NCBI GenBank assembly: GCA_030386875.1
Contig: CM059562.1
Span: 72,538,201 to 72,602,200, forward strand
DNA length: 64,000 nt
Direction of reading: 5' to 3'
Source of the DNA: Morinoia aosen
Taxonomy: Eukaryota > Arthropoda > Malacostraca > Amphipoda > Talitridae
Shown here: positions 1-64,000 of the stretch, piece by piece
Layout: every line of letters starts with the position of its first letter
Position numbering within the stretch: position 1 is the first letter of the stretch
The notes under the pieces: model-generated
Seen by the model: only the letters and a program-made list of their open reading frames with translations
Databases searched by the model: none
What the model was told of the DNA's origin: nothing
Translations under genes and position numbers: made by a program

Positions 1-703
1 AAAAATGTGCAGTTGCCTGGAATAATATGGACGTACTTCTGATTAACATGCTTTAATTATAGTCGTTTAATTCAACTTACGGGGAATGTAATTCAGTCCC
101 GTGTCACATACAAGACTAACTTTGATCGAACACGCCTTCTCATAACTATTACGCAGGGCTTAAATAAGTTCAACATTTGATAACAAAAAGAATTCATGAC
201 AATTTTACAGTAAATTATGATGTTATCTTACTTGAAATTCTCTTCAAGTAAAATGTACTCATTTGCAGAATTAAATTAGAAAGTAGATGGCGTTTATGAG
301 TGGCTCGATATTAATTTGAGTGAGAAAGTTCTAAAAGTTTCGGACAGAATCGTGATCACCTTCCCGCAAGATTAAAATGACAATTATATCGCGACGAGAC
401 GTCGAAACTTAGATTATGAGTGGTCCCTGACCAGCAATCGCAGCACTAAAGCTTGCCATTCAATTATCACTGGGAATTTTAGAAAAAAAGCTCCTCTATA
501 CGCTCAGTTTTATAAGGGATTGTGTGATTGTCACCGTACTGCTCGAGGGCCTTAATGAAAGTGGCCTTAAAGTGCCTCTTTTGGCCCGTTACTACGCTCC
601 GAATGCGGCAAGTTCGACCGAAGGCGTCTATGGAACATGAACGAGTTTGCCTCGACTTGAGATGATGAGAGGGGCGCCTTACGAGCGCTGGACGGCCGTA
701 GTA
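1..703. other. Non-coding, nothing recognised
   Basis: Unique-looking AT-rich sequence with no ORF of convincing composition, no RNA gene and no repeat I can support. It ends where the 97-bp array begins. Confidence 0.6.
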
Positions 704-1785
704 CAGCAGTCATTCTGCTGCTACGTGGCTCCTGCGCCATCCACTGTAGCTCTGCTGCCGGATCATGCTTTCTAATTTAACGGGAAAATGTGCTTGCTGT
801 AGTCAGTTATTCTGCTGCTACGCAGCTCCTGCGCCATCCACTGTAGCTCTGCTGCGGGATCATGCTTTCTAATTTAACGGGAAAATGTGCTTGCTGTAGT
901 CAGTTATTCCGCTGCTACGCAGCTCCTGCGCCATCCACTGTAGCTCTGCTGCCGGATCATGCTTTCTAATTTAACGGGAAAATGTGCTTGCTGTAGTCAG
1001 TTATTCTGCTGCTACGCAGCTCCTGCGCCATCCACTGTAGCTCTGCTGCCGGATCATGCTTTCTAATTTAACGGGAAAATGTGCTTGCTGTAGTCAGTTA
1101 TTCTGCTGCTACGCAGCTCCTGCGCCATCCACTGTAGCTCTGCTGCCGGATCATGCTTTCTAATTTAACGGGAAAATGTGCTTGCTCTAGTCAGTTATTC
1201 TGCTGCTACGCAGCTCCTGCGCCATCCACTGTAGCTCTGCTGCCGGATCATGCTTTCGAATTTAACGGGAAAATGTGCTTGCTCTAGTCAGTTATTCTGC
1301 TGCTACGCAGCTCCTGCGCCATCCACTGTAGCTCTGCTGCCGGATCATGCTTTCTAATTTAACGGGAAAATGTGCTTGCTGTAGTCAGTTATTCTGCTGC
1401 TACGCAGCTCCTGCGCCATCCACTGTAGCTCTGCTGCCGGATCATGCTTTCGAATTTAACGGGAAAATGTGCTTGCTCTAGTCAGTTATTCCGCTGCTAC
1501 GCAGCTCCTGCGCCATCCACTGTAGCTCTGCTGCCGGATCATGCTTTCGAATTTAACGGGAAAATGTGCTTGCTCTAGTCAGTTATTCCGCTGCTACGCA
1601 GCTCCTGCGCCATCTACTGTAGCTCTGCTGCCGGATCATGCTTTCGAATTTAACGGGAAAATGTGCTTGCTCTAGTCAGTTATTCCGCTGCTACGCAGCT
1701 CCTGCGCCATCCACTGTAGCTCTGCTGCTAAATCTTCTAGCTTACGCTTTCTCATTTATTGGGAAAAATGTTCTTGCTGTAGTTC
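704..1785. repeat. 97-bp minisatellite, about 11 copies
   Basis: The landmark AGTCAGTTATTC recurs at 801, 898 and 995, and so on, giving an exact 97-bp period. Copies differ by a few substitutions, such as CTGTAGTC versus CTCTAGTC and TTTCTAAT versus TTTCGAAT, and neighbours tend to share the same variant. The first copy (from 704) and the last (1729-1785) are more diverged. That is the usual pattern of an array homogenised by unequal exchange, with older copies at its edges. Confidence 0.95.
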
Positions 1786-4700
1786 GCTTTTAGCAAGTAT
1801 TCGGTTGCCCAAAAAGCTGAAAATAGCTTCGGTTTTCGTTGTTTTGTTGTTCGAAATAGCGTAAGTTGCGTTCGTCTTTCGGGCAAGTTTCATTACTTTC
1901 TGAGGTACGCACAGACTTATCTTAAAGAATCGAAGAGGCAATAGGAGAAAATGTCTAGCTTTTATTTTTGATCTGTTCTCCTTCTTCAGCATTTACGTTG
2001 CGAAGTTTTTTACACCTGCTCAATTTCAGTTACAAAATATTTTCAAATGATAATTTGTTTGGCAGAAAAATATCCTTGTTCTAATTTTCTTGAAATTTAC
2101 TAAAAAAAAACATTGTATGCGGGTGGAGTTAGATTTCGGGGGGCAAATTCACAATAAAAGCTTAAAGGATCATTTATGTCTCCACTTTCTTCCATTGAGT
2201 AGGTAATCAATAACGGATGGCTTAGGATACCTTCAATGGCTCTTATGCGGCGTAGAGACCATTGTTTGCTTTCATCCTCCAATTCTCAAGTGCGTTCTTA
2301 TGTTGGAAGCTGAGCTCCGGACTGACAATCGTGGCTCCAAGAGTGGCATCGTTGTGGTATCACAAAATGATAACTTTGAGGATTTCCTCTTTCTCACTGA
2401 AGTTCGCTTTGTAAACTTTGTTTAACTTTCTAGGTCTTGGTTGATTTGCAAATCATCTTATATTGACACCTGCAATGCATTTCATGCCTCATTAAGTTTG
2501 TATTTTTTGTATTTTTATGAGTTCATTTACAGGTTGCTGTTTTTTCCATTTATTTAGGTCGGTTATAACATGATGCCAATTTTGTATCACAGTGTTGTCT
2601 TAACTGTATAATGAGCAAAAAATTCCAACGGTACGAGGTTGAGAACGCAGTTCGAAATTTGATACACAATTTTGTGTGCATATTTTGCTAGTGTTGATGT
2701 TGGAACAGTTGAGCGTCCTCTGCTTGGTAGCTTCTGCTTATAAATTTAAGAAAAGTGAATGACGAAAAATTGAATTCGAGATTTTTGAACAACAAGAATA
2801 ATTTTTTGCTTCAAACTAAATACTTATGACAACTTATCCAAATTTTAGTTTTCTTTTAATAGAAAGTGATTTTAGGCACTTTAAACGTAACGCCTAGCAA
2901 TTTGTGGATCAACTTCTTTAGTCACTCTCCTGCCCGGTATTTGAAAGTACTAATGGACTTAATTAATATTGTTGTAGGAGAAAAGCTACAGCTACGTAGT
3001 TGAAAACGCTTCAAGATTGTCCATAAATTTGCTCGCAAAAAAAAACTGCACGAAAAAAGAGACTGAACATCCACATGAACAACACAGCGTTCGAATAATT
3101 CTGAATATGGTCTGAAGCTCGCACCTCAGCACTGCTTCAGCCCTCTCTAAGTTTTTTGCAGGATCATCTATGATTTTAGCCGCTCAAATACTGCCTCTGC
3201 ATCCGGCGACGAAAATCACATGTACTACGGCGCAGAAGTTAGACCGGCGGCCGAGACGAGTGTCGAATCCAAATGAGCAAGTGCGCTGCGAGAGTCGTTT
3301 TAAAACTGAGTACTTCAGACATCCTATAGTAGAATGCCAAAGTGTTTTTTTTTAAATTCTCACGCTTTGGGTTGAAATGGTGGAAAAGTGAAGTTCATGA
3401 TGTCTTGACAATTGCGGCTATTTACTGTGGAGACACTGGTAACCAAAGCCGTAAGTTGCGACAAACAATATTAGCATACGAAATTAATAAAATTTACTTA
3501 TTTACTCTACAGGAATTGAATAAATATGTTTCTGGCTTTCACCACCGGGTAAAAGCATTTTTAAACGTAGTACAAACATCAATTTTTATATATAGATGTT
3601 ACCATTTGTGCCGGAATCACACACATCACCGGTTTGAACTCGAATTGATGAATAGCTTCCATTTTAGTGTCTTCTAACTTTCATTTACGAAATATTTTCT
3701 CGGTAGCTAGTAAAAGTGTTACTTTTTTTGTCGAATTTTTAGCGAGTACTCTATTCCTTACTGCTGATGATTTGAGAAATTCGACGGAAACAGGTTTTAT
3801 TTGAGGATTTGCTGGACAGAGTGAGCATTTTTCCGTCCTCAGTTATACTAAAATTCAGGTTAATTTTTGTTATGAAGTACACGTAAAAATTTAATTATCT
3901 GCAAAGTAATGCTGATGTACAGAATTACTCTATCATGACAATGCAGAATATGTCGATAAAAATGCTCCGAAACACCGCCCCCAAACTCTTTTAATCGTGT
4001 GAAGAGCTTGAGCTTCAGGAAAATTCAGGCTCCGTCGTCTTAACGCCTGGCCAAAGTAATTAAAGTGTGACATATTGGGACGCTTTCTCTGCAGATCGGA
4101 TGAAACTCATCCTCTTCCTCTGAAAACAATTCCAGCATTTCATGTTCTGATAATATCACTAAATGAACTCCTTGACTCTCCTTCAAAATTCAATAATTTC
4201 CAGCTGCACTGTTTATCGTAAGATTGAAAACCCGTCGTATGGGAATTACTATGTTAGATCTTTCTGGAGGACAGTTGATAATACAGTTGCTCGTCCACTT
4301 CGTTTCATGGTTGAAGCTCTCCGGAAATGTGGTGTGAGACGTAATAGATTTGCTCATAAATCGTTGTTGAAGAATGTAAAATTTTCAGAGGAAGCAGAGG
4401 GATTGCTCGCAATAGTTAGAAGGATACACTGAAATGAAGTTAGAAGGATACACATCTCTTTAAATTTGAGTGTTATAACTAAAAATTGATACCGCGTATG
4501 AGACAGTTTTTAGCATACCTGTCATGTGAAGCTGATATAAGCATATTTATTTTATATGTTGAATTCTAAGTCAGAAGCTTATGTATGCTGAATCATTATT
4601 CATCCTTTAATACAGAGTATTTTTCTCTCCTGATATGTTCCTATAGATAACTCGTACTTTATATAGCCTACAGTGTTGATGTCGTTCAGTCTTGGATTTT

Positions 4701-4825
4701 AATTTTATTTTGCTGTCATAACGTGAAACAATTTTCGTACTTATAATGAATAAACCTTTCAAATCGATCATGAAAAAAGTTTCTACGGAATTTTTTCGCC
4801 TTTATAATTCATTACACGAATTTCT
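1786..4825. other. Non-coding, nothing recognised apart from one dispersed repeat
   Basis: No gene can be supported. Short open frames at 3342-3677 and 4163-4432 have no recognisable domain, no repeat-free homology cue and no splice context. A diverged dispersed repeat lies near 3163-3250 and is listed separately. Confidence 0.5.
3163..3250 (+). repeat. Dispersed repeat, copy A
   Basis: Shares CATCTATGATTTTAGC and then a patchy alignment of about 80 bp, roughly two-thirds identical by eye, with 18950-19035 on the same strand. It looks like an old interspersed family. The type is unknown. Confidence 0.4.
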
Positions 4826-5100
4826 GTACTTTACTGCGATGATTTACATTCCATTGTACTGTTTTCGAGTCTCAGATGATCTACTTTACTGCGGTGATTT
4901 ACATTCCATTGTGCTGTTTTCGAGTCTCAGATGATCTACTTTACTGCAATAATTTACATTCCATTGTACTGTTTTCGAGTCTCAGATGATCTACTTTACT
5001 GCGATGATTTACATTCCATTGTACTGTTTTCGAGTCTCAGATGATCTACTTTACTGCGATGATTTACATTCCGTTGTACTGTTTTCAAATCTCAGATGAT
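4826..5100. repeat. 55-bp tandem repeat, five copies
   Basis: TTACTGC recurs at 4831, 4886, 4941, 4996 and 5051. Each unit carries TGATTTACATTCC and GTTTTCGAGTCTCAGATGAT with single-base variants. The last copy, with CAAATCTC, is the most diverged. Confidence 0.95.
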
Positions 5101-5492
5101 CAAAATACAATCATTCCACATTTATTTCCACATTCATTTTAAACGATTCCAAGTCAAGTTTGCTTCAAATAGTTATAAAACAGTCTAATAAATCACCAGT
5201 TTGTACCCAACCTTGCAGCCAAATACTATCCTCTTCAGCAGAAGGATACAAGAGATTGCACGTGTAACTTTGATTGCTCTTATCGATACTGACGTCTTCG
5301 AAGCAGCATCTAATGACGTAAAATTGAGGCGGTAGAGCAATAGCTCGATAAGGGAAGACTACGGCTGCTCAGCGGACTACTACGCGGCGTCAGAAGGAGC
5401 ACACCTCATAGAGACGGATATTTTTACATCGTTAGACTGATCGCTATAGCCGGTGTTCTCCTGTGTCTTTATTAATGATCCAATACTATATT
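5101..5492. other. Non-coding, nothing recognised
   Basis: Short unique spacer between two tandem arrays. No coding or RNA signal seen. Confidence 0.6.
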
Positions 5493-5910
5493 CAGGAAAA
5501 TTTTGTCCCGAATTAATCTTCGTTTGCTGGAGTGTGTTGCTAATTTTAGAGTGAGCTTAAAGCTTTATTCATCATACATGTATTTTTAGATTACTTTAGT
5601 CCTTCGATACAATCCGATGCAATATCTAGGAAAATTTTGGCCTGAATTAATCTTCGTTTGCTGGAGTGTGTTGCTAATTTTAGAGTGAGCTTAAAGTTTT
5701 ATTCATCTTACATGTATTTTTAGATTACTTTAGTCCTTCGATACAATCCGATACAATATCTAGGAAAATTTTGGCCTGAATTAATCTTCGTTTGCTGGAG
5801 TGTGTTGCTAATTTTAGAGTGAGCTTGAAGTTCTACTCATCATGTGGTAAATAAATTGTTTAAATTGTTTAAATCATACGTATAATTATAGATTACTTTA
5901 GTTCTTAATA
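5493..5910. repeat. 134-bp tandem repeat, about three copies
   Basis: AATTAATCTTCGTTTGCTGG starts at 5511, 5645 and 5779, a period of 134 bp. The third copy carries an extra AAATTGTTTAAATTGTTTAA-type insertion near 5850-5875. Confidence 0.93.
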
Positions 5911-6648
5911 CGAGCGGATAATTGTGATGTTAATGCGAACAAATGGTGGAGCTACTCTGGAAAGTTCGTCATGTTTGTAATTCTTAACTTATTTTAATGG
6001 TTGGAATGACTTTTATTTGTAAATTTTAATTCTTACTGCGGATATTTTTTGTCTACGTTGAGTTGATGACATCTTTTTGTGTCGCTGTTCAAATCTGAAG
6101 ACTGACTCACTCGCTCACTTTGTGTTATTTTACGGGAGCCAATAAGCGAATAAACACCGCAGTTCTTGAAATAAGCTCATTTATGTTTTATTTTCCATTT
6201 ACTCGTTAACCGTCATAAAGTTTACATTTTGTCATTCGCGCATAATATTTATACATTGCAACGCGATGCCACATGGCCAGTGAAATGATTCAACCAAAAT
6301 TTTATTTTGTAACCTAGCGCATTTACGGAAAAGGATTCAGTACAATCTTGATTAATAATGCGATTAAAAAGAATATTATGTTTGCAACTTTCAGCACTAC
6401 TAATGCGACCACAGTCGCTGTGTAGAATACTTATCATTTATTTGATTATCGTTGTCTTTTCATTTCTTTGATTATCCTACCGAGAGTAAAAAGCACTGGT
6501 ATGGAGATAAGACAAGAAAAACAGTTAAATAAACGTCCCGTAAAGACAATCGCACTCGTAAAGCACAAAAAGTAAAAAAAGTAACAGAGGAGTTGAGAGT
6601 TTGCTTATCGACCTAAAGCAGAGCACTAATCCTGGAACTCGAGCCCTC
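5911..6648. other. Non-coding, nothing recognised
   Basis: AT-rich spacer. The 62-codon open frame on the minus strand at 6249-6437 has no recognisable features. Confidence 0.55.
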
Positions 6649-7728
6649 AGTCCTGGAGCTCTGGGCACCGTCCCATGACACGGACTACAGAACTGGAGCT
6701 CTGGGCACCGTCCCATGACACGGGATACAGCCCTGAAGCTCTGGGCACCGTCCCATGACACGGACTACAGTCCTGGAGCTCTGGGCACAGTCCCATGACA
6801 CGGAATACAACCCTGGTGCTCTGGGCACCGTCCCATGACACGGACTACAGTCCTAGAGCTCTGGGCACCGTCCTATGATACGGACTACAGTCCTGGAGCT
6901 CTGGGCACCGTCCCATGACACGGGATACAGCCCTGAAGCTCTGGGCACCATCCCATGACACGGACTACAGTCCTGGAGCTCTGGGCACAGTCCCATGACA
7001 CGGACTACAGTCCTGGAGCTCTGGGCACCGTCCCATGACACGGGATACAGCCCTGAAGCTCTGGGCACCGTCCCATGACACGGACTACAGTCCTGGAGCT
7101 CTGGGCACAGTCCCATGACACGGAATACAACCCTGGTGCTCTGGGCACCGTCCCATGACACGGACTACAGCCCTGAAGCTCTGGGCACCGTCCCATGACA
7201 CGGACTACAGTCCTGGAGCCCTGAGTACCGTTCCATGACACGGGATGCAGCCCTGAAGCTCTAGGCACCGTCCCATGACACGGAATACAGTCCTGGAGCT
7301 CTGGGCACAGTCCCATGACACGGAATACAACCCTGGTGTTCTGGACACCGTCCCATGACACGGACTACAGCCCTGAAGCCCTGGGCACCGTCCCATGACA
7401 CGGACTACAGTCCTGGAGCTCTGGGCACCGTCCCATGACACGGAATACAACCCTGGAGCTCTGGGCACCGTCCCATGACACGGACTACAGTCCTGGAGCT
7501 CTGGGCACAGTCCCATGACACGGACTACAGTCCTGGAGCTCTGGGCACCGTCCCATGACACGGGATACAGCCCTGAAGCTCTGGGCACCGTCCCATGACA
7601 CGGACTACAGCCCTGGAGCTCTGGGCACCGTTCCCTGACACGGCCTACAGTCCTGGAGCTCTGGGCACCGTCCCATGACACGGCCTACAGCCCTGGAGCT
7701 CTGGGCACCGTCCCATGACATGGACTAT
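6649..7728. repeat. 40-bp minisatellite, about 27 copies
   Basis: Unit built on GAGCTCTGGGCACCGTCCCA followed by TGACACGGACTACAGTCCTG. The period is exactly 40 bp through the whole block. Variants such as GGGATACAGCCCTGAAG and GGAATACAACCCTGG alternate in patches, indicating 80- to 120-bp higher-order units. Forty is not a multiple of three and the minus strand has few stops, so long minus-strand open frames arise as an artefact of the repeat. Confidence 0.96.
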
Positions 7729-9333
7729 GGGACAAAAACGTATGCCTGCACGTCATCACTCATCGTCACTTGGTCTTTATAGATACGCACAAACCGCTAT
7801 TTCCTGATCCGCAGAAACCTGGGTCGCCTAAGCTCTACTAAGTCCAATAACCTCTTTTTGTCGTTCCGAGACGTCTAGCTTTCGTCTCATCGTAGTCGTG
7901 AAATTAAGAAACAAGTCTATACATTGCTAGCTCTGAATGAAGACTGATATCAGAACAGACATAATACCGGTGTGTGTTATCTCTGGTCTCAGCTCTGAGT
8001 ACTATTTATGATGTCCATGGTAAATAACTGGAGCTCGAAAAACAATAGGGGACTAACTTTTTCATCCCGGAAGATTATTATCGGCTTAACATGTACTCCT
8101 GGTGGGAATTTATAGCAGTTTTGAGTATGAGAAGCGCCCCTCAATTACCTTCAGTGTTTTAATTTTTTATTTTTATGAACCTTTAGAATCTTTAGAACAT
8201 GAAGGAAGTCTTTCTGTCGGCATCATATTCATTTCTATTCCTTTGTAGATGACAAGATACTCTTGCTGGAAATTTCTCGCAGTTTTGAGTAAAAGAAAGC
8301 GTTCCTAAATTTTTTTTAGTCTTATTTTTTCTTTATTGAAAATTTTAAATCTGTAGGACTTGAATTAAATCTTTCTGTCGGTATCAAATTCGTCTCTATG
8401 GAGCTGTTGATGAACACAACCACGAAATATCTGAGCTTGGAAAGCAAAGCTGCGAGTAATTACTGAACTAGAGCCAAAACATCGAACGACAAAAATCAAA
8501 ACTAGAATATAAGGTCAAAAAAAGCCCATGTAGAATGGCATAGCCATGCTAAGCTCCTCCGTGCGCTAATTTTTTTCTAGAACACTTTCACGTACGCATG
8601 TATAGTAGCGTGCCCTAAATAACAGATGTTTGACGATTGCAGATTTTCTTTGTTAAAGGCTGCTTTTCTTCGGACTTGGAGCACCCAGTGGCCAATTATC
8701 GGACCTTGGGAAGGCCCGTTTGATTTGGCGAGGTTTCGTATAAAATCAGAAAAGATTTTTCAACTCGCACGCGTCTAATTTCAAGCTAAAATTCAGGTCA
8801 CTAATGCAACGTTCGTTTATCGCCAAATCGACGTTCCGCTGAGTTGTATTGGTCTTGCGGGTGTAGCGAATACGTCACTCCGCATTGTCCTAAATTTATA
8901 CAATCCATTCGTTTATGTAACAGACGCATACGATAGCACTAAAAGCTGAAGCCAAGCTAAACGCAAATAACTAAACGTAGATGAATAAAAACTATTCTAA
9001 AAAGAGAAAAAAATGCAGTTACATGAACGTCTTTTCCGTCCTTGGCTACGATCGGACGTTGTTGTAGAAGAAGGCATTTCGAAAGTAGGCCAACACTTCC
9101 TAAACACGGAAACCAAGTGATATTTCTCTCGCAGGTCGCAGGATCTTATTGATTCTTGTATCGGAATTCGCTTAGCTGATCACGAGGACAAAGGCAAGGC
9201 AGCGACACCGCAAACACACCGGCGATCCGCCGGATCTTTGTCCGGCGGTCGGCTCCGCCGTTTGTTCCGCTGCGAAATAAAGGGCGAGTCGCGCCCACAG
9301 GTACCATTTCACGCTCGTAATGTAGCGCTAAGC
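7729..9333. other. Non-coding, nothing recognised
   Basis: No gene supported. Contains a diverged tandem duplication (8091-8410) and a locally GC-rich stretch (9130-9340) with a small hairpin at 9227-9248, CCGCCGG/CCGGCGG arms around an 8-base loop. Confidence 0.5.
8091..8410. repeat. Diverged tandem duplication, about 175 bp
   Basis: Two adjacent blocks share CAGTTTTGAGTA near the start and CTTTCTGTCGG.ATCA.ATTC near the end. Identity is moderate by eye, so the duplication is old. Confidence 0.6.
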
Positions 9334-12300
9334 CCACGTAAATAGTTGCTTGGATACGGATAGGTTTGTTTAAATAAATGTTTGGATACGATACGTATAA
9401 ATAATTGTTTGGGTAAGGCTAAGTCCATGTAAAGAATTGCTTGGATGCGGTTAGGTTCAGATAAATAGTCACTTGGATACGGCTATGTTCACATAAACAA
9501 TTGCCTCAACATGGCTATGTTCACACAAAACAATTGCCTCAACACGGCTATGTTCACATAAACAATTGGCTCAACACGGCTAGGTTCACATAAACAATTG
9601 CCTCAACACGGCTATGTTCACATAAACAATTACCTCAACACGGCTATGTTCACACAAACGATTGCCTCAACATGGCTATGTTCACACAAACAATTGCCTC
9701 AACACGGCTATGTTCACATAAACAATTACCTCAACACGGCTATGTTCACACAAACAATTGCCTCAACACGGCTATGTTCACACAAACAATTACCTCAACA
9801 CGGCTATGTTCACACAAACAATTACCTCAACATGGCTATGTTCACACAAACAATTACCTCAACACGGCTATGTTCACACAAACAATTGCCTCAACACGGC
9901 TATGTTCACACAAACAATTGCCTCAACACGGCTATGTTCACACAAACAATTACCTCAACACGGCTATGTTCACACAAACAATTGCCTCAACACGGCTATG
10001 TTCACACAAACAATTACCTCAACACGGCTATGTTCACACAAACAATTACCTCAACATGGCTATGTTCACACAAACAATTACCTCAACACGGCTATGTTCA
10101 CACAAACAATTGCCTCAACATGGCTATGTTCACACAAACAATTGCCTCAACATGGCTATGTTCACACAAACAATTGCCTCAACACGGCTATGTTCACATA
10201 AACAATTGCCTCAACACGGCTATGTTCACACAAACAATTGCCTCAACATGGCTATGTTCACACAAACAATTGCCTCAACACGGCTATGTTCACACAAACA
10301 ATTGCCTCAACACGGCTATGTTCACACAAACAATTACCTCAACACGGCTATGTTCACACAAACAATTGCCTCAACACGGCTATGTTCACACAAACAATTA
10401 CCTCAACATGGCTATGTTCACACAAACAATTGCCTCAACATGGCTATGTTCACACAAACAATTGCCTCAACATGGCTATGTTCACACAAACAATTGCCTC
10501 AACATGGCTATGTTCACACAAACAATTACCTCAACATGGCTATGTTCACACAAACAATTACCTCAACATGGCTATGTTCACACAAACAATTACCTCAACA
10601 CGGCTATGTTCACACAAACAATTGCCTCAACATGGCTATGTTCACACAAACAATTGCCTCAACATGGCTATGTTCACACAAACAATTACCTCAACATGGC
10701 TATGTTCACACAAACAATTGCCTCAACATGGCTATGTTCACACAAACAATTACCTCAACATGGCTATGTTCACACAAACAATTGCCTCAACACGGCTATG
10801 TTCACACAAACAATTGCCTCAACACGGCTATGTTCACACAAACAATTGCCTCAACACGGCTATGTTCACACAAACAATTGCCTCAACACGGCTATGTTCA
10901 CACAAACAATTACCTCAACATGGCTATGTTCACACAAACAATTGCCTCAACACGGCTATGTTCACACAAACAATTGCCTCAACACGGCTATGTTCACACA
11001 AACAATTACCTCAACATGGCTATGTTCACACAAACAATTGCCTCAACATGGCTATGTTCACATAAACAATTGCCTCAACATGGCTATGTTCACACAAACA
11101 ATTGCCTCAACATGGCTATGTTCACACAAACAATTGCCTCAACATGGCTATGTTCACACAAACAATTACCTCAACATGGCTATGTTCACACAAACAATTG
11201 CCTCAACACGGCTATGTTCACACAAACAATTGCATCAACATGGCTATGTTCACACAAACAATTGCCTCAACACGGCTATGTTCACATAAACAATTACCTC
11301 AACACGGCTATGTTCACACAAACAATTGCCTCAACACGGCTATGTTCACACAAACAATTACCTCAACATGGCTATGTTCACACAAACAATTACCTCAACA
11401 CGGCTATGTTCACACAAACAATTGCCTCAACATGGCTATGTTCACACAAACAATTGCCTCAACATGGCTATGTTCACACAAACAATTGCCTCAACACGGC
11501 TATGTTCACATAAACAATTGCCTCAACACGGCTATGTTCACACAAACAATTGCCTCAACATGGCTATGTTCACACAAACAATTGCCTCAACACGGCTATG
11601 TTCACACAAACAATTGCCTCAACACGGCTATGTTCACACAAACAATTACCTCAACACGGCTATGTTCACACAAACAATTGCCTCAACACGGCTATGTTCA
11701 CACAAACAATTACCTCAACATGGCTATGTTCACACAAACAATTGCCTCAACATGGCTATGTTCACACAAACAATTGCCTCAACATGGCTATGTTCACACA
11801 AACAATTGCCTCAACATGGCTATGTTCACACAAACAATTACCTCAACATGGCTATGTTCACACAAACAATTACCTCAACATGGCTATGTTCACACAAACA
11901 ATTACCTCAACACGGCTATGTTCACACAAACAATTGCCTCAACATGGCTATGTTCACACAAACAATTGCCTCAACATGGCTATGTTCACACAAACAATTA
12001 CCTCAACATGGCTATGTTCACACAAACAATTGCCTCAACATGGCTATGTTCACACAAACAATTACCTCAACATGGCTATGTTCACACAAACAATTGCCTC
12101 AACACGGCTATGTTCACACAAACAATTGCCTCAACACGGCTATGTTCACACAAACAATTGCCTCAACACGGCTATGTTCACACAAACAATTGCCTCAACA
12201 CGGCTATGTTCACACAAACAATTACCTCAACATGGCTATGTTCACACAAACAATTGCCTCAACACGGCTATGTTCACACAAACAATTGCCTCAACACGGC

Positions 12301-14100
12301 TATGTTCACACAAACAATTACCTCAACATGGCTATGTTCACACAAACAATTGCCTCAACATGGCTATGTTCACATAAACAATTGCCTCAACATGGCTATG
12401 TTCACACAAACAATTGCCTCAACATGGCTATGTTCACACAAACAATTGCCTCAACATGGCTATGTTCACACAAACAATTACCTCAACATGGCTATGTTCA
12501 CACAAACAATTGCCTCAACACGGCTATGTTCACACAAACAATTGCCTCAACACGGCTATGTTCACACAAACAATTACCTCAACATGGCTATGTTCACATA
12601 AACAATTGCCTCAACATGGCTATGTTCACACAAACAATTGCCTCAACATGGCTATGTTCACACAAACAATTGCCTCAACATGGCTATGTTCACACAAACA
12701 ATTGCCTCAACATGGCTATGTTCACACAAACAATCACCTCAACATGGCTATGTTCACACAAACAATTGCCTCAACACGGCTATGTTCACACAAACAATTG
12801 CCTCAACACGGCTATGTTCACACAAACAATTACCTCAACACGGCTATGTTCACACAAACAATTGCCTCAACATGGCTATGTTCACACAAACAATTGCCTC
12901 AACATGGCTATGTTCACACAAACAATTACCTCAACATGGCTATGTTCACACAAACAATTGCCTCAACACGGCTATGTTCACACAAACAATTGCCTCAACA
13001 CGGCTATGTTCACACAAACAATTACCTCAACATGGCTATGTTCACACAAACAATTGCCTCAACATGGCTATGTTCACACAAAACAATTGCCTCAACACGG
13101 CTATGTTCACACAAACAATTACCTCAACACGGCTAGGTTCACATAAACAATTGGCTCGACACGGCTATGTTCACACAAACAATTGCCTCAACATGGCTAT
13201 GTTCACACAAAACAATTGCCTCAACACGGCTATGTTCACACAAACAATTACCTCAACACGGCTAGGTTCACATAAACAATTGGCTCGACACGGCTATGTT
13301 CACACAAACAATTACCTCAACACGGCTAGGTTCACATAAACAATTGGCTCGACACGGCTATGTTCACACAAACAATTACCTCAACACGGCTATGTTCACA
13401 TAAACAATTGGCTCAACATGGCTATGTTCACACAAACAATTACCTCAACACGGCTAGGTTCACACAAAACAATTGCCTCAACACGGCTATGTTCACACAA
13501 ACAATTACCTCAACACGGCTAGGTTCACATAAACAATTGGCTCGACACGGCTATGTTCACACAAACAATTGCCTCAACACGGCTATGTTCACACAAACAA
13601 TTACCTCAACATGGCTATGTTCACACAAACAATTGGCTCAACACGGCTATGTTCACACAAACAATTGCCTCAACACGGCTATGTTCACACAAACAATTAC
13701 CTCAACATGGCTATGTTCACACAAACAATTACCTCAACACGGCTAGGTTCACACAAACAATTGCCTCAACACGGCTATGTTCACACAAACAATTGCCTCA
13801 ACACGGCTATGTTCACACAAACAATTGCCTCAACACGGCTATGTTCACACAAACAATTACCTCAACACGGCTAGGTTCACATAAACAATTGGCTCGACAC
13901 GGCTATGTTCACACAAACAATTACCTCAACACGGCTATGTTCACACAAACAATTGCCTCAACATGGCTATGTTCACACAAAACAATTGCCTCAACACGGC
14001 TATGTTCACACAAACAATTACCTCAACACGGCTAGGTTCACATAAACAATTGGCTCGACACGGCTGGGTTAACACAAACGATAGCGAAAATAAGGCTAGG
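9334..14100. repeat. 32-bp minisatellite, about 145 copies with higher-order structure
   Basis: Unit CAATTGCCTCAACACGGCTA plus TGTTCACACAAA, 32 bp. The core at 9488-14065 is nearly homogeneous, with point variants (ACACGG/ACATGG, TTGCC/TTACC, CACA/CATA). The left edge (9334-9487) and right edge (14066-14100) are degenerate. A 1312-bp (41-unit) segment is repeated: the CATAAAC variants at 10197 and 11061 recur at 11509 and 12373. The right part (13080-14050) has its own higher-order unit that includes a 33-base variant with an extra A and GGCTCGACACGG. Most units lack forward stops in all three frames, so large open frames here are artefacts. Confidence 0.97.
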
Positions 14101-14980
14101 TTCTCTAGATCAATACTCAGGTGGCGTGCGTGACCAATGGAGCACACTTCGTAAAAAATTCGAGCCGTACAGAAGTTATGCCTCATGGTGTGACTGCCAG
14201 CCTTAAAAATACCTCGCGCTCTCATGTCTCGTAAAGATTATCCATACTTCATTAATATTCAGCCTGAGGTGCCGGACAAATACCACTTAGTGTGTCTCAT
14301 CAAAGAGATTTATAAGTTAATGTTATCAGCGAGTGAGTGAAATTTGACTACATTCAGCCGTGGAAGAAAAGACTCAAAGCGTTTATTCAGGCAAAAGCCG
14401 TTTTAACTTTGCTTCGACTTTGATCTAGGAAATTTTCGATTCTGCTTGAAGTATAAGAGAGCTGTCGTGTTTTGAAGCTTTAATAACAGAAACGTTTTGC
14501 AGAGCAGTGTGGGCTGTACAAAACAGAATAGTAAAGCGCAAAAACGTCAAGTTGAAGGAAAACCTCGCAGAGTTCATAGCATAGTCTTTGAAAAGTCTCG
14601 TGTTTGCAACCACGCTACTTATTTGATGAGACTTGGCAATCCGTTCCCGACGCACGTTTTCAGTTGAAAAACAGCGTAGACGTAACAATGAATGCCTCAT
14701 TGAGCCCACAATAGATTTTTCCTTAGCCTAAAAACGCCTACAGGGAAAATATTTTTCTAATTTTTTCTCTCTAGTCGACAGTGACTTGTTTTCTGTTTCA
14801 AACGACTCGCGTTCAAATGGGGTGCGTGTCTATATATTTGAGAGTCGAGTACCCACTTGAGCATTCACTCAATCAATCACTCCATTTTTGGGCGGAGCGG
14901 TCTCTATTAATTCGTCAGACTCGAATGCAAGCTGAGCCGGACAGGCTCACTGATCCAGGATTTGTTCGTGCTGGAGGCAA
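14101..14980. other. Non-coding, nothing recognised
   Basis: Spacer between the 32-bp and 31-bp arrays. No coding feature can be supported. Confidence 0.55.
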
Positions 14981-15860
14981 CACTGACGAGCACCAGGCGC
15001 AGCTGGAAGCACCACTGACGGACACAAGACACAACTGGGAGCATCACTGACGAGCATCAGACATAACTGAAAGCCCGACTAACGAGGCACAACTGGAAGT
15101 GCCAGTTAAGAACTCCAGGCACAACTGGGAGCACCAGTGAAGAACTCCATGCACAACTGGAAGCATCAGTCAAGAACTCCATGCACAACTGGAAGCACCA
15201 GTTAAGAACTCCAGCCACAACTGGAAGAAGCACTAGTTAAGAACTTCAGCTACAACTGGAAGGACCAGTTAAGACTCCAGACACAACTGGAAGCACCAGT
15301 TAAGACTCCGGACACAACTGGAAGCACCAGTTAAGACTCCGGACACAACTGGAAGTACCAGTTAAGACTCCAGACACAACTGGAAGCACCAATTAAGACT
15401 CCAGACACAACTGGAAGCACCAGTTACGACTCCAGACACAACTGGAAGCACCAGTTAAGACTCCGGACACAACTGGAAGTACCAGTTAAGACTCCAGACA
15501 CAACTGGAAGCGCCAGTTAAGACTCCAGACACAAATGGAATCACCAGTCAAGAACTCCAGCCACAACTGGAAAGCACCAGTTAAGACTCCAGACACAACT
15601 GGAAGCACCAGTCAAGAACTCCAGCCACAACTGGAAGCACCAGTTAAGACTCGAGACACAACTGTAAGCACCAATTAAGACTCCAGACACAACTGGAAGC
15701 ACCAGTTAAGAACTCCAGACACAACTGGAAGTACCAGTTACGACTCCAGACACAACTGGAAGCACCAGTTAAGACTCCAGACACAACTGGAAGCACCAGT
15801 CAAGAACTCCAGACACAACTGGAAGCATCAGTTAAGAACTCCATGCACAACTGTGTGCAC
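14981..15860. repeat. 31-bp minisatellite with a hairpin in each unit, about 28 copies
   Basis: Unit ACAACTGGAAGCACCAGTTA plus AGACTCCAGAC (31 bp), with a 32- to 33-bp form that has AAGAACTCC. Nearly every unit contains AACTGG-AAGCA-CCAGTT, a perfect 6-bp inverted repeat with a 5-base loop. The first copies, with CACTGACG, are degenerate. Confidence 0.95.
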
Positions 15861-18532
15861 CACCTCTGCAAAGGTCATTATATCTATTCCATCTTCAAGA
15901 GCACAGCACATTGCACTTAGGACTTTTTTTGAGGGCAAAATAGTTACAAAGAATAGCACTTGCAAGTTCGTAAACTCTAATGAGCTTATTCCCATCTTTG
16001 ACTTTTGGGTAAGTTTCTTTGCCTTTCAGAATGAACGAATTAATTTTTTTCCATTCTTGTGAAAACATAGCATACAAACTCTCATGAAAATTCACTCATC
16101 ACTTTGTAAGTTGTAGCATGCAAAGTACTAAATAATTTGCACCTTATTAAATAAAATATAGCACAAATTTATAAGAAAACATTGCGAAGACGTTGTTGTA
16201 TCTCAATCAGATGCCGACCATCGTCGCTGCAAGTACATAAGAGCCGCTCGCAGAGAGCAAGTGATCCTTGATATTTAGGTCTCATTTGACTGTGGAGAAA
16301 TTAACGAAATTGAAGGTAACACGCACGATACAGAGTTCTTCCGGTCAATTTACAAAAGCATATTTGGCTAGAATAGGCGAATAATTATAAATTACATTTT
16401 CTTACATGACGGGCTGAAAAAATCTTAAATTTACGCTGAGAATACATAAAACCAATATGAGATAAAAAATATCCAACTTTCACTTAGTGAAAATTCCCTT
16501 TCATTGAGCAGATTGCTTATCTGATCAGTAATTACAATTCTTCGTAATTGGTGACCATGGGCTAGCAATTTAGTGACGAATGACGGGCACTGTGTCACTT
16601 TTGATCCAGCGATGACGTGATGACGGCAACCCTGAACTTCGCTGTCAGAATAAAATTCAATTTCATGAAATCCAGCGGAGCTATGCAAGGTTGATAGAAT
16701 ATCGAACAGCAGATAAGAATTAAAATGTCTAACAGCAGATATGAAAACCTGAAAAATTTTAAGGATATATTTCGAATAAGTATGAACATTGAAACGAAAC
16801 AGGACACAAGAATGAACATGGTGTCTCACTCTCAGTAATAGGGGCATTGCGGTTCAAATAAGCCTCAGGGTAGTCATTTTTGTTATTGAGGGGAATGAAT
16901 TTTAATGTGAAGCACGGAAAAGAATAAGGGCAATCGCACTGATGTTAAGTACATGTTGTTAGCAATATGTGAGGGCTTAATTTCTGTTCGTGGCTTAAGG
17001 AAGGTGAAAGGTGAGAAGCTGCCGCTGGTATGATCAAGCAAGATGAGCTTTCGAAATCGGATTTGCAATATATATTTATGAAGTTTCGATGCGCTTTTAA
17101 GACAAACATTCATGGAATTCTGAAGAATTCTGCAATAAGGCTCAAGAATTTTCTTGCTCGAGAGTTCATGGCCCAAGTCCAAGGGGAAAAGGCTTTTCCA
17201 GACTGGGACGCTCAGTGCAGCAGTGGCTATTGTAAGGGCAGGGCACGTCACGCTCCGCAAAATCTGTGCTCCGGCCGGCACGCTGGAAACTCCGCTCGTG
17301 ATTTCTGTTTCAAAGATGAATTTTTGTTAAAGGAGGTGGTGGATGAAACGAGTCTTCAAGTACTAAAATTTTTTAGGATAAATTAAGAACGTAAAATTAT
17401 CTCACTCGTAAAATTGTTGTACAAAAACTGCAGCATTAAAATTGTTCACTACAGTCACACGTTTGGCTGTACTGATAAAAAACAATTTACTATGTATTAA
17501 TGGTCGTTGAAATAAAAAATAAAATCGAGCATGCATGTGATTTAGTATAGTGTACTATCAAACTACCATTCAATAGATATTAGTTGTAATTTAGTAGAGA
17601 AGGTAACATTTTCACGCAAATGAAATGGCTCCAAAACAAGAAGCTACTCTGCTCAGGAGGGCGAGAAGAAGCGGCCGTTAGATCAGGTGATCCAGCTGAT
17701 GTGTTGCTGTATTTATGTCTTCACATGTTACCTATTCTGTAAAGTTGTAGTACTGAAATGTTAGTTGTTATGCATAGAATGGGCAATTTAATGTTAGCGG
17801 AGCAACTGGAAGCAACTAGACTTAATTTTTAATTGAAATTTAAAGCAACTAGAATTAAAAATCTTCTATCTTGAACATATATTGCAATAGAATGTGGGCT
17901 ATTTCTTAAAGTTATTCTACTGAAATGACAGCTAATTATTTGAAATTATTGCACGAAGATGATCGTCTTTTTTTACAGATACACTGAGACTTATCTATTT
18001 ATATAGCAGCTGGAGTAAAATAAGAATTTTTTTAAAGTTGGTGCTCTGAAGCATCGTACTTCGTAAAAGCATTAGCTATTTTAAACAAAAAATATGATCT
18101 TACTACTTTCACAAAGAATGTAGTGTTGTAAATACCAGGATGCACATCTATAGAACATGATTTACTGAACGTAGACGTGCCGGGAGTTATCTCTTAAAAG
18201 GGGCTGCCCTCTTCCATAAGAACTGCTTTCTACTTCCGTTCTTACGTTGTCTTATGAACTTTTATTTCACAGTTTCAAAATTGGTTCACGCATATGTACT
18301 TCAGGTACATTTTTTAGTTTGACTGAATATTTGACTACATTAAGTTGCGTTATGACTTTATCTTGTGAAGAAGATTCAACCTGGGACGCTTGTAATGTGT
18401 ATTGTTGTGAAGTTAATTAAGCTAGCTTCTTAATTGGCCTTTGAAATTCAAGCGAATCCCACGCTGGGCAGAAACGACACTTTCTTCTGTAAGTACAAGG
18501 CGCTTCAGGCGCTTCAAATATCTCCGCTATGG

Positions 18533-18770
18533 TTTCTGTACAAAATCCAAAGCCGAACAAATCCAATAATGCAGGGAACGGGCAGCACTGCCTTGACAAT
18601 AAATACTCGTTTCCTGATAAACATCGACATATCATCAATAAATATAAACAATTCTGTACAGAATCAATAGCCGAAAAAATCCAATAATGCAGTGAATGGC
18701 TTAGCTGCTTTGATAATAAATGTTCGTCTTCAGATAAACATTGAAAATATCACCAATGAATACGAACAAA
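18533..18770. repeat. Tandem duplication, about 118 bp x 2
   Basis: Both halves carry TTCTGTACA.AATC, AATCCAATAATGCAG.GAA, AATAAAT.[C/T]TCGT and GATAAACAT in the same order, with scattered substitutions. Confidence 0.75.
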
Positions 18771-18949
18771 TTGCTAAGAATTTACATCACGATGTACAAG
18801 ATATTCGCTGCAGAAAATTACACGTGTATCAGACGGCATCAAAATATTCGTGATTTCTTATATGAAAATAACGTTGTTTTCAAAATACGCGTCCAGCACA
18901 CCCATTTGTTAACAAGGCTTAATTTATTCAAATTACGAATTTTCTCCGG

Positions 18950-19035
18950 GGCATCTATGATTTTAGCTGTCTTAATATTGCTTCAGTATAGGGCAGCTAA
19001 AATTATAGGTGAGACGGCGAAAAACTTAGACTGGG
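18950..19035 (+). repeat. Dispersed repeat, copy B
   Basis: Partner of the copy at 3163-3250 (shared CATCTATGATTTTAGC, then ACGGCG and TTAGAC at matching spacing). Confidence 0.4.
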
Positions 19036-22000
19036 AATTTTTCACAATATGCAACCACTTTTCATTGGAGCTCACGAGCTGCGGCCAGCGGTTGTGCTGC
19101 TCTGAAATTTCTCTGCTCTGCGCAGCAGCAAATTAATGCAATGAATTTGTGTGGATCTTTTTGACGAATTTTCCAGCAAATCTTTCGTTAAAATTTATTT
19201 TGAACTCATGGGCTGTTTATACTGCTATAGAAAATGAACGTCTGGCTTCACAAGTTTACGCTTTAGAGCCAACAATTTCGGTACAATTTTGCAGATATCA
19301 ACACCGTTTTACTCGAGGAATGCGCAAAAATTTCGCACGCACTGGAATAGTCGATAGAACTAATTTACTTCGCCCAAATCGGTCGATCGTGATAGAATAA
19401 CTGGAGGACCGCAGTCTCAGCTTTCTTTTTAAGCTAGGGAGTTTTTAAGCTTCTTTGACGATTAAAATAGTTAGTTTGTTGTTTACAAATTGAGAGCATG
19501 CTGAGCGAGTCAATGAACGTTTGAGGAATAAGACCCAAGATCGGTTAAAGTAACAATGCGTCGAAAATGTGAAATTTTATGGTTTTTGGTCCATATTCTG
19601 TGCCTGGAGGTTTCATAAGCAAGGTTATTTTTTCCACTGTTTAAATGGAAGACTTAACGTTAAATAACTCTAGTGGGTGCTTTATCAAATCAATTCAATT
19701 AATCCATTTGAATAAACCAATGGAAAAATTCTAGTTCGGCATTCATGCTTGAGATAACGTTTAAAAAGTATGACAAATGTTAATTAATCAGATTTTTTAA
19801 GAACTAATACCCTGCTGCACTAATAACATATTTCAGTCTGAGAGTGAAGTTTTCAGCCGAGACGCGCGAAAAGTTTTAACTAATTTTCAAGCATAAATTA
19901 TTTAGTCAATAATTTTTGTGAAATTTTGGCGAAATTTTAGAGAGCAGTACAGGTCTTTTCTCAAGTTCTGACCTCCCACAGCTGTCAAAGACATTCAAAT
20001 CTTGAAAATTTGAAAATATTTGCCATTGTTTTTGAGTTTTGGACTCTGGCCCCTGTGCATTAGCTGAATGCAGGTAGCGGTGTGTTAGGTTGCACCATCT
20101 TGTTGTAAGGTCCAATTTTCCTCAAGATACATTATATTGGTTCAGGGAATGAATCTATGTTCTAATATAATTTTAATGTGAAAATGCTTGTCGATTTTAC
20201 ATATTTTAAAACCAAAAAGCTACGGAGATCTTCCTTCCGAATATAAAGGTGTCAGTATTATAAAAAATTCCGGCTTTTGCGTACTCGTTTTTTTAGACTT
20301 TCAGTTTTTTTCTGAATTGGTATCAAAAGTACTCCTTAATTTCAAAGAATGAAGGAATCTCCATCTGTGGATAATCTTTCTGCACTGATAGGAGAAATTT
20401 ATGCGAGCCATTCTGTCCAAAAGGGGCTTTAACCGATCAAACCTTTTTTGGTTTTTGTATCGCTCGACAAAAATTGAAAGTTTTGGAGCTTGTCTGGCAT
20501 TGTTTCTGGATCCCTTTAATACAGTCTGTGCTTGGTTGTCCTCAAAATTTGTGATTCCTTGGCTGGAAATTTATTTACCTGATGTCTTAGGATTCTCTCG
20601 GATTATTTCCCTGACAGCTTTAGTAATTTTAGCGGTTCTCTCAGACCTCAAACGACGTGATAGAGGACGACCTGCGTTCTTAGTCTCCTTAATTTGATGT
20701 CCGCTTTATAATTCTGAAAATTTGTGGTCTCTCTTATTTCAATATAACCCTCTTGTTTTAGTATTTGCAAACTGTTCAATAAGAAATATTCCCTTCACGT
20801 CTGGTATCATTTCAACGCGTAAAAATAGAAAAAAATACCAAAATCAACAGCAACAATCGTCAGTGAATAAATATTGGTTAATTTATTTTGTAAGTTCTAT
20901 TTGTGGTATAAAAATTACATGACAGGATATTTTATACCATTTGATGATTTTTAGGGGTTTTTCAACTCTTGCATGATCTCTCCATTGTTCTTTTTTGTAT
21001 CTGATGGCATCTTATCTTATTCTGTTATTCTAAATTGAAATATTGTAAACAAACAGTGCGGTCTCTAAAAGGGGTCAAAACAATATTCTAACGCGGTCGG
21101 GAATAAATATTTTACAAAGTCTACGAGAAATGAGAACATGATTTTAGTGCGCCTTTCATGCGCGGTGACGCACTCACCTCCGTAATGTGGTAATGAAACA
21201 AAGCAAGGAAAGCCATAATTTTCCGGTGCAAACTCGCTTGACAGACCAACGCTTTCGCCGTCGCCAGTATAAAAATATAGAGTCGTTTATAACAAACGTC
21301 CAAAGAGCGAAAGACGGCTTCCTTTTAGTAAAACTGGCTGCTTTTTATTCTAGAGTGAACATTGGGAAGGAATGGACGCAAACTGTAGTAGCAGAATAAA
21401 ATGAGAAAAGGAACGATCTGATGGTTAGAAGAATGAAGCGAACCGGATGTCACGTAATAAATCCCTGAGATAGATTGGCTGTGTCAGCGTAATTTCAATG
21501 GTTTGCTTTTAATGCAAATGAAAACAAACTTTAGAAATTTATTCTACAGAAAATTAGTGGGAATTGGTATCGATATGAAAATATTCAAAACATAGATTCA
21601 GAATTCAAATAAATTCACTGGTCTATTCCCAAATTATCTCAATTTAAAAAAATTCCAAGATAAACTTAATTTAGTGTGCAAATTTCCGAATCTAATAACT
21701 GCAGTTGAGCGGGTGGTGCATCTTCAGAAGAGCTTTCAAAACAACGCTGGACTTGATTAAGACATTTGTGTTTGCTGCAGACGCAGCGTCACTTGGGGCA
21801 TCGAAGCTTGTTCTTATATTTGGACTATAAACACGCAGTTTTTCAGTTTGTTGCTTTCGAGGGCAGTTGAAGAATTGGCAACTTTATGATTAAATTTCAG
21901 ACATAAAATTCACATGAAAAAGGCTTGGAATATGTCTTCATGAGTGGAAATTTATATTTCTACAGAAAATATAAAATATTTAGGGCATGCCATCCTTGTC

Positions 22001-22500
22001 ATTGTATTTTTTGATGGTAGATATGCCTTAAAAGGTCTCACATTAGTAGCAGTAATGGAGATGCTGATTATTACACTAATCAAAATTGCATTTACGAGCC
22101 TTGAAAAGCCTCAGAAGCACAGCCATTGTATTTATATGTATCGTCCTGCTGGGGATTATCTTCGTTACCATTTATTCAATCTAAGATTGAGTAGATATGA
22201 GTAACTTAAATACTAGTTGTTAAATCCGTAGAGTTTTCCCACACAATTCCTAACAATCGGGAACATTTTTGGCTTACTTCCAGTGAATTTCATGCCCTTT
22301 ACCATGAAATCTTCCACTATTCAAAGAAACATTACACAAGAATTCCAATGGAAATACACCTTTCCGAGAATCGAGAAGAAACCCGGCCCGGCGTTTACCG
22401 AAAAGCCGTCAAAAGTTCTTTCTAAACTGCTGAGGTAGCCGCAACTCTCTGTTCATTTGCGACAAGTTTTACCACATGCTTCTATGGTAGCCGGTACATG

Positions 22501-22758
22501 GGGATTTTAGGCTGAAATTCTTTCAGTGTAGGTGTCTGTTGTTTCCCAGTGCAGGCTAATATTATTTCGTAGCACAAAGTAAATTTAATGGTGTAGAAAG
22601 TACCACGATAAACACGTTCTTTGAAGGAGGGGATTTTAAGACTGAACTTTTTTCAGTGTAGGTTTCTGTAGTTTCCGAGTGCAGGCTAATATTCGTTCGT
22701 CGCACAAAATGAATTTAAAGGTGCAGAAAGTAGCACGATAAACATGTTCGTTGAAGGA
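22501..22758. repeat. Tandem duplication, about 129 bp x 2
   Basis: GGGATTTTA, TTTCAGTGTAGGT, AGTGCAGGCTAATATT and CACGATAAACA recur at a 129-bp offset, with about 85% identity by eye. Confidence 0.88.
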
Positions 22759-23218
22759 AGCGTACTCGGAGCACTGGAAGTCATTTCCAGAAGTTATAAA
22801 ACCTTTCCGTCCAAGCTGCTCAGGTCTGCCTGCTGAGCAAAAATATCCTCCTATGAGCGGCCGCTTCATGCTGCCTAGCTAGTGAACCTATCATAGAGTG
22901 TTCTCTACGACGCTGCTGTTTTGAACAGAGATGTGAATTATTTTTTATATTATGTTTATATATACGGTAAATTTTGGCATTTTGGTAGCTTGAACAATGA
23001 CCCAAATCATTCGTTCGTATAATTTCTATTTAACCTAATTTTTTCATGAACTTGAGAAGGTTATAGCGCACATCCAATATGATTTTTTATGATTTACCCT
23101 GTAGGATGCACACAATTTTGTTGTAGTATTTCTATCAAACCTTAGGGGCAAGCGTGCGATATTTTAACTATATTTTAGTCTGTTTGCATGCATAAATGAC
23201 AGAAATAGACACTTTGCA

Positions 23219-23262
23219 GCTATAAATAACAGCAACGCAGCTATAAATAACAGCAACGCAGC
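23219..23262. repeat. 21-bp direct repeat x 2
   Basis: CTATAAATAACAGCAACGCAG occurs twice back to back (the 20-base core is exact in both). Confidence 0.85.
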
Positions 23263-23852
23263 TTTTCGAGAGTTTGCGAGTAAGTCAGAAGTACAACCTA
23301 TCCACACCCACGGAAAATCCACAAGGGCTCCTAGGATGTATTATATTTAAGCAACCTTGCTTAGAAGATGCAAAACAGAGTTGAAAAACATCGCAGCTTG
23401 CTCATCTGGACACGATATGCCAGCGTTTCGGGTCACGCAGTAGCTAAAACCTCTCCAAAAATGACATCCTTTTGAACACGGAACAAGTTTTGCCTGCAAA
23501 TATTCTGCTCTAAAAAGCTAAGCTAAGTAAAAAATATGACAGCTGTGACCTACATGAAGATGAAAATGCGGTCGTGCGAAGAACACAGTTTGTTCATAAA
23601 TAGGTGCAAGGGAAGACGAATATTACGAGTTTTGCGGGTGCCTCGGTCTCAGTCGATGGGAGGCACGCATAAGGGACTCATTATGCAAATTTTCTCCGCT
23701 AGATAATGGACCCGCGCTTCAACTTACGCAAAGTATGGCGCTCTTTGGGTGTAATGAGCGTCCGACGCAGCGCACGACTTGTTAAATGCACGAGAGAGTG
23801 ACTCTGTCGCTCCTGCAGGTAGCCCGCGTCTTGCCAGTGCATTTGTCTTCCT

Positions 23853-24160
23853 TGTAAATTACTCTGCGAGCTGTATGGAGGGCAGCCAGGTACGTACGGA
23901 ACTTTTCAGTTCAACTTTGTCTTATACAGCTCTTGAAATTTTATTGTGGAAGTACATTTGACTCTGTAGTAAATTACGGAGGGCAGCCAGGTAACTTTTC
24001 AGTTTAACTTTGTTTTATACAGCTCTGGAAACGTTATTGTGGAAGTACATTTGACTTCGTAGTAAATTACTCTGCGCGGTGTATGGAAGTCAGCCATGTA
24101 CGTAGGTAAATTTTCAGTTAACTTTGTGTATACAACTCGTGAAACTTTACTGTTGAGGTT
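23853..24160. repeat. Tandem triplication, about 100 bp
   Basis: GGAGGGCAGCCAGGTA, TTTTCAGTT.AACTTTG and TTATTGTGGAAGTACATTTGA recur three times. The second copy has lost part of its start and the third is the most diverged. Confidence 0.85.
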
Positions 24161-25022
24161 CAATGATCTTGTGTTGTAGAAGTTTGTGCTCACGCGAAAG
24201 AGGTGCTTTTAAAATAAAGGGATATGATTTCGTGACAGGCAGTTTACCGTGTCATGGAATCCTTTGGAATGCAATCAATAATTTTGCCCCATAAGATGTG
24301 TTGCAATTGTCAATTAAGCAGGTATTTGTTGCCGAAGAGCCAAATGCGTTTCATTCAGATAAAAATTTATTCAACAAAAATGAAAGGATTAAAATGTGGA
24401 AATCATTCTTGCTCTTCGGCTACATTACAAAAATGATTATTTGTACCGTATGAACCATAACGAAGTGAACCCAACTTTGAAGGTTTGTAACTTTACACTA
24501 AATGAAGAAAATTAAATTTTTTTTTATATAAGGTGGAGAAAAATATTTTCCCTAAAAATGTTAAGTAATGAAATAAATAGTAGTTGCAAAAATGTGAGTT
24601 GCACATGATATTTTAATGAGATAATAAATTGCACAAAAGTTAAAGGGTCATTGTGATATTATTATTCTAAGAGAGCGAGTTAAAACGATCCACTTAATAA
24701 TGCATAACGGAAATAGATTGTTCCACCAAACCTCAGTTAGAATTTGTGTCGAACTTCCTGTAAACTCTTTGTTCCCGCGTAGACGGTGTTGATGAAAATG
24801 CGTTGCTTCTTTGTTAGTTGCATATCGGTGGGTTAAGTCACTTGAAAATTTTCATTTAAAGATAAATTTTCAGATGACTTGGACCTCATTTATACTCAGA
24901 CCTAAAGCTTTGTAGTCAGGATACACATCTCTGTGTGTAATGCAACAAATGAAACTGAAATATCTTAATCTTAGATATTAGCATTTAAAGTTGGGTTTCC
25001 ATTTTTATCGTCCATACGGTAT

Positions 25023-25035
25023 ACTTATTATCTAT
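25023..25035. other. Target-site duplication, left copy of the PLE
   Basis: ACTTATTATCTAT, 13 bp, immediately outside the left arm of the Penelope-like element. It is repeated exactly at 28095-28107. PLE insertions typically make short duplications of this size. Confidence 0.85.
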
Positions 25036-25524
25036 TGTGAAATGAAATTCGTATTCAGCTGGAAAATATTATTTTCTGTCGAGCTTTCGAAATTTTAAAC
25101 AAATTTCATTTTCAGGACAAGAGACTGAAGTTTTTGGAAGCAAAGTTATGGCCAGGGCAGGTATCCTGGATACAAGGGAAGGATATTACATATAAGATAA
25201 ACGAAAGCGGACATCGGTGGAACATGCAGTAGTCACAGTAATTATTTCAGTAGTGGTTTATAAACATCCGGAATTGAGAGATATCTATTGTAGGAGTTTG
25301 AATTAGTTGTGGAATAGAATGCTTCTAAGTATCTTCTTTCTTTCTTGTTGGAATTTTGAGATATATTTTAATAATTTTGAAAATCTATTTTGTGACCCGT
25401 GTCCCGAACATGTTAGTAAACTAAAGAATTAATTTGCTATTTTTCCACATTTTGGCAATGTTCATTGACACGAATTTTTAAATTCCTGCAAGTTTCCACG
25501 ATATACACTTATTAACAATTTTTT
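25036..25524 (-). repeat. PLE left inverted arm
   Basis: Begins TTGTGAAATGAAATTCG and is the reverse complement of 27571-28059 with about 8 mismatches. It therefore carries an antisense copy of the C-terminal endonuclease coding region. A TGA at 25466 closes the internal frame upstream. Confidence 0.93.
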
Positions 25525-27861
25525 TTGTAACTGTGCTTTTCATATTTTGTAACTGTGCTCGGCATCGTAAGGACTAGTGACCGCGAGAGAATAACTGAAG
25601 TTTAATCTTCGATGTAAGAAAAACAATGTTTTACCAAAGTCTCTCAGATTTAATCCCCCGATTAAAACTCAAGAAGCTTATTGCATTGCACAAGAATCAG
25701 GAAGAAAATACTTGAAATGTTTTATCAAAGATGACCATTACCGAATCAAAAAATATTAATCTATAGTGAACGAATTGAAAAATATTTTATCGCTCCAATT
25801 GCCACAGGTTCTGTGGTAGCAACTGAGTGAAACTGTTACCTAAAAAATTAACCGAAAGCAAGACGAAACTAAACAGAAACTTATCATCAAATATAATTAA
25901 TTATCAAGCAGCCGGAATACTGAACGGTATAATTCTCAATGGGTAGAGAACTTGTCCTCTCGAAATCTAAACAACGATGAATTGATATTACTCTCAAAAG
26001 GATTAAACTTTGGATTAAACCATACGAAGTAAGACAAATTAAAACTTCTGGCAACTACGGAATCTGTAATCGATGACCTCAAAAATATCACTTTTGAACA
26101 TAAATAAGACATCCGCAACTAAGTCGTATCTGCAATAAAAAGTGCTTAAGAAGTGGAAAATCTATCAGCGGGAGAAAAACAAGCAATAAAAAATCTATAA
26201 ACTGATTCATCCATAGTTATTGTGTCAGCTGACAAAGGTCGAACAACAGTGGTTTTAGATAAAGAAGACTATTAATAAAAAATCTAAAATCATCTCTCCG
26301 ACAATCTAACGTACGTGGAAATTTAGACCAACCCAATTCAACAACTAAAAAACCAAGTAAATTAAAAACTAAAACTCCTCAAAGATAGGAAAAAAATTAC
26401 TCCCGAACTATACCGGAAACTTTACTGCAGCTCAGCAACAATCCCTCGATTTTATGGCCTGATCAAGCTGCATAAGGAGGGATATCCCATTAGACCCATT
26501 GTATCTTTTTGTGCATCACCCACACATGAGCTATCTAAATTTTTATCTTCAATTATAAACCCATTAACAAACAGAGCTGAGCAAAAGTTAAAAAATTCCT
26601 TACAAATGAAGGAAGCAGCCTAAGACCTCATCGTCCCTGAACATTGCATGATGGTTTCTTTCGACGTGAAAGCTCTCTTCACCTCCATCCCTCAAGAATT
26701 GGCCCTAACAAGCGTGGAACGACTTCTCAACGAAACTGATGAGTGGAAAAACAACACTTAATTGTCCAAAGAGGATATATTAAGTTTAGTTCAACTATGT
26801 TTATCGTCGACAGTCTTCTAGCAAAATAAGAAAATTTATAAACAAATTAAAGGCACACCAATGGGAAGTAGCGTGTCCGTAGCAATTGCCGAGGCTACAA
26901 TGTAAAACATTGAAAATGAGATCTTTGAGCACTCCAGTAGCTAAATTATGTTTTGGAAAAGATACGTTGACGATGTGTTTGCAATAGTTCCCAAAAACAC
27001 CGTCGATGATTTAAACAACTAGCTAAACTAAATTAACGCTAACATTTAATTCACGATCGAAAAGGAACAAAATAATTCTATCGCTTTTTTGGACTTAAAA
27101 ATTACAAGAATGGAAGACAACTCCCTCAGTTTTGGAATTTAGAGAAAACCAACCCATACCGGACGATACCTCGATTTCTCTTCAAACCATCCTAATAAAT
27201 ATAAACGTAGCGTTGTTGATTCCATAGTTAGTAGAGCCTTGCAATTGTGTAGTAATGATTAAGTCGAAAATGAACAAAAATTTATTAAAGAGTAGCTACA
27301 AAAAACGGATACCAAGAAAAAATGATCAAATAATCAATCAGAGAACTAAAAAATCCGCGATAAAATATTAGCCAAAATTAGAACCCAAAAATTAGCTATT
27401 TTAGTGCCCCTTATGTAAAAGGCACATCTGAACGTGTCAACAGGATACTCCGGCCATTCAATGTGCAAATAGCAAAGAAGTCAATTAACCTGATAGGAAG
27501 AAATTTATCAAAAATTAAAGACAAACAAGCACCTGAAGACCGTTGCGATGTAGTGTACAAATTAGATTGTAAAAATTGTTAATAAGTGTATATCGGTGAA
27601 ACTTGCAGGAATTTAAAAATCCGTGTCAATGAACATTGCCAAAATGTGGAAAAATAGCAAATTAATTCTTTAGTTTACTAACATGTTCGGGATACGGGTC
27701 ACTAAATAGATTTTCAAAATTATTAAATTATATCTCAAAATTCCAACAAGAAAGAAAGAAGATACTTAGAAGCATTCTATTCCACAACTAATTCAAACTC
27801 CTACAATAGATATCTCTAAATTCCGGATGTTTATAAACCACTACTGAAATAATTACTGTGA
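25469..27861 (+). CDS. PLE reverse transcriptase/GIY-YIG endonuclease, needs UAA/UAG as sense and one +1 correction
   Basis: Reverse transcriptase and nicking endonuclease of a Penelope-like element. It would copy its RNA at a cut chromosomal site. In order: an N-terminal stretch around [16 protein letters not shown] (from 25631); NLSSRNL and LLSKGLNFG (from about 25952); SADKG (26225); [15 protein letters not shown] (26465); [19 protein letters not shown] with the first catalytic Asp (26651); [24 protein letters not shown] with the catalytic DD (about 26960); [17 protein letters not shown]; then [14 protein letters not shown] and [17 protein letters not shown] (GIY-YIG). The frame ends at TGA 27859. 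It holds 31 TAA and 8 TAG but no internal TGA. One base is missing in the A run 27300-27305. No in-frame ATG exists before 26606, so the start is unknown; the coordinate given is the first codon after the upstream TGA. About 797 residues, the usual PLE size. Confidence 0.82.
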
Positions 27862-28059
27862 CTACTGCATGTTCCACCGATGTCCGCTTTCGTTTATCTT
27901 ATATGTAATATCCTTCCCTTGTATCCAGGATACCTGCCCTGGCCATAACTTTGCTTCCAAAAACTTCAGTCTCTTGTCCTGAAAACGAAATTTGTTTAAA
28001 ATTTCGAAAGCTCGACAGAAAATAATATTTTCCAGCTGAATACGAATTTCATTTCACAA
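27571..28059 (+). repeat. PLE right inverted arm
   Basis: Inverse partner of the left arm. Its first 290 bases are coding (GIY-YIG region through the terminal TGA at 27859). The rest is untranslated and ends ATTTCACAA. Confidence 0.93.
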
Positions 28060-28094
28060 CAATGGAACCTGGATGTCCGCTATTTCAACTAATA
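28060..28094 (+). other. PLE 35-bp terminal tail
   Basis: Lies between the right arm end and the right target-site duplication and has no equivalent on the left. Short one-sided extensions of about this length are known from Penelope elements. It shares GATGTCCGCT with the arm sequence at 27879-27888, so part of it may be a short template-repeat product. Confidence 0.65.
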
Positions 28095-28107
28095 ACTTAT
28101 TATCTAT
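28095..28107. other. Target-site duplication, right copy of the PLE
   Basis: Exact 13-bp repeat of 25023-25035. Confidence 0.85.
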
Positions 28108-29869
28108 GCAATAGCTCAACCATTTGAGCTTTTTTTGAGATTTTTATGACTTTTGACGTCGAGACTTGGCGGTCTAATATATCACATGGGCTTTTTTCAC
28201 TTTTTGGTTTTCTACTGCTGAACTAATTCAAAAAACTATTTTCCCTCAGATCAGATCAGCACTAAGACTTTACACAAGCTGGAAATGATTTATTGGTTGG
28301 AATGGCAAGTTGGAAAAAATTTCTTACATGATTTTAACATAAAAAGCGCTGAATTATTAAATTCTCTTGGACATCCATGTAGAAATATACAAGGAATTTG
28401 GTGTTGATCCCGGTTAGCTCGAAAACAAAATGAGACTAGGAAGTTGATGCTAAATATAAAATCTTTGCAGCAGGAAGTTCATTTTATACATAATTAGTCC
28501 ACCCCTTTTAATTGAAATGAGAAAGAAGGCAAAACGAAAGAAAGGCCGTAAAATAGAAAAATTCAATCTCTCGAAAGTTGATGAGGCCGAGTGCACACGG
28601 CCCGTATCACAGATACGCTCATCACGCACTTTCGGATGGCTTCGGACAGACAGAGAGACGGACGGACACGGCTCATATTATAGTATAGATTTGGCGCTAT
28701 TTTCGTCGCGTTCTGTGTTCGGAGGCTGTCAGATTTGACTTTGAATGCACTCGAAATAAACTGCTGAGGATTGCTTTCAATTGCCGTTCCAGCCACAAAA
28801 TTGCTTGCATTTCCATTTTTAAAGCACAGTTTGCATAATCACCCCTCGTTACTGCAGGCATTGAAAACTTATTTCTGGTTCGACAGGCAGTTGAACTCTC
28901 ATTCCGTATTTTTTGCCGTGTTTGGAACGCTATTCCACCGTTGCTCGCTAACTTTGTTGCTTCTCAAATAATGTCAAGAATTATTCTGAATTCTTTTCCA
29001 GCCTCTGGAATAAAAATCAAACATGGCTCGCAATTATTATTTTTTTGGGGTCGAGAATAACATTAACATTATTTTGCTATAAATCAAAATATTTTGCTTC
29101 CTAAATAACATTCAGCTGTTGTTCAGAATTCCTGGCAACTTTCTGGCGACTTGAATAATTTTAAAGCAAAATTTTTTTAGCTGCTGCAATAACACTCAGC
29201 CGTGGTTTTAGATTTTCTGCTTTTTGATAATTTTTTGAGGGAAAAATTTCTCTGACATATGCCCCAAGGATATTTCTTGAGTGCCTTCCCCTTTCGGGTG
29301 TTATTGTCGGTCGGGGCTAACCTGGAGACTCTCGTATATCCTTTGCTCGCTTCACTCGAAAGCTGATGTGGTTTGAGGCATTATTTAAATTGCTCGAACT
29401 TCTCACGAAAAGGACAGCACTGAATAATTTTCAATATAGCTCTCAAATCAATACTGTTGTTATGTAAAATAGTATTACAAAAGTGACTGAAACTGGGTGC
29501 GTCGAGCATCATTCACATTGGGTTTACTGTCTGTTGAAGTTGACATGTTTTAATTTTTCAAAAATGAGTGCTAACCCAAATGAATTCATCTTAGTACTAC
29601 CCATGGTTCAAATTTTATTTTTGCACCCTCGAATTGATAAAAATCGTATCAAGGCTACGCCTACCAAGCACTTACAGGTGTTAGCTGTACCACTAAAAAT
29701 AGGTTTGATGAATACAAACAGAAAATTTATTCATATAAATGTACGACATATATGACTATACGGTAAATGGAACCCAAAATGAAAATTATATGATTCAAAA
29801 ACATTTTGCTGCAATTTCATTCTGTTTCGACTATTTTCTCCGTCAAGCGCATTTCCACAAATCTTATAC
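28108..29869. other. Non-coding, nothing recognised
   Basis: No gene supported. The opposed open frames at 28517-28738 and 28563-28796 overlap and share no motif with known families. Confidence 0.5.
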
Positions 29870-30009
29870 GTTTTCATAAAATATCTTCAAAAACATATAC
29901 TCTGTAATTACCCCACTGAGGACTGTCAGAAACGAACATAAGACCGTTTTAATAAAATATCTTCAAAAATATTTACCTTGTAATTACCCGGCTGAAGACT
30001 GTCAGAAAG
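29870..30009. repeat. 76-bp tandem duplication ending in the transposon end sequence
   Basis: AAAATATCTTCAAAAA starts at 29878 and 29954. Each copy ends in ACTGTCAGAAA, the same sequence that forms the outer end of the adjoining mariner-like remnant. Confidence 0.8.
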
Positions 30010-30585
30010 TCAAACAATAAAATGTACGCTCCTCAATTTAACTTAAGTTTAAGTTTAGAAAAATTACCAATATCCTCTGTTCAGCGAACCTTGGCATGTA
30101 ACTGTGAGACAGTGTCCGACATAAAGGGCCTGCTAATTAGGCCAATTCCCTCCATCTTGATAATCTCACACAACTGATCCTTAGAAACTGGGGATCATAA
30201 AATAAAAAAATTGAGAGGCCTCCAAGGTCTCCAGATCTAACACCGTGTGATTATTTTCTATAGAAATACGTATAAACAGAAGTGTATTCTAGTCTCCTCA
30301 AAACACTGTAGAATTGAAAGATAGAATAACGAGCGAATTCAATTTACTATAAAAAAATAGTCGGCAGATGATCAAACGAGTTTTTTCAAAATCAAGAGCG
30401 CAAAAGCACGTGTACAGAAAGAGGCCGACATGTGGAAGGAATTGAAGTTTAAGCCTTGTTCAGAATATTTGCAATAAAATGATTTACTACGTAGTAGTGA
30501 TAAGAACTCAATACTTAAATGTAGTTAAACTGTGGCGAGTACATTTTATTGTTTGATTTTCCTGCGCAAACTTGTTTCTGACAGC
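29999..30585 (+). mobile_element. Mariner-like DNA transposon remnant
   Basis: TCAAACAATAAAATGTAC at 30010-30027 is perfectly inverted at 30539-30556, and CTGTCAGAAA flanks it on both sides (right side inverted at about 30575-30585). Between them lies a decayed C-terminal transposase fragment. The right terminal repeat has about 18 extra bases between its two blocks. At under 600 bp the element has lost most of its transposase. Confidence 0.75.
30216..30446 (+). pseudogene. Mariner-type transposase C-terminal fragment, decayed
   Basis: Reads RPPRSPDLTPCDYFL at 30216-30260. This is the conserved block around the third catalytic Asp of Tc1/mariner transposases, the part usually written PPRSPDLTPCDFFLW. 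Downstream in the same frame are TEVYSS, KTL and FFQNQERK, weak matches to the family's C-terminus, separated by TAG, TAA and TGA stops. The mixed stop types show ordinary decay, unlike the PLE in this window. Confidence 0.75.
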
Positions 30586-31459
30586 TCTAGTAGTGTGTTA
30601 AAAGGGTAAATATTTTGGAAGAAATATCATCAAAACGTGATGCATTTGTTGAAAAGCGCGCAACAGAGAAAGTAGTTGAAGCAGAATAAAAATATTACTA
30701 TTAGTGTTTGAATTATGATGTATCTTTTTTCTATTTTTGGTTCCGTTTTCTGTGCGACACCCTGTGCAGTGTAGGACAGACATCCTACTTCTGAATGCTC
30801 TTTTTACAGCCGTTTTTTTTAATCGCTCTTGATGAGTCTTGCGTCGTCCACGCATTTTTAGTGCTCGTGAATGCCCCTTTAAACTAGAACACGGGGTTGG
30901 AAAACGAAGGAGGCGTTGGCAGGCTACAACCGCTCGCTTGTACCACAAATTTTGGGGCACAGTATGTCTATCTCCTTCCTCACGTTTTATTATGTTTCTG
31001 AATTTATGTAACTGAAACCCTTTGTTTTAGTTAATTTTTTTTGCTGCATCTGGTCTTGCATATTTTCTCATCTAATTACTTCGAGTAAAAAATTTTGAAA
31101 TTTTCAAAACGACTCGTCTAATCGAATGAATCTTAGGCATCAATTGGACTGACTTTTAGGGTTAGGGTTCGATAATCTGTTTTCTTTTGCATTCGCTCCG
31201 CATATATTTTGGATTAGCTGTGTTTGAAGTGCTGATGTCAGAACGGTGTTGTCGAGGTGCTCCTGAACCACGTCTTGTCTCGTTGGTGACTGCAGGTATC
31301 TCAATAACAGTTTCTAAAACCTCCTCGGCTCGCGTACGGCAGGTACTGTATTGCAAGGAGAGCTCCTTTTGGATGTCTAACTCCGCCACTCACCGGTATT
31401 TTGATTAAGTGCCCTGCCCACCTGTATGCTGCCCCATTCTATCTTAGACCTGCTAACTT
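30586..31459. other. Non-coding, nothing recognised
   Basis: A 120-codon minus-strand open frame at 30598-30960 has no domain or composition signal that I recognise. Confidence 0.5.
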
Positions 31460-31712
31460 GCCTGCAGCTCAGCATGCTGGACACTGCAGGACACTGCTGA
31501 ACGCTGCAGCACAGCATGCTGGACACTGTTCCTGGACATTGCTGGACAGAGCAGCACAGCATGCTGGACACTGTCCCTGGACATTGCTGGACAGAGCAGC
31601 ACAGCATGCTGGGCACTGCCCCTGGACACTGCTAGACAGAGCAGCACAGCGTGCTGGACACTGTCCCTGGACACTGCTGGACAGAGCAGCACAGCATGGT
31701 GGACACTGCCCC
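31460..31712. repeat. 45-bp tandem repeat, six copies
   Basis: AGCATGCTGGACACTG recurs at 31471, 31513, 31558, 31603, 31648 and 31693. The first interval is 42 bp and the rest are 45 bp. Because 45 is a multiple of three, the repeat sits inside a 141-codon plus-strand open frame (31401-31826) with 15-residue repeats around AAQHAGHC. I have no evidence that it is expressed. Confidence 0.93.
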
Positions 31713-34700
31713 TCTAAGGGTTCCAGACCCTCAGGCGCTCGCCACCGTTTCGTTGATTACCTCCCTCGCTGCAGCCCGCACCGCAACTTGCTATCTCGAC
31801 CCTCGCCATTCCCCCGTTCTCTTTGAGCAGTTCAATGCGTCCCTCCTTCCTAATGTAAAGAGAGTCGGGTGTCGAAGAGGGGATTTAAATCCTCAATAGA
31901 GAGAGAGAAAGAGATTTGAAAATTTAGACATTGATATGAGACCCAGAAACCATATGTTATCAATCAACCCTTTTTGAACTGTTCAATACATTTGTAAATG
32001 CATTCGGCGTGAGAAAAGTAAAGGTTTATTCTCGGAAAATGAGGCCTGTATTACGAAGCCATATCGTTTACTCTTAGTATTTGAATGCAATTCCGTGTTG
32101 GTGTTGGTTTAAAAGTAAGTAATAACAATTATCAATTTAATACATTTTTCATTTTTTTTTAAACCCATTTGTCATGGTTGTACAAGAGTAATAAATTTTC
32201 ATTATAATTCCTTCAAGCGTATCAGTGAGATATTGTTAGCGGAATGTTAAGTTGTATTCTTTCTGAAGTAATTCTGCGCTCTTTCTAGAATTATTGATAA
32301 TTATATAGATTGATAGATATATATTGCTGATAATATATGGCAATTTTTTGTTGTTACTCAAGTGATAGTCAAACATATCTTGCTATTCTTTGTATGTACA
32401 GTAGTCACTGGTCATTTCTCGCCATTTTTTATGATGGAGTAGTTATTCTCGCGACTTGACCAAATTGAAGTTGCATTTGAATTTTCCTCGCAGTGCAATT
32501 CTGGTTTATTTCTGAAGCAAATTCTGACCCTTTTGAATATCTGGAGATGTTTCTGGAGTCTTTGAGTGGTCACTTCTTGCACTTGAACTTCAGTTTAGAA
32601 TAATAATTGGCTGTTTCTCTTGTTTTTTATTTATTTTTGGAGACATGTTTGACTTCTATGGTTATTTGTTAATTTTTTCAGAGTGACGACTGATAATTTC
32701 TCGTAATTTTTCCTTATTACTAAGCCACATTCAACAATTTATTGTAGTTCAAAGTATCTACCGAGTTATCATGAAATCAGAAGATTTTGTTTCTCATTCT
32801 TCGCTTATATCGAGGGAAATTTCACAGTATTTTATTATGGTTTTATGATTGAAAGAACTTCTCTTCAGTAAAGTAGTCAGTGCAAGTTCTTGTTATCTGA
32901 AAGTACATGAATCCTTATTTCAACGCAAGTTGCGTGGATCAGACATGTGATCTGGTTATATCGCTCATTTATGCATACACTCCGAATGAAAATTGAGTTT
33001 CGTGTTTATATGAAGGCTGATCAGTTATAGCCTGGTCTGAAAATCGCATAATTGCCTCAAGCTTGGAAAAATTCAGCCATATTCTATTTTAAAAAGTCGA
33101 ATGCTTGTGTGGTTACGATTTCTCCTTTATTTCTCTATTTTCATGGCTTGCATCATCATCACAATCGTTGTTGTTGGAATAGTTTTTCAATTCCTCAATC
33201 TGATGAGAGTAGTGAGAGAAGAGCCTGGTCAATAAGTGGGAAAATTCTTGCTGTCACCTCTGCTACTCGTGTTCCTTGTTTTTATTATCACCAGAGGAGC
33301 TGAACATACGCTGGGGAAAATACCGCGGGTGACGGACTGGGATCGAACCAGCGTTTTTCTCGTCCAAAGCATGAGGCTTCACCCTTGTACCAAGAATACA
33401 GAACAAAGTTGATTCGGAATTGCACATTTCGTTGACTGCGTTTGATACTACAACGAAGTAATATTTTATTAGTGTATTCAATACCGCCTTGCATCATGTA
33501 CTTGGGTTTCATTGAATTTGGGCACTTCTTCGTAACATATGCTTTGTGTTTTGCACTCTTCATACCGGCAACACGTGAGATAATCAATATTATCGCGAGC
33601 GTAATTTGCACTTAGTCTTAGTGCTGAAGAGCGAAGTTCGTATCTGTGTTACGAAGAAAATGTAAGTACTTAGCAGTTTAATGAGAGCTGATAAGGCAAA
33701 GCATCGCTGGTATCAGCCACCACTGCTGTGATCGCTGTAGTAAGTGCAGCATTTTGAAGGTTTTGCTTCACTAAGTGTTCTAAATAAAGAATAACCTTTA
33801 TGAAGAAAATTAAATAGTGGATTTCTCATTTATTAATAATGTGCATTTGGAGGACGACTTTACGTTAATATATTTGTATGTATATACCACTCCGGCAGTC
33901 TATTTTTTATTCGATGTATCAAGCTTTACGAATAGCCATAAGGTACATGAAAATGAGAAACCGGACGCATATACATAAATACTCACCCTCCAAGTTCCAT
34001 TCCCTGTATCTATGCTAAAAAATGCTTTCTGAATTTTTAAAATTCATCAGTGAAAAACAAAAACAATTTTCGACTCAATGTAAGAAGCTTCATTCTAAAT
34101 GGAATTCAAGGCCCAACCATCCAAAGATCTTGATAATTAATTTTAACATTCTGTAAACATAGATGAAATAATTTTTTGGAGCCAACAAATATAGCATCCC
34201 TTATTTATCATTGTATATCGCCAATTCCAGCTCATGACTGCCATTGTTCGCAGGTCAATATTTATTCAACCGCTACAGTTCATTTTCGGTTAAAGAATTG
34301 ACGGGCAATTTTTCTCTTTATTGATTTAGTCCCTCATTAAATCTTGACATTGATAAATCTTTGCGATTGAACTGAGCCTTATTATTTTATCGAAAAAACT
34401 ACATGCATGAAGCTTCTATGACCGTCTACAAATGCCCCACCGCATCCGGAAAATGTATTTATTATCGCTCAAAAGCTCGAACACAAACGAATAAATTGCG
34501 ACAGATTGACGCGAAAATCATTTGCAAGAAACAGAAAGTGTAAAAATTACACTGAGATCAACTTTAGCAAAAATTTGAAACTTAGACTCCAAATTTTCGA
34601 TCTCGTCATCAGACATACACTCCTCGGTTGCTGCCGTCCGAATGAAGACTAAAACTGAAGAATTTATACATGCAAAGGGGCACAAGATACATACCCACGG

Positions 34701-37700
34701 GTTCAGAGTCAGTGCGTTACGTGAAATTCGACTTTCAGGAACATATTTTAGTTCTGTGAAAGAGTTATAATAGGTGGTCGAAATAAACAAAAGCAGTTTC
34801 TAAACAACGCAGATGTCTTCGAACGATGGACTGAACTACATCGACCGTTAGCGTATCAGGGCAACGACCCCGCGTCGCGCAACAACTTTTCAATATACCT
34901 ATATGATTGACAATAAAAATGCGAAGTTACCGTTTTTCCTATCTCCAAACAGAAGTCTTCAGATAGTATAATTTTGTTTCAATAGTAAAACACTAGGGTT
35001 ATTTTGAAATAAGTTTTCCTTCACAAAACAACGGCTTTAATTCTGAAGTTTATCATGGGTTAAAGGACAAAAAATGATTCACATGACAAAGCAGTTTTTG
35101 CTTCAAGTTATGAGGCTGAAAAAACTAATCTGTATGCGATAGTAGTAAACGCATGATAATTATTTCTTTAGAAGGAACTTTTAAAAAACTTTTTCCTAAT
35201 AATTACTTCTTGGCATGAAAGCTTGACATGAATCTTTGCTTCAAGTGATACTACATTTTTAGTACAAGACTTTGTCTACAACTAAATTGTTTACATGTAT
35301 GAAATAAAGGAACTCAGTAAGTTCTATTTGTTAATACAAATTAAATTTCGTTATAGTACCAGCAATATTGATGTAATTTTTCCATTACATTCGCCAAGGA
35401 TTTGCGTTGACGATAAAATTTCTTTGTTTGAGTTCCCACTTTTTCAAAAGGCCTACAAAAATGAAGAGTGAGTGGAAAAACAAACGCTCACAAAAAGTGA
35501 AAATCACGCCAGCAAAATAGCGACCCCTGAAAAAACAGAGCGTCTTTCAGATAGAAGTACGAGTATGAACAAAAGAGCGTGTGCAGTACAAAATTCTCCA
35601 CAAAAGTTGACACGTCTTCAAAAATGGAAGTCTACAATTTGTTTCAGTGTTATGAGACAATTGAGACATCGATATTTAGAAGGCGGAAGAGACAGGCTCT
35701 TTTATACCATTTTGAAGGTTTTCATTAGAGTAATAATAGAAGTTCTTCATGAAGGACACCCCACGATACATTTTACGAGTAGGACTTCTGTAAGAGAAAT
35801 AGAAATCGGTGCTGCACCGTCAATACCAAGATTGGCGTTAGGTTAACTTTCATTGTCCACAGAACTCTTAGAAACACCGTCCTATTGATCACTCTCGTAA
35901 GAAACCGTGCTCTCAATATTACACCGAGAAACAATGAATTGCAATATCGTGAAAGACCTTTGTACTAAAAGCAGTAATATCCGTCCGTCATCCATCCAAG
36001 CAAAATTTTTAGCGTGGTGCCATTGTCAACCTTTGCAAAAATCAACAAAGCACTAGTGCAATATCGATAGACAGTGGCTTTATTGTTATAAAGGCCGCAT
36101 GTCTACCTTTTCAAACTTTTCTTGCTCCGTAGCTTCAAACGCCCCTGCAGTAATTTCGTCATTGGACTCCACTGAGCCTCACCGAAGTGCAGTTGAAGAT
36201 ATTATTTCCTAAAAGTAATTTACACTATTGATTAATAAAGGTTTCAGAAAGCACATATTGACTGCAACACAGCGCTTGTTGATATTGGTGCGCTGAACTG
36301 TGACAACCTGAGCTATGGTAGCGGTGAGCAGCTTTGAGTCGACCCTAAACCATGTTTCCTTTTTTTTCTGTTTATTATTTCTGATTTTTCTATTCTGTTA
36401 TAAAAATGTAAAATATCCACGAATGAAAATCGCATCGATGTAATGAATGACATGCCATTTTCTATTTGTATAGGGTCATGCAATAGATAGAAATTTAATG
36501 TACTTACTTTCAATTTGTTCTGAATGCTGTTAGCCTAATAAACGCATTTTCTACGAATGTGCAATTTTTAAGATGGGAGTTGCCATACGAATCCAATGTT
36601 CTACTTATGCAATATGTGAAAGAAGATTTGTTGCGCATTTTTAATACGATTGAAATGTGTATAAATAAAACCTTCCAATTTTCAAAAATAATTCTTTTCT
36701 CATACAATTTTTAAATAAAGATTGCAAACATATAGCTCTTAATTAAAATTTAAAACAATTGAAAAGGGTGTGAATGAAATATTCGAAAATTCACAAATAA
36801 CTCTTTGCTCGTGCATGCAATAATGTTATAATTAATTGGAGGATTTTTCTATATTCTGACTTTCTACTCATTCTGCATTTGCTTAGAAGTCCTTCGGTTC
36901 CAAGGTTCACATTAGTGAAAACTGGTCAGTCATGTTGGTCCAAAAGTGGCAAGCTAACTCCATTGTTGAGCAGTAATAAAGTAACCAATTTTATTTAAAA
37001 TCGATTTGGAGTGCCACAACGGCGTAGATATATTGGTAATATTTATTTAAGTCAAAAATTAACGATGAATCAGAAACAATTGAGGTGAAATTGAGTGAAA
37101 AATTTAAGGTAATGATGTGAAAAGGTTTGATTTTGAATGACAAAGTACAAAATAGAGGAAGAAATTTCACAACATTGATTCTGTGTTCTGTGACGGTACT
37201 GCGAACAATAAACTAAAAATTAAAGATGTTTTTTTCCCACGGTTACGTCGAAAAATGTTTCTGTTATTGAAATAAATAAATTATTAAATAAATAATAAAA
37301 TAAAGAAAAAATAATTTTTACCAAGAATAAAATTTAAAAAGTTACTAAATGAATATAAAAGTTTCTAACACGTTGCTAATCACGTGGAACTTGATGGGAA
37401 GAGCATTTTGTATGCTAAATTTATTTTAAAGAAATCAGTAGAGCCTGCTCGAAGTATGTCTCACCTTGCAATCTCTGCGAGCCATGCGACCGGTATGTTA
37501 GCAAACAGTTTCCAATGCGGCCAATACGATTTGGGAATCACAGGAAAACGTCAGCAATGACACAGGTAAGACCAGCAGTCGAAGTCTCAATGTCGTGCAC
37601 AAGGTCCAGAGGTCGGTCGCATGGGCTTGGGTCCGATATCTCGTATCAGGTTATAGGCATCTATCTGATCCTTCTTCCTGCCTAGCAGAAAAAAAGTGAC

Positions 37701-38287
37701 CAAAATTGCAGGGGCCACAAATAGAAACGTTTGCTATCGTCCCCGAGATGTTATCGGCACCAAAAGTAATATCCCGATACCGAAAATATGTCTAGATTTG
37801 GGAGATAATTTATTAATTGGCGATCGCTAGTGAAATATAAAATAGTAATTCTCCGTGGGCAGATCGTGCTGCATTTCCGACGAAGTTGGAAAAGTTTGGC
37901 GGTGGTGCACTTATCTGATAATATGCTGGTACAGCAAGAAAATTATAAACTTGAGAATAAAAACAGCTAATTTGAAAATACGAATTTATGCGTTTGTAGA
38001 CGCGACTGATTGTGAAGATTTAGGAAAATTTGAAAACAGTAAATTTATTACAAAAACTGTTTCTGGCATCAAAGGCATAATTTAACCGAATCAGTGAAAC
38101 TTGACGCAGTGATTAGTGTCATTGACCACTGATCATCACCTGTGTAAATATTTTTTACGTTATTGCAGTTGCCTTTAATCTAAAAAAATGTATTGACACA
38201 TTTTCATTAATATCGGAACCACCACTTAAACTCAAATAGCTAAAGCTGAGTTTTCACTGTTAGTTGAATTTTTTCCACACTTGATTT
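31713..38287. other. Non-coding, nothing recognised
   Basis: About 6.5 kb, AT-rich, without a supported gene. A 124-codon open frame at 35472-35846 starts on GTG and is rich in basic and polar residues, but shows no motif or splice partner. A tRNA-like Pol III promoter remnant at 33339-33392 is listed separately. Confidence 0.5.
33339..33392 (-). other. Possible tRNA-derived SINE head (A and B box-like)
   Basis: On the minus strand TGGTACAAGGG (33392-33382) fits the Pol III A-box pattern, and GGTTCGATCCC (33349-33339) fits the B box, about 43 bases apart. No acceptor stem or D arm folds, so this is not a working tRNA gene. It may be a SINE head or a tRNA pseudogene. Confidence 0.35.
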
Positions 38288-38490
38288 GGTGCCCAACATT
38301 TAAATTTCAACACTCCTGATTTCGTGTTCAACTTTCTATTTTCAACACTCGTGATTTTGCGTCAAACAGTCAGGTTTCAACACTCATGATTTTGTGTCAA
38401 ACAGTCAGCTTTCAACGCTAATGGTTTCATACCAAACAGTCAGTTTTCAACTCTCATGGTTTCGAGCCAATACTAAATTTTTAACGCTCG
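38288..38490. repeat. Degenerate 34-bp tandem repeat, about six copies
   Basis: TTTCAACACTC.TGATTT.GTGTCAAACAGTCAG recurs with many substitutions; the central copies are the best conserved. Confidence 0.8.
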
Positions 38491-41400
38491 TAACTGCGTC
38501 CTTAACATTTGAATAGAGAAAGCTGATCGGTAGACTCAATTCTTATAAAAATGCTCCGCAACTCTCCAACACGGACAACACCAATTTATGCTAACCTTCA
38601 AGAACTTTAAACTACTATTTTCCAAGTTTGACTCGAAGAAGACGACATATCCCGAAGCTCTTTTGTTGTCTCCGAAGAGTGAAGCTCATCAAGAACTGTG
38701 GCCTAGGCACTCGAGCAAAGACAATAGAATTAACGAGGCGACTAACTAAGTGTGAACTCGTGCAGCTGCTGCTAAGTTTCTGCTCCTTGAGGCGCACTGT
38801 TCAGGAAAATGTGTTATGCAGTATTTATTTTTGAAAGAACAAAATGAAGTTATCAAGTCGAACGTTAGCGAGCACATCACTTTATCCAAGGCGATTTTTA
38901 TCTTCTTTGCTTAAGAGCGTTCATCTATTTTGCGACTGGCTCTCCGAGTTTCTTTCTCGCAGCTGTGTTTATTTGAATAATTGTTGTATCGCATGCAGAG
39001 CAAGAACACAAAAAATACACGAAAATATGTCTAGCAGGCGGCACGCTGACCTGCATATGACCTTTACGAAACTCCACTTTCACTCGAGAATAATTTTTTG
39101 ATCTGAAATCAGAGGTTAGCCATAGAGAGGCCTACGCTAATTCATAACCTGAGTTGATCTGTCAGAGGTCTGCCAGATGCTGCCTCCGTCCGTGTTAAGC
39201 CTTCAGCCTTATGGAAATTTAAGGCTAAAAATTTCAGGATAAATAAACTAAAAGAACTTATAAAGACAAATCCCAGGATTTGCCTCCCCAGTTCATTAGG
39301 GTATTCATCAGTGCCATATCTCTGTATCACTGAATTTCAAAACCATTGTCTCAAATATTTAACATTCATCTTCCAGCATGACTGCCCTTAGTTTCCTACT
39401 GAAGCCGTTATGTGTTCAATTTGAAGCTGCAAATTAATTGAAGTAAAAAGGAATATAATGCTTTTAAGGCATGCAAATACCTCTGGTACACAACCATTTT
39501 TCATAGCGCGTCACGTTTCAGGCGTTGTCATCAGACTAGGAACAGGAACGAAGGACCTGAAACTGTTGCAAGACTTCACGCTCTCGAGTGGGAGCTCTTG
39601 ATTAAATTTCTATTACGAGCTCTGCCATTGAGCAACTCGAGACGTCGTCTCGAACGTTCTATACGATGCACGAGACGTTCTCGCGAGATTTCAGGGCAGC
39701 TCCCTCGGACCGATCTACTTCAGTTTGGTTTCGCCTCAGGACTCCGATTAATTGGTTTCGATTGCGCTGTTTGGACATTTTTGCCCTACGTAGCCTTTTG
39801 TTTTCAAGAATTTCTTTGTTGTGAATCTTTATTTAAAGAAGAATGGACGCGAGTGGTTTGTTTTGCTTGTTGTTTGTAGCGAGAAGAATACGAACGTTTT
39901 ACTGCACTGCGAAACATGATTCTTTATCAAAAATGTTTCTGTTTCTCAGTAACGTGAAAAAACCCTTTTCTGCTTCGGAATTTGGGAGGATCATTGCACG
40001 GTGAAACTCTGCGGCATTACACACGCACTTTAATAAGGAATAGAGTTCTTTTCACTTACAGGAAAACTGTAACATGTATTGAAGCGAAGACCATTCTACC
40101 CTTACATTGGAAGATTCATTGAGTATCAGTTCCTCATTCCTAGAAGGTTTTGTAGCGTTATACTTCCTCCACGGCTCGATCATGAAACAGAAAATCCTGA
40201 TTTTTAACTTTTCTTTCGAAGAGTCATGCAAATTTCCTCCGGTCGGCGGATCATTCATGTTTTGAAGCCAGAGCTCGGGAGTGACTTTGCGAGTGCGGCA
40301 TTACGAATTCCGTTCTTCTTTTGCGAGAAACTGGGCTGGCACAGACCTAATATCGCATCCCTGGTTTGCTTTGGAGTCGAAAACTTGCTTTGGCAGGCAA
40401 GCCTATATTTAGCTTTGCTTCTGAGTGAGCGTAACCCAATGATTTTTTCATGACGTTTACCTTGGGTCTGATGAGTGTTGGGCTCGTGTTTGAATAAGGT
40501 CTTGCGTATTTCTTCGTCTGGGGATTTTGATTCCAGTTCTTATGATGATTGGAGGTGAAGGGTTACGTATTGAAACTACTGATTTGGCCGCCGTTTTGCA
40601 AACTTTTCGTAGAGTGTTGAAATTTTATCGAGGGACAATGAGGGATTGAATCAGAGGTCTATTCTATTCGCTTACTTTACTGATACTTCCCAGGGCACAG
40701 AACCGAATTCGCGAAGTTGAGTTTTAAAATTTAATCTTTGACTGAATTTTCCTTTGAAGTCAGCTCCTAGTTTGTTTCCAAGTGTGGGTAGGTGGAGGGG
40801 GGAATAATTTTACCTCAAATAATTTCAAACTACAGGCTATAAAGAGTGTTTAATCTCTTTAGTGTCAGAGCATGAGACACGTTTCGTATTAAACTGATGC
40901 TTTCAATGTTCCGGGTGCAGTAGTTTACTTTTAGCGAAAAGTTTGAGGCCACTTTGACCCGAAAATTGAGGCCCCAAATGAGTTTGAAGTTCAGACGAGA
41001 GAGGCAGCAGAAAAGGTGCCTCGTAAAATTTGCCAGGCCTTCTGGCCACCGGAGACGCGAAACAAAACTCTCTGGCTTTTTCTCGTAATTTTTCAAAGTA
41101 ATAAGCAGTTGCCTGGTTAAAATGTGGCAGAGATGTTTCATAGAATCGGTGAATAGTTAAGAAAAGTAAAAGCAGTTAATGCTTCTGAATAAGCTGATGT
41201 TATAAAAGCGTGAGGTGAACATGACTAAGTGAAACATGAAGCTCTTCTAAAGGGAATTCAGTCACCATTCTAAAGTTGAACAAAGCGAGACAATTTATCT
41301 TGAATTTGGGTCACCTAAGGAGCTGAGAAAATGTTATCAAGTTCAATGCCTTCTTCAGCAAAGCAGGGATTCCTGCTGGCATCAAAAGGTAGGAGTTTCC

Positions 41401-41809
41401 TTCGTCAGGTAAACTGAAGAATAGCGATGGTAATTAGCGATGCTAATTTGGTTGGTGAAAGAACAATGACACATACATCATTTAATTTTCCAAGCTTGTG
41501 AAAAAACTGCTAAAGAGCATCGATTCTGGACATTTACACGCGAACATTCTGGAATAATTTTAGGGAAAAAACATTTTCTATGCACATGGTGACTTGATGC
41601 GGAAATTAATCAAAAACTTGTTTTTCGGTGTGCAGATGTTGCGTAATGATGGTAGACAACTGTGAATTTAGTTGAAGGACCGTGTAGTTTATTCTATTTT
41701 TTGTTTTAGCGCGTCATAACGGAGACTGCAACACGAGGTTAGAGCGAGTAGGAAGATATTATTTTTATATGATAAATTAACAAGTGAAAATATTAAAGGT
41801 GTTTTCTAG
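38491..41809. other. Non-coding, upstream region of the dpr gene
   Basis: No supported coding exon. Any promoter and 5' UTR exons of the dpr gene would be expected here or further upstream, but I see no decisive core-promoter signal. A TTTTCTAG acceptor-like site ends at 41809, seven bases before the candidate start, so the first coding exon may itself be preceded by an untranslated exon. Confidence 0.4.
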
Positions 41810-41816
41810 TAATGAG

Positions 41817-41880
41817 ATGATGCAAGTCCACACCTACATCGACTTCTACTTGCTGCTGGAGGTGCTCCTGCTCATCCACT
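41817..41880 (+). CDS. dpr: dpr coding exon 1: start and signal peptide
   Basis: Begins ATGATG, encodes MMQVHTYIDFYLLLEVLLLI and then His, and ends on CACT before the donor GTGAGT at 41881. The single leftover T joins AT of exon 2 to make Tyr22 and keeps the frame. The hydrophobic core plus in-frame joining are the reasons for choosing this exon. Transcript evidence would be needed to exclude another first exon. Confidence 0.7.
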
Positions 41881-44800
41881 GTGAGTATATCTAGTTCTCA
41901 TCCAACATCAATTTGATATTACAATTCTCAGATAAACAGTCGAAGAATTATGAAACATTGACATTCATTGAAAAACATTCTGGTTACAATTTAGTTACTT
42001 TGAAAACATCGCAAGTCATTGGAAACTGTTTAAATGAGCGTCTTCCATAGAAATCACTTGGTTGCTGTGGTTAACTTGTGTACCAATTTGCCTCATGTTT
42101 AATATCGCAAAGCACACAACAATTAACGCAAGCCCAGTTAACATAATCATAAATTCAGACTTAGTATCCGTGTAATGAAGAAAAGAAGGTTTTTCAGTGC
42201 CCTTGCTTTTTAGATTTCCATTTCTAGTCAGCAAGTCAAGCGATCGACTCCTACACCCTTCAAACCCCTCTCTTGGTGTCTGTGCTTGAAACATTCTGGT
42301 GCAACAGTAGAATATTTTACATATGTTTATTTTACTGACGGTAATATTGCGTCTTAAATCATTTCATAACAAAGTTGACAGAAATGTATCTTGCATATTG
42401 AAACCTGAATTGAAACTATTGTGAATTAACAAAAAGCGCATGCATAGAGAAAGAAAAACTGATCTTAATTATAAAATTAATTATAATTGTTTGTAGAATT
42501 TAAAAACTAACTGTGGATTTTTTCGAGCTTATGCAGCAATAAGCTTTCCTGTAACCGATGAATTTCCGACTAAATTGATCAAATTTGTTTGAGTTATTAT
42601 TTATTAAATAATCTCAAGGATATCCTGTTTCAGCCTATTTTTTCCCTTTATTTTTCCCCGTATTCATTAATTCTCTTCAGCTATAAAAATATCACATTAA
42701 AAATGCAAAAACATTATTAATAAAACAATTAAGGTCGTTTTATGAGCAATTTTCATTTTAAAATTCCTGCAAACTGACTTGAAAGGCTTTTCATTAGAAC
42801 AGTGGTATTTGCTACCCAATGCTCTACATGCTCTTCAAACTGCCTTCTCTGTCCTGTAACGCAAGCATTAATTATTAGAAAATGAAATGGTTTATGATTG
42901 GTGCAACCGAAGGCGTTACTTCGTTATTGCACAGCAACTGAGCAACGCACGGCTGCCAGTTTGGCTTCGAAAATGCCCAGGCTTTTTGTAATCACTACGT
43001 TCCTGGAAATTATTAAGCTGTTCTCAATCACTGGGCTTCTGACAATCACGAGGCCATCCGTGGCCCTGGAATTGACAGCCAGGTCTTAAACATGACAGAA
43101 TATGAACCCTAATGACGGGTTCCTGCGCGCGCCTAATACAAGTGCAAGTCCGCCGAATTATTCTGGAAACTTGCTGAATAATTTGGAAGTCTTGCTAACG
43201 CGTGTCACTCGCGCTTTATAAACGACATGCTCATGACAAAAACGGATGAAAATCTGCATTAGGAGCTGTAAAGGTCGTCTCGCATATGACTCTATGAAGG
43301 AAAAGTGAGTAGATTAATTCGAGAGACTATGATTTGAACGTCAATATATTCTTTGTGATTGTCATCATTATCGATATGAAGAGTTAAACGTAAAGTTTTT
43401 GTTCATTTGACATCAATATCAGTGCGTGTTTCGTCTATGTTTTATTTGAATACTTATGGATTGAATAATCCTGCTAAAAAATATTCTTTTAATGTGTCGT
43501 TATCTCGTTATTGACTCTATAACAGTAGCTTATTTATTTATTTATTTTCAGATGGCAGTGGACACGCAGAAGTACAATCCACAATTGGCTCTCGGTATTT
43601 ACTTGACAGAAACCTTCGATCCGAATTTATTATGGATGAACACAATCCAAAGCTGGGCACGAACAACATTCCCATCACAGACCCCAGTAAGAACTTGTTG
43701 TCTTCTCTCACGACGCAAGTTTCGCCTAAATTCAACTGGACAACAGCTCAGTTCTTCCTTCCTCACGACGCACACCGCCCAATGAGGTCTTGGAATGAAC
43801 GGCTTTCGGACACTATCCAGAGGTTCAATGGGGCGAACCTCCTGTTTACCAAACGCGCACTGACAAATTCCAAGCATGGTCAAACAAACCATAAAGATAC
43901 ACTGAGTGACCATTTCTCCAGCCCGACCAACAGGGTTAGGCATCGGAGAGCCACTTCCAACCTCAGAAGGAGCCTCAACCGTAGCTCCGAACAGACTTCC
44001 AATGCTGGGATAAACAAGCCTCAGGAAACCCAAGATATTAAAGAAGAGGATTCAGAGCTCACAACAACTGAGATCAGTAGCAGGCGAGAGCGGCAGGCGG
44101 GGAAAGGACCTTATTTTGATCCTAAGTCACCTAAAGAAGTGAAAGTAGCGATTGGCACTACAGCGCACGTCCCTTGCATGGCGCGCAACATTGGCACTAA
44201 GCCGGTGAGTTCGGACTTAATGTAAGTGTTCGCTCTTAATAAATACTAAGACTTTTCTTCTCACATCATCGTGGTCCAACAGATCCGATCTGAACCAGTT
44301 GAAATGAAAGTTTATCTTGAAAGTTGAATGAAGGTTTAACCGGTAATTCCAGACTTGAAGTGAGAGTTCGTACTTAACATAATGTTTTTTGTTCCAACAT
44401 CATCGTAGTCTGACAGATCTTATTTGCCTCAGTCGAACTTAATTTTTATCTGAGAAGTTGAATGAAAAGTTGACCGGTGGTTTCGGAATTTATGTACAAT
44501 TCATATTAAGACCTTTATTCGAACATAATGGTTGTACAACAGATGTGATCTGATCAGCTGAACTGACCATTGAATTAGAAAGGCATGAGGCAATAACAGC
44601 AGCATGAGACAGAAAATCAACGATAACTCACTGTAAAAATTCGCGTTGAAAACTACTGTTCTTTTTTGATGAGGATTACCGATGAAAATCTATTATCAAA
44701 TGAGATTATAAAGAGCGTATCATTATTGTGCAGAGAGCGTTGACACTTGAAGCTTTATGAGAAGGCGTTCTTCGCTAATATCGCTCGCTTATCTTCACGT

Positions 44801-47800
44801 GTCACGCAATTGAATAAAGAGTTCATTTGTCAATTCATTCCTGCAGCTCGAGCGTCACGTGGGAGACTGAGCGTAGTGTAGCATGGGTGAGCGATAAATG
44901 CTGGTGTGGTGTCTGCAATTATTGTGTGATGCTTTGGCTACAGTTATTGCGTGATGTGGTGGCTACAGTTATTGTGTGATGTGTTGGCTATAGTTATTTG
45001 TGTGATGCGGTGGCTGCAATCATTGTGTGATGTGGCGGCTACAATTATTCTGTGATATGGTGGCTACAGTTATTCTGTGATATGGTGCTACAATTATTCT
45101 GTGATATGGTGGCTACAATTGTTGTGAGATGCGGTGGCTACAATTATTGCGTGATGCAGGGGCAGCAATTAATGGGTTGTGGAGTTAAAATATACAAAGT
45201 TTTATTAAGTCAAAAAATTTAATGCGTGATGTAATCGAAGCATTTAATTTGTAATGCCTGACATTAGCTTTAAGTTCATATTTATGAAGGCAGCATAAGT
45301 TCTTAGTGTGTTTAAGAGCATTATGCCAATTTCCATTTTCTTTTCATGATTCAAGGTAGACAAGAATATTTTATACGACCAGAAAGCGTTCGTTGCGCGC
45401 TCAGTTTTGGACCAGACTGCTACCGGGTGCCTTTCATTTGAAATGCCATTTATGAGCATGCATACTATGCTTCAAAGTTATAATTCAAACATTGCCTTCT
45501 GGAGAGAAATTTTTGAAATAAATTCCACTACTTTCGAGCGACTTTTTAAAAAGTTCCTGAATGAATATCAGCTTCCGTATTTGTTTCATCACGACCGAAT
45601 TATATTTCACAAGGTCTTCTCAACAAACTTAATGTTACGCACATTTTCATCAATGTTAAGTTTGTTGTGATATTTAATATTTATGCACTGTATCGTGCCG
45701 TGGAGTAGTGATGCAGAATTTAATTCCAGCTAAGCCTCAAGCGTATCCGATTCATGCATTCAGAGATCCCAACAAAGTGTAAGCTGCTGGCGCACTCGGT
45801 TTAGTTAAAATTATGAAACTTCGCTGGAATAATGTCTATCTCAGTGACACGGAAGAGTACGAACGATTTTAAAATTTACAATTAATTTGTTGTAGGAAAA
45901 GTTAGGGCTGTAAACTATCATCTTCATTATTGCCAATCAACATTTTTAACTACTACAATTTGAATATTGTTTCGCTGTTAATGGGAATTTTTGGTAACTA
46001 TCATTTTTATTTCAATGCTAACGAGCATTTTAATTGCTGTCATTTGATTCTGATTTCAATGCTAATGATAATTTAGTATACTGTCTCTGAAATTTTATTT
46101 GAGTGCTAACGAGCATTTTTAGTAACTGTCATTCGAACTTCGATACTAATGAGCACTTTAGTTATCGTAATTTGAATTTTATTCCGTTACTAATGAGCAT
46201 TTTTGGTTACCGTACTTTGAATTTGATTTCAATGCTAATGAGCAATTTAATTACTATCAATTGAATTTGATTTCGATGCTAGCGAGCATTTTAGTTACTG
46301 CCATTCGAATTTTATTCCATTGCTAACGAGCGCATGCCATCTTAATTTCTACTTCTGCTCCACGGAAGGTGTCTTGGATGCGTAACCGCGACCTGCACGT
46401 ACTGACGGTGGGCGCGTTCAGCTTCACGTCAGATGAGCGGTTCAGTGCGCACCGGGACACCATCACCAAGGACTGGGTGCTCATCATCCAGCACACCGGC
46501 CTCGAGGACTCCGGCGACTACGAGTGCTCCGTGCCCACCAAACCTGTCACTTCGCACACCGTCCAGCTTAGGGTCTTGGGTGAGTGGTGGCGTCTGGGAC
46601 TTTGTGGTTGTTGCAGTTGTTACCTCGTACACCGTCTAGCTTAAGGTCTTGGGTGAGTGGTGGCGTATGGGACTTTGTGGTTGTTGCGGTTGTTACCTCG
46701 TACACCGTCTAGCTCAAGGTCTTGGGTGAGTGGTGGCGTCTGGGACTTTGTGGTTGTTGCGTTTGTTACCTCGTACACCGTCTAGCTCAAGGTCTTGGGT
46801 GAGTTTTGGCGTCTGGGACTTTGTGGTTGTTGCGGTTGTTACCTCGTACACCGTCTAGCTCAAGGTCTTGGGTGAGTGGTGGCGTCTGGGACTTTGTGGT
46901 TGTTGCGGTTGTTACCTCGTACACCGTCTAGCTCAAGGTCTTGGGTGAGTGGTGGCGTCTGGGACTTTGTGGTTGTTGCGGTTGTTACCTCGTACACCGT
47001 CCAGCTCAGGGTCTTGGGTGAGTGGCGGCGTCTGGAACTTTACGTTGTTGCGGTTGTTACTTTAATTGTGGCGAGCATTCTATGTTCGTGGATCCTTTCT
47101 AGGGAGTTTAGAAATAAACCATAGTGTATCATTGCCAAATTTGAAAATATGCAAGGACTATAAAAACCAGAGGTCGTATGGAGTCGAAACAGAGTCTAAA
47201 ACGTTAAAATCGGCAAGAGATATCGGGACATTGTATATCACAGCACATTTTTCTAAATTACTTCTTGACTTCAATCATTTTATGTGCGTTGCAAAACTTC
47301 AACCATTGCATATCGGTGCCAAACGTTCATCTTTTAACCGTTAGCAGTGTATATGAATGGCCAGTCTTCACCCATTGCATATCAGTGGCAAACTTTAATC
47401 TTTAAACTTTAGCAGTGAATATGAATGGCCAAACTTTAACTTTTAACCTTTAAGAGTGTATGTGAGTGGCCAAACTTTAACCTTTGACAGTATATATGAG
47501 TAGCCAAATTTTAACCATCGCATATGAGTGCGAAACTTTAACAGCGTATATGAGTGGCCAAATTGAACATCTTTCGATTGCCTCGCCTGGCGCCCGCAGT
47601 GCCGCGCACGGAGCTGATAGGCACCGCTGAGGTGCACCTGGAGCGCGGGTCTTCCTTGAATCTGACCTGCCTCGTGCACGACTCTCCGGCGCCTCCCGAG
47701 TTCATCCTCTGGTACCACAAGGACAAGGTGAGCAAATTTCGAAACTTGCATGACAACGCGTCAGGAAATCTCGTTCACTCAAAGCCAGAAGGATTTGAGT

Positions 47801-50800
47801 GAAATATTGGCCCTACAAGTGTCTATATTCAATATGACCATTGTACTATAGAGTTAAGAACAATCTACTAATGTATCGCTTGCGGTAAATAAATTGTTTA
47901 CATTTTTAAAATTGTTTAGCTGTGAAATTTCATTTTGGATATAAATTATTTTTAGGGGATTTACAATTTTTTTATTTTGGGGGCTTGAAGTTTGATTTAC
48001 TTCAGAGAGATTTTTAGATAGGATTAGATATGATTTTGAAATATGATCCTCTGACTTTGCCTACCGGGCTTAAATTTTGCGTGAATTTCAGACAATTGTG
48101 ATTACTTCAAACATAGAAGGAAATTTTATGTTTTTTATTTAAAAGGTAAAAAAATTAAAACTAAGGAAAACAAAAATTAAAAGTTAAAGTTAAGGCAAAA
48201 AAAAAATTAAAATTTAACTTACCTTTTTTCCATTATTATCAATAAATCAATATTTCTGATTATTAATTTTTTCTGTACTGTTACGAACGTCATGGGTAGA
48301 GATTGTTATCAAAAAGCACCTGGAAAAAGAATTTAATTTAGAAAGAGTGTACGTACAAACTCTTAATACGTTAACTATTTGTGCCTAAAAATGAAATTTA
48401 AATTAAGCACTTATGGAATATTAATTCAAGATCTGTTTTTGAAATTATTTAGCGCACATTTGGTGAGTTTTTTTCGAGCCAATTTTAGTATTACACCTTC
48501 AAAAAATATAAAAAATATTGGTGGCGCAGCTGCAGTTACAAATTAGCCTCCCGAATTCCTAGGTTTATAAATTTTCTGAAAGCTGAATATATCATTTTAT
48601 GAATTTTCCAATTCGTAGAGTTCTATTAGCCATTTCTTATTGCACATGAATGCTGCAAATATTTATGGTTCAGAATCAGCAATGATTCTTGAAATAAATT
48701 CTACCGATATTTATTAGAAACTTTAAATTATGGTCGTGAAGGATTTACAACCTGAGTAAAATCCACACGCGCGACAACACGAAACTCCGTCTACTTATTT
48801 GTCTTTTGCTTATAATACGAACAAACCTTAATTTTGTCAGCTGAAGTCCAATATTCGCTTCTCACATCAAATGAATTTAGAGGATTGCCTCGCGAAGCCA
48901 ATAAATAAAAAACATTAAATTTGAATGATGCCAAGCGGTAAAATTATTTAAATTATGTTGATTTTCACCACTTGAAGGAATTGAAACTTCCCATTTTCAT
49001 CAAGTTCAAAAGTAATACTTTATACTGTTATTGCATATACTTAGTTATTAGTTACTGTTGGGTAACTTATTGAGCAATTGGTACTGAATACAAGGCATGA
49101 GTAAAAATAACATAATAGGTCATTGTTACCTATAAACAATCATGTTATCGCAGAGTAAAAATCACACAACAAACCGTTCTCAACAAATTAAGGGCAATGA
49201 ATTGTGCCGTCATGACCAATTCATAAAAGAAAAATTGAGCTCGTGTCACTAAGGAAAAATCAAAAGTCACCCAGCCATCACAAAGAATTTGCACACTGCA
49301 CTGTTGTCACCGTTTAAAAAGCAACAAATTGCACTGTTATCAACAAGTGAAAGAAACAAATAATACCGTCACCCCCATTCCACAAGTGACAAATCACACC
49401 GTAGCTACCATCTCAAAACCAACACACCACACCGTAGCCACCATATCAAAAGCAGCACCCCACACCGTAGCCACCATATTAAAGCAACGTGCCACAACGT
49501 AGCCGCCATATCAAAAGCAGCACCCCACACCATAGCTACCATCTCAAAACCAACACACCACACCGTAGCCACCCCATTAAAGCAACACACCACACCGTAG
49601 CCAACATATCAAAAGCAACACCCCACACCATAGCCACCATATTAAAGCAACGTGCCACACCGTAGCCACCATATCAAAAGCAGCACCCCACACCGTAGCT
49701 ACCATCTCAAAACCAACACACCACACCGTAGCCACCATATCAAAAGCAGCACCCCACACCGTAGCCACCATCTTAAAACCAACACCCTACACCATAGCCA
49801 CCACATTAAAGCAACACACCACACCGTAGCCACCATCTCAAAACCAACACACCACACCGTAGCCACCATATCAAAAGCAGCACCCCACACCGTAGCCACC
49901 ATCTCAAAACCAACACACCACACCGTAGCCACCATCTCAAAAGCAGCACCCCACACCGTAGCCACCATATTAAAGCAACGTGCCACAACGTAGCCGCCAT
50001 ATCAAAAGCAGCACCCCACACCATAGCTACCATCTCAAAACTAACACACCACACCGTAGCCACCCCATTAAAGCAACACACCACACCGTAGCCAACATAT
50101 CAAAAGCAACACCCCACACCATAGCCACCATATTAAAGCAACGTGCCACACCGTAGCCACCATATCAAAAGCAGCACCCCACACCGTAGCTACCATCTCA
50201 AAACCAACACACCCCACCGTAGCCACCATATCAAAAGCAGCACCCCACACCGTAGCCACCATCTTAAAACCAACACCCTACACCATAGCCACCACATTAA
50301 AGCAACACACCACACCGTAGCCACCATCTCAAAACCAACACACCACACCGTAGCCACCATATCAAAAGCAGCACCCCACACCGTAGCCACCATCTCAAAA
50401 CCAACACACCACACCGTAGCCACCATCTCAAAAGCAGCACCCCACTATAGCCACCATATTAAAGCAACGTGCCACACCGTAGCCACCATATCAAAAGCAG
50501 CACCCCACACCGTAGCTACCATCTCAAAACCAACACACCACACCGTAGCCACCATCTCAAAAGCAGCACCCCACACCATAGCCACCATATTAAAGCAACG
50601 CGCCACACCGTAGCCACCATATCAAAAGCAGCACCCCACACCGTAGCTACCATCTCAAAACCAACACACCACACCGTAGCCACCATCTCAAAAGCAGCAC
50701 CCCACACCGTAGCCACCATATTAAAGCAACGTGCCACAACGTAGCCACCATCTCAAAAGCAGCACCCCACACCGTAGCCACCATCTCAAAACCAACACAC

Positions 50801-53800
50801 CACACCGTAGCCACCATATCAAAAGCAGCACCCCACACCGTAGCCACCATCTCAAAACCAACACACCACACCGTAGCCACCATATCAAAAGCAGCACCCC
50901 ACACCGTAGCTACCATCTCAAAACCAACACACCACACCGTAGCCACCATCTCAAAAGCAGCACCCCACACCGTAGCCACCATCTTAAAACCAACACCCTA
51001 CACCATAGCCACCACATTAAAGCAACACACCACACCGTAGCCAACATATCAAAAGCAGCACCCCACACCATAGCCACCATATTAAAGCAACGTGCCACAC
51101 CGTAGCCACCATATCAAAAGCAACACCCCACACCGTACCTACCATCTCAAAACCAACACACCACACCGTAGCCACCATCTCAAAAGCAGCACCCCACACC
51201 GTAGCCACCATCTTAAAACCAACACCCTACACCATAGCCACCACATTAAAGCAACACACCACACCGTAGCCAACATATCAAAAGCAACACCCCACACCAT
51301 AGCCACCATATTAAAGCAACGTGCCACACCGTAGCCACCATATCAAAAGCAACACCCCACACCGTAGCTACCATCTCAAAACCAACACACCACACCGTAG
51401 CCACCATCTCAAAAGCAGCACCCCACACCGTAGCCACCATCTTAAAACCAATACCCTACACCATAGCCACCACATTAAAGCAACACACCACACCGTAGCC
51501 AACATATCAAAAGCAACACCCCACACCATAGCCACCATATTAAAGCAACGTGCCACACCGTAGCCACCATATCAAAAGCAACACCCCACACCGTAGCCAG
51601 CGTTTCAACAGCAGCTGGTCACACTGAGACCACCCAGAAAACCAGCGACCTTTCCTCTGCAGCTGGTGAACTACGGCAGCAGCAGCGGCTCCATCAGCAG
51701 CGGGAGCAGCACAGGCAGCCCGGGGGCAGCGCGGGTGCGGGTGCAGACGAGCCACCAGCGCGACACGTCCCGCTCGTCGCTGCTCGTGCAGAACGCGACC
51801 ACGCGAGACTCTGGCCGGTATCACTGCGAGCCTTCCAACGCTCCCAAGGCTGTCGCGCTCGTGCATGTCATTCCCAGTGAGTCGTGTGGCGCAGAGTTGC
51901 TGTTCTGATGGGATGCTGCGCTGTGTTGCTTTTTGCTTGGGTGTTGCGCTGTCTTGCTTTATGGTTCGGATGTTGTGCAGTGTTGCTTTTTGTTTGGATG
52001 CTGCACTGTGGTGTTTTTTGTTTGGATGTTCCACTGTGTTGCTTTATGTTTGGATCTTGCGCTATGTTGCTTATTTGTTTGGATGTTGTGTAGTGTTCCT
52101 TTTTTGATTGGAAGTTGTGCAGTGATGCTTTTTTGGATGTTGTGCCGTGTTGCTTCTTTGTTTGGAAGTTGCGCTGTGTTGCTTCTATGTTTGGATGTTG
52201 CGTAGTGCTGCTTTTTTGTTTGGAAGTTGTTCCGTACTGCTTTTTTGTTTGGATGTTGTGCGGTGTTGCTTAACTGCTCGGATATTGCGCAGCTAAGCTT
52301 TTTGTTTGGATATTGCGCAGTGTTGCTGAAATTCGTTTGCAAGTTATGAGGCTGTGTTGATGGTTTCATTCACGGAAAAATTGACTTAATGTTTAATTCT
52401 ACTATATAAAATAGAATATGCAAGAAATTGAAGGATATTTTACGTACATATAAAATATAAAAATTATAATAACTAGAACGCACACTCACAAGTGAAATCG
52501 TCCTTGTTACCGTGTCGTACAAAAAGTTGGGATCTTATTAAACAGCTGTAATCAAATTTTTGAGAACATCACAGTGCTAACGAGGGGATTCCTTTTTTAT
52601 TTCCTAAATCATTTTGCCATTGAAAGGCAATCACCGTACCCTGGAGAAAGGAGTTGTTTATAGGTTCAAAAATTTCCCGAGAACACACAGTTCGTCTAAA
52701 AATTCGCTTCCAGAATTCGTGCAGTCAATTTCATCTTCACTAAAAACAACCACTGGTAGTTATGCAATTTTTGAAAAAATTCGAAAAATTTTGCTAAAAA
52801 GTTGAATTGACATTCAAGTTTTCATGGTAAACAAGTCCTTGAATCCGTTCGAAAACATTTATTGGATCGAAGCGACAATGCCTGATCATCGGGGCGATGG
52901 GCGGTCTTGTTTACCTCGTTTTGGTGCAGTAAAAATAGTGATTGCTTTAGGCCACGTTCCTGTTTTGGAACAGAGATCTTTCGTTCCCTGATTGCGAGAC
53001 TCTTCTCACATTTGACTTGAATTGGCGTCGACAACTCACTAGAACGGATTAGCCTGAATAAAATTCGGCACACACATTTTGGCATTGATATTGACACGTC
53101 AATGATTTTGTAACTTCAGCATGGCGTCAGACCAAAGCTGATTCCCTCTCATTTTCAGTCCCGGGATGTAAAAACAACCAACATCAAAAAACATTCTAGT
53201 ACATCAATTTTAAATCTGAAGAGCTTCTTCGCTGTTTATTTTTACGTATAGAATTATGAACCGACAATGGGATGTCGTAAAATATTTGCCCCAAAACTTG
53301 GAGAAATTGAAGCACTGTATTCATGGCGTGCGATAGCTGCTGCTCTGTGAGATTCCATCATACTTAGCGATGAATGCAAGGAAATTTACACGGGATATAA
53401 TCTACGTTGAGCTTATCAAATTTCCGCAACAGTGTCATCGGTCTGAGAATTGTCTCATTGCTACCTTAACGCTACCTTAACCTGGGATTGTGTGTCTTTC
53501 TAAAGCGGGCTACGACAGAGATTTGTTCTGTCATTTGAACTTATTGTTGCCAGAAAAAATTGCTCGAAAAACATGCAGAAATTCTGAGCTGCATTTCGCA
53601 TCATAATTTATAGCATTGGGTGAACAATGAAACATTGGTTGCGTTGAATTCGCCTGATGGAATGGAAGAGAAGAGATGAAGAGCTTCAGTCTCTCACTGT
53701 CTCCGTGCCACTAGAATCTCTCTGTTTACGCACAAAATTTTAGATAAAAATAATCGAAGCAACTGCAAAGAACATGATAAAATTAAGCGCTTCGGACCAC

Positions 53801-56517
53801 AAAGAATTGTTGTTGAGAAATTTAGGAGAGGGAATTATATATTTATTGTTTCAACGCTAATTACTCTTACTAATAAATAATTTTAATTTTGAACACTCCC
53901 CAACATTATACATATTTGATTAAAAAAACAGTAATATAACGAATAACACGAGATCCTAACATAAAGCTGCAAGTTTTACTACTGAGCCACATTTGCTAAT
54001 TAGTATTAGTGGTTCACAAAAATGTTAGAAATGCTAGAAATCATCCTGTTTCATTTAACACGACTTTTTGTAGGGGTAGAGTGAAGTTATGAACGCAGCA
54101 ACTTGTTTCCCTTTATAAGAAAATGCAATTTTTATGCTTAATAATGATGATAATCACGAAGGATGATCATCAAGTAGCGTTAGAAGCGACTCTTTTATAA
54201 ATACGTCAGGTAAATGTGATGGATGTGCTCGTAAAAATATAATTCATTCAAACTATATTTAAAATGATTCGTAACAATGCATGTCTGGTAAAGCTGCCTG
54301 CTGCCAATTGGTTCTTGATTCGAATTCTCACGCGTTGATAAAAGTTATTGTCGTCAAACATGAGAGAAGATCTTTTAAAGTTATAGTTGCCAAACATGAG
54401 AGAAGATAATCTATATTCTGAAGTTATAGTTGTTAAACATGAGAGAAAATAATCTATATTCTGAATTTATTTTTGTCAAACATGAGAGAAAATAATTTTT
54501 TTTTTTCGAAGTTATTAGAGTCAAACATGTGAGAAGATAATCTATATTCTGACGTGCAAGTGTTTACTCGATAAGGTATTCTTGAGCAGGGGAGAGAGTT
54601 TATTTTTACCTGTACTTGAAATAGACATCATTTAAAAAAAAAGGCTTTTTAATGAAGCACTCCATACAGTTGAAATCCAGCGAAGGCACTTCATTAGTGC
54701 CCTAAAAGTAACTGATGAGTAAATTCGAGAGTTACTCGCTTCAGATGAATATTTCCTGATGTCTTAGTAGGTTAGTAAATACTTCCTGAGTTAGTGGTCA
54801 TATACCAAGGAATCAGAACTAGGTTGGAAAAAAACAAAACCAGTTTGTTTTGTAAAAATGGCGTTACAACGCTCAGTTAGAAAAAACAGCTCAAGTCGCA
54901 ATGTTGGCTCTCTTCAAAGCTGGAGTGAAACTACCCAGATTAATTAGATTGGAGAATAGAAAAAGATGTGACTGAATTCAATTTTTGGTTACATGTAGAG
55001 TTTCATTTAAATCTTTTCTATCATAAAATTTTGAAGCACATGCTAGTGCTAAAAATTGTAACGCTTATGAGGAACATTTAATGAAACGACATTAATAAAA
55101 AAAGTACTAATAACTGCGCAATTCTAAATCATTACAGGCAATTTAATTATATAAAAGGGCAGATAAAAAATAATTTTAAGAAACTCAATAATTAGCGCAC
55201 ACTACGGGGCAGCGTAATTATATGAAGCCTAATGAAACAAGAGTCATCGTTAGTACGGGTGCTCACCTCGTCACCCCTTGCGCTGGTAATTAGGTTAATT
55301 GAAAATAATTTACGTTTCTTGGCAGAAATTGCTTTCATTTAGAAGTTATTGTAAGTGAGATGAGGGCAGCGTCGAAGAATAACAGTTTATTTCCATTACC
55401 GATGCTGTCAATGATCACAATACATATTTCATAAGACGAGTGTAGGGTTATATCTTAGTTTGATGAAAGTTTTATTTCTTCTCGGGAATATCGGGGCTTG
55501 ATATTGATTTATTGCTCTGATTTGCAGTCCCTCCTACTGAACGCTCTTACTTCAGTCCTTTCATTAAATGTTCCTCCTGAGGCCGAACATTAAGGGCTTC
55601 TCTTGCTTCAGATCAACAAATGCTTTTCTTACTCCCGATGATAAATACTTTTTTTGCTCACAGTCGTCGAGTGCTCTTGTGGTTACCGATTTTCGCATGC
55701 TGTTCTTGCTCCCGATGGTAAATGCTCTTTTTGTTTTCGATCATCAGATACTCTCCCTTGCTAATCAACGAGGCAACCCAACGAAGATTCTGAACGATAT
55801 ATTTTATTAAATGGGAGTGGAAGATGCGAAACACTTCAAGGCCTGTTTTCAAAATGTTGGATGGTAATATCCTACGAGTAGCCTTGCTCACTCATTTTAG
55901 GATCGACATACGAAAACTCCGCGGTGATATTCTTTTTCCGTCTAACCCAACACCTATGAAAGCAGTGAGATAAGTATACAGTAATGGTTTGTTCGTGACA
56001 CATTTTGCGTCTCTTTTCCGCAGGTGAAGATCCAGCTGCGATGCAGACCACCAATTCAGTACAGGCGTCAGTGTCGGCGGTGTTCGTGGTGGTGACATCT
56101 TTTCTGTGCATTTTATTGGCGCAGCACCTCCTAAAACGATCTCGTTTGCAGTCTCCGGACACTCGTTTTTGCTCAGGTTTGATCTCCCGAACATATTACA
56201 GCGTGAAGCCGTTGCAGCAAACTCGTGGGCCTACCAAACAGGACTCAATGCATCGCTCTGATTTTCAGAAAGCTCCATGTACTGCGCCACGAAAAGTTGA
56301 AGAGGAAACAAACAGAAAAGGATTTCTCCTCGATAAAACTCCGCAAAGTCATTTTATAAACGCGTACCATGCTACTGAGACTTCTCAGGGCCTTCACAAT
56401 TGCTATATTGCTGTAGAAATTTACTCGAAGGAAGCTGACACTAACGAAGCTTTGAAGCAGATATCAAGCAGTAGGGGGGCTTCCATGAATCATGGATATT
56501 ACTGGAGTGTGAGATAA
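41817..56517 (+). CDS. dpr: Dpr-family two-Ig transmembrane cell-surface protein, six coding exons
   Basis: Dpr proteins are neuronal surface Ig receptors that bind DIP partners and guide synaptic specificity in insects. Joining 41817-41880, 43552-44204, 46369-46579, 47600-47727, 51663-51876 and 56024-56517 gives 587 residues, with all introns GT-AG and phases 1,0,1,0,1. Layout: a hydrophobic signal peptide (about 1-27, AxA-type site near GHA); a long Ser/Thr/Asn-rich linker (28-206) with a furin-like RHRR at 151-154; Ig1 (207-309: GPYFD, Cys230, Trp242 in VSWMRNRDLHVLTVG, DSGDYEC with Cys292); Ig2 (311-423: Cys333, Trp347, DSGRYHC with Cys407); a membrane segment (about 440-461); and a 125-residue tail. 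N-glycosylation sites include NWT, NLT and NAT. The intron inside Ig1 and the ...PAAMQT stretch after Ig2 are typical of the family. Which paralogue it is cannot be told. The linker and tail are longer than usual. Confidence 0.9.
41881..43551. other. dpr intron 1, no embedded gene supported
   Basis: A 1671-bp GT-AG intron, AT-rich. It contains a minus-strand 92-codon open frame at 42016-42294 that is listed separately as a weak candidate. Confidence 0.65.
42016..42294 (-). CDS. Hypothetical small membrane protein, weak candidate
   Basis: An antisense open frame of 92 codons inside dpr intron 1, with one clear hydrophobic segment (FMIMLTGLALIVVCFAILNM, about residues 48-67) preceded by a basic stretch rich in Arg and Lys. 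No family is recognised and no splice or promoter signal is evident. It may well be chance. Confidence 0.12.
   Translation of the reverse strand: MFQAQTPREGFEGCRSRSLDLLTRNGNLKSKGTEKPSFLHYTDTKSEFMIMLTGLALIVVCFAILNMRQIGTQVNHSNQVISMEDAHLNSFQ
43552..44204 (+). CDS. dpr: dpr coding exon 2: linker and start of Ig1
   Basis: Acceptor TTTATTTTCAG ends at 43551 and the donor GTGAGT is at 44205. It reads GSGHAEVQ, then about 180 residues of polar low-complexity linker, then GPYFDPKSPKEV and HVPCMARNIGTKP (Ig1 strands A-B with the first Cys). It ends in phase 0 in the middle of Ig1, a position typical of dpr genes. Confidence 0.88.
44895..45175. repeat. About 25-bp tandem repeat in dpr intron 2
   Basis: GTGATGTGGTGGCTACAGTT and variants such as CTGTGATATGGTGGCTACAA recur about 11 times with frequent substitutions and small indels. 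Confidence 0.88.
45950..46330. repeat. About 45-bp degenerate repeat ending next to dpr exon 3
   Basis: TGCTAA[T/C]GAGCATTTTAGTTA followed by CTGTCATTTGAATTTGATTTC recurs eight or nine times. The array ends about 38 bases before the exon 3 acceptor. Confidence 0.88.
46369..46579 (+). CDS. dpr: dpr coding exon 3: rest of Ig1
   Basis: Starts VSWMRNRDLHVLTVG after an AG at 46367-46368. Continues through the Ig1 C'-G strands with DWVLIIQ and DSGDYECSVPTKP, and ends HTVQLRVL plus one base before GTGAGT at 46580. The last 29 bases are the first copy of a 73-bp tandem repeat that repeats the donor seven times. Confidence 0.92.
46551..47062 (+). repeat. 73-bp repeat containing the exon 3 end and splice donor, seven copies
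   Basis: GTCTTGGGTGAGT recurs at 46573, 46646, 46719, 46792, 46865, 46938 and 47011, exactly 73 bp apart. The first copy spans the exon 3/intron 3 junction. The six others repeat the last coding bases and donor within intron 3. Copies 2-6 have CCGTCTAGCT where the exon has CCGTCCAGCT. Copy 7 again has CCAGCTCAGG. Confidence 0.95.
47270..47570. repeat. Degenerate repeat ending next to dpr exon 4
   Basis: ATATGA[A/G]TGGCCAAACTTTAACC-like blocks with an internal CATTGCATATCAGTG recur about seven times at intervals of about 30 to 65 bp, stopping about 30 bases before the exon 4 acceptor. Confidence 0.8.
47600..47727 (+). CDS. dpr: dpr coding exon 4: first half of Ig2
   Basis: Acceptor CGCCCGCAG ends at 47599. 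The leftover G plus TG gives Val, followed by PRTELIGTAEVHLERGSSLN and LTCLVHDSPAPPEFILWYHK. The donor GTGAGC is at 47728, phase 0. ELIG...GS..NLTC...SP.PP...W is the family signature for Ig2 strands A-C. Confidence 0.93.
47728..49309. other. dpr intron 4, first part
   Basis: Very AT-rich intronic sequence with A/T homopolymer tracts near 48140-48220. No gene seen. Confidence 0.65.
49310..51600. repeat. 33-bp minisatellite in dpr intron 4, about 67 copies
   Basis: Unit CACACCGTAGCCACCATCTC plus AAAACCAACAC, alternating with an ATATCAAAAGCAGCACCC form. The left edge (49310-49390) is degenerate. Higher-order copies are visible at offsets of 491 bp (49577 versus 50068) and 229 bp (51092 versus 51321). 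The period is 33 bases, so open frames with 11-residue repeats appear on both strands; these are artefacts. The array stops about 60 bases before the exon 5 acceptor. Confidence 0.96.
51663..51876 (+). CDS. dpr: dpr coding exon 5: second half of Ig2
   Basis: Acceptor TTTCCTCTGCAG ends at 51662. Reads LVNYGSSSGSISSGSSTG and then SSLLVQNATTRDSGRYHCEP with the second Ig2 Cys, ending ALVHVIP. The donor GTGAGT is at 51877. The loop after NY is a Gly/Ser-rich expansion where family members carry a short charged segment. The exon is locally GC-rich compared with its AT-rich surroundings. Confidence 0.92.
51893..52345. repeat. About 29-bp degenerate repeat just after dpr exon 5
   Basis: GTTGCTTTTTGTTTGGATGT followed by TGCGC[A/T]GT recurs about 15 times with many substitutions. 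It begins about 16 bases past the exon 5 donor. Confidence 0.9.
54337..54562. repeat. About 44-bp tandem repeat, five copies, in dpr intron 5
   Basis: CAAACATGAGAGAAGATAAT and CTATATTCTGAAGTTATAGT recur. The first copy is shorter, with a 36-base interval. Confidence 0.9.
55540..55760. repeat. Degenerate repeat in dpr intron 5
   Basis: CTTGCTCCCGATGGTAAATG, TGCTCTT and similar blocks recur about five times with strong divergence. Confidence 0.5.
56024..56517 (+). CDS. dpr: dpr coding exon 6: membrane anchor, tail and TAA stop
   Basis: Acceptor CTTTTCCGCAG ends at 56023. The leftover A plus GT gives Ser, then EDPAAMQTTNS, a hydrophobic segment (VSAVFVVVTSFLCILLA, about residues 440-456 and on), KRSR, and a 125-residue open tail containing CYIAVEIY, ending TAA at 56515-56517. 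Many Dpr proteins stop soon after the anchor. An open run this long is unlikely by chance, but a further splice donor inside it cannot be excluded. Confidence 0.8.
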
Positions 56518-59500
56518 AATGTGGGTGCGTGGTGTGCTACCTTCACAGCGTGTAAATAGCTGAAGTTAATTACAGACTCACTCGTAATATTTCGCACTTC
56601 GTGTCTCGGGAGACAGCGGGAGACTTAGACAGTAATTTGTCTGTGCATTGAAAGTGTTGTGCATGAATACATAATTTGTAGCTTTGAAATAATGATGTGG
56701 CGATCCTCAACATTCTGGATCTAATTATGCTCGTTGGAATCTCATGTTGGATGTGTATTTTGTTGGCTAAATTACTGTATGTTGATGGTTGATTCAGCGG
56801 CTGGAATATCACATTTGACGTGTATTTTGTTTGCTAAATTACTGTATGTTAATGGTTAAATCTGCTGCTATATTTTATACGCTTCTTTTTAATTAGAATT
56901 ACAGTATATCATCTCGTTTGTATTGATGTTGGCTGGTTGATCAAAGCACTGATGTGATCGAGAAATATTATATGACTATAGATTTACATTGCAGTTAATG
57001 AAAAATGAAAACAAGAGTTCAGTTATCATTTTCCTATCACTTCTGGAAAATTTCAAATCATGTTCGTGAATTAGTTACCAATATTGAAATTTCGGGCTTA
57101 TAGTTTCCAACCTGAAATATCAGTAGGCGCCAATGTGTGGAAAAAAGAAATTAGGACTCTAAATAAGGCGAACAATTTTTCTGTTTGCATGTCATGTTAT
57201 CAGGCCTTGGACATGTCTATGAATGTTTTTCAGAAGCATGTTCTGGTTGAGATGCATTCTTAACATTGAAAAATTGTTATTGTTCGCGAAGCCGAAAATA
57301 CTACATTAAAAATTGCTGTCCATTATCATCGCCTCTTTTTCTCTGTGCAGTCAATGTAAAATCAGGGGTTAAACTTGAGCAAAAGCTTCAGAGAAATTTA
57401 CGAGAAAAGCGTCGGTCTTTATTTGGGAGTTGCCTCGAATTTTCAGAAGAAATAAACCTTCTTGGTATACACACATGCATGTTTAAATTAGGATGTGCTA
57501 GAAACCTATTTGAGAGTTCCTCAAGGTTTCTTACCTTAAAACAAATGTAACTGTGTCCCAGTGTAACTTTTTTGCCACCTGCATGCATGTTTTTCACCGC
57601 TCAAAGAATTAAATCGCTTGGGCAGCGAAAACCATGCATGCTCCGACGAAAACGTTAAACTGGGTATGAAAGGATGAAATGTATTCAGTTTCTCTTACAT
57701 ATAATAATGTTTTTGAAGTAAAATGTTGATCTAGGGCCATCATAGGGAAGAAACAACTTTATATCCCCATTTTAATTTGATAGGTGTTTTGTAGTACTGT
57801 ATTCCTTTGGCGGTCAGAATGAATCTTAGGTAGGCAGTTGTAATGGTTTTTAGGTTTCATTATATCAACTATCATCAGCATCCTATAGAGTGATTTAGTA
57901 AGACCTGGACACTTCATGTGTAGAAAATTTTGACTTTCATTTCTCAGGGCAGCTAATGTTGAGCATGCACCAGCTCAGGTTTTCACCACCAATAATTTCT
58001 TCTCATAACTTAATTTCATATATTGATACAAGTACACGGTAGCTCTTGAAGTTGAAGGACGTTTTATTTTTATAGCAGCGCTATAGACTGGGCACTTGCT
58101 TCGCTTTTTTATGATTATTTTAGGTCCTGTTAAGAAATTGGGTCAAATACATACTCACATAGAGTCAGCAATATCATGAACACGTAAGTTAACACTCTAA
58201 TAGCATACATATGTCATGTTGAATATTCTCGATTATTCAAAAATAACCTGTTTTACTACTTAAGTGGAGCAAAGTTTTTTATTGCACATTCTGTATCATT
58301 AACACGATCATAATTTGGAAACACGACCCTGTTCAAGAGCTAAATATGTTGTTTTCATGTTGAAATCAGCAGCAGCGTTTCAAGACGCCAGTGTGTCGCT
58401 GCAAAATGAGTGGCATCATTTTTAGTGTTGACCAGAATGCTCTTATCCAGGAAGTTTATATTCAGATTAGCTCATTAAAGTGTTTAGCATGAGAGTTGTA
58501 CGTCTACGTATAAGGTCGGATAAAAACTAGCATACAAATGTTCTGCTTGTTCCCTAAGTTTGATTTTGCTTATAAATATACATGTATCCCTTGAAGACTT
58601 CTTCTCCGTTTCCTTCTGTTGCATCAGATGAATGATGCGAGTTTAATTCTCTGTAGATAACAGCCTATTTCGATTTATAATAATACAAAGGGTAAATAGT
58701 AGGTTAAATAGTAGATCACACAAAGGTTAAATCACACAAAGGTTAAATAGTAGATCCCAAAAAAACGCGTAGTAATTCAGTGGAGATATCGTCAGTTTTA
58801 TATTTCTGAAATCAACAAATTTTTATCAGCACATATCAAACAGTAAAGTATCAAACCGTCAAGTTTTTTATATTGAAAATTTTAATTAGCCATTTTCTCC
58901 TGAACTTTTGATGAAACTTAAGCCACAATGAAATTTATCGTTCACAAAGAAAGTTTGAAATCAGTCGACGATGCTCGTAGAAATTTTTTTGGTAAGATTA
59001 AATATTCCTTACTTTAATATTTGGTCATGCAGCTTCACGTCCGCCTCTGTTCCAGGTACGCTCTGCACGCACTCCTGTTTAGAGTCGTATATTACAGAAG
59101 GCGCTCAATCTCCTGATACTTTCTACTTTATTTTCTAGAAAATTACCCCGGCATTTGATATCAGCTTTCAAACAAAAGGATCGTCCTATATTCATCATTT
59201 AGTCAGAGGTACATAAAGTTTCCAAAATAATCAAGGACAGTTTCAAACCGTACTTACTTTGATTGGTAATAAGAATTAAAATTGCAGTTGATGATATAAG
59301 TGCCTACATTATTCACAACATTCTGAAACGTTTGCCTCTAAAAGAAATAAATAAATATTGATATTTGTACGTTGGTTCTCCTTTTCATCTTACGCGTGAG
59401 ATTCCCTAAGAATCGACCTATTGGAAATACAAATTAAGATCCACCACGCCTCCGCCCTAGCGCTATGCAAATGCGCTGTAACTCGCAGAGTGAAAATCTT

Positions 59501-61019
59501 CGTTTGCTCGAGGGTTCTAACCAACTCCACACGCACGGCAGATTTCCACCCTAGATTACGTAATTTGTTGCTGCATGTGATTGCAAAAAATATTTTCCTC
59601 GCAAAAGTTCTTCTGACCATTCGACCTCTTGATAGTTTTTAGGATTAATCTTAAACGTAGTAAAATTTGAAAAGGTGGCAATAAGCGAAGGAATTAAAAT
59701 GTGGACAAAAATGCTAGTATTCATTCATCACGGACGTAAATAAACATTCGTAATATAGCATGCAAATAAGTCTAGTGCCTCTTCAGATCGTCGTTCATTG
59801 AAAAAAGAATGCTCAATTCAACGAATAAGCATTTGAGAGTTTTAACCGTAATGGCGTGATTAAAAAGAAAAGACGAGTGAAAATATAAAGGATAAAATTG
59901 CGTTAGCTTCGAGCTCATGAGTGAAATGTTCTAAGTGCTCTAGCTGGACTCGCTCCAAAATTGTAATGGAATTCTTATTTGCTGGCAAAAACGTCACTGA
60001 GTTTTCACAGAAATGAAAAAAGTCTTTAACATCCTTCTCGCTTATCTCTTTCTCAAGTATGAGACAAGTATGTCAATACTTCCAGATGCATGAGTGGTAC
60101 TTTCGAGGAAGTAATGGCAGTGAGCTTTAATATTTCTCTGAAGCTTTAGTATTTATCCTAAAAACATTAACGTGTATTAACGCTTTCCTATTCTGCTGCC
60201 AAGTCGCTTTTTGTTTACTGAGCCAAATCAAATAGAAAGACGTTAAGACAAGAGCTTAAGCCTTCCAAGAATCTTCATTAATCAGGCAATTAGGTCGTGG
60301 TTTCCAGAGTTTTCTTTTGTGTCCGAAGTTGGGTAAAAACTTTCACCGTCTTCCGACCGAGATGCGCCCGAGACCATGACTGCTGGTTGGGCTTTCGAGC
60401 TCTGCTGTTAAAAGAATAAAGCCCCACTAAAGAGGATTCGAAACTCTCCACGTAAATGTGTATGTACCACAGACACTTTTCCATGCCCAAATAGAGAAAA
60501 TCTTAAGCGAAGTTCTGGCATTTCCACCATTGAGGAGGTGTGGCAATGTAGGATTATCCCTTGGATGTTGGAAACAAGTGTATCATGAAGACAGTTTTCA
60601 ATTGACTGCAGTTGCGTTGATGCGTAGATCACGAATGAAAACTTTTTCCAGTCGTGCTTTGTTTTTCTACTAGGTTTGTTGTAGTTTCCCACAAAATTTT
60701 GCATTTACTTGAACCTGGTTATAGGATTTCATTTTTGTTTCTACCACTTGATGAAGAAAATATGTTCAGATTTGTGCGTTAGTCAAACAGAATACTCAAG
60801 CAGCTGAAAAACTCATGAGATACTCGGTTTTATGGCTTCTTCGCTATTAACATGAAACATGCTGACCCCATATAGCGCTAGAAAATCCAGGAAACAGAAT
60901 TTCTGTTATTGAAATTTAATGCGTTTATTGCCAATGCTTCTCCCGTGTTGCTGATGTTAACCCTAAACCTTCTCAGTTTGTAACTCAGGAAAGTCCTTTT
61001 CTTTACTGAGAGAGCTTTT
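56518..61019. other. Non-coding downstream of dpr, nothing recognised
   Basis: About 4.5 kb downstream of the dpr stop codon. The 3' UTR must begin here, but I cannot place a poly(A) site with confidence. No further gene, RNA or mobile element is supported. Confidence 0.5.
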
Positions 61020-61203
61020 GAAACTTTAAAACGAAGAAAACAGTTATTTTTGAAATCATATCAATTAGAACTTCGCAATGAGCTGGTCTCCAAAACGTTT
61101 TACAGAATGAATAGATTTTTCTAGATAGTTTATTATAAAACTTTGTGAAGTTCTAATAAATATAATTTCAGTAATAACTGTTTTTTTCGTTTTCAAGCTT
61201 CTA
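61020..61203. repeat. Fold-back palindrome, about 60-bp arms
   Basis: 61020-61079 pairs with the inverse of 61143-61203 at roughly 80% identity by eye. Matching blocks are AAACAGTTATT, AAAACGAA and ATTAGAACTTC. The spacer is about 63 bases. It resembles a small MITE or fold-back element. No target-site duplication was identified. Confidence 0.7.
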
Positions 61204-63139
61204 AATTGTTTCTCATATTACCCTTATTACAATCCCTGTCATTAGACTCAAACTGGCATCCGGTTGCCACCAACATCAGAATATGGACCTAAGTGCTTCT
61301 AAGCAGTGAGCTTATTAAAAAACACATTAGGGCATAAATTCGACTAGAAATAAAACAAATGAACATTTACAGTTAGTGTCTTATTTATGCCACGAGGGGC
61401 CGTTAAAAGTCAACTTCACCTTCGAAGAATGTAAAACTAATGACCATTGCCATGTTGCAGAAAACGAAACCTGTGCAACAGCTTAATGTTCCGTAAAATT
61501 CAGACCCCTTAGATTACACGCGCAACCTAAATACATCATAAAACAAATCCAGGAAGCACATTTAGCAAGTCATGGAGCGTCCAAAATAAGATAAACGCGT
61601 TTAAAATCCTCGGGGAAAAACCGTACTGCTGCTCCCCGGAAAAATCTACGTATGGCTGGAGCGGTTAAACAAGATGAAAGAACTTTGCTCGGCGCCGTCG
61701 AATTTTCAAGTATGCTTCCGTAAAGAAAAACCATCTGATGCCCATCACTTTCGGAAGTAATCTTTGTTTGCTGTTGACAAGAAAGAGATAAAAATGATAT
61801 GGCCATCAAAGTTTGGTAAAGATGGCAGCCGTGTTTTTTCATTCATGAGCTTCGAACGCTGTTACCAGAAAGTTTGGACACCTTTGTTTGTTGACGGAAA
61901 TGTCGAGAACGGATCGAGAGACCTGGACGGTAACTGGCAGTGATGGCAAACTCACGAGCTAAAACGCTTTTGGCTTTGATAGCTTCACCATGTCGTATTA
62001 ATCTTACACTCTTACACAGGCGCCTTTAACGCGCGGGAAAATTGTGGTCGAAAAACTGTGCGCAAGTTAGATTTCTCGTCAGAGATCTTGACTACATGAG
62101 ACACATCTAATGGAGCAATTGATCCATTGAGACACGTCGGCACTTCGAACATTAATGAGGCACAAAGTTAATGAATTTTAGATGAAGATTCTTTCACAGT
62201 GTGAAATATCAAAAGATGTAAACAAAATTGTCACTAGGTATGAATAAAAGATCTTTGTGACAAATACATTTTTTTCACTCCACGTTCGATAATTCAGACA
62301 AATAAAGTGTTGTGTTACGTCTCCGGTCTCGGAAGAGCGAGCATCGATGTGGTATCATGACATAATGATGAACATTGCACCAGGCCTTCGAGATGCTACA
62401 GGATTGGCGACGTTCTAAGACATAAATACATTTATTGTTTGCAGGTGTTCCTAACACAGAATGTTTTGCTTGAGTATTGTTGTATTTCAGCACAAAAAAT
62501 AATGAAGATACGGAAATAAATATAAAGGCTGACATGAGACGGAAGAGCGATATTTATTTTTAACGAACGAAAACGATATTTGTCTTTCAGGAAAGCTATC
62601 CAAGGCTTTATTATATTTGTATCCTTGATGCGCTTATCTGTTAAAGACGAATTAGAGAAATATTCAACCCCATATTTTAGCTCCCTTCCCGGTCACCTTT
62701 TTTTGATGTACGTTTTATTCTAACGAATTTTGTTTTTTTTATGATACTTTTATTGCTAGTCTTGTTGACAGCCGAAAAGTACTCAGGATCGACGTTTAAA
62801 CCACATATAAGGTGTGTCTGTTTTTGATGCACTGCATTTTGGACCAGTTTACTGGGTGCTTTTTGGAAAAAACAAATTTGACGAAGCCAGATGAACTCTC
62901 AAGGGCTGAATCGTTTTTATTATTTAAATATTTTAAGGGAAGTCCTTGAAAGCGTCAATCCTCATTCGTTTGCACCTGATTTTCGAAGACTCAATAACCG
63001 CAGAAGACTTCCTAACTCTTTTAATTGCTATACAAAATTATAAAAAAAGAACCATTTACACTGTACTCAGTGCAAGTTAAATGAATCTAGCAAAATTTCA
63101 GAAAAAACATTAGTCAAAAATGCTTCGAGCAAAAAAAAT
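61204..63139. other. Non-coding, nothing recognised
   Basis: No supported gene. Open frames at 61570-61842 and 62275-62535 (minus) show no recognisable domain. Confidence 0.5.
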
Positions 63140-63640
63140 AAGAACGGGCAAAGGCACAAGCAGGTGATGCAAAGACACAGACCGAAGATGTAAAAGCAGA
63201 GGCAGGTGATGCAAACACACATGGGGAGACGCAAATGCCCAGCTACGTGGTGCAAATACACAGCCTCGTGATGCAAACACTCAGCCACGTGATGCGAACA
63301 CACGTGCAGGCCGGGGATCCAAAGGCACACACAGGGGATTGAAAGAGACATGCTGGGAATGCAAAGACAGATGCATGAAATACAATGTCATAAACAGAAC
63401 ATGTGAAGGTACATGCAGCTGATACAGAGACAGCCCAGTGATTCCAACACACATGCCAGGGATGGAAAAAACACACTCATGGAGTGCAATGACAGACAGA
63501 AGTTTTAAAGGCACATGATGCACAGACACAGTCAGAGGATGCAAAGACACACAGATGATGGAGAGTGAAATACAGGTGATGCAAAGACACGTGCAGGTGA
63601 TGCAAAGACACAGTTAAGTGATGCAGTTCGAGTGGCCAAA
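63140..63640. repeat. Degenerate short tandem repeat, GATGCAAAGACAC family
   Basis: GTGATGCAAAGACAC, GTGATGCAAACACAC and similar blocks recur every 15 to 30 bases with many changes. The block gives rise to several overlapping minus-strand open frames rich in His, Cys and Val; these are artefacts. Confidence 0.85.
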
Positions 63641-64000
63641 GCAAACGGTAGTTTGTCGCTCGGTTAAAGTGATCCAAGGCGCTAAATCGAACTCCAAGTT
63701 AAGGTAAAAAGCTTCCTGGTTTTTGTTCCAGGGAGAGAAAGAAGGCCTAATCTGTGTTATCTTAGAGCTAATCCCCTCTGGCTCAAACCTACGCGCTTGG
63801 AAAAGCCAACATCCAAGCACAGTCAGAGATTTGAGGAGATTCTTTTGAGTGATTTTGGAGCGAACGATCTGAAACTTATTGCGAGAGCACAACTTTTAAA
63901 TTCCGTGAGAGTTTTTACAAAATGCCTTAATTTCGCTTAACAATGCAAAATCATTTTTGATTTGGAAATCCCGGGAAAATTTACAGTGTTCATGAGTCGA
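63641..64000. other. Non-coding, nothing recognised
   Basis: Window edge. No coding or repeat signal supported. Confidence 0.5.

Follow-up and report, generated by a model that had tools for sequence, protein, structure and literature searches.

UAA and UAG encode glutamine in Penelope-like retroelements of a talitrid amphipod whose nuclear genome carries candidate suppressor tRNA genes

A family of Penelope-like elements (PLEs) in the genome of the talitrid amphipod Morinoia aosen is written in a code in which UAA and UAG (UAR) specify glutamine and UGA is the sole stop codon. We consider it likely that the host's own Gln suppressor tRNAs, for which nine candidate genes were found on one chromosome, translate these UAR-coded elements, probably in a restricted setting. 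The genome searched comprised 1.99 Gb in 29 contigs, and the window, that is, the whole stretch of 64,000 nucleotides that was analysed, lies on the contig that we call C7. Mitochondrial COX1 of this genome is 98% identical to that of the talitrid Platorchestia sp. AKP-2018, with Haustorioides and Hyalella next at 90%, which places the host in or near Talitridae. It contains a 5'-truncated PLE, inserted at 25036-28094 and bounded by a 13-bp target-site duplication, with the following features:

25023..25035, no strand: left target-site duplication ACTTATTATCTAT, exact 13-bp direct repeat
25036..25523, minus strand: inverted copy of the PLE 3' end, at the 5' side, with 98% complementary arms
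25549..27861, plus strand: PLE ORF lacking its 5' end, frameshifted by one base near 27,300, with its TGA at 27859; 31 TAA and 8 TAG codons read as Gln
26474..27034, plus strand: reverse transcriptase domain RVT_1 (E 6.3e-9)
27550..27672, plus strand: GIY-YIG endonuclease domain (PF01541), approximate, transferred from the intact copy L004
27862..28094, plus strand: 3' UTR and extension into the start of the next unit, like the PLE 'tail' (by-eye comparison)
28095..28107, no strand: right target-site duplication ACTTATTATCTAT, exact 13-bp direct repeat

The inverted arm is 489 nt long (25035-25523 against 27571-28059, 98% complementary). An earlier reading of this DNA, made from the sequence only, had placed the start of the ORF at 25469, but 25469-25523 belongs to the inverted copy of the 3' end and lies outside the ORF; homology begins near 25549, and the first 68 nt of the L004 frame are absent. 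Under table 6, 25547-27325 is a single open frame of 592 aa with 28 UAR codons, and the RVT_1 span corresponds to residues 310-496 of the code-6 translation of 25547-27322. The GIY-YIG part is reached after a one-base shift near 27,300, where the sequence-only reading had indeed put it (in the A run at 27300-27305), and the frame then runs to the TGA at 27859. On L004 residues 691-731, PF01541 matched with E 1.5e-4 and 22.4 bits, 0.2 bit short of the curated cut-off of 22.6. Because of this one-base shift, 25469-27861 read literally contains 25 TAA, 13 TAG and 3 TGA (27323, 27491 and 27845), whereas the window copy placed in register with the intact genomic copy has 769 codons with 31 TAA, 8 TAG and no internal TGA, the same counts, with the same terminal TGA, that had been claimed. 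A chance open frame is excluded by the TGA load of the five other frames of L004 (11-23 each), together with the RVT_1 match and a protein relative at 51% identity. For the 3' end, the comparison was visual and used the corresponding parts of L004, L010 and L013. Elsewhere in the window, immunoglobulin-domain exons at 46327-46641 and 51597-51905 (V-set E 2.1e-7; ig E 1e-4) belong to the only host gene recognised within it, which is reminiscent of an arthropod DPR-type gene, and there are two large minisatellite arrays, one at 9479-14079 (32-bp unit, about 144 copies) and one at 49395-51613 (33-bp unit, about 68 copies).

The meaning of the UAR codons was read from protein relatives. When the table-6 protein was used as query, 565 of the 8000 candidates scored proved to be relatives, and the best of the 120 listed shares 51% identity over 97% of the query (E 1.6e-174). 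We take these relatives to be PLEs by characteristic motifs and the GIY-YIG domain, rather than by a database label; with RVT_1 and the GIY-YIG match of L004, they agree with the original classification of the element. The 38 UAR codons of L004 were masked as X and a profile was made from the 120 listed relatives. This profile assigned UAA to Gln with 14.8 bits (next Lys, 6.9) and UAG to Gln with 7.0 bits (next Ala, 1.5); for comparison, CAA scored 16.3 bits for Gln and 7.3 for Lys, and 54 of the 54 sense codons with at least four sites were assigned correctly. The UAR-sense code proposed by the sequence-only reading is thus upheld, with Gln as the amino acid and UGA as the stop. The Gln codons of L004 are 30 TAA, 8 TAG, 30 CAA and 4 CAG, and their UAR:CAR ratio (38:34) is close to that of TTR to CTR among Leu codons (35:27), which indicates that UAR is used freely and not avoided.

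The window protein matched 74 places in the genome, 56 of them without TGA and 18 with at least one. Forty loci, which cover part of these places, yielded 57 distinct copies longer than 600 bp that were aligned in register. Internal TGA is absent from 48 of the 57, the terminal TGA is kept in all 48 copies that extend that far, and code 6 leaves 10 of the 16 full-length copies with an unbroken frame. CAA or CAG at the 39 UAR positions in other copies, or TGA mixed in among them, had been named beforehand as a sign of decay or hypermutation of a normal element; each internal TGA proved to be confined to one copy. The 57 copies mostly agree in where UAR stands, apart from some polymorphism, UAR/CAR among it, in keeping with the earlier claim that the codons are not a product of decay. 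The copies are 95.8-99.8% identical to the reference copy, i.e. young. Full and partial copies of this family also form a dense cluster at C1:56217023-56433795.

Variation among the copies carries a trace of selection on the frame. Differences found in a single copy comprised 223 nonsynonymous, 86 synonymous and 9 to TGA, and their synonymous share fits neutrality (p=0.26). Those present in two copies were 45 nonsynonymous and 29 synonymous, and those in at least three copies 42 nonsynonymous and 48 synonymous, with none to TGA in either class; the last class departs from the singletons with p=1.3e-5 in a Fisher test that has no gene-conversion model and in which shared variants are non-independent events. 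This contrast between nonsynonymous and synonymous differences carries the argument, the TGA counts being weak alone both for singletons (9 observed, 6.0 expected) and for TGAs common to at least two copies (0 observed, 3.1 expected, p=0.044). The shared differences include CAA/TAA at codons 30, 375, 523 and 618 and TAA/TAG at 628, as well as TAA/AAA, TAG/GAG and TTA/TAA. Purifying selection on shared variants means that, in the lineage leading to the copies, selection maintained the frame as a protein gene containing UAR, whichever organism carried that lineage.

Other PLEs of this genome are UAR-rich too. Two relatives were used as queries, P0001, presumed like the rest of P0001-P0016 to be standard-coded from its database, and P0086, a Dreissena PLE, and the best 59 and best 76, respectively, of 10,983-14,416 candidates were scored. 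All 59 P0001 matches had at least 23 in-frame UAR, and 10 had any TGA; all 76 P0086 matches had at least 12 UAR, and 7 had one TGA. By identity to P0001 the matches fell into groups at 46-52% (the window's family), 41-42% and 38-39%, with one five-TGA copy of the window's family at 43%; the two lower groups are spread over many chromosomes. The UAR-rich matches form about three divergent families. Pieces of family 2 and family 3 (251 bp each) have no stop under table 6 and carry UAR where relatives have Gln, for example in TMQ and IQFT. Apart from P0016, which has only 22-26 residues in common, the nearest relatives are P0004 (67%) and P0003 (63%) for family 2 and P0003 (59%) for family 3, all over 83 residues, and P0001 and P0002 (61% over 87 residues) for the window's family. 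A full-length tree made by a quick method put P0001, P0002 and P0015 with the window's family in one supported group and P0003, P0004, P0007, P0012 and others in a separate supported group, and it also holds proteins of named animals; in another tree, made for families 2 and 3 from their 83-residue pieces, hardly any deep branch was resolved. These data suggest that recoding arose, or was kept, in several PLE lineages of one host. Scans of viral-contig and genome-contig databases gave no relatives.

The actin genes of the host follow the standard code: none of the 18 full-length matches has an in-frame stop, and among all 56 matches five partial ones carry one or two (3 TAG and 3 TGA together). 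The 20 gene ends, some of them mutually identical, comprise 15 TAA, 4 TAG and 1 TGA, so that the actins do not show the pattern of a table-6 nuclear code, in-frame UAR with UGA at the end: 19 of the 20 ends are UAA or UAG. The same was asked of reverse transcriptases, of which the best 150 of 52,382 RVT_1 candidates were scored: 135 were stop-free and 15 had one or two stops (15 UAR and 3 TGA together, none with more than two), and none of these 150 is recoded like the PLEs. One region of the assembly, C27:55-72 Mb, is dense in tRNA genes and has COX1 frames that lack TGA, and part of C26 has mitochondrial COX1 copies; both look like pooled unplaced scaffolds, partly bacterial.

Two clusters of tRNA genes with anticodons for UAR were found in the host:

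C19:16095215-16115300: tRNA cluster 1, five TTA and two CTA
C19:39308153-39321063: tRNA cluster 2, two CTA

Forty-one matches were obtained with a tRNA-Gln-like pattern that set the anticodon as YTA and tolerated one mismatch. Seven of them, which all lie on C19, have TTA or CTA, and the other 34 have the ordinary CTG or TTG. The backbone common to the seven, searched with any anticodon and up to three mismatches (reversed-pattern control, 0), returned nine genes, five TTA and four CTA, and no other anticodon (loci L071, L094, L095, L110 and L111). ARAGORN called all nine as tRNAs with anticodon tta or cta, and their Rfam scores were 66.4-72.7 bits, compared with 69.3 and 56.9 for two of three ordinary tRNA-Gln genes fetched. 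TTTT follows within about 10 bases downstream of all nine. Among the seven genes of cluster 1, the bodies are 92-100% identical in pairs and the 60-bp flanks 49-84% (shuffled sequence, 64%), the flank pairs at 79-84% looking like more recent duplicates. A paired change was seen in the acceptor stem of one gene (S5) and another in the anticodon stem of two distant genes (S8 and S9); one gene with unusual ends (S6) may be decaying. Judged from these features, the nine have the fold, anticodon and terminator, and the seven of cluster 1 also the conservation beyond the flanks, that would mark natural Gln suppressor tRNA genes, and we infer that they may be expressed and charged with Gln, translating the PLEs. 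The backbone shares 83% identity with host tRNA-Gln(ttg) and 76% with tRNA-Gln(ctg), with a last base U in common, in a comparison that covered few true host tRNAs, many on apparently bacterial scaffolds, and left tRNA-Glu aside. The cluster region has dispersed repeats in common with the window and the flanks of other PLE copies, and it is therefore host chromosome. None of the PLE matches seen stands next to these tRNA genes. By eye, a CAACACTA-like motif was noted about 26-33 bases upstream of six of the seven cluster-1 genes.

Several other explanations of UAR-coded PLEs in an amphipod have to be weighed. The elements could have evolved elsewhere under a UAR=Gln code, for instance in a ciliate that lives with the animal as an epibiont or parasite, have reached the amphipod recently and repeatedly by horizontal transfer, and be untranslatable in this host; crustaceans are common carriers of ciliates. 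The youth of the copies fits such a transfer, as do code and stop use, which match the ciliate UAR=Gln codes (PMC4695839), and UAR-coded ciliate PLEs would escape a search in proteins that are presumably standard-code predictions. However, about three divergent families would require many transfers, the proteins closest to family 1 differ from those closest to family 2, and the variation common to the host's copies was under selection, although its place may lie elsewhere. The sequence-only reading had likewise pointed to a UAR-code organism as the source, a claim that sits poorly with three or so UAR-rich families and with the host's own matching UUA/CUA tRNA genes. A condition inside the host fits the code better than a single imported element, and we regard transfer as unlikely. 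Less probable still is a burst of non-autonomous copies that were moved in trans without being translated and whose frame is intact only through youth: the copies are young and the genome has many RT-bearing elements that could have moved them, but the shared variation was under purifying selection in code 6, and the best-scored PLE matches, UAR-rich in 59 of 59 and 76 of 76 cases, include no CAR-coded helper.

Editing of the mRNA from U to C would turn UAR into CAR in the transcript and, like suppression, yield Gln and leave UGA as the terminal stop (A-to-I editing would give Trp, not Gln). It would have to be nearly complete at about 38 sites per message in an animal, it would leave the nine UUA/CUA tRNA genes unexplained, and U-to-C editing of such a kind is not known outside plants; we hold it to be very improbable. 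As for C-to-T decay of a normal CAR-coded element by CpA-directed mutation, CAA to TAA and CAG to TAG are indeed CpA to TpA changes, and yet the frame is otherwise intact in 10 of the 16 full copies, L004 keeps 30 CAA and 4 CAG beside its 30 TAA and 8 TAG, and most UAR sites recur in nearly every copy covering them, under purifying selection; we give decay hardly any weight.

The reading that we prefer, translation by the host's own suppressor tRNAs, can be put as follows. The PLEs, which are canonical GIY-YIG retrotransposons of the amphipod, would have drifted or adapted to conditions that the host offers and under which UAR is read as Gln; the nuclear Gln-like tRNAs, five with UUA and four with CUA, would do the decoding. 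Since translation has to pass all 38 UAR codons of a message, suppression would have to be nearly complete (by calculation, 90% per codon gives 1.8% full product and 50% gives 4e-12), which points to a restricted setting and not to general leakiness. Such suppression would do damage in any place where host mRNAs ending in UAR are translated; because host genes terminate at UAA and UAG, decoding must be confined, presumably to a cell type, stage or compartment, a confinement that is an assumption of this reading. The setting must also be special to PLEs, since the other scored reverse transcriptases are not recoded. In that setting, the second eRF1 of amphipods, altered at stop-recognition positions, would be a candidate factor for shutting off termination at UAR. 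That amphipods have a second nuclear code beside the standard one, in force in some cell type or stage, with Gln-charged tRNA(UUA/CUA) and a dedicated eRF1, for PLEs and perhaps some host genes, is a broader proposal that we advance as possible rather than probable. If true, two genetic codes would coexist in one animal nucleus, one of them used by a retrotransposon class, and stop-codon reassignment could be tested directly while the codons remain in use. This would also offer a mobile element a route to limit its expression to one setting, and standard-code annotation of genes and transposons would overlook such elements.

Apart from their code, these elements resemble canonical PLEs of the Penelope/Poseidon type, e.g. 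PAc of Anolis (PMC11167929): a single frame holds RT and a C-terminal GIY-YIG domain, partial copies occur both in tandem and inverted, and there are a short pseudo-LTR spacer, an optional 'tail', an extension described in the same paper, and a target-site duplication. The spacer, of about 200 bp, separates partial from full copies in L010, L013, L015, L016 and L017, the 'tail' is present in L001 and L004, and the target-site duplication (13 bp) was checked in the window copy only. A hammerhead ribozyme is common but not universal in PLE pseudo-LTRs; no hammerhead family was among the Rfam matches with E up to 5 at the single locus L010. Unlike canonical PLEs, about half of the Gln codons here are UAA or UAG, and only UGA terminates. 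Naiad PLEs of animals (Craig et al. 2021) reportedly also recode stop codons in their proteins, but there UGA is said to be read as selenocysteine and the endonuclease to be N-terminal, whereas here UAR is Gln and the endonuclease is C-terminal. The nearest parallel in codon meanings and in the anticodon pair is the ciliate UAR=Gln code (Tetrahymena tRNA-Gln UUA and CUA; PMC4695839), which also goes with altered eRF1 stop-recognition motifs, seen here in one host paralogue. In ciliates, however, the whole nuclear genome uses the code, whereas here actins end in UAA or UAG and only PLEs are recoded among the retroelements tested. Phages in which UAG is reassigned to Gln (PMC9523058) are likewise mobile genomes with a code differing from that of their host, but they are bacterial, and here the element is an animal-nucleus retrotransposon with suppressor tRNA genes apart from it. 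In line with the novelty claimed by the sequence-only reading, a literature search, with thin coverage of subscription journals and hence as a weak absence, gave no account of PLEs with an altered code, of crustacean suppressor tRNAs or of a matching amphipod eRF1.

Lastly, the genome holds a divergent eRF1 gene besides the canonical one. The canonical eRF1 exon, with the motif TASNIKS, is on C6; the match there holds one TAA, which is located past the conserved part and probably lies in an intron. The divergent eRF1 is on C16 (L109:587-1585; C16:35503100-35505300) and is an intronless gene of 333 aa with its stop inside domain 3. It is closest to proteins of Trinorchestia (87%), Hyalella (71%) and Hirondellea (69%), followed by seven further relatives at 53-67%, one of them partial, and by other eukaryotes at about 40%. 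Since Hirondellea belongs to another suborder than the host, this second paralogue must have existed in amphipods for a long time. All 10 aligned rows of the divergent clade have D, N or H directly after the Tyr of YxCxxxF, where all 5 other rows have L; the TASNIKS site begins with K or R in the divergent clade and with T in the others, the host having KSSNIKS. In yeast, the L position toggles eRF1 between UAR- and UGA-specific modes (PMC4482090), the residues given there being I and V against F, A, S and G, with D, N and H not among them. KSSNIKS is the motif listed for Blepharisma, in which UGA is sense and UAR are stops (PMC4695839), and this likeness counts against a simple UGA-only reading of the second eRF1. 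From these residues, a changed stop specificity, in either direction, is plausible. The eRF1_1 matches on C12 were considered as eRF1 duplicates and rejected, as their translations resemble Pelota. At C12:25571300-26560770 (L099-L106) there are two genes that look Pelota-like by eye. Each is present twice, about 0.94 Mb apart, and a ribosome-rescue factor may thus be duplicated in the host.
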